From Halogeometricum pallidum JCM 14848 (GTDB taxonomy: Archaea; Halobacteriota; Halobacteria; Halobacteriales; Haloferacaceae): a stretch of DNA of 64,000 nucleotides. The position numbers and the translations under genes were made by a program. Under the pieces are notes generated by a model. The model was not told the origin of the DNA and ran no database searches. It was given only the letters and a program-made list of their open reading frames with translations. Location: assembly GCF_000337095.1 (NCBI RefSeq), contig NZ_AOIV01000025.1, forward strand, positions 1-64,000, in the 5' to 3' direction. Shown one piece after another: positions 1-64,000 of this stretch (position 1 is the stretch's first letter; the number at the start of each line of letters is the position of its first letter).

Positions 1-11
1 CAGGCCGCTCA

Positions 12-30
12 AGATGTGTATAAGAGACAG
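12..30 (+). other. Tn5/Nextera mosaic-end adapter sequence (artefact)
   Basis: Bases 12-30 read AGATGTGTATAAGAGACAG, the 19-bp Tn5 mosaic end used in Nextera libraries. It abuts the truncated coding sequence that starts at about 31. The first 11 bases do not match a genomic feature I can name. This is untrimmed adapter at a contig edge, not biology, so bases 1-30 should not be treated as archaeal DNA. Confidence 0.95.
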
Positions 31-353
31 CGATGGACGAACGCGTCGACCGCCTGCTCGACGCCCACGGCGACATCGTCGCCGACAAGATCGGCTTGGA
101 GTGCCCCGACGCGGAGAAAGACCGCGTCATCGACGAGTTGGACGACGAACTCCCCGACCAGGTGGCCGGCCGCGACATCGCCAAGGTCGTCACGCTCGAC
201 GGCTTCAAACTCCTCCTCGAAGACGGGTCGTGGCTCCTCGTCCGTCCCTCCGGGACGGAACCGAAGATGCGCGTCTACGCCGAGGCGTCGAGCGAGGACG
301 ACGTCCGCGAACTCCTCGAAGCGGGCCGCGAACTGGTCGCACCGCTCATCTGA
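31..353 (+). CDS. Phosphoglucomutase/phosphomannomutase family protein, C-terminal fragment
   Basis: This is the last ~107 residues of an alpha-D-phosphohexomutase, cut off at its 5' end by the adapter. The segment RPSGTEPKMRVY is the phosphate-binding signature of domain 4 in phosphoglucomutase, phosphomannomutase and phosphoglucosamine mutase. Full-length family members have about 450 residues, so roughly three quarters of the gene, including the catalytic serine and metal loop, lies outside the window. The ATG at 33 is internal and is not the real start. The archaeal enzymes interconvert hexose 1- and 6-phosphates for sugar-nucleotide synthesis. The exact substrate cannot be told from this piece. 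Confidence 0.85.
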
Positions 354-356
354 GGC

Positions 357-764
357 TCACCTGAACCGCCCCCGGAAGCGCCCGCCCTTGTTTTCCCCTT
401 CGTCCGCCGGTTCGATCTCGAACCCCGTCGCCTCGTAGAACGGTCGCACCTGCGCTCGGAACGTCGCCGTCAGCGGCCCGTCCGTCCGCGCCGCGGCCGC
501 CTCGACCAGTTCTCGCCCGAGTCCGCGCGCCCGCCGGGAGCGGTGTACCGCGATTTGCGTTATCTCTGCGCCGTCCGCCTGCGACTCCAGCACGCAGACG
601 CCGACGAGTCGCGTCCCGGCGTCGGCGACCAGCGTCTCTCCCTCCTCGATTCGCTCCCGCACCTCTGCGGGGTCGACTTCGAGCATCGCCGCGTCCAGCA
701 GTTCGACGGCGGCGTCGCAGTCGGCGGGGCGGGCGGAACGGACCTCGGGTGCGGGCTGAGTCAC
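357..764 (-). CDS. GNAT family N-acetyltransferase
   Basis: This 135-residue protein fits a single GNAT acetyltransferase domain. Residues ~70-95 hold the beta4-alpha3 acetyl-CoA site: [20 protein letters not shown] contains the R-x-x-G-x-G pyrophosphate loop. The final strand is PFYEATGF, also typical. The substrate is unknown. The start is a GTG at 764, seven bases after the samp2 stop codon on the same strand, so the two genes are probably co-transcribed. The C-terminus is basic (GGRFRGRFR), which is unusual for a haloarchaeal protein and may contact nucleic acid or ribosome; that is inference. The gene converges on the upstream mutase fragment with only 3 bp between stop codons. Confidence 0.8.
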
Positions 765-771
765 GGGCGCG

Positions 772-981
772 TCACCCGCCCGTCCCGCCCTTGATGAGTC
801 GCAGAATCTTCACGCGGTCGGCCTCGACGGGTTGGTCTTCGGGGACGGGCGACCCGTCGACGAGGACGGACACCTCGTGGGGACTGAGGTCGACGGCGCG
901 CACGAGGTCGGCGTAGGTGCCGTCCTCGGCGACGGACACCTTCTCGACCCCCTCGCCGACGACTTCGACGGTGACGTGCAT
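772..981 (-). CDS. samp2: SAMP2-like small archaeal ubiquitin-like modifier
   Basis: The 69-residue beta-grasp protein closely resembles Haloferax SAMP2, a ubiquitin-like modifier that is activated by UbaA, conjugated to lysines and also used in tRNA thiolation. The conserved core ([17 protein letters not shown]) and [11 protein letters not shown] near the end support the call. Lys58, the residue reported to carry SAMP2-SAMP2 chains, is present. The known SAMP2 ends at the di-glycine; here three more residues follow, giving LIKGGTGG and a second terminal GG. The ATG at 981 gives the expected family length. The longer in-frame ORF upstream is antisense to rfcS. The gene is divergent from rfcS and upstream of a GNAT gene. 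Confidence 0.85.
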
Positions 982-1074
982 ACCTCCCTTCGAGGCGGCG
1001 CGACTTTCCCCGTTTCGCTCCGGCGGCGGACGCAACGCGGGTGCTTTATCACTCGCCGGGACCGACTCCGGCGT

Positions 1075-2064
1075 ATGAGCGAGGCCGCGGACGCGGAGGG
1101 CACGACGGGGCGCGAAATCTGGATCGAGAAGTACCGACCGCAGACGCTCGAGGACGTGTACGGACAGGAGGACATCGTCGACCGACTCCGCTCGTACATC
1201 GAACAGGACGACCTGCCGCACCTGCTGTTCGCGGGGCCGGCGGGCGTCGGCAAGACCACCTCCGCGACGGCCATCGCCCGCGCCGTCTACGGCGACGACT
1301 GGCGCGGCAACTTCCTCGAACTCAACGCCTCCGACGAACGCGGCATCGACGTGGTGCGCGACCGCATCAAGAACTTCGCCCGCGCCTCCTTCGGCGGCTA
1401 CGACTACCGCATCATCTTCCTCGACGAGGCCGACTCGCTCACCTCGGACGCGCAGTCGGCCCTCCGCCGGACGATGGAGCAGTTCTCCGACAACACGCGC
1501 TTCGTCCTTTCGTGTAACTACTCCTCGAAGATCATCGACCCCATCCAGTCGCGGTGCGCCGTCTTCCGCTTTTCCCCCCTCGGCGACGACGCCGTCCGCA
1601 AGCAGGTGGAGGCCATCGCCGAGACGGAGGGAATCGAACTCACCGAGGACGGTCTCGACGCCCTCGTCTACGCCGCCGGCGGCGACATGCGCCGCGCCAT
1701 CAACTCCCTGCAGGCGGCGGCGACGACGGGCGAGGTGGTCGACGAGGAGGCGGTCTACCTCATCACCTCCACCGCCCGCCCCGAGGACATCGAGGAGATG
1801 GTCCAGTCGGCCATCGACGGCGAGTTCCTCGCCGCGCGGTCGAAACTGGAGACGCTGCTGGTCGACACGGGAATGGCCGGCGGCGACATCATCGACCAAC
1901 TCCACCGCTCGGTGTGGGAGTTCGACCTCGACGAACGCGCCACCGTCCGCCTGATGGAACGCATCGGCGAGGCGGACTACCGCATCACCGAGGGGGCGAA
2001 CGAGCAGGTGCAGTTGGAGGCGTTGCTCGCCTCCCTGGCGGCCGCGAGCGACGAGTACGAGTAG
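1075..2064 (+). CDS. rfcS: Replication factor C small subunit
   Basis: This AAA+ clamp-loader subunit opens the PCNA ring and loads it at primer-template junctions. The 329 residues match the usual length of archaeal RFC small subunits. Visible motifs are the RFC box IEKYRP at ~17, Walker A GPAGVGKT at 54-61, Walker B IIFLDEAD at 113-120, sensor 1 around SCNYS at ~146 and the SRC arginine finger at 159-161. The C-terminal helical collar follows and the protein ends acidic. The ATG at 1075 was chosen because the family starts about 15 residues before the RFC box; the reading frame is open upstream to 832 only because it overlaps samp2. Confidence 0.95.
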
Positions 2065-2076
2065 CGCTGCCGTTCC

Positions 2077-4383
2077 TTACGTCCGGAACTCGAAGCGCGC
2101 GCCGCCCGCCGCCGATTCGGTCACCGACACCGACCAACCGTGCGCGTCGCTGATGCGCGAGACGATGGCGAGTCCGTAGCCGATGCCGTCCTCGCCGGTC
2201 GTCTCGCCGGGTTCGAAGACGCGCTCGCGGCGTTCGGGCGGGATGCCGACGCCGCCGTCCTCGACGTAGAACCCCTCCCCGCCGTCCTCGCCGAGCGGAC
2301 CCACGCGGACGGTGACGGACCCGCCGTCGTCCGAGGCGCGTCGGGCGTCGCCGGCACCGTCGCCACCACCGGACGCTTCCCGACCGCTCCCGGAGCCGTG
2401 TTCCAGCGCGTTCCGAAAGAGGTTCCCGAGCAGTTCGGCGAGTCGCTCCTCGTCGGCGTCCACCGTCGTCGTCGCCGCCATTTCCAGCGACGCCCCGCCC
2501 GTCTCGACGGTCGCCCACGCGCGCCGGGCTACCGTCGCCACGTCGATGGCGTCCGTCTCGCCGACCACGTTCCCCTGACGGGCGAGCGACAGCAGGTCGT
2601 CGATGAGCCGTTCCATCTGCCTGAGGGAGTTAGTGACCGTGTCGAACGACTCCTCGCGGTCCGTCTCCCGGGCGAGTTCGAGGTGACCCTGCGCGACGGC
2701 CAGCGGGTTCCGAAGGTCGTGGCTCACGATGTTGGCGAACTCCTCTAACCGCTCGTTCTGCCGCTCCAACTCCGACTCGCGGCGCTTGCGCTCGGTGATG
2801 TCGGTGTACAGCGCGTACCCCCGGCCGTCGTTCGACTCGGGGTCGAGGGGGACGACGTTGAGGATGAACTCCCGCGTGCCGTCGGCGGCGAGGCGTTGCA
2901 CCTCCTTTCGATGGCGCTCTCCTCCGGCGACGCGTAGTTCGGGCGGGTCGGCGTCGTCCTCGGGGACGATGGCCGCCACGAGGTCCTCGCCCACCACGTC
3001 GACCGCGAGTCGACCGAACCGCTCCTCGAAGACGCGGTTGACGCTCTGGACGCGCGCGACGCCACCCTCGTCCACCGCGTAGGCGACGGCGGCGTCCGAG
3101 ACGTGCTCGAAGAGGGCGGTCGAGCGGTCGCGTTCGTCTCGGAGGCTCTCCTCCGCGCGGATGCGCTCGGCGGTCACGGCGACGTGCGCCATCAGCAGTT
3201 CAGTGAGTTCCACGTCGGCCTCGTCGAACGCGTTCGGCGTGTACGCGGCCGCCTGGAAGACGGCGATGTCGCCGATGGGGACGCTCACCCCCGAGCGGTA
3301 GGCGTCCTTCGTCGGCCGGGCGTCCTCGGCCTCGGACATGTCCGTGACGAGGCGCGTCCGTCCCGTGCGGTGGACCTGCGCGGCGATGCCGCCGTCTTCA
3401 AGCGACTTCACCTCCGCGCCGTCCTCGGGGAACTCCTCGGAGGTCGCCGCGGGGACGATGTAGCCCTCCTCGACGACGCCGATGTAACTCAGGTCGAACG
3501 AGAGGATTTCCTTGGTCACGCCGACGGTCCGCTCGAACAGTTCGCCGAGGTCGGTGACGGCGGCGAGTTCGACCGTTCCCCGGTGAAGCGCTTCGATGCG
3601 CTCGCGGCTCTCCCGGAGCGCCGCTTCGGAGTCGATGCGGGCGGCCGTCTCGGCGACGTAGGAGACGAGCAGTTCAGCCAGTCGGAGGTCCGTCTCGTCG
3701 TACGCGCCGATCTCCGTCGAGATGGCCTGGAAGACGCCGATGTCGCCGATGGGGACGCTGACGACCGAGCGGAACTCGGGGTCGTCGGGCGCGGCGACGG
3801 CGCTCTCGCGGACGTCGTCGACGAGTTTCGACTCGCCGGTCCGGTAGGTTTCGCCCAGGATGCCCTGGTTCAGCGGTATCAGGTCGCCCTCCTCCGACGC
3901 GGTGTCGGTAGCGGCGACGCGGAAGCTTCCGCCGACATCGATGCTGATAGAGGAGTTATCCAACGCGAGGATGCGCTCTGCGATGTCTATCGCCCGCGCG
4001 AACAGTTCGTCGGTCGTCTCGGCGGCGATGAGCGTCGAGGTGCCCTCGTAGAGCCGTTTGAGACGCTCCCGACTGTCGTCGCCGCCGTCGACGCTCACGA
4101 GCAGCCACCGGACCTGCGTCGCCAGCGACGCTTCCTCCCCCCGGCGGACGAACGCGTCGAACCGCTCGGGTCGCGGCACCGACGCGGGGTCGCAGTCGGC
4201 GTAGCAGACCACGGGAACGTCGAACTCGAAGTCGCTCTCCGGGTCGGTGACGACGGCGATGTCCGCCGACTGGTCGTCGGTCCCGACGGGCGTTATTGCC
4301 ACTCGGTCGCCGACGTTCCGCAGCGCTCTGTCGACGGCCGCCGCGTCGTCCGTCGCCAGCCGTACCTGTTTTACTTCTTGCAC
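2077..4383 (-). CDS. Sensor histidine kinase with two GAF domains and one PAS domain
   Basis: This 768-residue soluble sensor kinase has no membrane segments. A ~100-residue N-terminal region is followed by GAF domains at about 115-260 and 275-430, PAS at about 440-540, and a HisKA/HATPase_c core. The H-box is SHDLRNPL with the phospho-acceptor His at ~555. The N-box is LFRNALEHG at ~655, G1 is DGGVGIPPE at ~707 and G2 is GIGYGLAIV at ~734. A disordered Gly/Asp-rich insert lies between the N-box and G1. The start is GTG at 4383, with a TTATAAT box about 33 nt upstream. There is no adjacent response regulator, as is common in haloarchaea. The signal is unknown. Confidence 0.9.
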   Translation of the reverse strand: MQEVKQVRLATDDAAAVDRALRNVGDRVAITPVGTDDQSADIAVVTDPESDFEFDVPVVCYADCDPASVPRPERFDAFVRRGEEASLATQVRWLLVSVDGGDDSRERLKRLYEGTSTLIAAETTDELFARAIDIAERILALDNSSISIDVGGSFRVAATDTASEEGDLIPLNQGILGETYRTGESKLVDDVRESAVAAPDDPEFRSVVSVPIGDIGVFQAISTEIGAYDETDLRLAELLVSYVAETAARIDSEAALRESRERIEALHRGTVELAAVTDLGELFERTVGVTKEILSFDLSYIGVVEEGYIVPAATSEEFPEDGAEVKSLEDGGIAAQVHRTGRTRLVTDMSEAEDARPTKDAYRSGVSVPIGDIAVFQAAAYTPNAFDEADVELTELLMAHVAVTAERIRAEESLRDERDRSTALFEHVSDAAVAYAVDEGGVARVQSVNRVFEERFGRLAVDVVGEDLVAAIVPEDDADPPELRVAGGERHRKEVQRLAADGTREFILNVVPLDPESNDGRGYALYTDITERKRRESELERQNERLEEFANIVSHDLRNPLAVAQGHLELARETDREESFDTVTNSLRQMERLIDDLLSLARQGNVVGETDAIDVATVARRAWATVETGGASLEMAATTTVDADEERLAELLGNLFRNALEHGSGSGREASGGGDGAGDARRASDDGGSVTVRVGPLGEDGGEGFYVEDGGVGIPPERRERVFEPGETTGEDGIGYGLAIVSRISDAHGWSVSVTESAAGGARFEFRT

Positions 4384-4472
4384 GTCGGTCTGGTTAAGCA
4401 GTACTCAGAACGATTATAACTGTTGCGGGGCGTTGTCGCGCGTCGCGGTGGACCCTCTCACGGGATTCCCGC

Positions 4473-4961
4473 TCAGTTCAGGACCCAGAACCGGTAGTTC
4501 AGCGCCGTCGCGAACGCGACCCACGCGAGGTAAGGGAGCATCAGCGCCGCGGCCCGGCGGTCGACGCGCCCGAACAGGGCGGTCACGACGGCGACGGCAC
4601 CGAGGAGTGGGACGATGACGACGAGTCCGTACAGCGTCGAGCGCAGGCCGAAGAACGCGAACGACCACGCCGCGTTGAGGACGAGGTGGCCGAGGAAGGC
4701 GTACAGCGCGACCCGACCGCGCGGGTCCGAGGAGCGCGAGACGCGGAACGCTGCCGTCCCCATCAGGGCGTACAGCGTTATCCACACCGGTCCGAACACC
4801 CACGACGGCGGGGCGAACGACGGTTGCACGAGCGTCACGTACCACGTTCCGACGGCCGACGCCGTCGCCACGCCGCCGACGACGCCCGCCAGTTCCGAGA
4901 GCAACACCCACGCCGCCCACTCGACGAGCGGACGACGGCGGACGGATTCGCGAATCTCCAT
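4473..4961 (-). CDS. tspO: TspO/MBR family membrane protein
   Basis: This 162-residue integral membrane protein has five predicted hydrophobic helices, matching the TspO/translocator protein fold and length. Family hallmarks are [19 protein letters not shown] after the first helix and the Trp/Asn-rich [10 protein letters not shown] segment near helix 4. TspO proteins bind porphyrins and are linked to tetrapyrrole turnover and stress; in haloarchaea the role is not established. The ATG at 4961 follows normally and the protein ends in NYRFWVLN. It sits alone between the sensor kinase and alaS, with no tetrapyrrole genes nearby. Confidence 0.9.
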
Positions 4962-5153
4962 GCGTCAGAGAGGTTCGCCGCGGCGTTAGCGGTGTCGGTG
5001 GTGGCGACGGTAGCGGTGTCGACGACCGGTCGGCGTCGTCCGCGCGTCCGACCCTCCTTTCGAGTTGTCGAAGAACGAAACGAGGCCGAAATCGTCGCCT
5101 CCGGTGCCGCTTACCCGGAACTGTTTTACCCGGCCGTGGGTCAATCTGGGGTA

Positions 5154-7922
5154 ATGAGCGAACTCGAAGAGGAGTACCGCCTCGACTATTTCGAGGAGGA
5201 GGGATTCCACCGGAAGCAGTGCCCGGTGACGGACGCGTACTTCTGGACGCGCGACCCCGACCGCGAGACCTGCGGGGAACCGCCCGCCGACGACTACTCG
5301 TTCATCGACAACCCCGGCTTCGCCGAGGAGTACACGCTCGAAGAGATGCGGGAGGAGTTCCTCTCGTTCTTCGAAGCGCACGGGCACGAACGCATCGAAC
5401 CCTACCCGGTCGCGGCGAACCGCTGGCGCGACGACGTGCTGTTGACGCAGGCCTCCGTCTACGACTTCCAACCCCTCGTCACCAGCGGTCAGACGCCGCC
5501 GCCGGCGAACCCGCTGACCATCTCCCAGCCCTGCATCCGGATGCAGGACATCGACAACGTGGGGAAGACGGGCCGGCACACGATGGCGTTCGAGATGATG
5601 GCTCACCACGCCTTCAACGCCCGCGAGGAGGTGGGCGACGAGTACGCCTACTCCGGCGAAGTGTACTGGAAGGACGAGACGGTCGAACTCTGCGACGACT
5701 TCTTCGAACATATGGGCGCCGATTTGGAGGAGATAACGTACATCGAGGACCCGTGGGTCGGCGGCGGCAACGCCGGTCCCGCCTTCGAGGTGCTGTACCG
5801 CGGCGCCGAACTCGCCACCCTCGTCTTCATGTCGATGGAGCAGGACCCCGACGGGGACTACGAGATGAAGGACGGCAACCGGTACTCGCCGATGGACACC
5901 TACATCGTCGACACCGGCTACGGACTCGAACGCTGGGCGTGGGTGTCGCAGGGCACCGCCACCGTCTACGAGGCGGTGTACCCAGATATGATCGAGTTCC
6001 TGAAGGAGAACGCCAACGTCACGCTGTCCGAGGAGGACGAGGAACTCGTCCACCGCGCGGCGAAACTGTCGGGCTACCTGGATATCGACGAGGTGGACGA
6101 CGTGTACGAGGCGCGCGGCGACATCGCCGACGAGTTGGGCGTCGACGTCGAGGAACTCACCTCGCTACTCCGTCCCCTCGAAGACATCTACGCCATCGCC
6201 GACCACTGCCGAACTCTAGCCTATATGTTCGGCGACGGCATCGTCCCCTCGAACGTCGGGACGGGCTACCTCGCGCGCATGGTGCTCCGCCGGACGAAGC
6301 GCCTCGTCGACAACGTCGGCGTCGACGCGCCCCTCGACGAACTCGTGGATATGCAGGCCGAACGCCTCGACTACGAGAACCGCGACACCATCCGCGACAT
6401 CGTCCGCACCGAGGAGCGAAAGTACCGCGAGACGCTCGAGCGCGGCACCCGGAAGGTGCAGTCGCTGGCCGACGAGTACGCCGGCCGCGAGGAGCCGATT
6501 CCGCTGGACGAACTCGTCGAACTGTACGACTCCCACGGCATCCAACCGGACATGGTGCGGGAGATAGCCGAGGAACGCGGTGCGACGGTCGACGTGCCCG
6601 ATAACTTCTACTCGCTCGTCGCGGACCGCCACGAGGGGGAGGGCGCCTCCGAGGAGGCCGAAGCGCGCGAGCAGCGACTCGCCGACCTGCCCGACACCGA
6701 GAAACTCTACTACGACGACCAGGAGCGCACGGAGTTCGAGGCCGTCGTCCTCGACGTTATCGAACGCGAGGAGGGCTACGACGTGGTCCTCGACCAGACG
6801 ATGTTCTACCCCGAGGGCGGCGGTCAACCCGCCGACCACGGTACCCTGTCGACGGACGATGCGACGGCCCAGGTGTCGGACGTGCAGATACGGGACGGCG
6901 TCGTCCTGCACCGCACGGACGCCGACCCCGGTAAGGGCGAGTTCGTCCGCGGGCAACTCGACGTGGAGCGTCGTCGCCGCCTGATGCGACACCACACGGC
7001 GACGCACGTCGTCGGCCACGCCGCCAGAGAGGTGCTCGGGGACCACGTGCGACAGGCCGGCGCGCAGAAGGGCGTCGACCGGGCGCGCTTCGACATCTCC
7101 CACTACGAGCGCATCACGCGCGAGGAGGTCAAGCAGATCGAACACATCGCCAACGACATCGTGATGGGCAACAGCACGGTGCGGGCCGAGTGGCCGGACC
7201 GTCACCAGGCCGAGGAGAAGTACGGCTTCGACCTCTATCAGGGCGGGATTCCGCCGGGACGCAACGTCCGCGTCATCACCGTCGGCGACGACGTGCAGGC
7301 CTGCGGCGGCACGCACGTCAAGCGGACGGGCGACATCGGCGCCATCAAGATTCTGAACACCGAACCCGTGCAGGACGGCGTCGAGCGCATCGTCTTCGCC
7401 GCGGGCGACGCGGCCATCTCGGCGACGCAGCGCACGGAGGACGCCCTGTACGACGCGGCCGACGTCCTCGACGTCAACCCCGAGGACGTTCCGGAGACGG
7501 CCGAGCGGTTCTTCACCGAGTGGAAGGAGCGCGGTAAGACGGTCGACCGCCTGAAGTCCGAACTCGCGGAGGCGCGCGCCGCCGCCGAGACGGAGGAGAT
7601 AGACGTCGACGGCACGCCCGCCGTCGTCCAACGGGTCGACGGCGACGCGGACGAACTCCGCGCGACGGCCAACGCCATCGTCGGCGAAGGTAAGGTCGCC
7701 GTCCTCGGGTCCGCCGCGGGGGGGAGCGCCCAGTTCGTCGTCGGCGTCCCCGACGGCGTGGGCATCAACGCTGGCGAGGTCGTCGGCGAACTCGCCTCCC
7801 GCGTCGGCGGCGGCGGCGGCGGTCCGCCGGACTTCGCGCAGGGCGGCGGCCCGGACGTCGACGCCCTCGACGAGGTGCTGGAGGAGGCGCCCGACGTGCT
7901 CCGCCGCGTTCTCGACGCCTGA
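5154..7922 (+). CDS. alaS: Alanyl-tRNA synthetase (archaeal type)
   Basis: This class II synthetase charges tRNA-Ala and edits mischarged Ser/Gly. The 922 residues fit the archaeal AlaRS form, which carries an extra N-terminal segment before the catalytic core; [17 protein letters not shown] marks the start of the core. The editing-domain zinc ligands are HHTATH at ~613-618 and CGGTH at ~717-721. The C-terminal domain is Gly-rich ([15 protein letters not shown]), as in the family's DHHA1 region. The ATG at 5154 gives the archaeal N-terminus ([13 protein letters not shown]); the frame stays open upstream, but that part overlaps the tspO promoter and lacks family similarity. Confidence 0.97.
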
Positions 7923-7942
7923 GACGGGACCTCTCGCTTCGC

Positions 7943-7975
7943 TGCGACCGCACTCCGGTTGCGACCGCACTCCGG
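7943..7975. repeat. Tandem 16-bp direct repeat downstream of alaS
   Basis: TGCGACCGCACTCCGG occurs at 7943-7958 and again at 7960-7975, perfect and one base apart, 20 bp after the alaS stop codon. The role is unknown; replication slippage in a termination region is the simplest explanation. Confidence 0.8.
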
Positions 7976-8052
7976 CCTCCCGCCGCGGTTCGGTCGTTTC
8001 TCGCCGCCCACGGGAAGAGTTAAGACTAGCTGTCGACTTGCTTAACTGATAG

Positions 8053-8703
8053 ATGGAACTCACCGAACGGGTGACCCGCGAGACGCGAGACGCCGCCGGC
8101 CTCCTCGTCCTCAGGCCGCGCTCCGAGTCCGGATCGGACTCGACGTGTAAGCGCCTCCTCGCGGGCGGGTCGCGCCCCGTCAGCCTCTTCGGCGTCTGTT
8201 TCTCGCAGTCGCCCGCGCGGTGGTACGACGACTGGGTGACGGCCCTCGGCGGCCCGCCGTCGAACGCCGCCGTCGTGACGACGCCGGACCGCGCGACGGA
8301 CGACGTGCCCGACGGCGTCGCCGTCGAGACGGTGCCGACGCCGGCCGACCTGACGCACGTCGGAATGCAGGCGACGCGGTACACGGGTCTGTGGACCGCC
8401 GGGGAGGGCGGCGACTCGCACACCGAGGTACTCGTCTCGGTGGACTCGCTCGACCTGTTGCTCCAATACGTCTCCTTGGAGACGCTGTACCGGTTCCTGC
8501 ACGTCCTCGTCGGCCGCCTCGACACCCTCGGCTTCGACCACCGGGGAACGGAGGACGCCGACGGACCGCGCCTCGGCGCCCGGGGTCTGTTCTTCCTCGA
8601 CCCGTCGACGCAGGACCAGCAGACGGTGACAACGCTGGAGAGCCTCTTTCACGGCGTGCTGTCGTACGAAGACGGCGGCGGGTGGCGACTGCGGACGCAG
8701 TAG
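8053..8703 (+). CDS. DUF7504-like haloarchaeal RecA-fold protein
   Basis: This 216-residue protein has the pattern I know from the haloarchaeal DUF7504 family: a degenerate RecA/KaiC-like fold without an intact P-loop. Visible landmarks are the early strand VSLFGVCFSQSPARW, then LTHVGMQATR, a hydrophobic stretch at LLLQYVSLETLYRFLHVLVGRL (about residues 136-157), and FFLDPSTQDQQTVTTLESLF near the end. No catalytic residues can be pointed to. Related proteins often sit beside sensory genes, suggesting a signalling role, but that is inference. It stands alone with its own promoter region after alaS. Confidence 0.65.
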   Translation: MELTERVTRETRDAAGLLVLRPRSESGSDSTCKRLLAGGSRPVSLFGVCFSQSPARWYDDWVTALGGPPSNAAVVTTPDRATDDVPDGVAVETVPTPADLTHVGMQATRYTGLWTAGEGGDSHTEVLVSVDSLDLLLQYVSLETLYRFLHVLVGRLDTLGFDHRGTEDADGPRLGARGLFFLDPSTQDQQTVTTLESLFHGVLSYEDGGGWRLRTQ

Positions 8704-8757
8704 GCCGACACCGGGCCGTGTCGGTGCCGATAAAGGGACGCCCCGCCGATTACGACC

Positions 8758-9522
8758 ATGCCAGTGGCCTCGAACGGCGGCGTCGCCTGTTACTACGAAC
8801 GCGACGGCGGCGGCGACTCGGTCGTCTTCGTCGGCGACGCGGGGTACGGCGCGTGGCAGTGGGGGTGGCAGCACGCGGCCGTCGCGGGGCCGTTCGAGAG
8901 CGTCGTCACCGACGTACGCGGCGCGGGTCGCTCCGACGCGCCGCCGGGACCCTACTCCGTCTCGGACCTCGTCTCGGACCTCACGGCCGTCCTCTCGGAC
9001 GCCGGTCTCCGGTCGGCGGCCGTCGTCGGCGCGGGTCTCGGCGGGATGGTGGGTCTCGAAGCGGCCCGGACCACCTCGCGCGTGGACCGCCTCGTCTGCC
9101 TCGGAACCGCCCCCTCCGGGTCGGGCGTGGACCTCGACTCCCTCTACGCGCCGCCCGCGGACCGCGAGGGCGTCGAACGGGCGACGGAGGCGGCACTCTC
9201 GGAAGGATTCGTCGCCGACCACCCCGACGCGGTGCGACGGATCGTCGAGTGGCGCACCGCGGAGGACGCCGACCCGACGGCGTGGGAGGCGCAGGCGGCC
9301 GCCGTCCGCGGGTACTCGCTCGACGCGCCGTACGAGGTGACGGCGCCGACGTTGGTCGTCCACGGCGCCGACGACGCGGCGTGGCCCGCCGAGGACGCCC
9401 GGACGCTCGCCGGGGACCTCCCCCGCGGGGAGTTCGCCGCCGTCGACGGCGCGGGGCACCTCGCACACGTCGAACGCTCGAAGCGAGTGAACGACGAACT
9501 ACTCTCGTTTCTCGAAGAATAA
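8758..9522 (+). CDS. Alpha/beta-hydrolase fold protein lacking the nucleophilic serine
   Basis: This 254-residue protein has an alpha/beta-hydrolase fold: oxyanion region DAGYGAWQW (~27-36), the DVRGAGRSD strand (~52-60), the nucleophile elbow at ~91-95, acidic loop VHGADDAAWP (~201-210) and terminal GAGHLAHVE (~232-239). The elbow reads VVGAGLGGM, so the position of the usual Ser (G-x-S-x-G) is Gly93. The acid and His (234) are kept. Either it is a non-hydrolytic member, such as a lyase-like or binding protein, or it uses other chemistry. The substrate is unknown. The ATG at 8758 gives the normal family N-terminus. Confidence 0.85.
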   Translation: MPVASNGGVACYYERDGGGDSVVFVGDAGYGAWQWGWQHAAVAGPFESVVTDVRGAGRSDAPPGPYSVSDLVSDLTAVLSDAGLRSAAVVGAGLGGMVGLEAARTTSRVDRLVCLGTAPSGSGVDLDSLYAPPADREGVERATEAALSEGFVADHPDAVRRIVEWRTAEDADPTAWEAQAAAVRGYSLDAPYEVTAPTLVVHGADDAAWPAEDARTLAGDLPRGEFAAVDGAGHLAHVERSKRVNDELLSFLEE

Positions 9523-9623
9523 GCTGCCTCGGTGACCGGTTGTCGGGCGGGTGGTCGTTTTCGCGGTGACAACACGCACCACGAGCACAACGTTCTTCAC
9601 GCCGGATATCTTCGCATTCGACA

Positions 9624-10358
9624 ATGAGTCAGGGAACCGAGCGGCTCCGTTTCGCTCTCCTCGACGCGTCGCACGGAGACAGCAACACCCGGCGGAACTT
9701 CCGCCGCGAACTCGACGCCGACCTGGTTGAGTTCGACGCCACGAGCGGGGAACTCCCCTCGCACTTCGACTTCGACGGCGTCGTCGTCACGGGGTCGCGC
9801 GCGTCCGTCTACTGGGACGAGGCGTGGATTCCGTCCCTCGTGACGTACGTCGGTGACGCCGCCGAACGCGACGTGCCGGTCCTCGGCGTCTGCTACGGAC
9901 ACCAGATTCTCGCGACGGCGCTCGGCGGGACCGTCGAGGGGATGGGTGAGTACGAGATAGGCTACCGACAGGTGCGGAAGACGACCGAGAGCGAACTGTT
10001 CGAGGGTATCGACGACCGCTTCACCGTCTTCACGACCCACTCGGACGCCGTGACCGAACTCCCGGCGGGCGCGGACCTCCTCGCGGAGAACGAGTACGGC
10101 GTCCACGCCTTCCGGAAGCGGCACGCCTGGGGCGTGCAGTTCCACCCCGAGTACGACCCCGACACCGCCCGGTACGTGACGATGGGAAAGGACCTCCCCG
10201 ACGAGCGGATTCGGTCGGTCTTAGACGGCATCGACGAGGAGAACTACGGCGCCGCCTGCGAGGCCAAGCGCCTGTTCGAGAACTTCGTCTCCTACGCGCG
10301 GCGGGTCCGTTCAGATTCCCCTTCCGACACCGGAACCGACGTCGAGACGGCGTCCTGA
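9624..10358 (+). CDS. Class I glutamine amidotransferase domain protein
   Basis: This 244-residue stand-alone GATase1 protein has nucleophile Cys90 in LGVCYGHQ and catalytic His174/Glu176 in QFHPEYD, so the triad is complete. It resembles the amidotransferase half of GMP synthetase (GuaA subunit A) and its paralogues, but it is longer than archaeal GuaA-A (~190 residues) and carries extra C-terminal helices and a disordered Ser/Thr/Asp tail. No synthetase partner is adjacent. It may transfer ammonia to an unknown acceptor or act as a glutamine or gamma-glutamyl hydrolase. The start ATG at 9624 is clear. Confidence 0.85.
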   Translation: MSQGTERLRFALLDASHGDSNTRRNFRRELDADLVEFDATSGELPSHFDFDGVVVTGSRASVYWDEAWIPSLVTYVGDAAERDVPVLGVCYGHQILATALGGTVEGMGEYEIGYRQVRKTTESELFEGIDDRFTVFTTHSDAVTELPAGADLLAENEYGVHAFRKRHAWGVQFHPEYDPDTARYVTMGKDLPDERIRSVLDGIDEENYGAACEAKRLFENFVSYARRVRSDSPSDTGTDVETAS

Positions 10359-10484
10359 GCCGCTTTCGACGCTCTCCTCTTTCCTCGCTCTTCTTTCTCC
10401 TCTGCGTCGTCGCTCCGAGCGTTTCCCGTCGTCCCCCGCGGGGGCGAGCGAACACCTTTTGCCGCCCGCCGCCGAGCAACGTTC

Positions 10485-11648
10485 ATGCTCGATTATCTGG
10501 GTTTGGAGGCGGACCTCACGACCGAAGAGCGGATGATTCGCGACGAGGCGCGGCGCTTCGTCGACGAGGAGATCAGACCGGACATCGGCGACCACTTCGA
10601 GGCGGGAACGTTCCCGACGGAACTCATCCCCGAGATGGGCGAACTCGGGTTCTACGCGCCGACTATCGACGGCTACGGCCTCCCCGGCGTCGGTGACAGG
10701 GCGTACGGCGTCCTGATGCAGGAGTTGGAGGCGGGCGACTCCGGCCTCCGGTCGATGGCGAGCGTGCAGGGGGCACTCGTCATGCATCCCATCCACGCGT
10801 TCGGTTCGGAAGAGCAGAAAGAGCGGTGGCTCCCGGCCCTCGGCACCGGCGAGGCGGTGGGCTGTTTCGGCCTCACCGAACCCGAACACGGGTCGAACCC
10901 TTCGGGAATGCAGACGCGGGCGGAGAAGGACGGCGACGAGTACGTGCTGAACGGGTCGAAGACGTGGATAACCAACTCGCCCATCGCGGACGTGGCCGTC
11001 GTCTGGGGACGCGACACCTCCGCGGAGGAGTCGCCCGTCCGCGGGTTCCTCGTGGAGACGGACCGCGACGGCGTGACGACCAACGAGATACACGACAAAC
11101 TCTCCATGCGCGCGTCCGTCACCGGCGACATCGGCCTCGACGACGTGCGCGTCCCCGAGGAGGACGTGCTCCCGGGCGTCGAGGGGATGAAGGGGCCGCT
11201 GTCGTGTCTCACGCAGGCCCGCTACGGCATCTCGTGGGGCGTCGTCGGCGCCGCGCGGGACGCCTTCGAGACGGCCCTCGAGTACGCGAAAGGGCGCGAC
11301 CAGTTCGGCGGCCCCATCGCCCGGTTCCAGATGCAGCAGGACAAACTCGCGGAGATGGCGACGAAGATAACGAACGGGCAACTGATGGCCTACCGCCTCG
11401 CGGAGTTGAAAGAGCGCGGCGAACTCCGGAATCAGCAGGTGTCGATGGCCAAGCGACACAACGTCCGAATGGCCCGGGAGGTGTCGCGGACGGCCCGCGA
11501 GATGCTCGGCGGCAACGGTATCACCACCGACTACTCGCCGATGCGCCACCTCGCCAACATGGAGACGGTGTACACCTACGAGGGAACCCACGACATCCAC
11601 ACGCTCGTCCTCGGGGCGGATCTGACCGGGATTCCGGCCTTCGAGTGA
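10485..11648 (+). CDS. Acyl-CoA dehydrogenase, glutaryl-CoA dehydrogenase-like
   Basis: This flavoenzyme of 387 residues spans the usual acyl-CoA dehydrogenase domains: N-terminal helices to ~120, the beta domain with CFGLTEPEHGSNPSG (FAD-binding, ~130), and a C-terminal helical bundle with RDQFGGPIARFQ. The catalytic base is Glu366 in TYEGTHDIH, the position used by glutaryl- and short-chain enzymes. The RSMASVQG segment and this tail resemble glutaryl-CoA dehydrogenase, so glutaryl-CoA or another short-chain acyl-CoA is the likely substrate; an electron-transfer flavoprotein would be the acceptor. No pathway genes adjoin it. The last codons are duplicated just downstream. Confidence 0.9.
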   Translation: MLDYLGLEADLTTEERMIRDEARRFVDEEIRPDIGDHFEAGTFPTELIPEMGELGFYAPTIDGYGLPGVGDRAYGVLMQELEAGDSGLRSMASVQGALVMHPIHAFGSEEQKERWLPALGTGEAVGCFGLTEPEHGSNPSGMQTRAEKDGDEYVLNGSKTWITNSPIADVAVVWGRDTSAEESPVRGFLVETDRDGVTTNEIHDKLSMRASVTGDIGLDDVRVPEEDVLPGVEGMKGPLSCLTQARYGISWGVVGAARDAFETALEYAKGRDQFGGPIARFQMQQDKLAEMATKITNGQLMAYRLAELKERGELRNQQVSMAKRHNVRMAREVSRTAREMLGGNGITTDYSPMRHLANMETVYTYEGTHDIHTLVLGADLTGIPAFE

Positions 11649-11721
11649 CTCCGTTCGTTCGAGGCGGTGGAATCGCGGTCACAACCGGGATTCCGGCCTT
11701 CGAATAGCTCCGTTCGCTCGA
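11625..11721 (+). repeat. Duplicated 3' end of the acyl-CoA dehydrogenase gene
   Basis: A 38-bp block at 11625-11662, covering the last seven codons, the stop and 14 bp beyond, recurs at 11684-11721 with four mismatches. Both copies read TGIPAFE followed by a stop; GAG TGA becomes GAA TAG. The copies are 59 bp apart start to start. The second copy has no gene in front of it. It may be the remnant of a deleted paralogue or a local duplication. Confidence 0.85.
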
Positions 11722-11914
11722 TTCGGCGCGATATCATCCGCTCTCCCGTACTCGGCCATCGACGCTGGCGAACAGGCCGTCACCGAATCGGCCGACGACG
11801 ACTCTGACCGGTTTTTGCCGCTCGAACATCAATCTTTGCCGGACGTGCGCTCGGTGTGCCAACTACACGCATGGTTTTATGTACGCCGGGCCGTACACCG
11901 ACCTGAGGCAGACA

Positions 11915-12205
11915 ATGACCCCCTCGGCCCGCGACTGTCCGACCGGCCTCGACCTCTCGCTCGAAGAGCGGTGGGTGCTGCACGCCGCTCTCTTGTCCGA
12001 CGTCGAACGCACCGTCGAGAACGACGACGACCCCGCGCGGGCCGTCTCGCTTCTCGCGCGCTTGGAAGACGGCGACGTCTTCGAGCGGGACGAACTGGCG
12101 TTCTTCGCGCGAGTACTCCGGGACTACGTCGACAGATGCGCCCCGCCGCGCGACTGCCGACCCGCGCAGAACGTCATCGGCGACATCGAGACCGCACTCG
12201 CGTGA
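11915..12205 (+). CDS. Conserved haloarchaeal hypothetical protein
   Basis: This 96-residue acidic protein is probably all-helical: LDLSLEERWVLHAALLSDVER is followed by a second helical pair and a short Cys-containing loop (CAPPRDC) before the last helix. It looks like the small single-domain proteins common in haloarchaeal genomes; I do not recognise a function. The ATG at 11915 is preferred over the upstream in-frame ATG at 11879, because that extension lies where the promoter is expected (ATGGTTTTATG around 11872). It converges on the cupin gene with 10 bp between stops. Confidence 0.7.
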   Translation: MTPSARDCPTGLDLSLEERWVLHAALLSDVERTVENDDDPARAVSLLARLEDGDVFERDELAFFARVLRDYVDRCAPPRDCRPAQNVIGDIETALA

Positions 12206-12215
12206 CGCGGCCGTT

Positions 12216-12698
12216 TCAGGGTTCGTCCTCCCAGTAGTCCACCACGTCGTCCCGCTTGAAGTATCCCGAGACGACGCGCTCGCCGTCGCCGCCGGGCGGC
12301 GCCCCCGCGAACACGCCCACTTTCTCGGAGTCCGGATAGACGGTCACGTCCGGGTCCCGCATCGTCGAGACGGCGAGGTAGCGGAGCGGTTCGTCGCCGT
12401 CGTTGCGGAGTCGGTGCGCGCCCGAGGGGTCCGCCGGGAACGAGAGGAAATCGCCCGCGCGAACCGCCTCCTCGCCGTCGGGCGTCCGGAGCGTCCCCTC
12501 CCCGGAGAGGACGTACGCCGCCTCCTCGTTGCCCGCGTGGAAGTGGTAGGGCCACGAGGCGGCTCCGGGCGGCAGTTCGTACAGACTCGCCCCGAGGCGT
12601 TCGGCGCCCGCCGCCGACCCGAGTTTCTTCCGTCTGAACGCTGTCTCGCCGTGCATCGTCTCCGACCACTCGATGTCCGATTCGTTGACTCGCGGCAT
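12216..12698 (-). CDS. Cupin domain protein
   Basis: This 160-residue single-domain cupin has metal ligands visible in motif 1 as YHFHAGNEEAAYVLSGEG (His52, His54, Glu58/59) and in motif 2 as PSGAHRLRN (His95). Such proteins bind Fe, Mn or Zn and may act as sugar isomerases, dioxygenases or sensors. The closest match in form is the broad cupin_2 family with a C-terminal extension carrying FKRDDVVDYWEDE. The substrate cannot be inferred. The ATG at 12698 is the first good start. The gene is divergent from the VOC-family gene at 12849. Confidence 0.85.
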   Translation of the reverse strand: MPRVNESDIEWSETMHGETAFRRKKLGSAAGAERLGASLYELPPGAASWPYHFHAGNEEAAYVLSGEGTLRTPDGEEAVRAGDFLSFPADPSGAHRLRNDGDEPLRYLAVSTMRDPDVTVYPDSEKVGVFAGAPPGGDGERVVSGYFKRDDVVDYWEDEP

Positions 12699-12848
12699 GG
12701 TCGAGTCGACGGCGGCGGGGCAGTTAACTCCCGGTTCGCGGCGGTTCCCCGCGGTGCGCCGCCGTCCCGCCGGCGACCCGTCGGTCGAACCGTCGTCGCC
12801 CGCGTCGACATCCGCGGTCTATTTCACCCGGGCGTTCGACGGACGCCC

Positions 12849-13220
12849 ATGCGCCTCATACACACGGCGATAACCGTCTCGGACCTCGACGCGATGCTCG
12901 ATTTCTACGGCGAACTCGGCCTCTCGAAGACTGGCGAGTTCACGCTGAACGGCGTCGAGAACGTCTACGTCGGAAGCGGCGACGGACTGGAGATCCAGTT
13001 CAAACACGACCCCAAATCGGAGGAGGCGGTCGACCCCGCCGGCATCGACCACCTCGCCGTCGAAGTCGACGACGCCGACGAGGCGTTCGAGGAACTCGTC
13101 GCCGCCACCGGTTGTCCGGTCGTCCGCGACCCGTTCGACGTCGACCCCGCCGGCGCCCGCGCGGCGTTCGTCGAGGATCCGGACGGCTACGTCGTCGAAC
13201 TGGTCGAGTACCTGAAGTAG
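12849..13220 (+). CDS. VOC family (glyoxalase-like) protein
   Basis: This 123-residue vicinal-oxygen-chelate protein has two beta-alpha-beta-beta-beta modules. Metal-ligand positions of glyoxalase I are present: His5 in LIHTAITV, Glu in GLEIQFK, His in GIDHLAVEV and Glu in GYVVELVEY. This supports lactoylglutathione-lyase-like chemistry. Haloarchaea use gamma-glutamylcysteine rather than glutathione, so methylglyoxal detoxification with another thiol is possible but unproven. The start ATG at 12849 follows a TATTTCACC element about 30 nt upstream. Confidence 0.85.
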   Translation: MRLIHTAITVSDLDAMLDFYGELGLSKTGEFTLNGVENVYVGSGDGLEIQFKHDPKSEEAVDPAGIDHLAVEVDDADEAFEELVAATGCPVVRDPFDVDPAGARAAFVEDPDGYVVELVEYLK

Positions 13221-13269
13221 TCTCCGCCGGCGAGTACCTATTTTTACCCTCGGGACGAACGTGCGGGCG

Positions 13270-13746
13270 ATGCCCGAGAACGAGCAAGCGACGGACAACG
13301 ACGAGGCTATCGAACTGTTGAAGAAGGCGTATCTCGACGAACTGGAGACAGTGATGAACTACCTGACGAACTCCATCGTCCTCGACGGCGTCCGCGCCGA
13401 AGAGATCAAGGGGTCGCTGCAGGAGGACATCCAAGAGGAACTCGGCCACGCCGAACAGATCGGTCAGCGCCTCAAGCAACTCGACGAGGTGCCGCCCGGG
13501 TCGGCCGACTTCCAGGCGAACCAGGCGAACCTCCAACCGCCGGAGGACAGCACGAGCGTCATCTCGGTCATCGAGGGCGTCATCGAGGCCGAGGAGGACG
13601 CCATCGAGACCTATCGCGCGCTCGTCGACGCCGCCGAAGAGGCCAACGACCCGGTCACCGAGGACCTCGCAGTCACCCTCCTCGGCGACGAGGAGGCCCA
13701 CCGGGCGGAGTTCCGCGGCTTCCGCAAAGAGTACAAGAACGACTGA
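13270..13746 (+). CDS. Ferritin-like di-iron domain protein
   Basis: This 158-residue four-helix bundle protein shows the ferritin-like pattern: Glu in AYLDELETVMNYL (helix 1), E-x-x-H in EELGHAEQIGQRL (helix 2), Glu in EAEEDAIETYRAL (helix 3) and EEAHRAEF (helix 4). These would form a di-iron site as in bacterioferritin and rubrerythrin-type proteins. There is no rubredoxin domain. It may store or oxidise iron. The ATG at 13270 is used; a GTG at 13261 would add only three residues. The upstream TATTTTTACC is a good TATA box. Confidence 0.8.
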   Translation: MPENEQATDNDEAIELLKKAYLDELETVMNYLTNSIVLDGVRAEEIKGSLQEDIQEELGHAEQIGQRLKQLDEVPPGSADFQANQANLQPPEDSTSVISVIEGVIEAEEDAIETYRALVDAAEEANDPVTEDLAVTLLGDEEAHRAEFRGFRKEYKND

Positions 13747-13886
13747 ACGACGCCGACGCGTTACCTCCGCAGTTCGTCGTCCCGCTTCGCCCCCGCCCTC
13801 CTCTCCCGTCATCGATTCGTCAGCCGCGGCTTCGGGGTTCGCGGCGTCCCGGTCGCGAAGAGCAGAGAGGAGAGCGCCGAACCGGC

Positions 13887-16007
13887 TCAGTCCGCCGTCG
13901 TCGGTGCGGTTCCGTCGTCGCCGGACCTGGCGGCCCCCCGCTTCGACTCCAACGCCTCCACCAGTAACTCGGCCACGTCGACTATCTCGATGTCGTCCTC
14001 GTAGTCGCCGGTCTTGCGCCCGTCCTCGTACATCGTCGCGCACATCGGGCAGGCGACGACGAACTTCTCCACGTCGGACCCGGCCGCGGTGTCTTCGAGG
14101 GCCTCCCGCAGTCGCTCCTCGCTCGGTTTCGTCTCTTCTTCTTGTTCCATCCAGAGGCCGCCGCCCCCGCCGCCGCAGCAGAAGGAGTCCGAGCGGTTGC
14201 GCGGCATCTCCGCCAGCGTCGCGCCCGTCGCGCGCACGAGTTCTCGCGGCGCCTCGTACTCGTCGTTGAACCGCCCGAGGTGGCAGGGGTCGTGGTAGGT
14301 GACCGTGTATCCGAGTTCGGTGCCGTCGAGACCGACGCGCCCCTCGCGGACGAGCGTCTCGACCACCTGCGTGTAGTGGTAGACGGGGTAGTCGAACTCC
14401 GGGTCCATCTCGGGGTACTCGTTCAGGAACGTGTTGTACGAGTGGGGGTCCGTGCAGACGATTTTGTCGAACTCGCAGCCGTGAATCGCCTCGGCGTTGT
14501 CCTCGACGAGCATCTCGTAGAGGCCCTCCTCGCCGACGCGGCGCACGTCGTTGCCGTCGTGCTGTTCGTCCTCGTAGAGGATGCCGTAGGAGACGCCCGC
14601 GAGTTCGAAGAGGCGGGCGAGCGACCGCGCGACACGGCGGTTCCTGTCGTCGTAGGAGGGGTAGTCGCCGACGTACCAGAGGAACTCCACGTCCTCCTCG
14701 CGGGCGTCGGGCACCTCGAAGTCGAGGTCGTCGGTCCAGTCGGGTCGCTTCCGCGCGGGGTCGCCGAAGGCGTTGCCGTTCTGGAAGACGTTCATCATCG
14801 CCTCTTGGACCGGTTCCTGCATCTGGCCCGTCTCGGTGAGGCGGCGGTTCATCTCGGTGAAGTGACTCAGGTGTTCGATGTCGACCGGACAGGAGTCCAT
14901 GCAGGCCATGCAGGCCATGCAGGACTCCATCGTCTCCGCGTCGACGACGGAGGTGCCGCCATCGGCGACGATGTCGACCGGTTCGGTCCGGTTCGCATCC
15001 AAGTCCTCGCGGTAGCGCTTCAGGTCGAGGATGACGTTCCGCGGGTCGAGGGGTCGCCCGGAGGCTTTCGCGGGGCAGACGGCCGAACACCGGCCGCACT
15101 TCGTGCAGGCGTCGGTGTCGAGCAGTTGCTTCCACGAGAGGTCCTCGATGGAGGTGTAGCCTATCTCCTCGGGGCTCTCGTCGGCCGGGACGCCCGGGAG
15201 GCGCTTGCCCGCCTTCTCGTCGGCGGTGACGACGTTGGCGAACGAGGATATCATGTGGAACGGCTTCGCGTAGGGGACGAACGCGACGAACCCGAGGGCG
15301 ATGACCGCGTGGGACCACCAGCCGAACCAGTAGAGGAACTCGGCGGTACCGGCCGACATGCCGCCCGCCTCGAAGACGAGGGCGACGAAGTAGCCGACGA
15401 ACGACACCGTCTCCCAGTCCGGAAAGGAGGTGCCGACGATGCGGAGGGCCTCTAAGAGGTATCCGCCGACGCCGAGGACGAACAGCGTCCAGACGAACAC
15501 GTCGTCCTCGCGGCCGGTGTGTCTGCCCCACAGACGCTCCTCGCGGACGGCGTAGCGGCGGTAGAGTGCCATGCCGACGCCGACGACGAACAGGAAGCCG
15601 AGCGCGTCCATCACGAACGAGTACGAGAGGTAGAAGTCGCCGACGAAGAACGACTCGCCCGTGAGGCGGCGGTAGAAGTCCATATCGACGGCGAGGATGG
15701 TCGTCCCGATGAGTAGGGTGAGAAAGCCCCACATGATGAACGCGTGCATCACGCCGCCGTACAAATCGCGGTCGAACTGCTTCTCGTTCGAGAGAACGAT
15801 TCGCGAGGCGCGACGGACGCGTCCCGAGAGGTCGTCGAGTCGGTCGAAGGCGTCGGCTTCACCTTCGGTGTAGCGGGCGAACCGCTCGTAGACGCCGTAC
15901 AGAAAGACGACGACGGCCATCGCGGCGAGGGCGTAGAAGATAGCCTCGCCCACCGGCGTGATGGTCCAGAACGTCTCCCGAGTCGGTTCCGACTGCAAGA
16001 GTATCAT
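13887..16007 (-). CDS. Membrane-bound heterodisulfide reductase-like Fe-S oxidoreductase
   Basis: This 706-residue protein has an N-terminal membrane domain of about six helices (residues 1-260), like the cytochrome b/nitrate reductase gamma module, fused to a soluble HdrD-like part. Two 4Fe-4S motifs follow: CTKCGRCSAVCP and CMACMACMDSCP at roughly 300-365. CCG-type domains are marked by DPCHLGR and FCCGGGGGG, then VACPMC near the end. Such proteins link the menaquinone pool to cytoplasmic electron carriers; the haloarchaeal partner is not known. A TTTAACC box lies about 30 nt upstream of the ATG at 16007. No electron-transfer flavoprotein genes lie nearby. Confidence 0.88.
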   Translation of the reverse strand: MILLQSEPTRETFWTITPVGEAIFYALAAMAVVVFLYGVYERFARYTEGEADAFDRLDDLSGRVRRASRIVLSNEKQFDRDLYGGVMHAFIMWGFLTLLIGTTILAVDMDFYRRLTGESFFVGDFYLSYSFVMDALGFLFVVGVGMALYRRYAVREERLWGRHTGREDDVFVWTLFVLGVGGYLLEALRIVGTSFPDWETVSFVGYFVALVFEAGGMSAGTAEFLYWFGWWSHAVIALGFVAFVPYAKPFHMISSFANVVTADEKAGKRLPGVPADESPEEIGYTSIEDLSWKQLLDTDACTKCGRCSAVCPAKASGRPLDPRNVILDLKRYREDLDANRTEPVDIVADGGTSVVDAETMESCMACMACMDSCPVDIEHLSHFTEMNRRLTETGQMQEPVQEAMMNVFQNGNAFGDPARKRPDWTDDLDFEVPDAREEDVEFLWYVGDYPSYDDRNRRVARSLARLFELAGVSYGILYEDEQHDGNDVRRVGEEGLYEMLVEDNAEAIHGCEFDKIVCTDPHSYNTFLNEYPEMDPEFDYPVYHYTQVVETLVREGRVGLDGTELGYTVTYHDPCHLGRFNDEYEAPRELVRATGATLAEMPRNRSDSFCCGGGGGGLWMEQEEETKPSEERLREALEDTAAGSDVEKFVVACPMCATMYEDGRKTGDYEDDIEIVDVAELLVEALESKRGAARSGDDGTAPTTAD

Positions 16008-16084
16008 AGTTTATCAGCCGGAAACTGAGCGGTTAAATCTTGCCACCGTCGAAGCGCGAACGCGGCGTCGTCTGCCGGAATCGA

Positions 16085-16810
16085 TCACAGAAACGCCGAC
16101 GCGGCGAGGGCGACGCCGAGGCAGTGCGCCGGGTAGTCCCGGCGCGCGAACCGCAACTCGGGGAGCGTGGGATTCCACGCGAAACACCGCGCGCGGAGCG
16201 CTAACGCCAATCGGTCCGAGCGAGCGAACGCCCGGCGGACGCCCGCGGCGGCGACGACGCGCATCCGGTCGGGCAACGAACGACGGTCGCCGAGGCGGGC
16301 ATTCGACGCCTCGCGGACGCGCCGGAGGTCCGCGAGCAGCAGCGGGAAAAAGCGGAAGACGAGGCCGACGCCGACGCCGAGGAAGCGCCCGAGGCGACCC
16401 GGTACGACGCGCTCTATCGCGGCGCGGGACTCCCGGACCGGCGTCGTCCGCAGGTACGTCGCCGAGACGAGGAGGACGAGGAGGACGCGGTAGCTGGCGA
16501 GGGCGGGTTCGACGGCCGCGGCCGGGTCAACGCCGACGGGGAGGGCGGACCCGGCCGGCGAGAGCACCACCGTCCGCGCGAGGGGGGCGACGACGAGGAA
16601 CGGGAGCGCCGGCGCGAACCCGCGGAGCGCGTCGGCGGGCGAGACCCGCCCCGCGAGGAGGATTCCGGCGACGAGGGCGGTGAACGCGGCGAGTCCGCGC
16701 GGCCCGGTCCGCGCGAAGACGGCGAGGGCGAAGGCGGCCTGCACGAACAGCTTCGTCCGCGGGTCGAGTCGGTGGGCGAGGGTGTCGCCCGGGCGGTACG
16801 TCAGCGTCAT
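16085..16810 (-). CDS. bioN: ECF transporter transmembrane protein (biotin), EcfT/BioN
   Basis: This 241-residue membrane protein of the CbiQ/EcfT family couples the ATPase to the substrate-binding BioY. It has several hydrophobic helices, followed by the cytoplasmic coupling region; FARSDRLALALRARCF corresponds to the conserved Ala-Arg-Gly-type coupling motif, here with Ala-Arg-Cys. The start ATG (16808-16810) overlaps the bioM stop codon as ATGA, so translation is coupled. It is the last gene of bioY-bioM-bioN. The frame continues upstream into bioM but that part is antisense-like noise. Confidence 0.85.
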   Translation of the reverse strand: MTLTYRPGDTLAHRLDPRTKLFVQAAFALAVFARTGPRGLAAFTALVAGILLAGRVSPADALRGFAPALPFLVVAPLARTVVLSPAGSALPVGVDPAAAVEPALASYRVLLVLLVSATYLRTTPVRESRAAIERVVPGRLGRFLGVGVGLVFRFFPLLLADLRRVREASNARLGDRRSLPDRMRVVAAAGVRRAFARSDRLALALRARCFAWNPTLPELRFARRDYPAHCLGVALAASAFL

Positions 16811-17529
16811 CGGTCGGGGAACGGACGGCACGGGGCGCGCACGTCGTGCGCCGCCAGTTCCCCGACGGTCCGGTCCGGCGTCCCGTCCACGACGACGCTG
16901 CCGCCGGCCATCACGACGACCCTGTCGGCGAGTTCGAGCACGTCGCGCACGTCGTGGGTGACGACGACGACGCTGGTGCCCGACTCGCTCAGCGATTCGA
17001 GCCTGTCGAGAACCGCCTCTCGCGCGGGCGCGTCGAGTCCGGTGAACGGTTCGTCGAGGACGAGGTGGGTCGGACGCATCGCCAACGCGCCCGCGACGGC
17101 CGCGCGTTCCCGTTCGCCGCCGGAGAGTTCGTCGACGCGGGCGTCCGCCTCTCCGCTCAAGTTCACGGCGTCCAGGGCGTCGCGCACGCGTTTGTCTATC
17201 TCTTCTCGGGGGAGGCCGAGGTTCTCCGGGCCGAACGCCACGTCCGCGCCGACCGTCGCGGCGACGAACTGGTCGCGCGGGTCCTGAAACACCATCCCGA
17301 CCGCTGTCCGGGCGGCGACGGGGTTCTCGGGGACGGACAGACCGTCGACGAACACCTCGCCCGCGTCGGGTTCGAGGAGGCCGTTGAAGTGGCGGACGAG
17401 CGTGGTCTTGCCGGACCCGTTCGCGCCGGCCAGCAGGACGAACTCGCCGTCGGGGATTTCGAGCGTGACGTCGTCGACGGCGACGCTGTCGCCGTAGCGG
17501 TGGACCAGCGATTCGGCGCGGACGGTCAT
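16807..17529 (-). CDS. bioM: ECF transporter ATPase (biotin), BioM
   Basis: This 240-residue ABC ATPase is complete, with Walker A GANGSGKTT (~35), the Q-loop FQDPRDQF, signature LSGGERERAAVAGAL (~135), Walker B HLVLDEPF and switch His in VTHDVRDV. It matches the energising subunit of ECF-type vitamin transporters (EcfA/CbiO/BioM). It lies between bioY (19 bp upstream) and bioN (4-bp overlap), which assigns it to biotin uptake. ATP hydrolysis by the BioM dimer on the inner membrane face drives toppling of BioY. Confidence 0.92.
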   Translation of the reverse strand: MTVRAESLVHRYGDSVAVDDVTLEIPDGEFVLLAGANGSGKTTLVRHFNGLLEPDAGEVFVDGLSVPENPVAARTAVGMVFQDPRDQFVAATVGADVAFGPENLGLPREEIDKRVRDALDAVNLSGEADARVDELSGGERERAAVAGALAMRPTHLVLDEPFTGLDAPAREAVLDRLESLSESGTSVVVVTHDVRDVLELADRVVVMAGGSVVVDGTPDRTVGELAAHDVRAPCRPFPDR

Positions 17530-17548
17530 CGGTCGCCGTTCGGTCCGC

Positions 17549-18154
17549 TCATTCCGCCGTCGCGGCGTCGCTCCGGACGATGCCGACGGCGGCGGCCATC
17601 TTCACCGCCTCGAACGGGACGAACGCGAGGGCGCTGACGACGAACGCGCGGGCGAGGGCGTCCGGGGCGAACGCGCCGGCGAGGCCGTTCTCGACTATCG
17701 CGTAGCCGACGGTGCCGAGGGCGTAGATGACGACGGTGCCGAGGACCATGCCGCCGACGAGGCGGGTCAGACCCGCGTCGGCGGGGTCGCGCAGGTCGCC
17801 GACGCCGTGGACGACGGCTCCGACGAGCGCCGCCGCCAGCGGGTACGACCAGAGGAAGCCCGCGGTGTACCCGACGAACGACCCGAGGCCGGCGGACCCG
17901 CCGGCGAAGATAGGCGCGCCGGCGGCCCCGGCGACGAGATACAGCACTATCGACGCGCCGCCCCAGACGGGACCGAGGAAGATGCCGGCGAGGAAGACGC
18001 CCAGCACCTGCAGGCTCACCGGGACGGGCGAGACGGGGTTCGGAAACGAGACGTAGGCGAACGCGCCCGTGAGCGCCGCGAACAGCGCCGCGCGGGCGAC
18101 GTTGCCGACCACGTCGTCGCCGACCAGTTCGACCGACTCCGCGTTTGTCGACAT
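17549..18154 (-). CDS. bioY: Biotin transporter substrate-binding protein BioY
   Basis: This 201-residue S-component has six predicted membrane helices. BioY family hallmarks are FPNPVSPVPVSLQVLGVFLAG near the N-terminus, then GPVWGGASIVLYLVAGAAGAP and GGSAGLGSFVGYTAGFLW. The ATG at 18154 is preceded by GGAGG four bases upstream, which decides this start over an upstream in-frame ATG in the operator region. It is the first gene of the bioYMN operon and lies right behind a BirA-type operator, so expression should fall when biotin is plentiful. No biotin synthesis genes are visible in this window. Confidence 0.93.
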   Translation of the reverse strand: MSTNAESVELVGDDVVGNVARAALFAALTGAFAYVSFPNPVSPVPVSLQVLGVFLAGIFLGPVWGGASIVLYLVAGAAGAPIFAGGSAGLGSFVGYTAGFLWSYPLAAALVGAVVHGVGDLRDPADAGLTRLVGGMVLGTVVIYALGTVGYAIVENGLAGAFAPDALARAFVVSALAFVPFEAVKMAAAVGIVRSDAATAE

Positions 18155-18167
18155 ACTCCTCCGTGTT

Positions 18168-18199
18168 TCGTAAACCACTATTAGTGATTCGGTTTACGA
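18168..18199 (-). promoter_or_regulatory. BirA-type biotin operator upstream of bioY
   Basis: A perfect inverted repeat, TCGTAAACC (18168-18176) and GGTTTACGA (18191-18199), is separated by 14 bp. This matches the known BirA operator form, TTGTAAACC-N14-16-GGTTTACAA, at all but the outer positions. The spacer carries the TATA-like CTAATAGT 25-32 nt before the bioY start, so bound BirA would block TBP/TFB. No birA gene lies in the window. Confidence 0.8.
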
Positions 18200-18314
18200 G
18201 GCACGGAGTCGCCGCGGGGTCCTCCCTACGCCGCCGTTCCGACCGCGCTTCGGTCGGCCGACTGGCCGGTCGGCCGGCAAAGTTTTCTACGTTCGGAGCG
18301 CGTACTGGCCGGTC

Positions 18315-18926
18315 ATGGACGAGAAGACGGCCGAACTCAGGGACATCTTCGTCGAGACGACCGGGTCGGAGTCGGTGACGGAGCGACAGGAGGAGTCGCC
18401 CGGGTCGTTGACGGACGCCCCCGACGACGAGGAGCGAAACCGCCGCGTGGCGGAACTCGTCGCGGCGATGCGAGAGCGCTACGAGTTCGAGTCGGACCTC
18501 TCAAACGAGGACCTCCGCCGGGTCGTCCGCGGGTTCTTCGACGGCGACACCGACGCGGAACTCGCGGCGGTCCTGGAGGCGGACGCCGACGAGGAGGACG
18601 TGTTCGTCGCGCGGACGGACCTCCACCTCCTGCGGGAGTCGGACGCCGACGCGTCGTTCCCCGTCGACGAGTTGCGGTCGCTCCTCGCGGACGGCGCGGA
18701 CGACGAGGCGTGCGCGGCCGCACTCGACACCGACGCCGAGACGGCGGCGCGCCACCGCCGCGTCGTCGAGGCGCGGCGCGAGGCGACGCGCGCGAACGAC
18801 CGCTTCCGCGCAGACTTCGAGGAACTGCTGACCGACTCGAACCTCTCGGCGCGACTCGCCGAGGACGCCCGCCGCGACGGCCTGCGCGACGCCACCGAGG
18901 ACATCGAGACGGACGTCTCGCTGTAG
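18315..18926 (+). CDS. Conserved haloarchaeal protein next to mcm (Cmi4-like)
   Basis: This 203-residue, very acidic, helical protein begins MDEKTAELRDIFVETTG. The composition and position directly upstream of mcm match a haloarchaeal gene that I recall being annotated as conditioned medium-induced protein 4; that name gives no function. The middle third has repeated helix-turn segments (LSNEDLRRVVRGFFDGDTDAEL, then VDELRSLLADGADDEACAAAL), suggesting a helical-repeat or HTH-like body. Synteny with mcm hints at a replication or cell-cycle link, which is inference. 98 bp separates it from mcm. Confidence 0.7.
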   Translation: MDEKTAELRDIFVETTGSESVTERQEESPGSLTDAPDDEERNRRVAELVAAMRERYEFESDLSNEDLRRVVRGFFDGDTDAELAAVLEADADEEDVFVARTDLHLLRESDADASFPVDELRSLLADGADDEACAAALDTDAETAARHRRVVEARREATRANDRFRADFEELLTDSNLSARLAEDARRDGLRDATEDIETDVSL

Positions 18927-19024
18927 GGTTCGTCCCGGCGTCGTCCGGTGACGGCGGCCGTCCGTCCCCACCACTTCCGCTCCGAGCGAAGACTCTTACC
19001 GGATGGGGGACTTACTCCGGTTCG

Positions 19025-22000
19025 ATGGCACAGGCCCCGCAGGACCCGGACGTGGACCTCACCGAGCGGTTCGTCCAGTTCTACAGAAAGTACTACAGCG
19101 ACGATATCGGCCGCCTCGCCCAGCGGTACCCGAACGAACAGCGTTCGTTGTACGTCGACTACGACGACCTGTTCCGCTTCGACGAGGACCTCGCGGAGGA
19201 CTACCGCAAGAAACCGGACCAGATACGCGAGTACGCCGAGGAAGCCCTCCGCCTCTACGACCTCCCGGTCGACGTGAAACTCGGGCGCGCGCACGTCCGC
19301 CTCCACAACCTCCCGGACTCCGTGGACATCCGCAACATCCGCGTCCACGACGACCACATCGGTCGGATGGTGTCGGTGCAGGGCATCGTCCGCAAGGCGA
19401 CGGACGTCCGCCCCAAGATCACGGAGGCCGCGTTCGAGTGCCAGCGCTGCGGGACGATGACGTACATCCCGCAGACCGACAGCGGCTTTCAGGAACCCCA
19501 CGAGTGTCAGGGCTGCGAACGACAGGGTCCGTTCCACGTCGACTTCGACCAATCGGAGTTCGTCGACTCCCAGAAACTGCGCGTCCAGGAGAGCCCCGAG
19601 GGCCTGCGGGGCGGCGAGACGCCGCAGAGTATCGACATCGACACCGAAGACGACATCACCGGGCGGGTGACCGCCGGCGACCACGTCGTCGTCACGGGCG
19701 TCCTCCACATCGAACAGCAGACCTCCAACCAAGAGAAGACGCCCATCTTCGACCTCTACATGGACGGCGTCGCCATCGAGATAGAGGACGAGGAGTTCGA
19801 GGACATGGACATCTCCGAGGAGGACGTCGCCGAGATAATCGAACTCTCGAACGAGGAGGACATCTACGAGATGATGGTCGGTTCCGTCGCCCCGTCCATC
19901 TACGGTTACGAACAGGAGAAACTCGCGATGATCCTCCAACTGTTCTCGGGCGTCACCAAGCACCTCCCCGACGGGTCGCGGATTCGCGGCGACCTGCACA
20001 TGCTGCTGATAGGGGACCCGGGTACCGGGAAGTGCGTCGCCGGGGACACGCGGGTAACACTGGCGGACGGGTCGGAGGTTCCCATCCGCGAACTCGTGGA
20101 GCGAAACCTCGACGACCCGAAACCGGTCGACGACGGCGTGTGGGACTCGGTCGACTTCGAGGTGCCGTCGATGGCGCACGACGGGTCGATTTCGACGCGA
20201 CGGGCCACCAAGGTGTGGAAGCGCGAGGCACCGGAGCGAATGTACGATATTCGGACCGCGAGCGGGCGAGAACTCACCGTCACGCCGTCGCACCCGCTGT
20301 TCATCGGTCGGGACGGCGGCACCGACGCCGTCGTCGCCGAGGACCTCGAAGCGGGCGAGTTCGTCGCCGTTCCGCGGTCGCTTCCGGTCGAGGGCGACGA
20401 CTCCCTCGACGTGTCGATTCGCCGGTCGCGCTCACCCAACGCCGTTCGAATGGACCTCCCGGACCGACTGACGCCGTCGCTCGCACGTCTGCTCGGGTAC
20501 GTCGCGGCCGAAGGCTACGTCGACCGACGCGATTCGGGCAGTGCGTTCGTCTCCGTGACGAACAACGACCGAGAGATACTGGACGACGCGCTCGACGCAC
20601 TGGACGGACTCGGTCTCTCAGCGACCGAGCGAACCCCCCACGACGGAAAGAGCGCTCGAGAGCTCATCTGCTCGTCGTCCGAACTCGTGAGCTTCCTCGA
20701 AGAACTGGAGCCGGCGTTCTTAGCGGGTTCGAGCGAGCAGCGGGTTCCTGAGCCGATTCTACGGTCCACTCGCCCCGTCAAGCGGGGATTCCTGAAGGCG
20801 TTCGTCGACGCCGAGGGAACCGTCTCGCCGTCGCAACGGGAAGTAACCGTCTCCTCGACCAGCCGCGACGTTCTCGAAGGCGTCCGGAGCCTCCTCCTCG
20901 CGTTCGGCGTCGACTCGCAACTCCGGCCGAAAGCCGGCGGCAGCTTCCGACTCCGAATCAGCGGCGACGACTTCGCTCGCTACGTCGAACGGGTCGGCTT
21001 CGTCACCGAACGGAAGAGCGAGGCGGCCGCCGCAACCGTCGACGCCGACGGGAACACGAACCGCGATGTCGTCCCCAGTGTCGGCGAAACCCTCCGCGAC
21101 CTGCGCGAATCGCTCGGTCTCACGCAGGCCGACTGCGGACTGCCCCGGAGCACGTACCAGCACTACGAGCGCGGCGACCGGAACCCGAGTCGAGACAGTC
21201 TCCGGACGGTCGTCCGAACGTTCACCGAGGCGTCGAACGACGGACTCGCAACCGACGGCGACGGCGGCGCGAGCGTCGAACGCAGACTCGCCTCCCTGCG
21301 AGCCCTCGCGGACGGTGACGTCGCGTGGGACCGCGTCGAGTCAATCGAGTCGGTCGAATCCGAGGACGAGTGGGTGTACGACCTCGAAATCGAGGGGACG
21401 CACAACTTCCTCACGAACAACGTCGTCTCTCACAACTCCCAAATGCTGCAATACATCCGGAACATCGCGCCCCGGTCCGTCTACACCTCCGGGAAGGGTT
21501 CCTCCTCGGCGGGCCTCACTGCAGCGGCTGTACGTGACGATTTCGGCGACGGACAGCAGTGGACGCTCGAAGCTGGCGCCCTCGTCCTCGCGGACAAGGG
21601 CATCGCGGCCGTGGACGAACTGGACAAGATGCGCCCGGAGGACCGCTCCGCGATGCACGAGGGCCTCGAACAGCAGCAGATCTCGGTTTCGAAGGCCGGC
21701 ATCAACGCGACGCTGAAGGCCAGATGTTCGCTGCTCGGCGCGGCGAACCCCAAGTACGGACGGTTCGACCAGTACGAGTCAATCGGCGAGCAGATAGACC
21801 TCGAACCCGCGCTCATCTCGAGGTTCGACCTCATCTTTACGGTGACGGACACTCCGGACCCGGACACCGACGCCGAACTCGCAGAGCACATCATCAACAC
21901 GAACTACGCGGGCGAACTGCACACCCAGCGGACGAAGATAGCCAACTCCGAGTTCACCGAGGACGAGGTGAACTCGGTCACTCAGGAGGTGGCCCCCGTG

Positions 22001-22543
22001 ATAGACGCCGAACTCCTGCGGAAGTACATCGCCTACGCCAAGCGCAACTGCTATCCGACGATGACCCAGGAGGCCAAAGAGACCATCCGCGACTTCTACG
22101 TCAACTTCCGCGCGAAGGGCTCCGACGAGGACTCTCCCATCCCCGTCACCGCTCGGAAACTCGAAGCGCTCGTCCGCCTCGCGGAGGCGTCGGCGCGCGT
22201 CCGCCTCTCGGACAGCGTCACCCAGGAGGACGCCGTCCGGGTCACGAACATCGTCGAGTCCTGCCTGCGCGACATCGGGATGGACCCCGAGACGGGCGAG
22301 TTCGACGCAGACATCGTGGAGACGGGCACCTCGAAGAACCAGCGCGACCGCATCAAGAACCTGAAGGCGCTCATCAACGAACTCGAAGACGAGTACGAGG
22401 GCGGCGCGCCGGTGGACGAGGTGCTCGCTCGCGCGGAGGCAGAACTCGACCTGGGCGAGGGCAAGGCCGAACAGGAGATAGAGAGCCTGCGCCGGAAGGG
22501 CGAGGTGTACGAACCGCGGACCGACCACCTGCGGACGACGTAA
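19025..22543 (+). CDS. mcm: Replicative DNA helicase MCM, intein-containing precursor
   Basis: This is the precursor of the MCM helicase that unwinds DNA at the replication fork. The 1172 residues reduce to 704 after removal of the intein at 337-804. N-extein: N-terminal domain with zinc motif CQRCG...CQGC and Walker A GDPGTGK at its end. C-extein: starts Ser-Gln-Met-Leu, then Walker B in LADKGIAAVDELDKM, the helicase segment, arginine finger SRFDLIF and the C-terminal winged helix. Because the intein separates the P-loop Lys from its Ser, the unspliced protein cannot form a working ATP site. The ATG at 19025 follows a TTACC box. Confidence 0.97.
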   Translation: MAQAPQDPDVDLTERFVQFYRKYYSDDIGRLAQRYPNEQRSLYVDYDDLFRFDEDLAEDYRKKPDQIREYAEEALRLYDLPVDVKLGRAHVRLHNLPDSVDIRNIRVHDDHIGRMVSVQGIVRKATDVRPKITEAAFECQRCGTMTYIPQTDSGFQEPHECQGCERQGPFHVDFDQSEFVDSQKLRVQESPEGLRGGETPQSIDIDTEDDITGRVTAGDHVVVTGVLHIEQQTSNQEKTPIFDLYMDGVAIEIEDEEFEDMDISEEDVAEIIELSNEEDIYEMMVGSVAPSIYGYEQEKLAMILQLFSGVTKHLPDGSRIRGDLHMLLIGDPGTGKCVAGDTRVTLADGSEVPIRELVERNLDDPKPVDDGVWDSVDFEVPSMAHDGSISTRRATKVWKREAPERMYDIRTASGRELTVTPSHPLFIGRDGGTDAVVAEDLEAGEFVAVPRSLPVEGDDSLDVSIRRSRSPNAVRMDLPDRLTPSLARLLGYVAAEGYVDRRDSGSAFVSVTNNDREILDDALDALDGLGLSATERTPHDGKSARELICSSSELVSFLEELEPAFLAGSSEQRVPEPILRSTRPVKRGFLKAFVDAEGTVSPSQREVTVSSTSRDVLEGVRSLLLAFGVDSQLRPKAGGSFRLRISGDDFARYVERVGFVTERKSEAAAATVDADGNTNRDVVPSVGETLRDLRESLGLTQADCGLPRSTYQHYERGDRNPSRDSLRTVVRTFTEASNDGLATDGDGGASVERRLASLRALADGDVAWDRVESIESVESEDEWVYDLEIEGTHNFLTNNVVSHNSQMLQYIRNIAPRSVYTSGKGSSSAGLTAAAVRDDFGDGQQWTLEAGALVLADKGIAAVDELDKMRPEDRSAMHEGLEQQQISVSKAGINATLKARCSLLGAANPKYGRFDQYESIGEQIDLEPALISRFDLIFTVTDTPDPDTDAELAEHIINTNYAGELHTQRTKIANSEFTEDEVNSVTQEVAPVIDAELLRKYIAYAKRNCYPTMTQEAKETIRDFYVNFRAKGSDEDSPIPVTARKLEALVRLAEASARVRLSDSVTQEDAVRVTNIVESCLRDIGMDPETGEFDADIVETGTSKNQRDRIKNLKALINELEDEYEGGAPVDEVLARAEAELDLGEGKAEQEIESLRRKGEVYEPRTDHLRTT
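20033..21436 (+). mobile_element. Intein with LAGLIDADG endonuclease, in the MCM Walker A site
   Basis: This is a 468-residue in-frame insertion. Block A starts with Cys1 (CVAGDTRVTLADGS), block B is GRELTVTPSHPLFIG, and the end is NFLTNNVVSHN followed by extein Ser, so the splicing residues (Cys1, the TxxH-type His, penultimate His, terminal Asn, +1 Ser) are all present. Two LAGLIDADG motifs, LLGYVAAEGYV and GFLKAFVDAEGTV, keep acidic residues, so the homing endonuclease may be active. Residues ~350-400 of the intein (ETLRDLRESLGLTQADCGL then STYQHYERGDRNPSRDSL) look like an XRE-type helix-turn-helix, perhaps helping DNA recognition. Confidence 0.93.
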
Positions 22544-22579
22544 CGCCCTCGGCCCGCTTTCTGCCGGTCCCGACTCGAC

Positions 22580-23803
22580 TCACAGCACCGCGTCCAGCCC
22601 TCGCCGCACGTCCGCGACCAAGTCCGCCTCGCGTTCGATGCCGACGCTCAGACGGACGAGTCCGGGGTCGATGCCCGCGGCGTGGAGTTCCTCGGCCGTG
22701 AAATCCTGGTGGGTCATCGCCGCCGGCACCTCCACGAGGCTCTCGACGCCGCCGAGGCTCTCCGCGATGGTGACGGTTTCCAACGCCGCGACGAACTCCG
22801 TGGCGTCGTCGACGCCGCCGGAGAGCTCAAAGGCGACCATGCCGCCGAAGTCGGCCATCTGCTCGGCCGCCACCTCGTGGCCGGGGTGAGAGTCCAGACC
22901 CGGGTAGTAGACGGTGTCGACGGCGGCGTGGGAGACGAGGGCGTCGGCGACGGCCGCGGCGTTCCGGCAGTGGCGGTCCATCCGCGCCTGCAGCGTCTTC
23001 GCGCCGCGGCGGACGAGGAACGACTCGAACGGGCCGAGGACGGCCCCGCGGGTGTACTGCGTCTTCTCGAGTCGCAGGGCGAGGTCCGCGTCGCGCGTCG
23101 CCACCGACCCGCCGATGGCGTCCGAGTGGCCGTTGAGATACTTCGTCAGCGACTCGACGGAGAGGTCGGCGCCGAGTTCGAGCGGTCGCTGGAGGGCCGG
23201 GGAGGCGAACGTGTTGTCCACCGCCGCGACGGCGTCCACCTCGTGGGCGGCGTCGGCGACGGCGGCGATATCGACGACCCTCAGGAGCGGATTCGTCGGC
23301 GTCTCGACGTAGACGAGGGCCGTCTCCTCCCGGACGGCGTCGCGGACGGCGTCGGGGTCCGTCACGTCGACGTGCGTGACCGAGACGCCGTACCGCGGGT
23401 AGACGTCCGCGAGCAGGTCGTACGTCTCCGCGTAGAGGCTGGATCCGGCGACGACGTGGTCGCCCGCGGAGAGCAAAGAGAAGACGGCGTCGATGGCGGC
23501 CATGCCGCTGGCGAACGCGTAGGCGTGCGTCGCGCCTTCGAGGTTCGCGACGACCGATTCGAGGTCGCCGCGCGTCGGCGCCGACATCCGGGAGTAGCGG
23601 TAGCGTCCGCCGAGCGCCGTCGATGACTCGTACTCGTATGTCGCGTTGGCGTAGATGGGCGTCACCAGGGCGTTGTCCGGTTTCTGCTCGCCGGCGTGGA
23701 TGGCGCGGGTGTCGAGCGTTTCGGGGTCCCCCCCGTCGGTCCGTCCGTTCCGGGCCGGAGGGTTCGAATTTCCGTCGTCCTCCGACGACTCTTCGCTGGG
23801 CAT
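22580..23803 (-). CDS. Cystathionine gamma-synthase/lyase-type PLP enzyme
   Basis: This 407-residue fold-type I enzyme belongs to the Cys/Met metabolism family. The PLP-binding lysine is in SLTKYLNGHSD; other landmarks are RYSRMSAPTRGDLE, FASGMAAIDAVFSLL, YVETPTNPLLRVVD and the late GGVESLVEVPA. Members make or cleave cystathionine or act on O-acetylhomoserine; which one applies cannot be told from sequence alone. The first ~30 residues are a disordered acidic leader. The ATG at 23803 is preferred over 23833, since the extra ten residues lack family support. It converges on mcm with 36 bp between stops. Confidence 0.88.
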   Translation of the reverse strand: MPSEESSEDDGNSNPPARNGRTDGGDPETLDTRAIHAGEQKPDNALVTPIYANATYEYESSTALGGRYRYSRMSAPTRGDLESVVANLEGATHAYAFASGMAAIDAVFSLLSAGDHVVAGSSLYAETYDLLADVYPRYGVSVTHVDVTDPDAVRDAVREETALVYVETPTNPLLRVVDIAAVADAAHEVDAVAAVDNTFASPALQRPLELGADLSVESLTKYLNGHSDAIGGSVATRDADLALRLEKTQYTRGAVLGPFESFLVRRGAKTLQARMDRHCRNAAAVADALVSHAAVDTVYYPGLDSHPGHEVAAEQMADFGGMVAFELSGGVDDATEFVAALETVTIAESLGGVESLVEVPAAMTHQDFTAEELHAAGIDPGLVRLSVGIEREADLVADVRRGLDAVL

Positions 23804-23924
23804 TACCGGTCGTATCTCGAACGCGGTTGTCAATCTATCGTTGTCGGTGTATGTCCGGGTTCATCGGGCGTGTGGGTCGTCCGACGGTTCGCGGGCCTCG
23901 ACGGGGGGACGACCACGAGCCTTC

Positions 23925-23930
23925 TTATAC
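23925..23930 (+). promoter_or_regulatory. TATA box of the MinD-cluster first gene
   Basis: TTATAC lies 28-33 nt before the ATG at 23958, the distance expected for a leaderless haloarchaeal transcript. Similar elements precede the next transcripts: TTTTAAC at 24277-24283 before the GTG at 24309, and TTGAAATACC at 25545-25554 before the ATG at 25576. Confidence 0.55.
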
Positions 23931-23957
23931 CGAGACGCGGAACGACCCGCAAGGCAG

Positions 23958-24242
23958 ATGGACCGAATCTCCGCCCTGCGAAACGTCGAGGAGGCCCTCC
24001 GGGACTTCGAGTCCGGCGAGTCGGACCTCGCGGCGACCGAACGACGCGTCGTGACCGTCCTCCGGACGTACGCCACCGACTTCGAGGGCGAGGCGGGTCT
24101 CGCCCCCTACCGGGCCGACGGGGAGAACCGCGCGAACGGCCTCGTCGTCGTCGCCGAGAGCGCCGAGGACGCCCGGACCCGCGTGTACGACCTGCTGGAC
24201 GAGACGCCCGGGTCGCTCGACTTCGCCGTCGAACGCCTGTAG
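23958..24242 (+). CDS. Small conserved haloarchaeal protein of the MinD cluster
   Basis: This is a 94-residue acidic protein I cannot name. It opens with a helical region (RISALRNVEEALRDFESGE, then LAATERRVVTVLRTYATDFE) and ends with a strand-helix-strand unit containing GLVVVAESAEDARTRVYDLL. No cysteines, membrane segments or catalytic motifs are present. It begins a run of five co-directional genes ending in a MinD-like ATPase, but has its own leaderless promoter, so a structural or regulatory role with its neighbours is a guess from context. Confidence 0.7.
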   Translation: MDRISALRNVEEALRDFESGESDLAATERRVVTVLRTYATDFEGEAGLAPYRADGENRANGLVVVAESAEDARTRVYDLLDETPGSLDFAVERL

Positions 24243-24308
24243 CCCGGTCGACGCGACAAACATCAATCCGAGAGAGTTTTAACTCAGAATGGATTTTCTT
24301 CCGTAACC

Positions 24309-24647
24309 GTGTTGCTCGTCGTGACCTACTCGCGGTCCGCCCGCGAGACGCTCCGGAACGTCTGTCGAACGCACGAGGAGACCGTCGTGCGGCGGTTCGG
24401 CCGCGCCGCCCTCCTCGCGGAGACGGAGTTCGGCGCCTTCCTCGCGTGCCGCCTCCGCGAGAAGCACGCCGCCGACGTGCAGGTCGAACGGACCGAACCG
24501 TTCAACGAGTTCGCCGACGCGCCCGCGTCGGTCCGGGCGGCCGCGACGGCCTACGAGTCGCGCGACTCCCCGAGCACGCCGTACGACAAGTTCGCCGCCG
24601 GCACCGACCACCCCTCGTCGGCGGCGATGCGCGACGGCGACCTGTGA
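24309..24647 (+). CDS. Conserved haloarchaeal hypothetical protein of the MinD cluster
   Basis: This 112-residue protein starts at GTG 24309 with a strand-helix unit (LLVVTYSRSARETLRNVCRTHEETVVRRFGRAALL; the two halves each look regular). Two Cys residues are present, but there is no C-x-x-C motif. The C-terminus is Ser/Thr/Pro-rich. I do not recognise the family. Its TGA stop overlaps the GTG of the next gene as GTGA, so the two are translationally coupled. A TTTTAAC box lies 26-32 nt upstream and supports this start. Confidence 0.65.
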   Translation: MLLVVTYSRSARETLRNVCRTHEETVVRRFGRAALLAETEFGAFLACRLREKHAADVQVERTEPFNEFADAPASVRAAATAYESRDSPSTPYDKFAAGTDHPSSAAMRDGDL

Positions 24648-25528
24648 CCGCCCGGCCGATTCGCGTCCGCCTGCCCGACGCGTCGCTCCACGTCGGTCCG
24701 GTCGTCGACCTCCGGGGGGTCGACGCGGCGCCCGACGCCGCGACGCTCCGTCGAGCGGTCGTCGGCGGACTCCCCGCCGAACCCGCCGCGCCGAGCGTCG
24801 TCCGCCCCGCGCCGACGCCGGTGCATCCCTTCGTCGCGCGCCTCGCGGCGGGGAGTTCGTTCGACCGGCGCGGCGCGCTGGCGGCCCTGGCCCGCGTCCG
24901 CGGTCACGACGCGGGCGGGGCGCTGACCGAACTCGAACGGGTCCGGGAGGCGATAGCCGAGGCGGCGCCCGCGGAGTCGGCCGACCTCGCCGCCGCGCGC
25001 CGCCGGGCGGCCGAGGCGGGTGCGGAGACCGACCGCCTCCGCGAACGCGTCGCGACGATTCGCGGACGGGTCGAGGCCGTCCGGGAGGCCGGGGGGGATG
25101 CCGACGCGGTCGAGGCCGAACTCGCGGCGGCGATGCGGCGACTCTCCGAGGTGTCGACCGACCGCGTGGCCGCCCGACAGCGACTCGACGCCTTGGAAAC
25201 GGAGGCGCGCCGCGCCCGCGACTCCCGCGAGGCGCGCATGCGACTCGAAGACCGGGCGGCGAACCTCGAACGGGACGCGCGACGGACGCTCGCCGCCGCC
25301 GTCTACGACGCGTTCGCCGCCGCGGTGGCCGCGCTCCCGCCCGCGTTCGACGCCGACGCGGGGACCGAACCCGGCGAGTTCGCGGGCGACCCGCTCTCGG
25401 CCACCCTCGCCGTCGCCCGAGCGGCCCCCCTCCGCGCGCCCGTCGTCGTCGACCCGGCCGTCGTCGACCGGTTCGGCGGCCTCACGCGCTCCGTCCGCTA
25501 TCTCTCGGGGCCGGTCGTGGTCCGCTGA
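24644..25528 (+). CDS. Coiled-coil hypothetical protein of the MinD cluster
   Basis: This 294-residue protein starts at a GTG that overlaps the upstream stop codon. The N-terminal ~120 residues are a globular acidic region with PTPVHPFVARLAAGSSFDRR. From about 85 to 210 it is rich in Ala, Glu and Arg with heptad-like spacing (ERVREAIAEAAPAESADLAA, AETDRLRERVATIRGRVEAV, DALETEARRARDSREARMRL), a long antiparallel or parallel coiled coil. The C-terminal part has VVVDPAVVDRFGGL. Coiled-coil partners are common for MinD/ParA-type ATPases, so this may be a regulator or scaffold; that is inference. The longer open frame upstream is antisense to other genes. Confidence 0.65.
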   Translation: MTARPIRVRLPDASLHVGPVVDLRGVDAAPDAATLRRAVVGGLPAEPAAPSVVRPAPTPVHPFVARLAAGSSFDRRGALAALARVRGHDAGGALTELERVREAIAEAAPAESADLAAARRRAAEAGAETDRLRERVATIRGRVEAVREAGGDADAVEAELAAAMRRLSEVSTDRVAARQRLDALETEARRARDSREARMRLEDRAANLERDARRTLAAAVYDAFAAAVAALPPAFDADAGTEPGEFAGDPLSATLAVARAAPLRAPVVVDPAVVDRFGGLTRSVRYLSGPVVVR

Positions 25529-25575
25529 CGCCGACCGATGCAGGTTGAAATACCAGCGCGCGGCCAGACCGGTCC

Positions 25576-26367
25576 ATGGAGCACGACTGCACGACGGAAT
25601 CGGTCGCCGGCGCGACGCTCGTAACGGTTCGCGTCCGCAACGAGGCACCCGTCCCGCGCCGCGTCCGCGTCCGCAACGAACTCCCCGGTCCCGTCCTCCC
25701 GCCGCGGCGCGAGGGCGTCCCCGAACGCGGATGGGACGAGAGCGGATTCGAGGGCGTCCTCGACGCCGGCGAGGAACGAGCGCTCGGGTACGCCTGTCCG
25801 GTCGCCTCCGAGGACGACCGTCCGGTCTCCGTGGCGTCGCTCGGCCGGGACGAGGCCGAACGGGCGGCCGACCGCGAGAACGAGGCCATCCGCGCTCTCG
25901 GGCGGGCGCGACCGCCCGCGGACGCCGTTCCGGTTCCGGGCGGATCGCTCGCGCGCGACTCCCTTCCCGACGATGCGGGAGGGGCGGCGACCTCGGACGA
26001 CGCCCGCCGCGGCGACGAGGCCGACGGTACGCACGTCGACGATACCCACGCGGACGAAGACGCCTCCGAGCGGAGCGTCTCCGAGGAGGCGAGCGACGGC
26101 CGGGACCGAGGACCTCGACCGCCCGCGGTCGCCTCGTGGCTCGACGCGGTCGAGACGCGCGTGCGTCTCGCGGAGCGACTGACGGACGCCACGGCGACGG
26201 ACGCCGCGGCGGTGCTCGAAACCGCGGGCGACGTGTCCGGACTGCCGTCGACCGTCGACGCCGACGAGACGACGCTCCGGACCGTCGCCGCGCGGGCGTC
26301 GGAACTCGCCGACCGGGCCGCGGAGACGGATGCCGGCCCGACCGTCGACTCGTTGGTGGCCCTGTGA
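25576..26367 (+). CDS. Conserved haloarchaeal protein upstream of MinD-like ATPase
   Basis: This 263-residue protein has three parts: an N-terminal beta-rich domain (LVTVRVRNEAPVPRRVRVRN, reminiscent of an immunoglobulin-like or DUF11-like fold), a long acidic linker rich in Asp and Glu (about 115-185), and a C-terminal helical region (VASWLDAVETRVRLAERLTD). No enzyme motif is visible. Its TGA overlaps the GTG of the following MinD-like gene (GTGA), so the two products are made together and probably act together. I do not know its function. Confidence 0.65.
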   Translation: MEHDCTTESVAGATLVTVRVRNEAPVPRRVRVRNELPGPVLPPRREGVPERGWDESGFEGVLDAGEERALGYACPVASEDDRPVSVASLGRDEAERAADRENEAIRALGRARPPADAVPVPGGSLARDSLPDDAGGAATSDDARRGDEADGTHVDDTHADEDASERSVSEEASDGRDRGPRPPAVASWLDAVETRVRLAERLTDATATDAAAVLETAGDVSGLPSTVDADETTLRTVAARASELADRAAETDAGPTVDSLVAL

Positions 26368-27029
26368 TACTCGCCGTGGCCGGCGGGAAAGGCGGCGTCG
26401 GCAAGTCGACGCTGGCCTTCGAACTCGGCGCCGCCACGGGCGCCGTCGTCGTCGACGCCGACGTCGGTATGGCCGACCTGCCGACCGGTCCCGGCCCGGA
26501 CCTCCACGACGTGCTCGCCGGTCGGGCGTCGGCCGTCGAGGCCGTCCGAGAGGACGGGCCGGTGACGCTGCTCCCGTGCGGGCGGTCGCTCGCCGGCGCG
26601 CGGGCCGCCGACGTGGGCCGACTGGGCGAGGCGCTCCGCGACGTCGAACGGGCCTACGGCGACGCGGTGGTCGACTGCCCGGCGGGGATGCGAGCCGACG
26701 CGGGCGTCCCACTCGCCGTCGCCGACGCCTGCGTCGTCGTCGCGTCCCCCCGACCGTACGCGCTGGCCGACGCCGTCCGGACGCGGGAACTGGCGCGCGA
26801 ACTCGACGCCGGACTCGTCGCCGTCGCGGTCAACCGCGCCGTCGACGACCCTCCCGAAGCCGTCTTCGAGGAGGTGCTCGGCGCGCCCGCGGTCACCGTC
26901 CCCGCCGACCCGCGCGTCGCCCGCGCCGTCGAAACCGGCCGCCCCGTCTGCCGCGTCGCGCCGTCGAGTCGCGCCGGGCGCGCGATTTCGTCGCTCGCGC
27001 GGGCGGTCGACCGCTGCTCGCGCGCGTGA
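26364..27029 (+). CDS. MinD/ParA-family ATPase
   Basis: This 221-residue P-loop ATPase of the SIMIBI class has the deviant Walker A GGKGGVGKST right at the N-terminus, with both the signature and P-loop lysines, then VVVDADVGMADLP (switch I) and VVDCPAGM (switch II). No C-terminal amphipathic membrane helix is evident. Size and synteny next to tfb match what I recall of Haloferax MinD1 (HVO_0225), one of four MinD homologues there; MinD4 affects the positioning of chemotaxis and archaellum machinery, while MinD1 is not understood. The start is GTG, coupled to the upstream gene. Confidence 0.85.
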   Translation: MILAVAGGKGGVGKSTLAFELGAATGAVVVDADVGMADLPTGPGPDLHDVLAGRASAVEAVREDGPVTLLPCGRSLAGARAADVGRLGEALRDVERAYGDAVVDCPAGMRADAGVPLAVADACVVVASPRPYALADAVRTRELARELDAGLVAVAVNRAVDDPPEAVFEEVLGAPAVTVPADPRVARAVETGRPVCRVAPSSRAGRAISSLARAVDRCSRA

Positions 27030-27122
27030 GCGGTCGCTCGCGGCCGAACCGAACGCCTTCGCGGAAAAGTAGCCCTCCGGTCGTACCCTCGCTCCCCGTC
27101 GAGACGCCGTTCTCCGGTCCGT

Positions 27123-28013
27123 TCAGTAGTCCCGCTCCCGGAGTGCCACGTACGTCTTCCGCAGGGTGACGGGCGTCACGTCGGCGACCGCCGCCGCCTC
27201 CGCCTGCGTCACGTCCGCGTTGAGGTCGCGCGCGGCGGTGTACAGACAGCCTGCAGCGACGCCGCCGGGGTTCCGCCCCGTCGATATCCCCGCGTCCACG
27301 GCTTGCGCGACGTACTCGCGGGCCCGACGCTCCGCCTCGCGCGAGAGGTCGAGGCGGGTGGCGAACCGCGGGACGTACTCCGCGGGGTCGACGGGACCCA
27401 CCGGAAGCCCGAGTTCGCGGTTCAGGGCGTCGTACGCGGCGGTCTGCTCGGCTCTCGTCGCCTTCGCCTCGGCGACGACTTCGCCGACGGTGCGGGAGAC
27501 GTTCGCCGCGCGGCAGGCGGCGTAGACGCACGCGGCCGCGAAACCCTCCAGCGACCGCCCGCGCAGCAGGTCCTCCTTCTGCGCCGACCGGAACAGCGAG
27601 CAGGCGTGGTCGCGGATGCGCTCGGGAAGCGACAACGCGCTCGCGAGTCGGCGTATCTCGGTGAACGCGTACACCTGATTCCGCTCGCGTTTCGTGGAGA
27701 TGCGAGCGCGGTTGTGCTGGCGGCGGAGGCGAGCCATCTGACGGCGTTTCCGTCCCTTGAGACGCGTCGAACGACCGATTTCGGTCGAGAGGCCGCGGTC
27801 GTGCCGCGACCGGGTGAGCGGCGCGCCCGTGCGCTTGGGGTCGCTGGCGTCGTCGGCGAACGACCGCCACTCGGGGCCGTGGTCGATGGCGTACTCGGAG
27901 ACGACCAACCCGCAGTCGCCGCAGACCGTCTCGCGACCCTCGGCGTGGAGTCGGCCGTCGCACTCGGGGCAGGCGTTCGTCGTCGTCGCGTCGTCGGCGC
28001 GTGTTCCGGTCAT
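27123..28013 (-). CDS. tfb: Transcription initiation factor IIB (TFB)
   Basis: This 296-residue TFB recruits RNA polymerase to TBP-bound promoters. The zinc ribbon has CPEC and CGDC within the first 35 residues, followed by the B-finger/linker (EWRSFADDASDPKRTGAP, LSTEIGR) and two cyclin-like repeats; the second starts near SREAERRAREYVAQAV. Haloarchaea keep several TFBs with partly different promoter sets. The ATG at 28013 is used; the GTG just before it would add one residue. TATA-type GTTTAAATAC lies 25-35 nt upstream on the minus strand, flanked by an inverted repeat. It converges on the MinD-like gene. Confidence 0.95.
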   Translation of the reverse strand: MTGTRADDATTTNACPECDGRLHAEGRETVCGDCGLVVSEYAIDHGPEWRSFADDASDPKRTGAPLTRSRHDRGLSTEIGRSTRLKGRKRRQMARLRRQHNRARISTKRERNQVYAFTEIRRLASALSLPERIRDHACSLFRSAQKEDLLRGRSLEGFAAACVYAACRAANVSRTVGEVVAEAKATRAEQTAAYDALNRELGLPVGPVDPAEYVPRFATRLDLSREAERRAREYVAQAVDAGISTGRNPGGVAAGCLYTAARDLNADVTQAEAAAVADVTPVTLRKTYVALRERDY

Positions 28014-28029
28014 CACAATTGATACTAGC

Positions 28030-28056
28030 CTCCGATTGGGTATTTAAACATCGGAG
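28030..28056 (-). promoter_or_regulatory. tfb promoter TATA box inside a 7-bp inverted repeat
   Basis: CTCCGAT (28030-28036) and ATCGGAG (28050-28056) flank a 13-bp core that contains GTATTTAAAC; on the minus strand this is GTTTAAATAC, about 27-35 nt before the tfb ATG. A symmetric element centred on a TATA box suggests an operator for a dimeric regulator, perhaps TFB autoregulation; that is inference. Confidence 0.55.
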
Positions 28057-28174
28057 AAATAGCGCTGAAGCGCCGTAATCTGCCGAACAAACCGACCGGT
28101 CACCGGTACGCTTCAGTACCAAAATTGATAACTAACCGAAACCGCTTACTACCGCGTCGGCGTAGACGCCGCCG

Positions 28175-28717
28175 ATGGGACTAGCGGACATCGCGGCGGA
28201 GACGGCGGTGACGACGAGCAGACAGGAGGTGCGGGGCGTCGCCACGGTGGACGATACCGGCGTGAACCTCGACGCCCGACTGCGCGACCACGCGGACGCG
28301 CTCCCCTGCGCGCCGGAGGCGGCGGCGACGGTCGTCGAGCGGTACGTCGACGGCGACAGCGTCGGCGAGGCGGGACGGGCGGCCGCCGTCGCCCCCGTGA
28401 CGGCCGCGAAGGTGCTCCACCGCGCCGGCGTCGAGGGTGTCACCCCGCTCGCGCCGACGGCGCGGACGGTCCTCCGTGATTGGCTGTCAGGGAACCTCTC
28501 CCGCGCGGACGCGCTCGAACTCACGGGCGCCGATGAGGCCGAGTTCGCCCTCGCGGCCTACGTCGAGACGCACGACCCGGTCGCGGAACTCGTCGACGCG
28601 ACTCGACGCGACGCGGCGCGACCGCTCGGCGGCGACGCCCTCGTTCACAAACGCGACGCGCTCGGAGAGACGATGAGCGCGCCGACGGACCGCTTCTCTA
28701 GTAGCGTCCGCAACTGA
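28175..28717 (+). CDS. Conserved haloarchaeal protein, possibly HTH
   Basis: This 180-residue helical protein has two segments that look like helix-turn-helix units: SVGEAGRAAAVAPVTAAKVL and LSRADALELTGADEAEFALA. There are no membrane segments. I know of similar proteins next to haloarchaeal tfb genes but no assigned function; DNA binding is inferred from form only. Start ATG at 28175. The end of the gene, including its stop codon, falls in the left arm of a large inverted repeat. Confidence 0.65.
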   Translation: MGLADIAAETAVTTSRQEVRGVATVDDTGVNLDARLRDHADALPCAPEAAATVVERYVDGDSVGEAGRAAAVAPVTAAKVLHRAGVEGVTPLAPTARTVLRDWLSGNLSRADALELTGADEAEFALAAYVETHDPVAELVDATRRDAARPLGGDALVHKRDALGETMSAPTDRFSSSVRN

Positions 28718-28776
28718 ACGCATCCGACCGCACGACGTCGTGCGGTCGAGTGAGCGAAGACGTGCGGACGCTACTA
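28699..28776. terminator. Composite hairpin between convergent genes
   Basis: Outer arms TAGTAGCGTCCGCA (28699-28712) and its exact complement TGCGGACGCTACTA (28763-28776) enclose a perfect 24-bp palindrome at 28725-28748 with half-site CGACCGCACGAC. The two are almost concentric. It lies between a + gene ending at 28717 and a - gene ending at 28781. A bidirectional terminator is the likely role; a small palindromic mobile element is an alternative. Confidence 0.75.
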
Positions 28777-28780
28777 TAGC

Positions 28781-29566
28781 TCACTTCACGTATCGCTCGA
28801 CGCCCGAGAGGAGGCCGCCGCTCCCCACCGCCTCACTCACGTCGCGACCCACCGCGCCCGCCGCGAGGCGAGCGACGCCCTCGGCGAACGCCCCTCCCTC
28901 GTCGAGACACGACGGCACCGACGCGGGGTCGGTCACCTCCGAGGCGGGCACCGCGCAGTCGGCCGCCTCGAACGTCCCGCGCGTCGCGACGACGAAGTCG
29001 GCCCCGCTCCCGACGTGTTCGAGTCGCGTCCGCATCCGCTGGACGGCGTCCGCCCCGCGCGTCGTCCCCGGGGCGACGAGGACGACCCGGTCTGCGGCGC
29101 TCACCGCCGCGATGGCCTGGTTCGCGGCGACCGGCGGCACGTCGACCAGCACGTGGTCGAACCGCTCGCTCGCCCGCCCCAGTCGCGCCTCGAACCGCCG
29201 CGCGGCGTCGGGCGCCTTCGCCCGCGCGAATCGTTCGAGGGGGGCGAACGCCGGGCAGACGGAGACGCCGCCGGGAGCGTCGCAGTCCAGCGTCGTCAGC
29301 GCGTCCGACAGCGGTGCGTCGGCCTCGTCGGTCAACAGCGCGGTCAGATCGGGGTCGATTCGGCCGTCGAGGAGGTCCGCGAGCCCCTGCGTCGCGAACG
29401 CGGCGTCGAACACGCCCACGTCCGCGCCGTCCGCGGCGAGGGCCGCGGCCGCCTCCAGCGTACACCGCGTGGTCCCTGCACCGCCGACGGCGCCGACGAA
29501 GGCCGCGATGCCCGCGCCGCCCGTCCGGTCGCCGTCGTCTCCGCCCTCCCTCTCTGCGTCGTGCAT
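28781..29566 (-). CDS. MinD/ParA-like protein with degenerate P-loop
   Basis: This 261-residue relative of MinD/ParA ATPases follows the fold order: strand IAAFVGAVGGAGTTRCTLE at ~19, an Asp in VGVFDAAFATQGLADLL, and VLVDVPPVAANQAIAAV corresponding to switch II, then ADRVVLVAPGTTRGADAVQR. The Walker A loop is GAVGGAGTTR: both conserved lysines of KGGxGKT are missing (Val and Thr). It may bind nucleotide weakly or act as a pseudo-ATPase partner of the intact MinD-like protein at 26364. Residues 1-17 are an acidic tail. Start ATG 29566. Confidence 0.75.
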   Translation of the reverse strand: MHDAEREGGDDGDRTGGAGIAAFVGAVGGAGTTRCTLEAAAALAADGADVGVFDAAFATQGLADLLDGRIDPDLTALLTDEADAPLSDALTTLDCDAPGGVSVCPAFAPLERFARAKAPDAARRFEARLGRASERFDHVLVDVPPVAANQAIAAVSAADRVVLVAPGTTRGADAVQRMRTRLEHVGSGADFVVATRGTFEAADCAVPASEVTDPASVPSCLDEGGAFAEGVARLAAGAVGRDVSEAVGSGGLLSGVERYVK

Positions 29567-29712
29567 ACGTCCGGTGGTCGCTTTCTCCTCCTAAAACATC
29601 CGGTTCTGGTGAACATACAATCTATTTGATTTTATAGACCGACACGAACTCGTGGCGACCGAGAATCCCACTGCGCGAAACACTTAACAACTCCAATCAG
29701 GTTTTAAATGAC

Positions 29713-31955
29713 ATGACTCGCGGTGCGGAGGCTATCTCGGTGCTCTACGTCGGCGACGACCTCCACTCCGACGAGGGCGCGGCTTCGTCGCTCGAACGCG
29801 AGGACGATCGGTTCTCCGTCACCGTGGCGGCCGGCGTTCGGGCGGGACTCGACGCACTGGCCGACGGCGGGTTCGACTGCGTCGTCAGCGACCACGACCC
29901 GCCGGGCACGGACGGACTGGCGCTCCTCGAAGCGGTCCGGCGCGGCCGACCCTCGTTCCCTTTCGTCCTCTTCACCGCCGACGGCGACGAGGCGGTGGCG
30001 AGCGAGGCCATTTCGGCCGGCGTCACCGACTACGTGCGGGCGAACGGGGCGGATTCGCACAAGACGCTCGCCGACCGCGTCCGCGAGGCCGTCGACCGCC
30101 CTCGATCGGAGATACGCGCGACGGCCCGCGGGCAGGCCGAGGCCGTCGTCGAACACTCGCCGGACGCCGTCCTCGTGAGCGTCGACCGGAGATTCGTCTT
30201 CGTCAATCCGGCCGCCGTGGACCTGTTCGGCGCCGCCGACGAGGCGGATCTGCTGGGACGGAGCATCTCCGAGTTGGTCCCGCCGGAGCGTCGAGCGGAG
30301 GTCGAAGCGGGACTCGCGCGACTCGAAGCCGGGGCGGAACCCGACTCGCGGGTCCGCCAGGCAATGCGGACGCTCGACGGGCGGACGTTTCCCGTCGAGG
30401 TGACCGCACAACCCGTCACGTGGGACGACACCCCCGGCGGGGTCGCCATCGTCCGCGACGTCTCCGAGCGAGAGGTGCGGGAGGACGAACGGACGCGGTA
30501 CGCCGCTGCCTTCGCCGAGGCGATGGACGCTATCGTCGTCGCCGACGACGAGGGCGCGTACGTCGACGCCAACCGGAGCGCCTGCGAACTGTTCGGCGTC
30601 CCTCGCGAGGAACTGCTCGGGATGCGAATCGGCGACTTCGCCGACGAGGACTACGAGACGGACGACGCGTGGTCGGAGTTCCTCTCTTCGGGCGAGGACA
30701 GGGGCGTGTTCTCGCTCCGCAGACCGGACGGCGAGCGGCGAATCGTCGAGTACGCGGCGACGCGGGACGTCGTCCCCGGCGAACACCTCTCGGTGCTGCG
30801 AGACGTGACCGACCGCATCCGACTGACCGAACGGCGGCAGGCCGAACACGACGCCTTAGAGCGGATGTACCGCGTCACCGCCGACCGGGAGGCCTCGTTC
30901 GAGGAGAAGGTGCGGCGACTGCTCGAACTCGGCACGGAGTATCTGGACGTGCCGTACGGCTTCCTGACGCGCATCGAGAACGGGACGCAGACTATCGTCC
31001 ACTCCGCCGGCGGCCACGAGTCGCTCCAACCCGGCGAGTCGGCCCCGCTCTCGCGGGCGTACTGCCGGAAGGTCGTCGGAGACGAGGAACTCGTCGCGGT
31101 GCGGGACGCGGAGGGGGAGGGGTGGTCGGACGACCCGGCGTACGAGACGTTCGGCCTCGGCTGTTACATCGGCGCGCGGGTCGTCACCGCCGACGACCTG
31201 TACGGAACGTTCTGCTTCGCGGTGACGACCCGCGCGCCGAATCGTTCTCCGACGGCGAGCAAGCCATCGTGGAACTGATGGCGGGATGGGTCGCCTACGA
31301 ACTGGAACGCCGGGAGCACACGCGCGAACTCCGGAGCCAGACCGACCGTCTGGACGAGTTCGCCTCGATGGTGAGCCACGACCTCAGAAACCCGCTGTCG
31401 GTCGCCAGCGGCTACCTCGAACTCGCGCGCGAGGACGGCGACCCCGAGCAGTTCGACCGCATCGAGACGGCGCTCGACCGCATGGACCGCATCGTCGGCG
31501 ACCTGCTGTACCTCGCGCGGGAGAACGAACAGATACGCGAACCGGAACCCGTCGACCTCGACGAGGCGGTTCGACGGGCCTGGGAGACGGTCGACGGCGC
31601 CGATCGGGAGGCGACGCTCGTCGTCGAGGGTGACCTCGGCGCGGTCACCGCCGACCCGAACCGACTGGCTCAACTCCTGGAGAACGTCTTCCGGAACAGC
31701 CTCGAACACGCCGGCGCCGGCGTCCGCATCCGCGTCGCCCCGACGGACGACGGCTTCGCCATCGAGGACGACGGACCCGGCATCCCGCCGGAGCGACGCG
31801 AGGAGGTGTTCGAACAGGGGTTCACGACGCGCCGCGAGGGGACCGGGTTCGGTCTCGCCATCGTGCGGCAGATAGCCGACGGACACGGCTGGACCGTCTC
31901 GGTCACCGACGGCGAGGCGGGCGGCGCGCGCTTCGAGATGAGCGGCGTGCGGTGA
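29713..31955 (+). pseudogene. Sensor histidine kinase (receiver-PAS-PAS-GAF-HisKA), frameshifted
   Basis: This is a ~745-residue sensor kinase broken into two frames. Frame 1 from ATG 29713 holds a receiver-like domain (CVVSDHDPPGTDG with the phospho-acceptor Asp), PAS at about 135-245 and 255-370, and most of a GAF domain. At about 31228-31231 the frame is lost; the remainder of GAF (EQAIVELMAGWVAYELERR), H-box SHDLRNPL, N-box NVFRNSLEH, G1 DDGPGIPPE and G2 GTGFGLAI continue in frame 3 to 31955. Adding one C in the CCC run restores a single ORF, so this is either a recent mutation or a sequencing error. Downstream codons show no other damage. Confidence 0.85.
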
Positions 31956-31966
31956 TTTCGGCGCGC

Positions 31967-33547
31967 CTACCGCGGAAGCGGGACTTCGACCAGCGCCATC
32001 TCGTCGCTCTCGACGGCTTCCGTCAGCGCCGACTCGACCTCCTCCCACGACTCGGGTCGGTATCTCTCGATGCCGAAACTCTCCGCGAACGTTCCGAAGT
32101 CGGGGTTCGTCAACTCGGTCCCGAAGTGCTCGCCGGTGTGTTCGGTCTGCTTCTCGGAGATGAGGCCGTAGTCGTCGTCGGTGAAGACGACGACGGTGAA
32201 CCCGAGGTCGAGGCGGGTGGCCGTCTCCAACTCCGCGGCGTTCATCATGAACCCGCCGTCGCCGGTGGCGACGACGACGTTCCCGTCCACGGCGAGGTCG
32301 GCGGCGACGCCGCCGGGGACGGCGATACCCATCGACGCGAGGCCGTTCGAGATGATGCAGGTGTTCGGTTCGTACGTCGGGTAGTGCTGCGCGATGGCCA
32401 TCTTGTGGCTCCCGACGTCGGAGATGAGCACGTCCTCGTCGGCGAGCGTCTCGCGGAGGTACGGCAGCGTCCCCTTCACCGAGAGCGGGTCGTCGGCGTC
32501 GGGTTTCGTCGTGACGTGGTCGATTATCGTCTCGCGGTACTCCTCGCACCAGTCCGTCTTGCGGACGTCATCTAACCGCTCGGCCAACCCTTCGAGCGTC
32601 GCGGAGATGTCGGCGACGATTTCGACGTCGGGGTTGTAGTGGTGGTACACCTCGGCGGGTTCGTGGTCGACGTGGACGATGTCGGTGTCGAGGTGGGGGT
32701 TCCACGACTTCGGGTCGTGCTCGGCGATGTCGTAGCCGACGGCGACGACGCAGTCGGCGCGTTCGATGGCCTCGCCGGCCTCCTCGTTCGGTCCCGAATC
32801 GAGCGTCAGAAGCGAGTTATCGAGACGGTCCGACACCGCCCCCTTGCCCATGTAGGTGGCGACGACGGGCATCCCGGCGCGTTCGACGAGTTCGCGGAGG
32901 CCCTCCGCGGTGCGGGTGCGGACCGCGCCGTTGCCCGCGAGCACCAGCGGGTTCTCCGCCTTGTCGATGCGGTCGGCCGCGCGTTCGAGCGACTGCTCGT
33001 CGGGGTCGGCGCGGCGGACGGGTTCGCGCGTCGGGAGGGGTTCGCCCTCGACGGAGTCGGCGGCCACGTCCTCGGGGAACTCGACGTGCGTCGCGCCGGG
33101 CTTCTCGTACTCGGCGAGTTTGAACGCCTTCCGAACCGACTCGGCGACCGTCTCGCCCTCGGCTATCTGCGTGTTCCACTTCACCACCGGCTCGAACATG
33201 TCGACGATGTCCAGCGCCTGGTGGCTCTCCTTGTGGAGTCGCTCGCGGCCGCCCTGTCCCGTGATAGCGACGAGGGGTGATTTGTCGAGGTGCGCGTCGG
33301 CGACGCCCGTGAGGAGGTTCGTCGCCCCCGGCCCCAGCGTGGACAGACAGACGCCCGCCTCGCCCGTGAGGCGGCCGTGCACGTCCGCCATGAACGCCGC
33401 TCCCTGCTCGTGTCTGACGGGGATGAACCGGATGTCGGAGTCCCGCAGTGCGAACAGCAGGTCCTCCAACTCCTCGCCGGGGACGCCGAACACGTCCTCG
33501 ACGCCCTCGGCCTCCAGACACTCGACGAGGAGGTCGGCGGCGTTCAT
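31967..33547 (-). CDS. Thiamine-diphosphate-dependent enzyme, acetolactate synthase-like
   Basis: This 526-residue TPP enzyme has the three-domain order of the acetohydroxyacid synthase family. The activating Glu47 is in VRHEQGAAFMADVHGR, the central FAD-like domain spans ~190-330, and the TPP/Mg2+ motif is ATGDGGFMMNAAELETA, ending near TDDDYGLI. It resembles IlvB/AlsS-type synthases, which condense two pyruvates to acetolactate, but no small regulatory subunit (IlvN) or ilvC is nearby, so a catabolic or other 2-oxo acid decarboxylase role is possible. Stop codons of this gene and the frameshifted kinase are 11 bp apart. Confidence 0.85.
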   Translation of the reverse strand: MNAADLLVECLEAEGVEDVFGVPGEELEDLLFALRDSDIRFIPVRHEQGAAFMADVHGRLTGEAGVCLSTLGPGATNLLTGVADAHLDKSPLVAITGQGGRERLHKESHQALDIVDMFEPVVKWNTQIAEGETVAESVRKAFKLAEYEKPGATHVEFPEDVAADSVEGEPLPTREPVRRADPDEQSLERAADRIDKAENPLVLAGNGAVRTRTAEGLRELVERAGMPVVATYMGKGAVSDRLDNSLLTLDSGPNEEAGEAIERADCVVAVGYDIAEHDPKSWNPHLDTDIVHVDHEPAEVYHHYNPDVEIVADISATLEGLAERLDDVRKTDWCEEYRETIIDHVTTKPDADDPLSVKGTLPYLRETLADEDVLISDVGSHKMAIAQHYPTYEPNTCIISNGLASMGIAVPGGVAADLAVDGNVVVATGDGGFMMNAAELETATRLDLGFTVVVFTDDDYGLISEKQTEHTGEHFGTELTNPDFGTFAESFGIERYRPESWEEVESALTEAVESDEMALVEVPLPR

Positions 33548-33713
33548 CGCGACTGTGTCCCCGCTGATTCGGGGTTCGGTGCGGGGGCGCTCGCGGCGTC
33601 GTCGCTGCGGCTACGTCCGTTCATACTTCGTTTTCACGCGGCGGTGACAAGAACGTGTTCGCCGTTCGAGCATCGGTTCTTCCGTCCGGCGTCTTCCGCT
33701 CGGTCCGACCCGC

Positions 33714-34133
33714 TCAGCCCTCGATGCGTCCGGCGATGTCGTCCAGTTCCTCGTCGGAGAGGTCCGGGCGCTCGCCGACGACGCCGTGGATGGGGCCGCC
33801 GCCGTCGCCGTCGAATCGCGGCACGAGGTGGACGTGGACGTGCGGCACCTCCTGGCCGGCCGCCTCGCCGTCGTTGACGCCGACGGTGAGACCGTCCGCG
33901 TCGACGGCGTCCTCCACGCGCGGTCCGAGTTCGTCCACGGCGGCCCAGAGGTCGGTCGCCACGCCGTCGGGCAGGTCGCGGAGGCGTTCGTGCGCCTCCT
34001 TCGGGACGACGAGGGTGTGACCGGGCGCGAGGGGGTTCGCGTCGAGGAACGCGAGCACGGTGTCCGTCTCGTAGACGATTCGCGCGGGGATGTCGCCCGC
34101 GACAATCTGCTCGAAGATAGTGGGTTCGCTCAC
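33714..34133 (-). CDS. HIT family protein
   Basis: This 139-residue histidine-triad nucleotide-binding protein has the catalytic motif VPHVHVHLVPR near residue ~95 and FLDANPLAPGHTLVVPKEAHE in the N-terminal half. Members hydrolyse nucleoside phosphoramidates or dinucleotides. The GTG at 34133 (reading VSEPTIFEQIVAGDIPARIV) is preferred, because homologues begin right before the TIFEQI segment; a TTG at 34160 would add nine residues without support. It is divergent from the PiT gene at 34242. Confidence 0.9.
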   Translation of the reverse strand: MSEPTIFEQIVAGDIPARIVYETDTVLAFLDANPLAPGHTLVVPKEAHERLRDLPDGVATDLWAAVDELGPRVEDAVDADGLTVGVNDGEAAGQEVPHVHVHLVPRFDGDGGGPIHGVVGERPDLSDEELDDIAGRIEG

Positions 34134-34241
34134 GTGGGACTCGTCGGGAGGATTCGGCAAGTAAATTCGGGTCCGCGGCGTCGGCGCGGGTTGCGGGGAA
34201 CACCGTTTTGTACGCGTGGGCGAAACGACCGCCGCATTCGT

Positions 34242-35492
34242 ATGCTCTCAACACTCGGTATCGCCGGAATCATCGTCGCCGTGTTCGTCGGGTTCAACAT
34301 CGGCGGGTCGTCGACGGGCGTCGCGTTCGGGCCGTCGGTCGGAAGCCGACTGGTCCGCAAGGCGACGGCGGCGACGCTGTTCACGTCCTTTGCGCTCGTG
34401 GGCGCGTGGACGGTCGGCCGCAACGTTATCGACACGATGAGCAGCAGTATCGTCCCGGCGGCGCAGTTCTCTCCGGTCGCGAGCGTCGGCGTCCTCTTCT
34501 TCACGGGACTGTCGCTCCTCATCTCGAATCTCTACGGCGTCCCGGCGTCCACCTCGATGACCGCCGTCGGGGCCATCGTGGGGTTGGGGCTGGCGACGGG
34601 GACGCTCAACGAGGCGCTGATGTTCACCATCGTCTCGGCGTGGATCGTCGCCCCTCTCGTCGGCTTCGTCTCCGGCGCGCTCATCGGTCGGTACGCCTAC
34701 CCGTATCTCGACCGCCGGTTCGCGTTCACGCGGTTCGAGTCGCATCTGTTGGTCGTCGACGACTCGGGGTCGGTGCCGCGCCCGACGTTCAACGACGAGG
34801 CGTCGCCCCGCGACATCGTCGGGTCGGTCGTCGTCGTGTTGATCGCCTGCTACATGGGCTTCTCCGCGGGCGCGTCGAACGCGGCCAACGCCGTCGCGCC
34901 GTTGGTCGGCGCGGGGGGACCGCTGACCGTCGACCAAGGGGTGCTGTTGGCCGTCGGCGCGTTCGGTCTCGGCAGTTTCACCATCGCCCGCCGAACGCTC
35001 GACACCGTCGGCGACGACATCACCGAACTCCCGATTCTGGCCGCCCTCATCGTCTCCGCCGTCGGCGGCACCATCATCACGGTGCTGTCGGTGCTCGGCA
35101 TCCCGGCGAGTCTGGCCGTCAGCACGACGTGCTGTATCATCGGTCTCGGCTGGGGTCGCGCGAGTCGGGTGGCGACGGTGGTCGAACTGGCGACCCCCGC
35201 CGAGACCGGCGACGACGTGGAGGTCTCGACGGGTGCGCTCGTCACCTCGCGCGACGAGGACGTGCCGACGAGTCCGACCGTCGGCGACCTCGCGCGCGGG
35301 GAGGACCCCCCCGAGAAGTCCTCGGACGAGGAGATACCCGAGGTTCCGGGCATCGGCGCGGCGGACGCGGCCGAACTGGACCGCAAGAGCCTGTTCGACC
35401 CGAGCGCGGTCAAGCGCATCGCCGTGCTGTGGGTCCTCACGCCGTCGCTGGCCGTCGCCGGGTCGTACCCGCTGTTTCTCCTGGTCCTGTGA
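34242..35492 (+). CDS. PiT family inorganic phosphate transporter (with central insert)
   Basis: This 416-residue integral membrane protein has two inverted half-repeats. PiT signatures are GFNIGGSSTGVAFGP at the start and ACYMGFSAGASNAANAVAPL (residues ~205-225) in the second half. A hydrophilic, acidic insert with GDDVEVSTGALVTSRDED and a proline-rich turn occupies about 325-385 before the last helices, more than in bacterial PitA. It moves phosphate, probably with a cation (Na+ in haloarchaea is inference). No phoU-like regulator lies next to it. The ATG at 34242 was chosen by TTTTGTACG upstream and by family length. Confidence 0.9.
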   Translation: MLSTLGIAGIIVAVFVGFNIGGSSTGVAFGPSVGSRLVRKATAATLFTSFALVGAWTVGRNVIDTMSSSIVPAAQFSPVASVGVLFFTGLSLLISNLYGVPASTSMTAVGAIVGLGLATGTLNEALMFTIVSAWIVAPLVGFVSGALIGRYAYPYLDRRFAFTRFESHLLVVDDSGSVPRPTFNDEASPRDIVGSVVVVLIACYMGFSAGASNAANAVAPLVGAGGPLTVDQGVLLAVGAFGLGSFTIARRTLDTVGDDITELPILAALIVSAVGGTIITVLSVLGIPASLAVSTTCCIIGLGWGRASRVATVVELATPAETGDDVEVSTGALVTSRDEDVPTSPTVGDLARGEDPPEKSSDEEIPEVPGIGAADAAELDRKSLFDPSAVKRIAVLWVLTPSLAVAGSYPLFLLVL

Positions 35493-35525
35493 CGGGCCGC
35501 GGCGGCCCCTCGACCCGCGTTCGAG

Positions 35526-36185
35526 TCAGGGCAGTCGCGCCCGAATCGCCTCGCGGTACTCCTCGTCGGTGTAGCCGAGGCGGGAGAGCCAGACGTCCTG
35601 ATAGGAGGGGTGCAGGAGGGGCAGAAGCGTCGCGTCGAACGCGTCGAGTTCGACCGGTTCCAAGACCGAATCGACGAAGCCGTCGAGCGTCCGCCCGTCG
35701 AAGGCGAGCATCGTCGCCGTCGCGTGCTTGCCCGTCGCGACGACCATCTCGGGTTCTATCGCGTCCAGTTCCGTCTCGAGGTGCGGCCGGCAGTTCGCCC
35801 GCTCTTCGTCCGTCGGTTCGCGGTTCGACCCCTCGCCGTCGCACGGGAAGCACTTCACCGCGTTCGTGTAGTAGGCGTCGGGGTGGCCGGCGTCGGCCAG
35901 CAGTCGGCGGACGCGGCCGCCCGAGTGCCGCGTCGTGTACGCCATCCCGGTGTAGTTGCCGCCGCGCCACTCCTCGGCGTCGGGGTTACCCGCGCCGGGC
36001 GCCTCGCCGACGACGACCACCGACGCGTCCCGCGGGCCGTTGCCCCACGAGATTCGGTTCCGGCAGGCGACGAGGTCCGGACACCGCGAACAGCCCTCCT
36101 CGACGACGAACGCCGACTCGGCGTCCGGGACTGACGGCTCCTCGGACGTGCGCGGGCCGCCGGTCCGACGGTCTGAATCGGTCAT
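35526..36185 (-). CDS. Uracil-DNA glycosylase, family 4/5 type
   Basis: This 219-residue base-excision glycosylase has a [4Fe-4S]-type cysteine set: CSRCPDLVAC and VKCFPC. Family motifs are GEAPGAGNPDAEEWRGGNYTG (motif 1, uracil pocket) and LPLLHPSYQD (motif 3, HPS). It removes uracil that arises from cytosine deamination. The N-terminal 30 residues are disordered (SDRRTGGPRTSEE). The ATG at 36185 is the natural start; the upstream ORF extension is promoter DNA. It converges on the PiT gene. Confidence 0.85.
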   Translation of the reverse strand: MTDSDRRTGGPRTSEEPSVPDAESAFVVEEGCSRCPDLVACRNRISWGNGPRDASVVVVGEAPGAGNPDAEEWRGGNYTGMAYTTRHSGGRVRRLLADAGHPDAYYTNAVKCFPCDGEGSNREPTDEERANCRPHLETELDAIEPEMVVATGKHATATMLAFDGRTLDGFVDSVLEPVELDAFDATLLPLLHPSYQDVWLSRLGYTDEEYREAIRARLP

Positions 36186-36366
36186 CCACCGAATGCGCAC
36201 GCCCGGGCGTGATAGCTGAATCGGCACGGGACCGTCCGCGTTGCGAGGACCGCTTCGACGGTCGTTCCGCGAGCAGATGCGACAGGCTCCGACAGGTCCG
36301 TATGTAGCTTTTGGCCCACCTTCATTACGATCTCTGTCGGCAGTACAGATAGAATCAATATCTCCG

Positions 36367-36681
36367 ATGTACCGTTACCAGTTCGGTCCCCTCCTTCACA
36401 CGGAACGTATTACGGCGGACGACAATCCGGCCGCCGCGCTCCTCCGCGCGTTCGAGGCCGCAGACGTGGACGTCGAACCCGACTCGACGGACGCCCTCTA
36501 CAACTACGTCGACCCCGGCGCGCTGGACCGCCTGTTCTGCGGGGCGCCCTCCGCGCGCGACTCGGGGTTCGTCGTCCTCGAACTCTGGGACGTGGCGGTA
36601 CAGGTATCGCGACACGAAGTCGCCATCTACGACTCGCTGGCCGTCGAGTCGCCGACGGCGCCGGACGCGGCCACCGACTGA
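36367..36681 (+). CDS. HalOD1 output-domain protein
   Basis: This 104-residue protein fits the haloarchaeal HalOD1 domain, a small alpha/beta module seen alone or after receiver domains. The pattern is LLRAFEAADVDVEPDSTDAL, YNYVDPGALDRLF, then strands ending in VQVSRHEVAIYD. It likely serves as an output or regulatory adaptor; its partner is unknown. A second one lies at 58292. The ATG is at 36367. It is followed closely by a convergent small membrane gene. Confidence 0.75.
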   Translation: MYRYQFGPLLHTERITADDNPAAALLRAFEAADVDVEPDSTDALYNYVDPGALDRLFCGAPSARDSGFVVLELWDVAVQVSRHEVAIYDSLAVESPTAPDAATD

Positions 36682-36694
36682 TTCCGGCTCTCGT

Positions 36695-36919
36695 TCACTC
36701 GATGAGCGGAAGCATGATGCCGAAGACGAACGGCGACAGCAGCGTGATGACGACGCCGAGGGCCTCGGCGTCGAAGAGCAGCGACTGCTCCCACGCCGGG
36801 AGCGGTCCGACGATAGCGGGAGCGACGAGCAGTCCGAGCGCACCGACGGCGAACAGCGTGAGGCCGGAACCGATTCCGAGTTTGGTGAGTCGCGGGTAAT
36901 CCAAGTTTCCGTTTGCCAT
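36695..36919 (-). CDS. Small two-helix membrane protein
   Basis: This 74-residue protein has two membrane helices, LGIGSGLTLFAVGALGLLVA (~17-36) and ALGVVITLLSPFVFGIMLPL (~53-72), joined by a short loop with PLPAWEQSLLFDAE. The N-terminus is hydrophilic, with no cleavable signal. Function unknown; similar small membrane proteins are common in haloarchaea. The ATG at 36919 gives this size; longer upstream reading is antisense to the prs region. Confidence 0.7.
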   Translation of the reverse strand: MANGNLDYPRLTKLGIGSGLTLFAVGALGLLVAPAIVGPLPAWEQSLLFDAEALGVVITLLSPFVFGIMLPLIE

Positions 36920-36978
36920 ACCCGATGAATTCTTCTCGAAGATAAGAACGTTTCTCTCCGGCGAGGCGGTGTGCCGTG

Positions 36979-37842
36979 CTACTGTGTGACTGCGTCCACC
37001 GCGGCGGCGACGTTCGGCGCGACGCTGACGGCGCTCACGGCGCGTTCGACGGTGTCGGTTCCGACGATACGTTCGATACCGGCGCGCTCGAGCTTCGTGC
37101 GGGCGTTCCTGACCAACAGCGGGTGGACGCAGGTGGCGAACACGCGGGCGGCGCCGCCCGACTGGAGGTGCGCGACGGCCTCGCTCATCGTCGACCCGGT
37201 GGCGACGATGTCGTCGACGATGACCACGTCGCGGCCGGCGGCGTCGGCGTCGCTCGGCGTCACCTCCACCTCCGTCCCCGAGTGTCGGACCTTCTCGAAG
37301 TAGTCCGTCTCGCCGCGGCCGTACGCCTCGCGGACGCTCCCGGCGAGTTCGACGGCGCTCGCGTCGGGCGAGAGGAAGAGGGGGTCGTCCAAGTCGTCCG
37401 GAAGCGGCGCCGCGAGGCGAGACGCGGCGTCGACGATAGTGACGTGCGCGTCGAAGAACGAGGCCAGGTCCTCCTCGTGGGGGTTGACGAGCACCACGCG
37501 GTCGGCGCCCGTCGAGACGGCCTTCGCCATCGCGCGGGCGGAGACGGGGTGGCCGTCCTCGAACGCCGCGTCCTGGCGGGCGTACCCCATGTACGGGATG
37601 ACGGTCACGACGCGGTCGGCGCCGGCCTCGCGGACGGCGTCCTGCAGTTGGAGCAGTTCGACCCACGCGTCGTTCGAGTCCGTCGTCGCCACGACGACGG
37701 CGCGGCCGCCGTCGAAGTCGGGGACGGCGGCGAGCGTCTCGCCGTCGGGAAAGCGGTCGTACTCGACGGCCGCCAGCGGTTCGTCCATCGCCGTCGCCAC
37801 CGCGGCGGCCAACGCCTGCGAGGATGCGCCGGGTACAATCAT
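36979..37842 (-). CDS. prs: Ribose-phosphate diphosphokinase (PRPP synthase)
   Basis: This 287-residue enzyme makes PRPP from ribose 5-phosphate and ATP. Landmarks: EYDRFPDGE (~27), YMGYARQD (~94, catalytic/ATP loop), VLVNPHEED, and the PRPP loop VVIVDDIVATGSTMSEA (~204-220). This is the archaeal class, with length and motifs like those of characterised archaeal PRPP synthases. It feeds purine, pyrimidine, His and Trp synthesis. The ATG at 37842 is clear; AATC/ATAC just upstream is part of the promoter. A beta-propeller gene follows it upstream on the same strand with 92 bp between. Confidence 0.93.
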   Translation of the reverse strand: MIVPGASSQALAAAVATAMDEPLAAVEYDRFPDGETLAAVPDFDGGRAVVVATTDSNDAWVELLQLQDAVREAGADRVVTVIPYMGYARQDAAFEDGHPVSARAMAKAVSTGADRVVLVNPHEEDLASFFDAHVTIVDAASRLAAPLPDDLDDPLFLSPDASAVELAGSVREAYGRGETDYFEKVRHSGTEVEVTPSDADAAGRDVVIVDDIVATGSTMSEAVAHLQSGGAARVFATCVHPLLVRNARTKLERAGIERIVGTDTVERAVSAVSVAPNVAAAVDAVTQ

Positions 37843-37934
37843 ACTCGCAACTCTCCGTCGCGCGTTAAACCCGTTTTCGTCTCGCGCGGGCGCGTCAGCG
37901 CCCCCGCATCGCCGTCTCGCGGCCGCGATTCGAC

Positions 37935-38795
37935 TCAGACCGCCACCGCGGCGGCGACGCCCCGCAGTCCGAGAATCTGGTGCCGCCACTCCGCGTCGGG
38001 CAGGCGGACGAGGAACGTTCCGGCGTCGGTGACGGCGTACGTCGCCGCCGACCCGTGGGCCACGGCGGCCACGTCCTCGGCGACCGGGACCGGTTCGAGC
38101 GACCACTCGCCGCCGTCGCCGCGGGCGTACAGGTCGCCGGCGCCCGCGGCGTGCGCCCGCCCGTCGCGGGCGCACACGGCGTCGAACTCCCCTTCGAGAA
38201 CGTCCATCCAGCCGTTTCCGAGCCTGTACAGCCCCGTCCCCGTCGCCGCGAGCGGTTCGCTCCCGGCCACGTCGCGCGCGTCGTCTAATCCGACGTGCGA
38301 GAGGCCGTTCTCTTCGATTCGGTGGACGCCGTCGGCGGCCGCGACGAGGGGGCCGTCGACGGCCCGGACGGCCCCGACGCGCCCCAGATCGGTCCACGCG
38401 TCGCTTCCGTCTCCTTCCCCGTCGAACCGGGCCACTCGACCGTCGTCGTCGCCCGCCACGAGCGACTCGCCGTCGAAGCCGACGGCGGCGGCGGGGCCGA
38501 ACCCGACGGCCTCGAAGTCGAGGGCGTCGGCGTCCTCCGCTTCGCCTCCGTCCGCGTCCGCCGCCTCGCCCCCGGCGGCCGTCAGGTCTGCCCGGAACAC
38601 GTCCTCGTCGGTGGCGACGGCGAGGGTCACCCCGCCCGCGGCCACGTCCCGGGCCTCACCCCGGTGAGCGATGCCGAACCCGCCCACGAGGTCGTCCGAG
38701 ACGGAGACGGCGACGACGCCCGCGCTGGTGGCGACGAACACCGTCTCCGTGCCGGTGTTGTCGGTGTAGACGCGCTTCTCGTCGATGGTGGGCAT
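37935..38795 (-). CDS. HVO_0234-like beta-propeller protein
   Basis: This 286-residue protein consists of repeated beta units such as [58 protein letters not shown] and [14 protein letters not shown], about every 40-45 residues, giving a six- or seven-bladed propeller. An acidic insert (about residues 76-92) is typical of halophile loops. I recall a haloarchaeal family named after HVO_0234 in the same synteny block beside prs. Function unknown; propellers usually bind proteins or ligands. Not a secreted protein: no signal peptide. Confidence 0.75.
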
Positions 38796-38850
38796 CTCGG
38801 TCGAAAGTTCGGAGAGGCGGCGTGAAAACGTTGCGGAGGCGGCGTCGGAG

Positions 38851-39405
38851 TCAGATGAACTCGCGCACGTCGGAGTACCACATATCGTGGTGGTCGACCT
38901 CGCCGATTCGCTCGGCGACGGCGGCGGCGAGGACGTGCCAACAGCGCTGGTCGTCCTCGTCGGGGTCGAGGTTGTACGAACTGTCCTTGCAGGTGCATCC
39001 GCCGTCCTCGACGACGTACTCCTCGGCGTAGCCGACGACGACGGTGAAGTCGCGGTAGCGCTTCACCCGACCCTCCGAGACGGCCTCGACGGCGCGCACG
39101 CCGCGACTCCCGTGCAGGCTGACGAGCGAGTCGACCACGTCGGCGGTGAGTTCGCCGGTCCGGACGAGCGTCCGCCGCCACGCCGTCCCCCGGTCGCTGT
39201 CCGTCTCCGTCGGCACGGCGAACACGGCCGCTTCGTCGTCTGCCGATTCAGCGTCCGAATCCGAATCTGGGTCCGGGGCGACCACCTCCTCGGTGCCGGC
39301 GCCGTCGCTCCGAACTCCCGCGCCGCCGTCGTCCGCTCGGTCCCCGGCGGCATCTCGGTCGTCGTCGCTGTCGGCGGCGTCCCGTCCGTCGGCGTCGTCA
39401 CCCAC
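38851..39405 (-). CDS. SWIM zinc-finger protein
   Basis: This protein of ~184 residues has the SWIM motif [21 protein letters not shown] (C-x-C...C-x-H) near its C-terminus, a zinc module that binds nucleic acids or proteins. An acidic, low-complexity N-terminus (Asp/Ala repeats) precedes it, then a domain with [20 protein letters not shown]. No ATG fits; GTG at 39405 is a reasonable start (GTG at 39414 also possible), keeping it clear of the trm1 promoter. It is divergent from trm1, so it may share regulation with it. Confidence 0.7.
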
Positions 39406-39549
39406 CTCTCGCACGTCCGGAGGTTGGACCGTGGCGGACAAAACGCCACCGATGGCACGGCGGCCGCCGCCCGCCGGCGCCGTTCGCCGCCGTCCACCTC
39501 CGCCGCCCGCATCGCATCGCTTTTCGCCGCGGGGGTCGCTCCTCGGGAT

Positions 39550-40674
39550 ATGGACGTACGCGAGGGAGGCCTCACGGTCGAGGTGCCCGGCGCCCGCGAC
39601 GGCGCCTCGGAGGGGGCCGGCGACGACGTGTTCTACAACCCGACGCAGGAACTCAACCGCGACGTGACGGTGGCGACGCTTCGCGCCTACCGCGAACGGG
39701 ACGACCGGGCGTCGTCGTATCTGGACGCGATGGCCGCCAGCGGCATCCGGGGCGTCCGCGCCGCCGCCGAGGGGTTCGACGTGACCTGCGCGGACCTCGA
39801 CGAGGACGCCGTCGAACTCGCCCGCGAGAATCTCGCGCGCAACGGCCTCGACGGCGAGGCCGTTCACAGAAACGCCAACGCCCTCATGCACGAGTCGGTG
39901 TTCGACGTCGTCGATTTGGACCCGTTCGGCACGCCCGTTCCGTTCGCGGACGCGGCGTTCGCCAGCACGCGCGACTTAGTCTGCGTCACCGCGACAGACA
40001 CCGCGCCGCTCTGCGGCGCGCACCAGAACTCCGGCATCCGCAAGTACTCGACGCTCCCGCAGAACACCGACTACCACCCCGAGATGGGCCTGCGCGTCCT
40101 CCTCTCGGCGATGGTCCGCACCGCCGCGCGCTACGACAAGGCGGCGGTGCCCGTCCTCTCGCACGTGACCCGCCACTACGCGCGGGCGTACCTCGAACTC
40201 GACGCGCGGGCGACGAAGGCCGACGAACTGCTCGAAGAACTGGGCCACGTCTACCACTGCGAGGACTGCCTCGAACGCGACCACGAGTTCGGACTCATCG
40301 CCCACCCGCCCGAGGCGTGCCCCGCCTGCGGGAGTTCGCGGACGCTCGTCGCCGGACCGCTCTACCTCGGTCCCATCTGCGAACCGGCGTTCGTCGAGTC
40401 GGTTCGCGAGCACGTCACCGAGGAGATGGGCGAGGCCAAGCGCGCCCGGTCGATGCTCGACACCGTCGCCGAGGAGTTCGACCGCCCGACGCACTACGAC
40501 CAACACCGACTGTGCAAACTGTGGAACCGCTCGGCGACGGGGATGGACGAGTTCCTCGGCGAACTCCGCGCGGCGGGCTACGAGGCGACGCGGGCGCACT
40601 ACTCGGGGACGGCGTTCAAGACGGACGCGAGCATCGCGGAGATGCGCGAGGCGACGACCGACGGCGACGGGTAA
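39550..40674 (+). CDS. trm1: tRNA (guanine-26-N2)-dimethyltransferase Trm1
   Basis: This 374-residue SAM-dependent enzyme makes m2-2-G26 in tRNA. The methyltransferase core shows [16 protein letters not shown] (SAM loop, ~57), [16 protein letters not shown] and the catalytic [12 protein letters not shown] (~125). The zinc part has CEDC and CPACG about residues 235-260, and the C-terminal domain ends with [15 protein letters not shown]. The length fits archaeal Trm1. The ATG at 39550 is preceded by GGGATATG. It is divergent from the SWIM gene. Confidence 0.95.
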
Positions 40675-40787
40675 GTACCGTCGACCGACGCTGAAATCGG
40701 ACGAAACCGGTCGACTGCGGCCGAAAACGCCGTCCGAGCGCTCTCGGAGGCAAGTAGCTTCTTGTGCGTCTCCTCCGAAGTAGGTTC

Positions 40788-42071
40788 GTGAGCGTTCGGA
40801 CTCGGAACCCTATTCCCGTGATTCGCTCGGTAGCCACGACCGTCCAAGAGCGGGAGGTGACGTTCCTGGCGGCGAGCATCTCTTATTACACGCTCGTCTC
40901 CCTCGTCCCCCTCCTCACCCTCGGTCTCCTCGTCGCGTCGTTCGTCGGCGGCGAGGCGCTCCGACAGCAGGTGATGGCGCTGGCTCAGCAGTACCTTCTC
41001 CCGTCGGGGTCCGACATCGTCGGGAACGCCCTCGGCGACCCGACCGGACAGGGGGCGCTTTCGGTTGTGAGCCTCGGCGTCACCCTCTGGGGGGCGCTGA
41101 AGCTCTTCAGAGGCTTGGACATCGCCTTCTCGCGCATCTATGGCTCCGAGGCCGGCGGCATCGTCGACCAACTCAGAGACGGCATCGTCGCGCTCGGCTC
41201 ACTCGGCGCCGGAACTCTCGGCGTCGGACTCCTCACCGTCGTCATCGCGATTCTCGACGTTCCGTTTATCGACTTCCTGAGCCCGTTCCTGCTGCTCGGA
41301 CTGCTCGCCGCGGCGTTCTTCCCGCTCTACTACGTCTTCCCGGACTCCGGTCTCTCGCCGCGCGAGGCGCTCCCCGGCACCATCTTCGCCGCTGTCGGCT
41401 GGGTCGTCCTCGGCGTCGCCTTCGGAACCTACGCCGCCACCGCGAGCGGGTCCGTCGCGGGCGCTCTCGGCGCCATCCTGCTGCTCGTGACGTGGTTCTA
41501 TTTCTCGGGCATCCTCGTCCTCACGGGCGCGGTGGTGAACGCCGTCCTCGCCGACCGGGTATCGCCCGGACCGAGCGACGGCGGCACATCGGACCGGCAG
41601 GTACAACACAGGCCCGCCCGACAGACACACCGAACGATGAGCGTGGACGACGAACCCGTAGACGAGTCGGGCGAGGCGGACGTCGACCCCCGCGGCGCGC
41701 CCGACATCGAACAACTCGAGGACCGCGTCGAGGAACTCCGCGCGGACCTCGACTCGTTCGAGTCGGACGTACAGGAGCGGACGGTCGAACGCCCCGACGT
41801 GGAGTCCGAACTCAAGCGCTACGTGCGCAACCGGATGCGGCAGAGCAAGGCGCGCGGATGGGGGCCGTACCTCGTGCTGCTGTACGGCACCGCCGTGACC
41901 ATCGCGGCGTTCTTCCTCATCCAGGACGACCTGCTCGCCGTCGTTGCTATGCTCGTCACGTACCTCTCGACGCTCGGTCTCTACGTCATCTTCGTCGTGT
42001 TCGGCGCCGGACTCGGGGCGCTCGGCGTCCCCGGCCGACTCATCGACTGGATCCGCGACCGGCGGTCCTGA
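40788..42071 (+). CDS. YihY/BrkB-type membrane protein fused to a coiled-coil membrane module
   Basis: Residues ~1-265 are a YihY/UPF0761 domain with six helices, starting TFLAASISYYTLVSLVPLLT and ending near FSGILVLTGAVVNAVLADR. An unstructured, basic stretch follows, then from Met at 41637 a separate-looking module: a coiled coil (IEQLEDRVEELRADLDSFES) and two C-terminal helices. No stop separates them, so this is one 427-residue fusion or two genes joined by loss of a stop. The GTG at 40788 places about 24 residues before the first helix, like relatives; GTG 40764 is an alternative. Function of YihY proteins is unclear. Confidence 0.75.
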   Translation: MSVRTRNPIPVIRSVATTVQEREVTFLAASISYYTLVSLVPLLTLGLLVASFVGGEALRQQVMALAQQYLLPSGSDIVGNALGDPTGQGALSVVSLGVTLWGALKLFRGLDIAFSRIYGSEAGGIVDQLRDGIVALGSLGAGTLGVGLLTVVIAILDVPFIDFLSPFLLLGLLAAAFFPLYYVFPDSGLSPREALPGTIFAAVGWVVLGVAFGTYAATASGSVAGALGAILLLVTWFYFSGILVLTGAVVNAVLADRVSPGPSDGGTSDRQVQHRPARQTHRTMSVDDEPVDESGEADVDPRGAPDIEQLEDRVEELRADLDSFESDVQERTVERPDVESELKRYVRNRMRQSKARGWGPYLVLLYGTAVTIAAFFLIQDDLLAVVAMLVTYLSTLGLYVIFVVFGAGLGALGVPGRLIDWIRDRRS

Positions 42072-42090
42072 CCCCGACCCGCCGCGACCG

Positions 42091-42990
42091 ATGACCGGAC
42101 CACCGACCGCCGCCGCGGCCGCCGCTCCCCTTCCGCTCGCCGCCCGAGGCGCGGGCGAACTCGCCGCCGCGGCGTCGCTGCCGGACGCGCTCGTAACGTC
42201 ATTCTCCGTTCTCACCCACCTCGGCAACCCGTGGGTCTGCCTGTTCACCGTCTCGTTCGCCTACGTCGTCGGCGACCGGGCCGGCATCGCGCGTCCGTCC
42301 TCGGCGTTCGTCCTCGCCCTCGGACTCGGGGCGGTCGGACTCACCGTCGGTCTCAAGGCGTTCTTCGCGCTCCCCCGCCCGCCGGGCGCGGCCGAGACGG
42401 GGTACGGGTTCCCCAGCGGACACGCAATCGGGACGACGGTGTTCTGGGGCGGCGCGGCGCTTCTGGCGGACGCGGGCCGACGTCGCGTCCGCCTCGGCGT
42501 CGCTACCGCCGTCGTCGCCGTCGTCGCCGTCTCGCGCGTCGTCCTCGGCGTCCACTACCTCGCGGACGTAATCGCGGGCGTCGCCGTCGGCGGCCTCTTC
42601 GTGGCGGCCGCCGCCGCCGCCGGACCCGGCCTCCGTCGTCCGTCCACCCCCTCGAACCGCGCCGTGGTCACCTGCTTCCTCGTCGGCGGTACTCTCGCCG
42701 CGGCCGCCGCCGCCGCGAACCCGGTGGAGCGGGAGGTGCTCCTCGCCGTCGGGACGGCGGCCGGCGGCGCGGCGACGTGGGCGTCCATCGGCGACGCCGC
42801 GCGGTCGATAGGCGATGCCGTCTCCCCCCGGTCGCTCGTCGTCGGCGCCCTCTCCGTCCCGGTGCCGCTGGTCGGGATGGCCGCCGTTGCGGAACTGCCG
42901 GTGCAGTCGCTCGCCCTTGCGGGGGCGGGCGCCGTCGGCGGCGCGGCGCTACTGTCGCTCCCCGTCGCGGCGGCGTCGCTGTTCGAGTGA
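42091..42990 (+). CDS. PAP2-family membrane phosphatase
   Basis: This 299-residue membrane protein has the three acid-phosphatase motifs: KAFFALPRP (C1), PSGHAIG (C2) and SRVVLGVHYLADVIAG (C3), so the catalytic His residues are present. Six or more helices; the C-terminal half is an extra Ala-rich membrane extension. PAP2 enzymes dephosphorylate lipid or isoprenoid phosphates such as phosphatidate or undecaprenyl/dolichyl phosphate; the substrate here is unknown. It starts 20 bp after the YihY fusion on the same strand and is probably in the same operon. Confidence 0.88.
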   Translation: MTGPPTAAAAAAPLPLAARGAGELAAAASLPDALVTSFSVLTHLGNPWVCLFTVSFAYVVGDRAGIARPSSAFVLALGLGAVGLTVGLKAFFALPRPPGAAETGYGFPSGHAIGTTVFWGGAALLADAGRRRVRLGVATAVVAVVAVSRVVLGVHYLADVIAGVAVGGLFVAAAAAAGPGLRRPSTPSNRAVVTCFLVGGTLAAAAAAANPVEREVLLAVGTAAGGAATWASIGDAARSIGDAVSPRSLVVGALSVPVPLVGMAAVAELPVQSLALAGAGAVGGAALLSLPVAAASLFE

Positions 42991-43045
42991 ACGCGGAAAA
43001 AACCGAATCGCGGCGGTTCGACTCGCTTCGTGCGGGTCCGTCGCG

Positions 43046-44422
43046 TCAGAACGTCTCGAGGTACTGGTCGAGTTCCCACTGGGAGACGTCGACGCGGAAC
43101 TCGTCGTACTCGTAGGACTTCGCCTCGTGGAACTTCTCGTAGATGTGCTCGCCGAGAGCGTCCTGGATGACCTCGTCCTCTTCGAGGGCCTCGAGCGCCT
43201 CGCCGAGATTCGAGGGCAGCGTGTCGATGCCGTACTCTTCGCGCTTCCCCTCGTCGAAGTCGTAGATGTTCTCGCGGACCGGGTCCGGCGCTTCGAGGTC
43301 CTGCTCGACGCCGTCGAGGCCGGCGTGGATGAGCGCGGCGAACGCGAGATACGCGTTACACGACGGGTCGGGGAAGCGGGCCTCGATACGACTGGCGGCC
43401 GGGACGCGCGCGGCCGGCTTCCGGATGAGCGCCGAGCGGTTGCGGTCGGACCACGCGACGTAGACCGGCGCCTCGTAACCGGGGACGAGGCGTTTGTAGG
43501 AGTTCACCGTCGGGTTCGAGATGGCGGTGATGGCGGGAGCGTGGTTGAGGACGCCCGCGAGGAAGGAGTGGGCCGTCTCCGAGAGGTTGAACTCGTCGTC
43601 CTCGTCGTGGAACGCGTTCTCGCCGTCCTCGTCGAACAGCGAGATGTGCGTGTGCATGCCGGAGCCGTTGATGCGAGCGATGGGCTTGGGCATGAACGTC
43701 GCGTGCAGGTCGTGTTGGGCCGCGATGGCGCGGACGACCGTCCGGAACGTCCCCACGTTGTCGGCCGTCGTGAGCGCGTCGTCGTACGTGAAGTTGATCT
43801 CGTGTTGGCCCTCGGCGACCTCGTGGTGGCTGGCCTCTATCTCGAAGTCCATCTGCTCGAGGCCGTAGATGATGTCGCGTCGGACGTCGGAGGCGAGGTC
43901 CTTCGGCGCGAGGTCGAAGTAGCCGCCGGCGTCGTTCGTGTTCGTCGTCGCGCGGCCGTCCTCGTCCTCCTCGAAGAGGAAGAACTCGGGTTCGGGGGCG
44001 ACGTTGACCGTGTAGCCCATCTCCTCGGCGCGGTCGAGGGCGTCTTTCAGCACGTAGCGCGGGTCACCGACGAACGGTTCGCCCGTGCTGGTGTCTATGA
44101 CGTCGCAGATGAGGCGCGCGGATCGACCGTCGCGCCAGGGGAGAATGGCGAAGGTATCCGGGTCGGGCTTGAGGCGCATGTCGGATTCCTGGATGCGCAC
44201 GAAGCCTTCGATAGAAGAACCGTCGAAGTAGATTCCCTCGGCAAATGCCTTCTCGGCCTGCGTGGCGGGAATAGCCACGTTCTTTACGGTACCGAGGATA
44301 TCGGTGAACTGGAGGCGGAGGAAGTCCACGTCGCTGGACTCTATCTCGTCGACGACAGCTTGTGCTTTCGTCGAGAGTCCGCCGTCCGTTGCCACAGTCG
44401 TGTTCGCGTTATCGTCCGTCAT
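43046..44422 (-). CDS. glnA: Glutamine synthetase
   Basis: This 458-residue type I glutamine synthetase makes glutamine from glutamate, ammonia and ATP. Visible motifs: FDGSSIEGF near the start of the beta-grasp, [15 protein letters not shown] (Glu and metal ligands), [12 protein letters not shown] (ATP and ammonia site) and [17 protein letters not shown]. The ATG at 44422 gives MTDDNANTT; an upstream in-frame ATG at 44446 would lie between TATA and start. It is divergent from lrp, as in other haloarchaea where Lrp regulates glnA. Confidence 0.97.
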
Positions 44423-44453
44423 CTTACTGGACACGACTTTCGTCAACGTCCAT

Positions 44454-44522
44454 CTTTATGACGTTATCGCTTAGCGCAACTCGCGAGTGCCCGGCCTAGA
44501 ACTGGATATTCGTAAAATTCTA
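44454..44522. promoter_or_regulatory. Divergent glnA/lrp promoter region
   Basis: On the minus strand CATAAAG (44454-44460) lies 32-38 nt upstream of the glnA ATG; on the plus strand AAAATTCTA (44514-44522) lies 27-35 nt upstream of the lrp ATG. Both fit archaeal TATA boxes for short-leader transcripts. Lrp could act on both promoters from the 126-bp interval; I see no perfect palindrome. Confidence 0.5.
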
Positions 44523-44548
44523 ATGCCCCGAGTGAGTGGGTCGCTGTG

Positions 44549-45007
44549 ATGACGTACGAAAACCTCGACGCAAAACTCATCAACGCTCTGCTGGGAGACG
44601 GGCGCGCGAGCCTCCGAAGCCTCGCTGAGGAGCTCGACGTGTCGGTCACGACCGTCTCCAACCACCTTCGCGACTTAGAAGACCAAGGCGTCATCGAGGG
44701 GTACACCCCCCGAGTGAACTACGACGCACTCGGCTACGACGTCACCGCCATCGTCCAACTGAAGGTTGAGGGGAGCGCACTCCCGGAGATAACCGACCGA
44801 CTACGCGAGCAGAAACAGATGGTCTCCGTCTACGAGGTCACGGGCGATTACGACATCATCGCGGTCGGCAAGTTCACCGACACCGACGGCATGAACAATC
44901 AGATAAAGGCGCTGTTGACGGACGAAGACATCCGCGAGTCCAACACGAGCGTCGTTCTCAACGCCGTCGTCGAGAACCAGCAGTTCGACCTCGACGTCGA
45001 CGAGTAA
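44549..45007 (+). CDS. lrp: Lrp/AsnC family transcription regulator
   Basis: This 152-residue regulator has an N-terminal winged helix-turn-helix ([31 protein letters not shown]) and a C-terminal RAM domain ([36 protein letters not shown]) that binds amino acids and mediates oligomers. Its position divergent from glnA matches the Halobacterium Lrp-glnA pair, where Lrp activates glnA; control of nitrogen metabolism is therefore likely. The ATG at 44549 follows a GTG one codon earlier. Confidence 0.92.
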
Positions 45008-45069
45008 TCGCCGCGTCGCCGTTCGACTGCTCGACCATCCTCCGAGGACCCCTTCCCCCGAGCGACCGC

Positions 45070-45222
45070 TCAGACGAACCGACTCGCCACCTCGTCGATG
45101 TCCGTCCGGCAGTACGGACAGCGATACCGCGTGTCGAACCCACCGTGTCGCGTCGTCGTCTTCGCCTCCAGTTCGTGCATCCCCACGTCCCGACCGCACT
45201 CGGTACAGAGTACCTTCGGCAT
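45070..45222 (-). CDS. 50-residue zinc-ribbon protein
   Basis: This small protein of 50 residues has two cysteine knuckles, LCTECGRDVG at the start and YRCPYCRTDI near the end, spaced as in rubredoxin-like or zinc-ribbon folds. Start ATG 45222, stop 45070. Very short zinc-finger proteins are widespread in haloarchaea; some bind RNA or DNA or affect fitness, but the role of this one is unknown. It converges on lrp with 62 bp between. Confidence 0.75.
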   Translation of the reverse strand: MPKVLCTECGRDVGMHELEAKTTTRHGGFDTRYRCPYCRTDIDEVASRFV

Positions 45223-45342
45223 AGCTAACGTTTCACGAACCGACCCACATAAATCGACCGGTGGATGTGAACGTCTCTCAATGGGGCTGGGAGAACACGC
45301 GAGACGCCCCGTCCGGTCGAAGAGAGGCCGAGAGAGTCGAAC

Positions 45343-45481
45343 TCACTCGAAGCCGTCCTCGAAGACGAACGTGCCGTCCCACCTTTTGCTCGCTCGGACT
45401 GCGTCCTCGCTCGCAAAAGCTGGACCAAAAGCCTCCCGAGACGGTTACTCGAAGTCGTCCTCGAAGACGAACGTGCCGTTC
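45343..45481 (-). repeat. Duplicated 3' end of the M29 peptidase gene
   Basis: The 3' end of the peptidase gene (45445-45481, encoding GTFVFEDDFE plus stop on the minus strand) recurs 102 bp downstream at 45343-45379 with three mismatches in 37 bp, reading GTFVFEDGFE plus stop. Between them lies a stem with arms CTTTTGC (45384-45390) and GCAAAAG (45413-45419). No gene precedes the second copy. Confidence 0.85.
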
Positions 45482-46530
45482 CGCTGGACGACGTCGCCGT
45501 CCACCTCGATGACGGAGTCCTCGGACATGTCAAGAATCATATCGACGTGTTCGGCGCTCTGGTTCACCTCGTTCTCCTCGCCCACCGTGTCCGGGTACGC
45601 CGACCCGACGGCCATGTGGACGGTGTCGCCCATCTTCTCGTCGAACAGCATGTTGTACGTGAACGTGTCGATGGCGCGGTTCATCCCGATGCCGAGTTCG
45701 CCGAGGTAGCGCGCGCCCTCGTCGGTGTCGAACACGCCGTCGAGCACCTCCTCGTTGCGCCCGGCGCTGTGGGACTCGACGCGGCCGTCCTCGAAGCGGA
45801 CGCGGACGTCCTCGATTTCGCGGCCCTGTCGGTACAGCGGCATGTCGAAGTGCACCTCCCCCTCGACGCTGTCCCGCACGGGCGCGGTGAACACCTCGCC
45901 GCCGGGGAGGTTCTTCTCGCCCTTGTCGTTTATCGCGGTGTTGCCCGCGACGCTCATCGTCACGTCCGTCTCCTCGCCCGCGGCGATGCGCACCTCCTCG
46001 GCGTCGTTCAGAATCTCGACCATCCGCTGTTGGTGCTCGTACTGCTCGTCCCAGTCGAGGCTGACGGCGTCCCAGACGAAGTTCTGGTAGCCGTCGGTGC
46101 TCATACCGGCGAGTTGAGCGTTGCCCGGCGTGGGAAACTGCGTGAGACACCACGTCTTCGAGAGGCGTTCCTGCAGGACGGGTTGCATCGCGCGGCGGTA
46201 GGCGGCGTTCGTTTCGGGGTCGACGTCCGCCGTCTCCGAGGCGTTCGCGTCGCCGCGGACGGCGATGTACACGTCCATCTCCTCGTACATGGCGAGGAGG
46301 TGCTCCGGCGTCTCGAAGTCGCCCTCGCGGTTCCGGAGGAACGCGCGGGAGGCGCGGGAACTGCTGCTCGTGTAGACGGGGTTCGCGCCGCGTTCGGCGC
46401 ACTCCTCGTGGAGGGCGACGACCAACTCCTCGGCGGCGGCGGGCGCCGCGACGACGACGTTGTCGCCGGACTCGATGCCCGTCGAGTGCTCGGCGATGGT
46501 CTGGGCGTGTTCCCGGATGCGTGGGTCCAT
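45445..46530 (-). CDS. Aminopeptidase, M29 family
   Basis: This 361-residue metallopeptidase is like AmpS/aminopeptidase T. The metal and active-site region runs through LPGGEVFTAPVRDSVEGEV, GELGIGMN, HMAVGSAYP and SAEHVDMILDM, with the Glu, His and Asp ligands expected of M29 enzymes. The enzyme is cytoplasmic; no signal is seen. It removes N-terminal residues from peptides. Start ATG at 46530 has no alternative. It is divergent from doxX, with 194 bp between, and its last codons are duplicated downstream. Confidence 0.9.
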   Translation of the reverse strand: MDPRIREHAQTIAEHSTGIESGDNVVVAAPAAAEELVVALHEECAERGANPVYTSSSSRASRAFLRNREGDFETPEHLLAMYEEMDVYIAVRGDANASETADVDPETNAAYRRAMQPVLQERLSKTWCLTQFPTPGNAQLAGMSTDGYQNFVWDAVSLDWDEQYEHQQRMVEILNDAEEVRIAAGEETDVTMSVAGNTAINDKGEKNLPGGEVFTAPVRDSVEGEVHFDMPLYRQGREIEDVRVRFEDGRVESHSAGRNEEVLDGVFDTDEGARYLGELGIGMNRAIDTFTYNMLFDEKMGDTVHMAVGSAYPDTVGEENEVNQSAEHVDMILDMSEDSVIEVDGDVVQRNGTFVFEDDFE

Positions 46531-46674
46531 ACCACGAGGTGTCGCGTCGGGGTGAAACCGCTTTCGCACCGGTACCGGCGTTCGCCGCCCGAATCGTTCG
46601 CGCACCGAATCAGTCGAACAAGGACTTCAGCGCCGCCCACGAGCCGTTTCTGAGGAACCGAGAACCACGCTCTC

Positions 46675-46724
46675 TTTATATGATATCTCCGGGAGAGTGT
46701 ACAACTGTAAGAGGTAAAATCACT
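46675..46724 (+). promoter_or_regulatory. doxX promoter: TATA box and Shine-Dalgarno site
   Basis: TTTATATG at 46675-46682 is a strong TATA box 43-50 nt before the doxX ATG at 46725; transcription should start near 46705, leaving a ~20-nt leader with GAGGT at 46711-46715. This is one of the few clearly led transcripts in the window. Confidence 0.65.
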
Positions 46725-47261
46725 ATGAGCACTCCCACCACCACCACCCGAACCGCCTTCGAGGACGTCCTCGAGTTCGACCTGCAGGGTACCATCGCCG
46801 GCTACTGGCTGGTCGCTCTCCGACTCGTCACCGGCTACTGGTTCCTCCACGCCGGGTGGACCAAGTTCGCCTTCGTCTCGGGCGAGGCGTTCGACGCCAG
46901 CGGCTACCTGATGAGCACGACCGGTAGCCCCATCCACGGCTTCCTCGCGTGGGCCGCGGCGACCCCGTGGCTGATGGCGTTCACGAACGTCGCGATTCCC
47001 GCCGGGGAGTTCCTCATCGGCCTCGGACTGATCGTCGGCGGTCTCGTCCGACTGGCCTCGTTCTTCGGGGCCCTGCTGATGGTGTTCTTCTACCTGGGGA
47101 ACGCCGACTGGGCGCACGGCCTCGTCAACGGTGACCTGTTCGGCCTCGTGCTGTTCGTCACCCTCGCGACGTTCGGCGCGGGCCGCATCCTGGGCCTCGA
47201 CGCCTACCTCGAAAAACTCGACCTGGCCGACAACCGCGTCGCGAAGTTCATCCTCGGGTGA
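46725..47261 (+). CDS. DoxX family membrane protein
   Basis: This 178-residue protein has four membrane helices. The DoxX fold is seen in [17 protein letters not shown] (~31-48), then [20 protein letters not shown] and [21 protein letters not shown]. In Acidianus, DoxX belongs to a thiosulfate:quinone oxidoreductase; in most organisms it is a membrane redox or stress accessory, and the substrate here is unknown. ATG 46725 is set by TATA and the SD site upstream. The frame continues upstream but is intergenic. Confidence 0.88.
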
Positions 47262-47383
47262 ACCGCGACCGAACGGCCCCCTTTCCGCCGTCGTCCGTCG
47301 CTTCGAGGCGCGCCTCTGCGCGCCGTCGGCGCACGGACCGCCGCGACCACCGCCTATAACTCCGGCGCCCGACACCGTCTCCC

Positions 47384-48454
47384 ATGGCTATCGACCTTCG
47401 CAGCGACACGGTGACGCGCCCCTCGGCGGCGATGCGGGAGGCGGCGCGGGACGCCCCCGTCGGCGACGACGTGTACGGCGACGACCCGACGGTGAACGAA
47501 CTCGAAGCCGCGGCGGCGGAGCGAGTGGGGATGGAGGCCGCCCTCTACGTCCCGACGGGGACGATGGGCAACCAGATAGCCGCCCGCGTCCACGCCGACC
47601 GCGGGCAGGAGGTACTCCTCGACGAGCAAGCGCACGTCTACAAGTGGGAACTCGGCGGCCTCGCCCAGTTGTCCGGCCTGCAGGTCCGCACGTTCGACGC
47701 CGCCGAGGGAACCTCGGCGGGCACCCGGACGCGGTCCGGCGACTCGGGCGAGTCGGCCGTCCCGACGCCCGAACAGGTCCGCGAGAACTTCGTCGCCGAG
47801 GACCTCCACAAGGCTGGTACCGGTCTCCTCGCCCTCGAAAACACGCACAACGCGCGCGGCGGCGTCGCCGCTCCCCCCGACGCTATCGACGCCGCGGCCG
47901 GGGCGGCGCACGAACTCGGCGTCCCGGTCCACCTCGACGGCGCCCGTCTGTTCAACGCCTGCGTCGCCCTCGACGTCGACCCGGAGCGGATGACCCGCGA
48001 CGTCGACTCGGTGATGTTCTGCCTCTCGAAGGGCCTCGGCGCGCCCGTGGGGTCGATGCTCGCCGGGAGCGAGGAGTACGTCGAACGCGCCCGCCGCGTC
48101 CGCAAACTGCTCGGCGGCGGGATGCGGCAGGCCGGGATAATAGCGGCGCCGGGCCTCCGCGCCCTCGACAACGTCGAGCGACTGACCGAGGACCACGAGA
48201 ACGCGGCGCGACTCGCGGCGGGACTCGACGGCGTCGAGGGCCTCCGCGCGCCCGACCCCGACACGAACATCGTGCAGGTGTTCTCCGAGGAGGCTGACCT
48301 CACCGCCGCGGAGTTCGTCGATATCTGCGAGGAGGCGGGCGTTCGCGGCGGCGCGCACGGCGAGCATCTGACGCGCTTCTGTACGCACCTCGGCGTATCC
48401 GCCGACGACGTGGCCGAGGCCGTCGAGCGAATCGAGACGGCGATGTCGGCGTAG
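47384..48454 (+). CDS. Threonine aldolase family PLP enzyme
   Basis: This 356-residue fold-type I PLP enzyme begins [18 protein letters not shown], typical of low-specificity L-threonine aldolase. The Schiff-base lysine is in [13 protein letters not shown], and [21 protein letters not shown] and GGGMRQAG fit the family. It splits threonine or allo-threonine to glycine and acetaldehyde, or a related beta-hydroxy amino acid. A short Ser/Thr-rich insert at ~108-125 is unusual. Start ATG 47384. It converges on the CDF gene with 22 bp between. Confidence 0.9.
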
Positions 48455-48476
48455 AAAGCGCGTTCGTGCGACCCGT

Positions 48477-49418
48477 TCAGATCTCCGGTTCGATATAGAC
48501 GAACCTCACCCGGCCGTCCTCGGCCTTCAGCTTCTCTTCTATCTGTGTAATGTCCGCGTCCAGATCATCGGTGTCGAGGTCGGACTCGAAGCTGATGTCG
48601 GCGTTGACGAGCACCTTCTCCGGGCCGACGTGGACGGTCCGGAAGTTGTCGACGTGAACGACGCCGGGGTGGTTCCGAACGACGTCGCGGAGTCGGTCCT
48701 CGGCGTCCTTCGGGAGACTCTCGCCGAGAAGGAGCCGTTTGTTCTCCCACGCGAGGGCGACGGCGAACCCCATGAGGAGAACGCCGATGAACGCGGCGGA
48801 GACGGCGTCGTAGATGTAGTTACCCGTGACCTGCGTGAGGACGACGCCGACGAGTGCGATGGCCGCGCCCGCGAGGGCGATGGCGTCCTCGGTGAACGCC
48901 GTGAGCGTCGTCACGTCGCTCGTCTTCTTGAACGCTTCCGCGATGCCGCTCCACTCGTACTCGCGGATCTGCGTTCGGAGTTCGACGGCGGCCTTCTTGA
49001 ACGCGTACGTCTCGAAGCCGATGGCCGCGACGAGGACGACGACGTTGACGTACCAGGCGGGGAACTGATAGCCCGCGAACGACACCAGTCCGGCGGCGGC
49101 GTGACTGCCGTGCAGGATGGCGTCGTAGCCGTGCTTCAGCGACTCCCACCCGGCGATGCCGAACAGCAGCACCGAGACGAGAAACGAGTAGAAGAACTGT
49201 GCCTTCCCGTAGCCGAACGGGTGCGCTCGGCTCGCCTCCTTGCCGCTGTACCGGATGCCGACGAGGAGAAACACCTGATTGCCCGTATCGGAGATGGAGT
49301 GGTACGTCTCCGACAGCATCGAGGGACTCTGCGTCAGGAGATATCCGAGAAACTTCAGAACCGCGATGGCGCCGTTCGCGACGAGGGCCGCGATGACGAC
49401 GCCTCTGCTTCCTGCCAT
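48477..49418 (-). CDS. Cation diffusion facilitator (CDF) transporter
   Basis: This 313-residue membrane exporter has five to six helices and a C-terminal cytoplasmic domain with DNFRTVHVGPEKVLVNADISF. Metal site: ETYHSISDTGNQ in helix 2 (H-x-x-x-D). Helix 5 shows TAFTEDAIALAG, with Glu-Asp rather than the His-x-x-x-Asp of zinc carriers, as in SLC30A9-like members, so the cation is uncertain (Zn, Mn or Fe). Start ATG 49418. It is divergent from the phosphoesterase gene. Confidence 0.88.
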   Translation of the reverse strand: MAGSRGVVIAALVANGAIAVLKFLGYLLTQSPSMLSETYHSISDTGNQVFLLVGIRYSGKEASRAHPFGYGKAQFFYSFLVSVLLFGIAGWESLKHGYDAILHGSHAAAGLVSFAGYQFPAWYVNVVVLVAAIGFETYAFKKAAVELRTQIREYEWSGIAEAFKKTSDVTTLTAFTEDAIALAGAAIALVGVVLTQVTGNYIYDAVSAAFIGVLLMGFAVALAWENKRLLLGESLPKDAEDRLRDVVRNHPGVVHVDNFRTVHVGPEKVLVNADISFESDLDTDDLDADITQIEEKLKAEDGRVRFVYIEPEI

Positions 49419-49550
49419 ACTTCTACCTCATGCGTCTCGCGTAAGAACATTCCCACGTGGGTCTCCCGGCTCTCTCCTCTCGCGGCGGCCGCCGAACGGC
49501 GAAGCGGTCGAACGGAACGTTCCTATCCCCCCGATTCGTAGCCGGAACCG

Positions 49551-50072
49551 ATGCTGACCGTCGTCTCCGACACCCACAGCGCGGACTCGCATCGGCTCAC
49601 CGGTCGGACGCTGGACGCCGTCCGCGAGGCCGAACTCGTCGTCCACCTCGGCGACTTCATGCGCGAACCCGTCCTCGACGCCTTCGAGTCGGAATCCTCG
49701 CGACTTCTCGGCGTGTACGGCAACAACGACGACGCCGAGATACGGAGCCGACTGCCTGAGGCGCGGAACCTCACCTTCGCGGGGCTGACGTTCGCGGCGA
49801 CGCACACGCGCCGCGGCGGACCGACGGCGCTCTCGATGTTCGGCCGCGAACGCGACGCCGACGTGGTCCTGTTCGGCCACAGCCACCGGCCCACGCTCGA
49901 CGCGACGGGTGCGGTGACGCTCCTGAACCCGGGGAGCCACGCGCAACCGCGCGGGCACCGCGCCGCGCACGCGGAACTCGAACCCATGACGGACGGCGGC
50001 GTCTCCGGCCGACTCGTCACCGTCGAGAGCGACGTCTTCGAGACGTTCACGATACCGCCGTCAGAGGAGTGA
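49551..50072 (+). CDS. YfcE-like metallophosphoesterase
   Basis: This 173-residue calcineurin-like phosphoesterase has all metal motifs: VSDTHS, VVHLGDF, GNNDDAE, THTRRG and FGHSHRP. YfcE/MJ0936-type enzymes act on phosphodiesters such as 2',3'-cAMP or bis-p-nitrophenyl phosphate in vitro; the natural substrate is unknown. Start ATG 49551. It converges on the winged-helix gene at 50118. Confidence 0.92.
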   Translation: MLTVVSDTHSADSHRLTGRTLDAVREAELVVHLGDFMREPVLDAFESESSRLLGVYGNNDDAEIRSRLPEARNLTFAGLTFAATHTRRGGPTALSMFGRERDADVVLFGHSHRPTLDATGAVTLLNPGSHAQPRGHRAAHAELEPMTDGGVSGRLVTVESDVFETFTIPPSEE

Positions 50073-50117
50073 CCCCGACGGTCCGTCGGAGGCGGCCCCC
50101 ATCCCGCTCGCTCTCGC

Positions 50118-50993
50118 TCAGCGGCTGACCCACCAGTACGCCGTCGCGCAGGCGAGCGTCACGATACCGCCGAGGAAGAACAGTTCCGCGGGCGCCAGCG
50201 TCGACAGCGCGGCGACGCCGAGAGTGCCGTCGGTTCCGGGAGCGGCCGCCGTCTCCAGCGCCGTCCGGGTCGTCTCGGCGGCGTGCGTGCCCGCGGCGCG
50301 CGTCGCTTCCGCCGCCCGCGTCGCAGTCTCCGCGCTCGTCGCCTCCCCGCCGGTCGTCGACGGCGCCTCCGCGATGCCGAACCCGCCGCCTCCGGCGTCC
50401 GTGGATGTCGCTTCCGCCGCCGTCGACCCCGAGGGAGCACCCGGCGCGGCCCCGCCCGACGCGGACCCGCCGGTCGCCGCCCCGCCCTCGTCTGCCTCCC
50501 CGGCCAGCGAGACGGTCGGCCCCGCGGCCGTCCGCGTCAGTCGGTCGACGACGACGCTGCCGAGGGCGACGACGCCGAGGCCGCCGAGCAGTCGCGAGAG
50601 CACCGACCGGAGGCCGCTCGCGTCCTCCTCCTTCCCGGCGACGACGACCAGCGCGCGGTCGGCGGGCGCGTAGACGGTCATCTCCCGTCCCTTCTCCGAG
50701 TAGGCCGTTCCGCCGGGTTCGATGAGGCCGGCGTCTTCCAGCCTCCCGAGGTGATACTGGGCGTTCTGGATGGAGGTGTCGACTCGGTCGGCCATCTCGG
50801 AGGGCGTCGCGGGCTCCTCGTGGAGCGACGAGAGGACGGTCCGAGCCGTCTCCGAGGAGATGGCCGAGAGCACCTCCGAGGTCTCCTCGCCGTCGAGTCC
50901 GACGACGCGCGGCTCCTTGTCGTCGGAGGACGCGTCGAATCGGGAGGGTAGGATGTCGGCCACGTCGTCGCTCGGTTTTAGGTGCGTTGTCAT
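50118..50993 (-). CDS. Membrane-anchored winged-helix protein (ArsR-type)
   Basis: This 291-residue protein has a winged helix-turn-helix at about 40-110 (ARTVLSSLHEEPATPSEMAD, IQNAQYHLGRLEDAGLIE), a strand with MTVYAPADRALVVVAG, a hydrophobic segment (VLSRLLGGLGVVALGSVVV), a long Ala/Gly/Thr-rich linker and a last helix ending YWWVSR. It is likely a DNA-binding protein tethered to the membrane, a form common in haloarchaea. Its target may be the small membrane gene and PiT gene that start just upstream in the opposite direction. Confidence 0.75.
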   Translation of the reverse strand: MTTHLKPSDDVADILPSRFDASSDDKEPRVVGLDGEETSEVLSAISSETARTVLSSLHEEPATPSEMADRVDTSIQNAQYHLGRLEDAGLIEPGGTAYSEKGREMTVYAPADRALVVVAGKEEDASGLRSVLSRLLGGLGVVALGSVVVDRLTRTAAGPTVSLAGEADEGGAATGGSASGGAAPGAPSGSTAAEATSTDAGGGGFGIAEAPSTTGGEATSAETATRAAEATRAAGTHAAETTRTALETAAAPGTDGTLGVAALSTLAPAELFFLGGIVTLACATAYWWVSR

Positions 50994-51049
50994 GAGTCTT
51001 CCCCTCCCCTACGACCCGGAGGGACGGCGAAACGGCTTTACCTCCGCCC

Positions 51050-51244
51050 ATGAAAGGCCCGCCCATGTTCTCCCGTCCCTTGCAGAGTCTCCTCGACGAC
51101 GCCGTCGAGCTCGTCCTCTCGGAGCCGATTTTCGTCGGGTTCGTCGTCTTCATCCTCCTGTTTGTCTTCTTCGGATATCTCTTCGTCCGCCGGACGGTCA
51201 TGGGGATGCGCGAAGGATTCGACGAGGGATACCGGGGGAAGTAG
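51050..51244 (+). CDS. Small single-helix membrane protein
   Basis: This protein of 64 residues (59 if ATG 51065 is used) has one membrane helix, VGFVVFILLFVFFGYLFV, followed by a basic-acidic tail RRTVMGMREGFDEGYRGK. Function unknown. Seven bp separate it from the PiT gene start, so they are likely co-transcribed and it may be an accessory of the transporter; that is inference from spacing. Confidence 0.65.
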   Translation: MKGPPMFSRPLQSLLDDAVELVLSEPIFVGFVVFILLFVFFGYLFVRRTVMGMREGFDEGYRGK

Positions 51245-51251
51245 CGAGCCA

Positions 51252-52454
51252 ATGGCTGCTATCGGAACGCTCGCGACGCTCGTCGTCGCGGGACTTGCGA
51301 GTCTGTTCATGGCGTGGGCCATCGGGGCCGGGTCCTCGGGGTCCACGCCGTTCGCCCCAGCCGTCGGCGCGAACGCCATCTCGGTCATGCGCGCGGGGTT
51401 CGTCGTCGGCCTCCTCGGGTTCGCCGGCGCCTTCCTGCAGGGCGCGAACGTCACGCAGGCCGTCGGCAACGACCTCGTCGTCGGTAACGTGCTGACCGCG
51501 AGCGCCGCCACCGTCGCGCTCATCGTCGCCGCCGGCCTCGTCGCCCTCGGCGTGTTCGCCGGCTACCCCATCGCCACCGCGTTCACCGTCACCGGCGCCG
51601 TCGTCGGCGTCGGCCTCGCCAACGGCGGCGCGCCCGCGTGGGACAAATACCAGCAGATCGTCTCCCTGTGGGTGCTCACGCCGTTCCTCGGCGGCGGCGC
51701 GGCGTACGGTACCGCGCGCCTCCTCCGCAACGAGTCGGTGCCCGAACGGGTCGCCGTCCCGGTGCTCGGGGGTATCGTCGGCGCCATCGTCGCTAACATC
51801 GACTTCGCCCTCCTCGCGGCCGACGGCGCCGACGCCGGGTCGTTCTCGGACTACGTGGCCCGGGCGCTGCCGACCGTCGACGTCGGCGGGGTCCCGGTCG
51901 GCATCGTCGCCGTGACGCTCCTCGTCACCCTCCTCTCCGCCGGCGTCGTCGCCCGCGAGATGTACCGCGACGAGGCGGCCGGTCAGCGCCGGTTCCTGCT
52001 CGTGCTCGGCGGCCTCGTCGCCTTCTCGGCGGGCGGGAGTCAGGTCGGCCTCGCCATCGGTCCGCTCGTCCCCCTGCTCAACGAGGTCACCATCCCGCTC
52101 CCGGCGCTCCTCGCGGGCGGCGGTATCGGCCTCCTCGTCGGATCGTGGACCGGCGCGCCGCGGATGATAAAGGCGCTCGCGCAGGACTACTCCTCGCTCG
52201 GCCCCCGGCGGTCCATCGCGGCGATGATTCCCTCCTTCGCCATCGCGCAGGTGGCCGTCGCACTCGGGATTCCGGTGTCGTTCAACGAGATAATCGTCAG
52301 CGCCATCGTCGGCAGCGGGTTCGCCGCCGGCGGCGCGGGCGTCAGCCGCGAGAAGATGGTGAAAACGGTGCTCGCGTGGGCCGGGTCGCTGGCCCTCGCG
52401 TTCGGGCTCTCGTACGGCGTGTTCACCGCGTTGGCCCTCGCGTTCGGGCTGTAA
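51252..52454 (+). CDS. Second PiT family phosphate transporter
   Basis: This 400-residue transporter carries the PiT half-repeats: FMAWAIGAGSSGSTPFAP and LQGANVTQAVG in the first half, FSAGGSQVGLAIGPLV and IIVSAIVGSGFAAG in the second. It lacks the acidic central insert of the PiT gene at 34242. The sequences differ enough to be separate paralogues, perhaps of different affinity or ion use. Start ATG 51252, right after the small membrane gene. The stop is 4 bp from that of the convergent CNNM gene. Confidence 0.88.
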   Translation: MAAIGTLATLVVAGLASLFMAWAIGAGSSGSTPFAPAVGANAISVMRAGFVVGLLGFAGAFLQGANVTQAVGNDLVVGNVLTASAATVALIVAAGLVALGVFAGYPIATAFTVTGAVVGVGLANGGAPAWDKYQQIVSLWVLTPFLGGGAAYGTARLLRNESVPERVAVPVLGGIVGAIVANIDFALLAADGADAGSFSDYVARALPTVDVGGVPVGIVAVTLLVTLLSAGVVAREMYRDEAAGQRRFLLVLGGLVAFSAGGSQVGLAIGPLVPLLNEVTIPLPALLAGGGIGLLVGSWTGAPRMIKALAQDYSSLGPRRSIAAMIPSFAIAQVAVALGIPVSFNEIIVSAIVGSGFAAGGAGVSREKMVKTVLAWAGSLALAFGLSYGVFTALALAFGL

Positions 52455-52457
52455 CGG

Positions 52458-53912
52458 CTACTCGGTCTCTATCTCCTCGGCCTCGGACTCCTCTTCGACC
52501 TGCGGGTCGTAGGACTCGTCGACGGTGATGCGCGCCTTCATGATGCGCGTGTTGTCCACCTGCTCGATGCGGATGGTGACGCCCTCGAACTCTATCTCCT
52601 CGCCCTCCTCGACCAGGCGGCCGGCGCGGTTGAAGATGAACCCGGCGAGCGTCTCGAACTCCTCGCCCTCGGGCAGGTCGAGTTCGAGCACCTCGTTCAC
52701 CTCGTCGATGTTCACCTCGCCGCGGACGAGCGTCTCCTGGTCGTTGACGAACTCGAACGCCTCCTCCTCGTCGGATTCGAGGATGTCGCCGACGATCTCC
52801 TCGACCATGTCCTCGAGGGTGAGAAGGCCCTCGGTCGTCCCGAACTCGTCGATGACGATGACCATCTGGAGGCGGTTGTCCTGTATCTCCGTCAGCAGTT
52901 CGTCGACGTTCTTCGACTCGGGGACGTGCAGCGTCGGTTGGACGATGTCGGCCAGTTTGCCGCCGCCCTCGCCGTAGAACTGCTCGCGGACGAGGTCGCG
53001 GATGTTGACGATGCCGATGACGTTGTCGAGGTTGCCGTCGTACACCGGGACGCGTTCGTGGTCCGACTGGATGCAGGTCTCGATGGCCTCGTCGAGCGTC
53101 GCGTCCTTCGAGACGGCGGTCATGTCGAGACGCGGCGTCATCACCTCCTTGGCGATGGTGTTGTTGAAGCGGAAGATGCGGTCGAGCATCTCGCGTTCCT
53201 CCTCCTCGATGACGCCCTCGCGCTCGCCGGTCTGGATGAGGTCCTGAATCTCGTCGCGCGTGATGTAGGACGTCTCGATGGACGACCGGCCGCCGGTCAC
53301 CTTGTTGATGACGCGCGTCAGGTAGTCGAAGAAGATGACAAGCGGGAACAGCACGTACTCGGAGTACTTCAGCGGTCGCGCGATGCGGAGCGACCACGAC
53401 TCGGTGTTCTCGACGGCGTAGGACTTCGGCGCGCTCTCGCCGAACAGCAACACGAGCGTCGTGATGCCGAACGTCGAGATGAGCACCGCCGGGCCCGCCT
53501 CGAAGTAGATGCTGACGACGGCCGTCGCGATGGAGGACATCGCGATGTTGACGATGTTGTTCCCGACGAGGATGGTGATGAGCAGCCTGTGCGGGTCGGA
53601 TTTGAGGTCGCTCACAGCCTTCGCTCCCGGCACGCCCCGTTCGACTAGCGAGTCGACGCGGTGCTTGGCGAGCGAGAACATGGCTATCTCCGAGGAGGAG
53701 AAGAACGCCGAGAAGCCGATGAGCAGGACGATGGCGATGGCGCCCCCGATAGTAATCGTGGTGTTGTCCACCGAGACGGCCGGCAACTGCAGGACGCCGG
53801 CCGCGACGGAGGTCGCGTTACTCATCGGACTGGCGGTCTGAACGGGGGCTGCCGAACCCGCCCAAGGGCGGTGCTGAGCAGCGATAGATGGTACGAGCGA
53901 CGACAAACCCAT
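52458..53912 (-). CDS. CNNM/CorC-type transporter (DUF21-CBS-CorC_HlyC)
   Basis: This 484-residue protein has a four-helix DUF21 membrane domain (SAFFSSSEIAMFSLAKHRVDSL, ILVGNNIVNIAMSSIAT), a CBS pair (KEVMTPRLDMTAVS, HERVPVYDGNLDNVIGIV) and a CorC_HlyC domain that ends acidic. CNNM/CorC proteins export or regulate Mg2+. A TTAATT box on the minus strand (53941-53946) is 29-34 nt from ATG 53912, supporting that start; MSNATS at 53825 is an alternative and would still include all helices. It converges on the PiT gene. Confidence 0.85.
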   Translation of the reverse strand: MGLSSLVPSIAAQHRPWAGSAAPVQTASPMSNATSVAAGVLQLPAVSVDNTTITIGGAIAIVLLIGFSAFFSSSEIAMFSLAKHRVDSLVERGVPGAKAVSDLKSDPHRLLITILVGNNIVNIAMSSIATAVVSIYFEAGPAVLISTFGITTLVLLFGESAPKSYAVENTESWSLRIARPLKYSEYVLFPLVIFFDYLTRVINKVTGGRSSIETSYITRDEIQDLIQTGEREGVIEEEEREMLDRIFRFNNTIAKEVMTPRLDMTAVSKDATLDEAIETCIQSDHERVPVYDGNLDNVIGIVNIRDLVREQFYGEGGGKLADIVQPTLHVPESKNVDELLTEIQDNRLQMVIVIDEFGTTEGLLTLEDMVEEIVGDILESDEEEAFEFVNDQETLVRGEVNIDEVNEVLELDLPEGEEFETLAGFIFNRAGRLVEEGEEIEFEGVTIRIEQVDNTRIMKARITVDESYDPQVEEESEAEEIETE

Positions 53913-54056
53913 GCAAATACGTCCACTTGTCCGGCCCCGGAATTAAGAGTTGCCCTCCCTCTTCCGTCCGAACGTCCGTCTCGTCGGATTTCAGCGCTCG
54001 CGGCGGGGCGTTCCGGGGGCGAAGCGCTTAGGGACCGGACGGCCGTATCGACGGGT

Positions 54057-54344
54057 ATGACAGTCGACGAACCGGCGATTACGCTGTATCGACTGCAGGC
54101 GTGTCCCTTCTGCGAACGGGTCGTCCACGTACTGGACGAACTGGATATCGCCTACGAGTCGCGCTTCGTCGAACCGATGCACTCCGACCGGAACGTCGTC
54201 AAGCGCATCTCGGGCAAGCGGACCGTCCCGGCCATCGTCGACGACGAGACGGGCGTGACGATGTCCGAGTCCGCCAACATCGTCGACTACCTGCGGGACA
54301 CCTACGGAGACGGCTCCGGGGCCGCCGAGGGAGGTGCGGCTTGA
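54057..54344 (+). CDS. Glutaredoxin-like protein (GST N-terminal fold)
   Basis: This 95-residue thioredoxin-fold protein has redox motif ACPFCERV (C-x-x-C) at ~15 and the cis-Pro segment RTVPAIVDDETG, then SESANIVDYLRD, as in glutaredoxins and glutathione S-transferase N-domains. As haloarchaea use gamma-glutamylcysteine, this may reduce mixed disulfides of that thiol. Its stop codon overlaps the start of the next redoxin gene (TGATG), so both are translated together. Confidence 0.88.
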   Translation: MTVDEPAITLYRLQACPFCERVVHVLDELDIAYESRFVEPMHSDRNVVKRISGKRTVPAIVDDETGVTMSESANIVDYLRDTYGDGSGAAEGGAA

Positions 54345-54859
54345 TGGTCGACTTCGACGTCGTCGACCTACCCGACTCGGACCACCCCGAGGCCGGCGAC
54401 ACCGCACCCGACTTCACCCGTCCGCTCGTCGGTCCGGAGTACTGGGAGGACGTCGCCCTCTCGGAACTCACCGACGAGGGGCCGGTGCTGCTCGTCTTCC
54501 ACCCGATGGACGGCGCGTTCCCCGCGACGTACGTCTGGAACAACCTCCGCGACCACGGCGTCGTCGACCGTGTGACCACCGTCGGCGTCTCCATCTCCTC
54601 GCCGTACGAGCACAAGACGCTCCTCGCGGAACGCGGTATCGAGGACTCCGTCTGTCTCTACTCGGACCCCGCCGCGGGCGTCGCCGACGGATACGGCATC
54701 GAGAACCCCCTCGACGGCATGACGGGCGTCACCGAGCACCGCCCGGCCGTCTTCCTCCTCGACGAGGACCGCACCGTGGAGTACGCGTGGGTCGCGAGCG
54801 AGTGGCCCGACTTCCCCGACTACGAGGAAGTCGCCGACGCCGTCGAAGAGCACGCGTAA
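54344..54859 (+). CDS. Redoxin-family protein lacking the peroxidatic cysteine
   Basis: This 171-residue AhpC/TSA-like protein has fold marks: GDTAPDFTRPLVGPEYWEDV, then VLLVFHPMDGAFPATYVWNN, where peroxiredoxins have P-x-x-x-T-x-x-Cys; here the Cys position is Trp. VAVFLLDEDRTVEYAW-type strands (here PAVFLLDEDRTVEYAW) close the fold. Only one Cys remains, in SVCLYSDP. It cannot act as a normal peroxiredoxin and may be a chaperone, binding protein or electron-free partner of the coupled glutaredoxin-like protein; function unknown. Confidence 0.8.
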   Translation: MVDFDVVDLPDSDHPEAGDTAPDFTRPLVGPEYWEDVALSELTDEGPVLLVFHPMDGAFPATYVWNNLRDHGVVDRVTTVGVSISSPYEHKTLLAERGIEDSVCLYSDPAAGVADGYGIENPLDGMTGVTEHRPAVFLLDEDRTVEYAWVASEWPDFPDYEEVADAVEEHA

Positions 54860-54951
54860 CCCCGCCGCACGACCGTCCGGCGCGTTCCGGACGACTCTCC
54901 GTCCCGCTCCGGCACCCTCTTACTTCCGCGCCGTCTCCCGATTGACGAACG

Positions 54952-55575
54952 ATGTCGAACCTCGACGACTCGATAGACGCGGCCGCGGCGGCCGTCCGCG
55001 CGGGCGAAGCCGTCGTCTATCCGACGGAGACGGTCTACGGCCTCGGCGCGGACGCGACGGACGCCGACGCCGTCGAACGCGTGTTCGAACTGAAGGGACG
55101 CGACCGAACCAAGCCGCTCTCGGTCGGCGTCCCCGACGTGGCCGCCGCCCGCGAGTACGCCCGCCCGACGCCGTTCGAGACCCGGTTCATGGAGCGGTTT
55201 CTCCCCGGTCCCGTCACCGTCGTCGTCGAACGCGGTCCTGATCTCCCGGACGCGCTCACGGCCGGCCGAGCGCGCGTCGGCGTCCGCGTCCCCGACTACG
55301 AGACCACGCTCGAGTTCTACCGCCGCGCCGGCCGACCCGTGACGGCGACCAGCGCGAACCGGAGCGGTGCCCCGAGCATCCGGACGCCCGCCGAACTGGA
55401 CCCGGCGCTCCGAAAGCGCGTCGGCGCGGTCCTCGACGCCGGCGAGACGCCCGGCGGCACCGAGAGCACCGTCGTCGACCCCGGTCGGAACGTGATACAC
55501 CGCCGCGGCGCGATGGCCGACGAGGTGGCGGCGTGGCTGACCGAGGAGGCGGGCGCGCCGCCGACCGTCGAGTAG
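54952..55575 (+). CDS. sua5: L-threonylcarbamoyladenylate synthase (Sua5/YrdC)
   Basis: This 207-residue YrdC domain makes threonylcarbamoyl-AMP for t6A37 in ANN-decoding tRNAs. Landmarks: VVYPTETVYGLGADA, ELKGRDRTKPLSVGV, RFLPGPVTVV, TATSANRSGAPS. It is YrdC-length, lacking most of the C-terminal Sua5 domain of thermophilic archaea, but with ~20 extra residues after the core. Start ATG 54952. It converges on the Cas4-like gene with 15 bp between. Confidence 0.92.
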   Translation: MSNLDDSIDAAAAAVRAGEAVVYPTETVYGLGADATDADAVERVFELKGRDRTKPLSVGVPDVAAAREYARPTPFETRFMERFLPGPVTVVVERGPDLPDALTAGRARVGVRVPDYETTLEFYRRAGRPVTATSANRSGAPSIRTPAELDPALRKRVGAVLDAGETPGGTESTVVDPGRNVIHRRGAMADEVAAWLTEEAGAPPTVE

Positions 55576-55590
55576 GGGCGGTACGGAGAC

Positions 55591-56259
55591 TCACAACCCC
55601 AGCAGCGTCTTCAGCGACCGCGTCTTCGTCCCGCAGGTCGTCCGGTACTCGCAGGCGGCGCACTTCTTCGAGTCGCGGACGCGGGGCGGGACGCCCTCCG
55701 TTCGTCTGACCGTCCACAGCGTCCGCCGGTAGGCGCCCGCGTTCCGCGTCGTGACCCGGACCGCCCGGACGACGCCGTGGGCCGGATACTCGACCAGCGC
55801 GCGCGGAATCTCGCGCTCCCGCTCCCACGCCAGCGCCTTGGCGACGGCGACGGCCCGGACGCGCTGAGGCTCCCAGACGCCGCGTTCGGGCGGGTCACCG
55901 GGGGACACGAGCGTCGGCGTCGGCGGGTCGCCGCCGAGCACCTTGTGTGCGACGCCGTGGCAGTCGCGCCCGCGGAGGAACACCTCCCGACCGGTCGGCG
56001 CCGCCAACTCCGCCCAGTCGTCGCGTTCGGTCAGGCGGCCGAGGTTCTCGCGGTAGGTGTCGGGCGGAACCACGACGGGACGCGCGTCGAGTTCGTCGTC
56101 GTCGGCCCTCAGTAGTTCGTCGTACCGGAACGCCAGTTCCCGAACCGCCTCGACCTCCGGCGGCGGCGCGTGGTCGTCGTACTTCTCGGCGTAGTACAGT
56201 TGCCGGGGACAGTAGGCCGCTCGCGCGAGGTGCGAGAACGGCGTCGAGGGTCGTGACAC
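55591..56259 (-). CDS. Orphan Cas4/RecB-like protein with degenerate nuclease core
   Basis: This 222-residue protein looks like Cas4-family proteins: the N-terminal Cys in AAYCPRQLYY, and a cluster at the end, KKCAACEYRTTCGTKTR, that would hold an Fe-S cluster. The PD-(D/E)xK active-site residues (G-x-x-D then E-x-K) are not evident; the region reads VLGGDPPTPTLVSPGDPPER. No CRISPR array or other cas gene is in the window. It may be a repair-related or structural relative. GTG 56259 is the start. Function uncertain. Confidence 0.7.
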   Translation of the reverse strand: MSRPSTPFSHLARAAYCPRQLYYAEKYDDHAPPPEVEAVRELAFRYDELLRADDDELDARPVVVPPDTYRENLGRLTERDDWAELAAPTGREVFLRGRDCHGVAHKVLGGDPPTPTLVSPGDPPERGVWEPQRVRAVAVAKALAWEREREIPRALVEYPAHGVVRAVRVTTRNAGAYRRTLWTVRRTEGVPPRVRDSKKCAACEYRTTCGTKTRSLKTLLGL

Positions 56260-56325
56260 GGGGACGTTGGCGCCGCTCCCGTACTTGAACGTTCGCCGGA
56301 AGAGGGTCGGGGGCCGACCCGATTC

Positions 56326-57225
56326 TCAGAGGTCGAAACCGGGTTCGTACGCGAGTAGTCCCGTCAGCGCGTCCTTCGTCGACCCCTCGCGCACGCCCAG
56401 TTCCGCGTCGGAAACGTCGGCCAGTCGCTCGACGACGCGGCGCCTCTCGGGCACCTGCGAGGGGTGTTCGCGGGCGAAGTGGACGAGCGAGACGTGCGCG
56501 TACGTCCACACGTCCCCGTCGTCGTCCGACAGGGCCTCGGGAAGCGCCGTCACCGTCCGCGGGAACCGCCGGGGTTCGGCGCCGAGCAGTTTCCCGGCCG
56601 CCATCACGCCCGCGAGTCGCACCGTCGCGTCGCCGTCGCGCATCGCCGCCGTCACCTGCCTGTCGGTCCGGGCGACGGCTTCGGGGAACGCCTCGCCGAC
56701 TTCGCCGACGACGGCCAACGCGGCCCGCCGGGTCGGCACGTGCGGCGTCTCCAACCGGCGCACGGCGGCGTCGAGACCCTTCCTCGCCGCCGCGGGATGG
56801 ACGGCGGCGAGTTGTGCGAGGGCGCGCATGCCGACGAACGAGAGCGACTCGGCGTCGGCGGCGGCGCACGCCGCGATGTCGTCGGCCCACACCTCGAACT
56901 CCACGGGGCGGAGGAGACCGAGGAGGTCCAACGCCTCCCCGGCGGCCCGTCGGGCCTCGTCCCCGCAGTCGCGGACGATGACCAGCAGGTCTCCGACGGT
57001 ATCGCCCGCGCTCACGGGGTCAGACAACGCGGTTTCGACGACTCCGTCGACGAACGCCGTCGGGTCGACGGCCTCGTCCCGGTCGTCGAAGCGGGTCGCT
57101 CGTCCTTCGTCCGCCGTCCGATTCGGCGTCCGGTTCTCCGCGCTGTCGTCGACGGTTTCGAGTCCGGCGTCGTCTCCGTCTGGAGGGTTTCGTGACACGG
57201 TGTAGCCTCGGATACTGCTCGCCAC
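56326..57225 (-). CDS. HEAT-repeat protein
   Basis: This 299-residue protein consists of helical hairpins in series from about 55: DEARRAAGEALDLLGLL, MRALAQLAAVHPAAARKGLD, TRRAALAVVGEVGEAFPEA, VRLAGVMAAGKLL and YAHVSLVHFAREHPSQ, typical HEAT units of about 35-40 residues. The N-terminal 50 residues are disordered and acidic. Such scaffolds bind proteins. The GTG at 57225 is the longest start; the beginning is uncertain. It is divergent from the DnaJ-ferredoxin gene. Confidence 0.8.
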   Translation of the reverse strand: MASSIRGYTVSRNPPDGDDAGLETVDDSAENRTPNRTADEGRATRFDDRDEAVDPTAFVDGVVETALSDPVSAGDTVGDLLVIVRDCGDEARRAAGEALDLLGLLRPVEFEVWADDIAACAAADAESLSFVGMRALAQLAAVHPAAARKGLDAAVRRLETPHVPTRRAALAVVGEVGEAFPEAVARTDRQVTAAMRDGDATVRLAGVMAAGKLLGAEPRRFPRTVTALPEALSDDDGDVWTYAHVSLVHFAREHPSQVPERRRVVERLADVSDAELGVREGSTKDALTGLLAYEPGFDL

Positions 57226-57396
57226 TGCACGATGGGGACGGTTATAGTTACGCCGTCGATTCCCCGTTTTGAGAATTTGAGCGCCGCTCCCGTCGATTCG
57301 TCCGCCGGTCGTCGAACGCGCGTCGGACGCCCGACGCGCCGCCGATGAGTTTCCGGGAGAGGAGATGATTTACGTGGCCGTTCCTTACCGCCGAAC

Positions 57397-58086
57397 GTGG
57401 ATTCTCCGTTCGACGTTCTCGGAGTCGGGCCGGACGCGGACGACGCGGAGGTCGACCGGGCCTACCGGCGTCGAGTCATCGAAGTTCATCCGGACCAGGG
57501 CGGGTCGGCGAGCGAGTTTCACCGGGTTCGGACCGCCTACGAGCAGATCATGGCCGGCGACGTCCCGGACCCCATTCCGGACGACGCCGCGACCGCCCCC
57601 GGCCCCGACTCCGCCGGCGTCGACGACTCCGACGCCGGCGAGGACGAGGAGACCGAACAGGAGGGGTCGCGGGTCGAGTATCTCAACTACGAGGTGCTCG
57701 ACGACCACGGCTGGGACCTCGGCGACGACGACCTCTTCGAGAAGGCGGCCGACGCGGGCCTCGCCCACGAGGACTACGGGCAGTTCCTCGCACTCCCGCG
57801 GGAGTCGCTCCTCGAAGCGGCCGAGAATCGCGGGTTCGCGTGGCCGTACGCCTGTCGAGGCGGCGCGTGCGCGAACTGCGCCGTCGCCGTCTTCGAGGGC
57901 GAGATGGACACGCCCGGCGACCACATCCTCCCCTCGACCATGCTCGACAGCGACATCCGCCTCTCCTGTATGGGCGGACCCGTCTCCGACGAGATGAAAG
58001 TCGTCTACAACGTCAAGCACCTCCCCGGTCTCGACGAACTCCGACTCCCGCCGTACCCGTTCGACAAGGCGCGCATGAACGACTGA
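57397..58086 (+). CDS. J-domain/2Fe-2S ferredoxin fusion protein
   Basis: This 229-residue protein has a J-domain at 1-55, with HPDQGGSASEFHRVRTAYEQ carrying the HPD tripeptide needed to stimulate Hsp70 ATPase, an acidic linker, and a plant/halophile-type [2Fe-2S] ferredoxin domain from ~95 with CRGGACANC (C-x4-C-x2-C) and the fourth Cys in DIRLSCMGG. This links a chaperone module to an electron carrier, perhaps for Fe-S cluster delivery. GTG 57397 is the start; no ATG fits. The upstream 170 bp is promoter DNA. Confidence 0.85.
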   Translation: MDSPFDVLGVGPDADDAEVDRAYRRRVIEVHPDQGGSASEFHRVRTAYEQIMAGDVPDPIPDDAATAPGPDSAGVDDSDAGEDEETEQEGSRVEYLNYEVLDDHGWDLGDDDLFEKAADAGLAHEDYGQFLALPRESLLEAAENRGFAWPYACRGGACANCAVAVFEGEMDTPGDHILPSTMLDSDIRLSCMGGPVSDEMKVVYNVKHLPGLDELRLPPYPFDKARMND

Positions 58087-58291
58087 CGCCGCGAACCGCC
58101 GACTCGCCCGGCCTCTCACACGGATGCGATTCGACGCCGCCACGGCGGTCGTTTCGTCGATTCTGTCGGAGAACTGCCGATCGAGTGGCTCTACCCTCAA
58201 TTATTTGCTACTGGGTATCATCGTCCAACCCACGACAGCAGCGCGGTGACGCCGAAGCGAACGTCGCAGATGCAGTCGAAGAGGGGAAATA

Positions 58292-58564
58292 ATGAGCAAC
58301 GATACCACGACAGCCGATTCTAACGCAGTTCCGACCAACGAACCACCTCGCGAACGACTGTTACACGAGATCGTCTCGCGAGTCGCGGAGGCGAACGACT
58401 GCGGCGTGTTTGACCTCCGACCGGTGTCGGAGGTGGTCGACCCGGAGGCCCTTGAAGCGCTCCTGATCGCGTCGAACACGACCATGACGGTCACCTTCGC
58501 CTACGAAGGCGGACTGGTGCGGGTGAGCGAGGCGGGCGTCGAGTTCGAATTCGAACTCGACTGA
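58292..58564 (+). CDS. HalOD1 output-domain protein (second copy)
   Basis: This 90-residue HalOD1-like protein is built RERLLHEIVSRVAEANDCGV, DLRPVSEVVDPEALEALLI, then a strand VTFAYEGGLVRVSEAGVEF. It is shorter than the copy at 36367 and only distantly similar. GAGG just before the ATG is a ribosome site. Likely a small regulator; no partner gene is adjacent. Confidence 0.7.
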   Translation: MSNDTTTADSNAVPTNEPPRERLLHEIVSRVAEANDCGVFDLRPVSEVVDPEALEALLIASNTTMTVTFAYEGGLVRVSEAGVEFEFELD

Positions 58565-58664
58565 CCGCGCGATGTGCGTCGGTGCGTCCGTCCCGCCGGT
58601 CCCGAGCCGTCGCTCCTCGAACTGATTCGCGCAGATATTTGACATACCTGTCCCGACACTCGGC

Positions 58665-58949
58665 GTGTTCGACCGCACGTCCCTCCTCTCCGGGGCCGTC
58701 GTCAGACTGTCGTTCTCCCGGAGCAACCTGCGCGAATCTCGTTCTCGCTGGTCGCTCCTCCACGTTCTCCTCGTCGCCGGCGGCGCGCAGTTCGGCGTCC
58801 AGATGAACTTCCCCATCCCGTCAAGTCTCACTACCGCCATCTGGTTTCTCGTCCTCGGCGTCGGCTGGGCGGCACTGCTCGTCGGCGTTCAGATGAGCCG
58901 CGAAAACGCGTCGTCGGGGTCCGACCCGACGGCCGTGACGACGGACTGA
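58665..58949 (+). CDS. Small membrane protein
   Basis: This protein of up to 94 residues has one clear hydrophobic hairpin: LLHVLLVAGGAQFGVQMNF and TAIWFLVLGVGWAALLVGVQM. The N-terminal 25 residues are basic and Ser/Arg-rich, unlike most halophile proteins, so the start (GTG 58665) is uncertain and a later GTG could be used. Function unknown. Confidence 0.5.
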   Translation: MFDRTSLLSGAVVRLSFSRSNLRESRSRWSLLHVLLVAGGAQFGVQMNFPIPSSLTTAIWFLVLGVGWAALLVGVQMSRENASSGSDPTAVTTD

Positions 58950-59052
58950 GTCGCTCCCCGGCGACATCCGTCCGCAGTTCTGCCGGCTTTTCCCCCGCCG
59001 ATTCCCCACTGTACCCTATTCCCCGTCCGCCCGCGTAGAGCGACGACGCGAT

Positions 59053-59226
59053 TCAGTAGTGCGAGCAGCGTCCGTTGAGGTGGTGTCGGACGGTGTCCTC
59101 GTCGAACTCGAAGTGCGTCGAGAGCGCCTCCACCGTGTACCCCACTTCGGCGGCCAGTCGCATCTCGGTGCATTCGTCGGCGTCCACGGGTTCGAATTCG
59201 TCGTTGAGTTCTGCTTCTGTGTGCAT
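59053..59226 (-). CDS. 57-residue conserved small protein (possible HTH)
   Basis: This acidic micro-protein has the core EMRLAAEVGYTVEALSTHFE then FDEDTVRHHLNGRCSHY, which looks like a single helix-turn-helix with a His-Cys-rich end that could bind zinc. ATG 59226, stop 59053. I have the impression that similar short proteins recur in haloarchaeal genomes; function unknown. An AT-rich spacer lies upstream on its 5' side. Confidence 0.7.
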   Translation of the reverse strand: MHTEAELNDEFEPVDADECTEMRLAAEVGYTVEALSTHFEFDEDTVRHHLNGRCSHY

Positions 59227-59611
59227 ACTTCCCCATTAGGTGGTGTGAGGATTGGGGTTGTGCGTATACACATAGCTAGTCGAAAAAACCGATACTATAG
59301 TAGTGGAATTAACTCACTTAGCAGATATTCATCTATACTCAACATAAAAGCGGCTTAGTATGTACGGAGAGTTGGTCAGTTGTTCGAGTCGGGGGGTGGT
59401 CGAGTGCGCGACGCCGCGATGAGCGGAGCGAGTCGTTTTCTGATTCGGGCGTTCACCGGAGCCGTCGCACCGCGAGAACGACCCGACGTCTCTGAGGAGG
59501 ACGCTCGACAGACACGAACTCTCCTGTACCGAGACTCGCAGGCTCGTTTCGCGACGTTCGAACCGTTCGCTGTGCATTTCTGGCTCCTCACGTGCGTTCG
59601 TCGCACAGAAA
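59227..59611. other. AT-rich intergenic spacer with no supported gene
   Basis: This 385-bp gap is the longest without a gene. Bases ~59275-59365 are clearly AT-rich for this genome and include CTATAG and CATAAAAGCGG. The ORFs crossing it are not credible: the plus-strand one ends in GPPGFEPGS, the known false translation of a reversed tRNA T-arm. It may carry promoters, an origin-like or a small RNA; nothing decisive is visible. Confidence 0.6.
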
Positions 59612-59684
59612 TGGGACCGCCCGGATTCGAACCGGGGTCACGGGCACCCAAGGCCCGAAGTATACCAGGCTAACCCACGGTCCC
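59612..59684 (-). tRNA. tRNA-Pro (anticodon TGG)
   Basis: This 73-nt cloverleaf is on the minus strand: acceptor GGGACCG pairs with CGGTCCC, the anticodon stem CGGGC/GCCCG encloses loop CTTGGGT with anticodon TGG, and the T-arm is CCCGG-TTCGAAT-CCGGG. The D-loop holds GG in CCTGGTA. Discriminator A; no CCA is encoded and no intron is seen. The D-stem includes one weak pair. Confidence 0.93.
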
Positions 59685-59731
59685 GCATCTACCGGTGGGG
59701 TCGTGCGGCGGTAAAGCGTTTCGCTCGGCGT

Positions 59732-61594
59732 TCACGCGGGTGGCGTGAGACCCCACCACGCGGCGATTCCGATTGTCGTGACCACCGCGAACAGGAACTG
59801 CAGGGGCGCTCCGACCCGCAGGTAGTCCGTGAATCGATACCCGCCGGGACCGTAGACGAAGAGGTTCGTCTGGTAGCCGACGGGCGTCATGAACGCCGTC
59901 GACGCCGCGAACGTCACCGCGAGGATGAACGCGAACGCGTTCGCCCCGAGCGTTCCCGCCGCCTCGACGGCGACGGGTATCATGAGGACGACGCTCGCGT
60001 TGTTCGAGACGACGTTCGTCAGCAGGGCGGTGACGAGGTAGAACACCCCGAGGACGCCGATGAGGGGGAGGAAATCGCCCGTCAGCACGACGAACTCCGC
60101 GAGCAGCGCCGCCGCCCCCGAGTTCTCCATGGCGATGCCGAGGGGGATGACGCCCGCGAGGAGGAAGATGACGTCCCACTGGACGGCGTCGTACAGTTCC
60201 GGCGGACGGAGACAGCCCGTCGCCACCATCGCTAGCGCGCCGGCGAGGGCGGAGACGACGATGGGGATGATGTCCAGGGCCGCGAGGGCGACGACGACGG
60301 CGACGATGCCGATGGCGACGGGAATCTTCCCCTCGCGGTAGTCGTGCCGGTGTACCTCTTGGGCGACGATGAAGTCGCGGTTGGTGTCGAGGCGTTCGAT
60401 ACTGTCGGTCGTCGCCTGCACGAGGAGCGTGTCGCCGACGCGGAGTCTGATGTTGTCCATCCGTCGGCGGACGAGTTCCCCGCCGCGTCGGAGGGCGAGG
60501 ACGGTGGCGTCGTAGCGCTGGCGGAAACTGGCCGAGGCCAGCGACTCGCCGACGAGCGAGGACCCCGGCGCGACGACGACTTCGACGAGATTCTGTCCGG
60601 ACTCGCCCGTCTCTAGCTCCGCCTCGTCGACGGTGACCGGAACGGGATTCAACCCCTCCACGTCGAGGAGTTCGACGAGCGTGTCGCGGTCGGTTCTGAG
60701 CGCGAACACGTCGCCCGCATGAATCTCCTTCGGGCCGAGCGGTTCGAGGAACACCTCCCCGTCGCGGATGAGTTGGATGAGGTCCACGTCGAACTCCGTC
60801 TCTACGAGCGCCCGTTGGACCTGCTGGCCCACCAGCGGCGAGTCCTCGCGGACGACGACTTCGGTGAGGTAGTCGCTCATCTCGAACTCCTCGGTCAGGT
60901 CGCGTTCGGGCTTGATGCGCTCGGGCGTGAGCCACTTCCCCACGGTGAGCAGGTAGACGGTGCCGACGACGCTCACGGCGAGTCCCAACTCTGTGAACTC
61001 GAACATCGTGAACGTGCGGCCGATGAGGCGGCCCGAGAGGTCCGAGGCGAGGATGTTCGTTGAGGTACCGATGAGCGTGAGCATTCCGCCGAACATCGAG
61101 GCGTACGACAGCGGCAGGAGGAGTTTCGACGGCGAGGTGCCGCCGCGCTGGGCCAGGTCGGTCACCATCGGCAGGAGGATGGCGACGGCGGCGGTGTTGT
61201 TGATGAACCCCGAGATGGGGCCGACGACGCCGATGGTCGCCCCCAACTGCCGGGACTCGCTGTCGCCGGTGAACGACGCTATCTTCGCGCCGAGCATCTG
61301 GACGATGCCGGTCCGCTGGACCCCTTCGCTCAGGATGAACATCGCCAGCACCGTCAGCGTCGCCGTGCTGGCGAATCCGGAGAGCGCCTGCTGGGGGTAG
61401 GGGTCGAACAGTAGAACCGGTTCCGAGAGGAGGCCCCACGTCACCAGCCACTCGGAGGCCGGTTGCGCGAGCATCAGCGTCACCATCACCCCGAGCGCGG
61501 TCACGTCCACGGGAACCGGTTCGGTGGCGAAGAACACCAACGCGAGAAGGATGACCGCGGAGACGACGACGATGCTCGGCGTTATCGTTACCAC
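59732..61594 (-). CDS. SLC13/DASS-family permease with two RCK_C domains
   Basis: This 620-residue transporter has N- and C-terminal blocks of membrane helices, with motifs SGFINNTAAVAILLPM (~110) and TNVVSNNASVVLMIPVAVE (~520), the Ser-Asn-Asn/Thr signatures of DASS carriers. Two cytoplasmic RCK_C domains sit in the middle (~220-395), LVEVVVAPGSSLVGESLASA being the second. It may move dicarboxylates, sulfate or an inorganic anion with Na+; RCK_C domains suggest ligand gating. The start ATG is 61594. The tRNA-Pro gene lies 47 bp beyond its stop codon. Confidence 0.87.
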   Translation of the reverse strand: MVTITPSIVVVSAVILLALVFFATEPVPVDVTALGVMVTLMLAQPASEWLVTWGLLSEPVLLFDPYPQQALSGFASTATLTVLAMFILSEGVQRTGIVQMLGAKIASFTGDSESRQLGATIGVVGPISGFINNTAAVAILLPMVTDLAQRGGTSPSKLLLPLSYASMFGGMLTLIGTSTNILASDLSGRLIGRTFTMFEFTELGLAVSVVGTVYLLTVGKWLTPERIKPERDLTEEFEMSDYLTEVVVREDSPLVGQQVQRALVETEFDVDLIQLIRDGEVFLEPLGPKEIHAGDVFALRTDRDTLVELLDVEGLNPVPVTVDEAELETGESGQNLVEVVVAPGSSLVGESLASASFRQRYDATVLALRRGGELVRRRMDNIRLRVGDTLLVQATTDSIERLDTNRDFIVAQEVHRHDYREGKIPVAIGIVAVVVALAALDIIPIVVSALAGALAMVATGCLRPPELYDAVQWDVIFLLAGVIPLGIAMENSGAAALLAEFVVLTGDFLPLIGVLGVFYLVTALLTNVVSNNASVVLMIPVAVEAAGTLGANAFAFILAVTFAASTAFMTPVGYQTNLFVYGPGGYRFTDYLRVGAPLQFLFAVVTTIGIAAWWGLTPPA

Positions 61595-61717
61595 ACCGTC
61601 ACCGAAACGCCCCCGTCAGAAAAGGATATAGGTTCACATGGCTGCCGTTTGCCGGTTTCATTGGCGTCAACGCGGCGGTGTGGACGAACGCTGTCGACGT
61701 TCTATCGATGGACCCCC

Positions 61718-63847
61718 TTACAACTCCTCGTCGGCCAGTTCCATCTCGGCGACGATGTCGTACGGACTCAGACCGCCGCGGATGCCGCCGAGGATGCGGA
61801 AGGCGTCCCGCGGCGCGAGGAAGTGCCGGCAGACGGCGCGGCCGAGGGGGGTCGGCTCGAATCCGTCGATGAACTTCCACTCCAAGAGTTTCCCGACGGC
61901 GTGCTTCGTCGGCACGTCGCCGAGCATCCGGTCGTTCAGGCGCTTGGCCTTCTTGCCGGCGACGATGATGTTCGCAAGCGTCTCCTCGGCGGCGGCGGAC
62001 TCGTCGTAAACGGTGATCACGTCCTCCATCTCCCCTTTCAGGAGCTTGAACGCCACCTCGTCCTCCGTCATCTCCATGGAGTTGTGGTACGACGCGTCGG
62101 GTTCGACGAGGAGGTACACCGTCCCCTTGTCGTGGTAGTCCGGCCGCCCGGCCCGACCAAGCATCTGCTCGAACTCCTGGACGGAGAGCCACTCGATGCC
62201 CATCGCCAGCGTGTCGAACACCACCTGCGAGGCGGGGAAGTCGACGCCGGCGGCCAAGGCGGCGGTGGTGACGACGGCCGCTAAGTCCTGGTTCCCGAAC
62301 TGCCGTTCGACCTGCTTGCGACGGCGGTAGTCGAGGCCCGCGTGGTACGGCGCGGCGTCGTACTCCAGCTTTCTAGATATCTCGTGACAGCGCCTGCGGG
62401 AGTTGGTGAACACGATGGTCTGACCCCGATACCCCTTCGAGGACTTCGTGTCGAACTCCCGTCTGACGAGTTTGTTGATGATGTCGGGCTTCTCGCGGCC
62501 GTCGGCGAACGTGACGTGGCGTTCGATTGGGACGGGTCGCTCCTCGAATTCGATGAGCGTCGACCGAAGCTTCCGCGCCAGCGTCTCGGGGTTTCCGACC
62601 GTCGCTGAGAGGTAGACGTACTGCGCGCCGTCGTAGCGCTCCCGTCGTTGCTCTCGCTCCTCGCAGTAGTGTTTCAGCCGGGAGATCATCCCGTCGAGGC
62701 GGTGGCCGCGTTCGTCCTCCTTGAGCGTGTGCACCTCGTCGATGACGACGGTGGCGATGTCGCCGAGGTCCTTGCCCGTCCGCAGGGCGTGGTCGATGCC
62801 CTCGTAGGTGCCGACGATGATGTCGGCGTTCGGGTCGAAGCGGTTGCCGTCGTCGTTGATGCGGGAGGCGCCCACGCGGATGGTAACGTTCAGGTCGTCG
62901 CCGTAGCGCTCCTCGAAGTCCTCGTGCTTCTGGTTGGCGAGGGCCACGAGGGGAACGAGAAAGAGCATCTTCCCCTTCCCCTCCAGCGCGCGATTCACGC
63001 CCGCGAGTTCGCCGACGAGCGTCTTCCCGGTCGCCGTCGCCGACACGACGAGTTGGTCGCGGCCCTCGAACAGGCCGTTCTCGACGGCGAGCGACTGCAC
63101 CGGCAGCAGGGTGTCGAAGCGGTCCTCGACCATCGACTGCAGTTTCGGGTCCAAATCGAGGGTCGACGTCGGGACCAAATCCACGTCGTCGGTCGTCGCG
63201 GAGACGGTGTCGAACTTCGTGAGGTCGGGGTCTAACCCCCCCTTCAGGAGGTTGGAGATGCGGCCGAGGTCCTGCGTCTCCAAGAGGAGGGATTCGAGGC
63301 GTTCCTGTGCGGCCTTCGTCATCGTCCCCGTCCCGGAGAAGTCGAGTTCGCGCTCCAGTTCCCGCTTCGCGCAGTCCGGGCAGATGTGCTCGTTGTCGGC
63401 CTTGATGGCCGTCTCGCCGGTGATGGGCGAATAGCGGCCGTTCGAGGCGCAGAAGCGGCAGGTACGCACGACGAGGGCTTCCAACTGGTAGCCCTCCAGC
63501 ATCTCGCGAAACTCGTCGCGGCGGGACTTGGAGGTCTGCTGGGAGATGCGGATTCGCTCGGCTCTGCGGGCCAGTTCGACGAACTGGCTCGGGTCTCGGG
63601 GCTCGTCCGACGACCCGCGCTTGACGCGGAACTTCGCGGGGCGGGGGCCGGCGCTCGTCTCCTTCAGTTCGAGCACGGCGCGGAAGACGCGCTCTCCGTC
63701 CCGTTGGACGACGACGAGGAAGTCGTCGTTCGTCTCGTGGACGAACAGCGTGTCGACGCGGCCGACCTGTTTGGACACGCCCTCAGGTAGGAGGACGGGG
63801 TATTTCAGCGGTTCGTCTATCGGCCGACCGCTCTCTCGGCGAATCAC
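61718..63847 (-). CDS. Ski2-like DEAD/DEAH helicase with N-terminal zinc finger
   Basis: This 709-residue helicase has the N-terminal ~230 residues as a specific domain with a zinc site CRFCASNG...CPDC (~130-160). The motor follows: motif I VSATATGKTLVGE (~275), DExH motif VVIDEVHTL, motif III YLSATVGNPE, and motif VI FEQMLGRAGRPDYHDKG, with a C-terminal winged-helix/ratchet region. This order is that of archaeal Ski2/Hel308-like enzymes that unwind DNA or RNA; the N-terminal extension differs from Hel308. The start is GTG 63847. It ends with ELADEEL. Confidence 0.88.
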   Translation of the reverse strand: MIRRESGRPIDEPLKYPVLLPEGVSKQVGRVDTLFVHETNDDFLVVVQRDGERVFRAVLELKETSAGPRPAKFRVKRGSSDEPRDPSQFVELARRAERIRISQQTSKSRRDEFREMLEGYQLEALVVRTCRFCASNGRYSPITGETAIKADNEHICPDCAKRELERELDFSGTGTMTKAAQERLESLLLETQDLGRISNLLKGGLDPDLTKFDTVSATTDDVDLVPTSTLDLDPKLQSMVEDRFDTLLPVQSLAVENGLFEGRDQLVVSATATGKTLVGELAGVNRALEGKGKMLFLVPLVALANQKHEDFEERYGDDLNVTIRVGASRINDDGNRFDPNADIIVGTYEGIDHALRTGKDLGDIATVVIDEVHTLKEDERGHRLDGMISRLKHYCEEREQRRERYDGAQYVYLSATVGNPETLARKLRSTLIEFEERPVPIERHVTFADGREKPDIINKLVRREFDTKSSKGYRGQTIVFTNSRRRCHEISRKLEYDAAPYHAGLDYRRRKQVERQFGNQDLAAVVTTAALAAGVDFPASQVVFDTLAMGIEWLSVQEFEQMLGRAGRPDYHDKGTVYLLVEPDASYHNSMEMTEDEVAFKLLKGEMEDVITVYDESAAAEETLANIIVAGKKAKRLNDRMLGDVPTKHAVGKLLEWKFIDGFEPTPLGRAVCRHFLAPRDAFRILGGIRGGLSPYDIVAEMELADEEL

Positions 63848-63960
63848 TCGCGTCCGCTGTCAACGACGCCCCGAAAGCTCCCGCCCGCGGCAGTCGTTCG
63901 CGCAGTCGTCGCGCGTCCGACCCCGGCCGCTATCGCTCGCTGCGTCCGTCTTCCGCCGCG

Positions 63961-64000
63961 TCACTCCTCCTGCAGTTCGATGCTGTCGTCGCCGTTCGGC
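63961..64000 (-). CDS. C-terminal end of an unknown gene (truncated by window edge)
   Basis: Reading the minus strand from the window end gives PNGDDSIELQEE followed by TGA at 63961-63963, an acidic tail like those of neighbouring haloarchaeal proteins. Only ~12 codons are present, so the product cannot be named. The 113 bp between it and the helicase start has no gene. Confidence 0.5.
   Translation of the reverse strand, partial: PNGDDSIELQEE

Follow-up and report, generated by a model that had tools for sequence, protein, structure and literature searches.

What does a MinD-type ATPase do at the end of a row of five small haloarchaeal genes, and with which of its neighbours does it work? 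MinD paralogs are plentiful in euryarchaea and, to our knowledge, few of them have a known job. The row lies in a window of 64,000 nt from Halogeometricum pallidum JCM 14848 (contig NZ_AOIV01000025.1, positions 1-64,000, forward strand), which is the whole stretch of DNA analysed. An earlier note had read the five genes as a single uncharacterised cluster, and possibly as an undescribed cell-positioning system in which a coiled-coil protein would set where the ATPase acts.

Layout of the locus

The five same-strand reading frames are all present, each matching its own family at a very low E-value, and so are the two GTGA overlaps that had been described, at 24644-24647 (DUF7855/DUF7856) and 26364-26367 (DUF7857/MinD1). 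The features of the locus are the following:

23958..24242, + strand: DUF7854 protein, 94 aa, mostly found 5′ of DUF7855-DUF7856
24275..24283, + strand: TATA-like box (GTTTTAACT region), about 30 nt 5′ of the DUF7855 start
24309..24647, + strand: DUF7855 protein, 112 aa; module A
24644..25528, + strand: DUF7856 protein, 294 aa, with a central coiled coil; module A; GTGA overlap with DUF7855
25544..25553, + strand: TATA-like box (TTGAAATACC region), 5′ of DUF7857
25576..26367, + strand: DUF7857 protein, 263 aa, the constant partner of MinD1; module B
26364..27029, + strand: MinD1-type ParA/MinD ATPase, 221 aa; module B; GTGA overlap with DUF7857

The surroundings of the row are conserved. On one side lies mcm, separated from the row in the window by a cystathionine-gamma-synthase-like gene (recognised by eye); on the other side, many genomes have a TFB gene in convergent orientation together with DUF7858 and a degenerate MinD/ParA gene. 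The description of the cluster as uncharacterised needs narrowing, as four of the families are already in Pfam (DUF7854-DUF7857) and the ATPase would be the MinD1 (HVO_0225) of Haloferax volcanii. It stands insofar as the literature found describes no function, and a text search on the DUF names returned nothing further.

Two neighbouring modules

Synteny across genomes is conserved in part: all five genes occur together in 32 of the 38 DUF7856 loci, and the intact loci lie mostly between mcm and the TFB gene, but the modules separate repeatedly in the others. Module B is found without module A in G005, G025, G045, G046, G050, G052 and G057, and in the last of these the DUF7857-MinD1 pair still sits between mcm and TFB, which supports its orthology. 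In G013 the two modules are 135 kb apart. Module A genes occur without MinD1 in another seven genomes (G018, G054, G029, G047, G036, G037 and G049), the first four of which keep DUF7855, with or without DUF7856, still adjoining TFB.

Overlaps and putative promoters follow the same division. DUF7857 and MinD1 share a 4-nt overlap in 38 of 40 loci, and DUF7855 and DUF7856 in 16 of 35. About 30 nt ahead of the start codon, DUF7855 has an AT-rich box in 36 of 37 loci and DUF7857 in 40 of 45; DUF7856 has one in 2 of 37 and MinD1 in 1 of 41. The claim that each transcription unit has its own TATA box thus holds for DUF7855 and DUF7857, whereas the box of DUF7854 is weak or shifted across loci. Box positions, overlaps and gene separation together define the units DUF7855-DUF7856 and DUF7857-MinD1, with DUF7854 probably forming a transcription unit by itself, and a single operon of five genes is ruled out by the gene separation and the promoter positions.

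The same survey identifies the partner of the ATPase. Among the 59 class genomes, none has MinD1 without DUF7857, and co-occurrence rules out the coiled-coil DUF7856, a member of module A, as the partner that had been suspected. DUF7857 is the dedicated partner of MinD1; the coiled-coil protein is not.

DUF7854, DUF7855 and DUF7856 are a separate neighbouring module, whose role is unexplained by the present model. All three score far over the Pfam cut-off (128.9, 195.3 and 266.7 bits, respectively). DUF7855 has a predicted beta-alpha-beta-beta-alpha-beta, ferredoxin-like fold plus a conserved C-terminal tail; a fold search gave generic ferredoxin-like matches only (best Z 7.1, rmsd 2.0, 56 aligned), from which no function could be read, and its profile found no credible relative among solved structures. 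DUF7856 is predicted to form a coiled coil, and its matches to SMC/Rad50-type proteins are weak.

The ATPase and its partner

The ATPase is an intact MinD/ParA protein, as had been proposed. It matches the ParA/CbiA and archaeal MinD families, and the deviant Walker A GGKGGVGKS, the A′ Asp and DCPAG are all present, which conforms to the ParA/MinD pattern of a KGG-x-GK[ST] P-loop, an A′ Asp and a DxPAG Walker B. Across the MinD1 proteins the P-loop lysine is missing only in L049 and L050 (KGGVGTS), and the gene of G045 is frameshifted. The family also has a conserved LPCGR-x-LAGAR motif. A profile of MinD1 finds archaeal MinD first and then FleN as the nearest solved structures (1hyq, 1g3q and 5j1j among them), and a scan of the named genomes with it returned only paralogs and bacterial MinD.

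From its family and its gene order, the window ATPase would be an ortholog of H. volcanii MinD1, which agrees with it in family and, by gene numbering, in place (mcm is HVO_0220 and MinD1 is HVO_0225); the control genome of H. volcanii contains DUF7311 and each of DUF7854-DUF7857. No function has been described for H. volcanii MinD1, and the quadruple minD deletion has no reported effect on growth or division, its motility defect equalling that of minD2/4 loss alone (PMC11621097, PMC11588486). The literature found does not link this protein to DUF7857, HerA or a pilus.

DUF7857 scores 128.1 bits in Pfam, far over the cut-off, and the AlphaFold model agrees with the Ig-like domain and acidic linker proposed from the sequence: strands run up to residue 89 (pLDDT ~95), confidence is low at ~120-170, and helices span 183-262. 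The protein would then begin with an Ig-like beta sandwich (1-90) and continue through a disordered acidic linker into a helical tail; in the Natrialbaceae-type copies the sandwich is followed by just a short tail. The sequence shows no evident signal peptide, so the protein is probably cytosolic. The profile found no solved structure for the Ig-like part and weak coiled-coil matches for the tail. A fold search gave generic Ig/CBM/MSP/adaptin-like sandwiches only (best Z 8.7, rmsd 2.2, 86 aligned), and no function could be read from them.

A type IV pilus and a HerA-type ATPase

Where the DUF7857-MinD1 pair has left the mcm locus, it is repeatedly found in or beside a type IV pilus cluster (L075, L076 and L078-L082). 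In many Natrialbaceae-like genomes, module B lies inside this cluster together with a HerA-type ATPase, DUF7310, DUF7311, a TadA/PilB motor and TadC. The clearest case, the L076 locus of G005, comprises in this order a MinD-DUF7125 fusion ATPase, two membrane proteins, DUF7857, MinD1, DUF7382 (on the opposite strand), the HerA-type ATPase, the coiled coil DUF7310, DUF7311, a T2SSE/TadA motor and TadC; L075, L078, L079, L080, L081 and L082 hold parts of this set. DUF7125 is uninformative as a marker alone, being present in 57 of 59 genomes.

The pair lies within ~10 kb of the TadA/TadC cluster in L076, L079 and L080, and on separate contigs in the genome of the window, which has the whole set: DUF7857-MinD1 on C25, DUF7382-HerA on C26 and DUF7310-DUF7311-TadA-TadC-DUF7284-DUF7286 on C41. 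Outside the one family sampled in depth (below) the parts are unlinked in most genomes, and the tie there rests on co-occurrence. The linked HerA gene carries DUF87 and HerA_C domains with Walker A and Walker B, as a HerA protein does, and gives weak matches to solved HerA proteins.

Co-occurrence was scored in a first sample of 59 genomes spread across the class, with MinD1 presence in the full-cluster genomes taken from the retrieved loci. The states of MinD1 and HerA coincide throughout: 41 of the 59 genomes have both genes and 18 have neither. Agreement is 58 of 59 for DUF7857 with DUF7311, 56 for DUF7857 with HerA and 55 for MinD1 with DUF7311. As an internal control, the module A genes, which also lie at the mcm locus, mismatch HerA in 12 (DUF7856), 11 (DUF7854) and 14 (DUF7855) of these genomes, so the match of MinD1 to HerA is not a property of the locus. 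Since the relatedness of the genomes inflates raw Fisher tests, we used within-genus states: four genera contain genomes of either state, and a perfect match inside all of them would arise by chance with a probability of 1/600.

A second sample, of which 14 genomes were shared with the first, consisted of 125 members of a single family with much variation in state. MinD1 and HerA agree in 119 (68 with both, 51 with neither); three have MinD1 only (G071, G159 and G161), and the three with HerA only (G163, G167 and G168) are all just 66-70% complete. Among the good assemblies of the family the agreement is 108 of 111 (counts 65 and 62). Moreover, of the 68 genomes that have both genes, 27 have them no more than 20 kb apart, about 1% being expected for each. 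The parts also decay jointly: G045 retains only a fragmentary HerA match, has no DUF7311, and its MinD1 carries a frameshift at the P-loop. The constant pairing with overlap, the embedding in the cluster, the joint presence and absence with HerA and the decay in G045 all point to a functional link, and we regard the association of module B with the pilus/HerA set as very likely.

Alternative readings

The pair could chiefly partner HerA, which would be a DNA or protein pump only loosely tied to the pilus, with MinD1 regulating HerA assembly or placement. The MinD1-HerA match is indeed the tightest (complete in the class sample, against four disagreements for MinD1 and DUF7311), HerA has its own neighbour, the membrane protein DUF7382, in most genomes examined, and genus g23 (G036, G037 and G049), the only group in which the set is split, keeps a pilus operon and a shortened DUF7857 while MinD1 and HerA are both absent. 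A genome-wide search of these three genomes for MinD1 found only paralogs, 34-37% identical, and the pilus operon can therefore be retained in the absence of MinD1. Nevertheless, DUF7857 tracks the pilus operon slightly more closely than it tracks HerA, and HerA adjoins DUF7311-TadA in the full clusters and also at L124 of G057, whereby HerA itself looks like a part of the pilus machine; we consider this explanation unlikely.

MinD1 and DUF7857 might instead be a general spatial regulator of shape, chemotaxis or the archaellum, their match to HerA and the pilus reflecting shared ancestry or lifestyle only. Haloarchaeal lineages do vary in gene content for many reasons, and the MinD2 and MinD4 of Haloferax act on motility and shape (PMC11588486, PMC11621097). 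Against this, several genera hold both states and the genes track each other within them, the pair is physically embedded in the pilus cluster, and the module A genes, which neighbour the pair at its locus, do not follow HerA, all of which makes a general regulator very improbable.

Least credible of all is one five-gene positioning system with DUF7856 directing the ATPase, for although the five genes mostly stay together between mcm and TFB, module B occurs alone in at least seven class genomes and module A genes without MinD1 in seven, the modules lie far apart in G013, and each has its own conserved TATA box. What survives of the positioning proposal is plausible for MinD1 and its adjoining partner, not for five genes, and now with a likely cargo, the type IV pilus.

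Comparison with known systems

The TadZ/CpaE proteins of bacterial Tad pili are MinD/ParA-superfamily ATPases that act on the placement, number or timing of these pili, as FlhG/FleN do for flagella. MinD1 resembles TadZ/CpaE in being an ATPase of this superfamily tied to a TadA/TadC-driven pilus. However, TadZ/CpaE has an N-terminal receiver-like domain, whereas MinD1 begins at the P-loop (VILAVAGGKGGVGKS), has an Ig-like partner and is often encoded at a distance from the pilus operon. FlhG/FleN and archaeal MinD are the closest solved relatives of the MinD1 profile, although MinD1 differs from archaeal MinD in its LPCGR-x-LAGAR motif and in scoring 125.5 bits against NCBIfam minD_arch (TIGR01969), below the curated cut-off of 201.75.

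By the gene features of its operon, the linked pilus seems to resemble subclade 4F. In the portions of Makarova et al. (2016) at our disposal, these pili have a Cys-rich motor N-terminus, a halobacterial coiled-coil cytoplasmic subunit and an FtsZ-like gene nearby, and FleN/MinD ATPases are proposed as pilus regulators in general; the same portions do not assign HerA, MinD1 or DUF7857 to that pilus (PMC4858521). The motor of the linked operon is likewise Cys-rich at its N-terminus, with CxC...C...C ahead of the P-loop in the G000, G005, G019 and G030 proteins. The operon also includes the coiled coil DUF7310, and CetZ adjoins it in L130 and L134. The coiled-coil subunit of subclade 4F is arCOG07564, and DUF7310 is its candidate counterpart, likened to it by its coiled coil.

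The MinD2-HVO_0596 couple of H. volcanii is another MinD with a constant neighbour, although it involves another paralog and another partner than MinD1-DUF7857. From gene order, HVO_0596 may be a DUF7125 protein: the genome of the window has a MinD gene directly 5′ of DUF7125, and the two are fused in the pilus cluster. Finally, in the Ced/Ups DNA exchange of the Sulfolobales a type IV pilus works with a HerA/VirB4-like ATPase (PMC11868833), a combination also seen here, although the present HerA is short (~350 aa), and a CedA-like channel or a DNA role would here be conjectural.

Proposed mechanism

We favour as quite probable that the MinD1-DUF7857 pair serves one haloarchaeal type IV pilus and controls its placement or assembly. 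DUF7857 and MinD1 would form a translationally coupled two-protein module acting in trans on a pilus machine made of DUF7310, DUF7311, a Cys-rich TadA/PilB-type motor, TadC and the DUF7284/DUF7286 proteins, which would also include the separate HerA-type ATPase with its DUF7382 membrane protein, HerA being a presumed second dedicated motor. MinD1 would alternate between ATP-bound and ADP-bound states. The Ig-like DUF7857, presumably in the cytosol, could be the adaptor joining it to the pilus base or to the HerA motor, so that the machine is built at the right place, number or time, as with TadZ/CpaE and FlhG/FleN. A role of the pair in positioning or assembly is itself probable; ATP-driven switching with spatial control by MinD1, and direct contact of the pair with any of the named pilus subunits, are what this scheme would entail.

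A bolder extension, which we hold to be improbable, is that the pilus, the HerA pump and MinD1-DUF7857 form a haloarchaeal DNA- or protein-transfer machine, the euryarchaeal counterpart of Ups/Ced in working principle, where a MinD-type ATPase and an Ig-like adaptor would set where the transfer apparatus forms.

Significance

Under the favoured model, that of a pair serving one pilus, an orphan MinD and the Ig-like family DUF7857 would be assigned to a defined machine, for which the model also predicts a dedicated HerA motor. It would moreover explain why minD1 deletions have been silent in growth, division and motility assays, the phenotype being expected in pili.

Variant MinD-type ATPases and their neighbours

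In genus g10, the MinD1 orthologs (loci L049, 10927-11595, and L050, 8263-8931) carry KGGVGTST, with the canonical P-loop lysine gone, and their ATP use may be different. Despite this loss, the genus has both HerA and the pilus operon. Genus g23 (L058, L059 and L067) lacks MinD1 and retains its Ig-like partner DUF7857, here without the usual RPP-motif stretch linking sandwich and helical tail.

Neighbouring genes in the window:
18710-22543, +, MCM helicase gene, split by an intein-like insert
28175-28717, +, DUF7858 protein gene, conserved neighbour of the TFB gene
28781-29566, -, second MinD/ParA-like gene, kept next to TFB and DUF7858

This second MinD/ParA-like gene has a degenerate P-loop in all copies checked (e.g., GAVGGAGTTR, without lysine), and therefore looks like a conserved pseudo-ATPase. 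The MCM insert (CVAGDTRVTL...VVSHNS) also contains an XRE-like helix-turn-helix stretch, all these motifs being recognised by eye; inteins in haloarchaeal MCM are already known (PMC10643990).

Possible links to the pilus genes

Within the pilus cluster of L076 (4886-6214) and its relatives, a MinD ATPase (KGGCGK) and a KaiC-like DUF7125 domain form a single fusion protein. The genome that contains the window instead encodes DUF7125 in a separate gene, immediately preceded by a MinD gene (contig C4, 118662-119972).

Genes directly adjoining the DUF7310-DUF7311-TadA pilus operon:
L130, 7622-8701, -, CetZ tubulin-like gene
L134, 10743-11828, +, CetZ tubulin-like gene

Since MinD proteins reportedly influence CetZ1 localisation in Haloferax, this adjacency makes a link between CetZ, MinD and the pilus a candidate worth testing.
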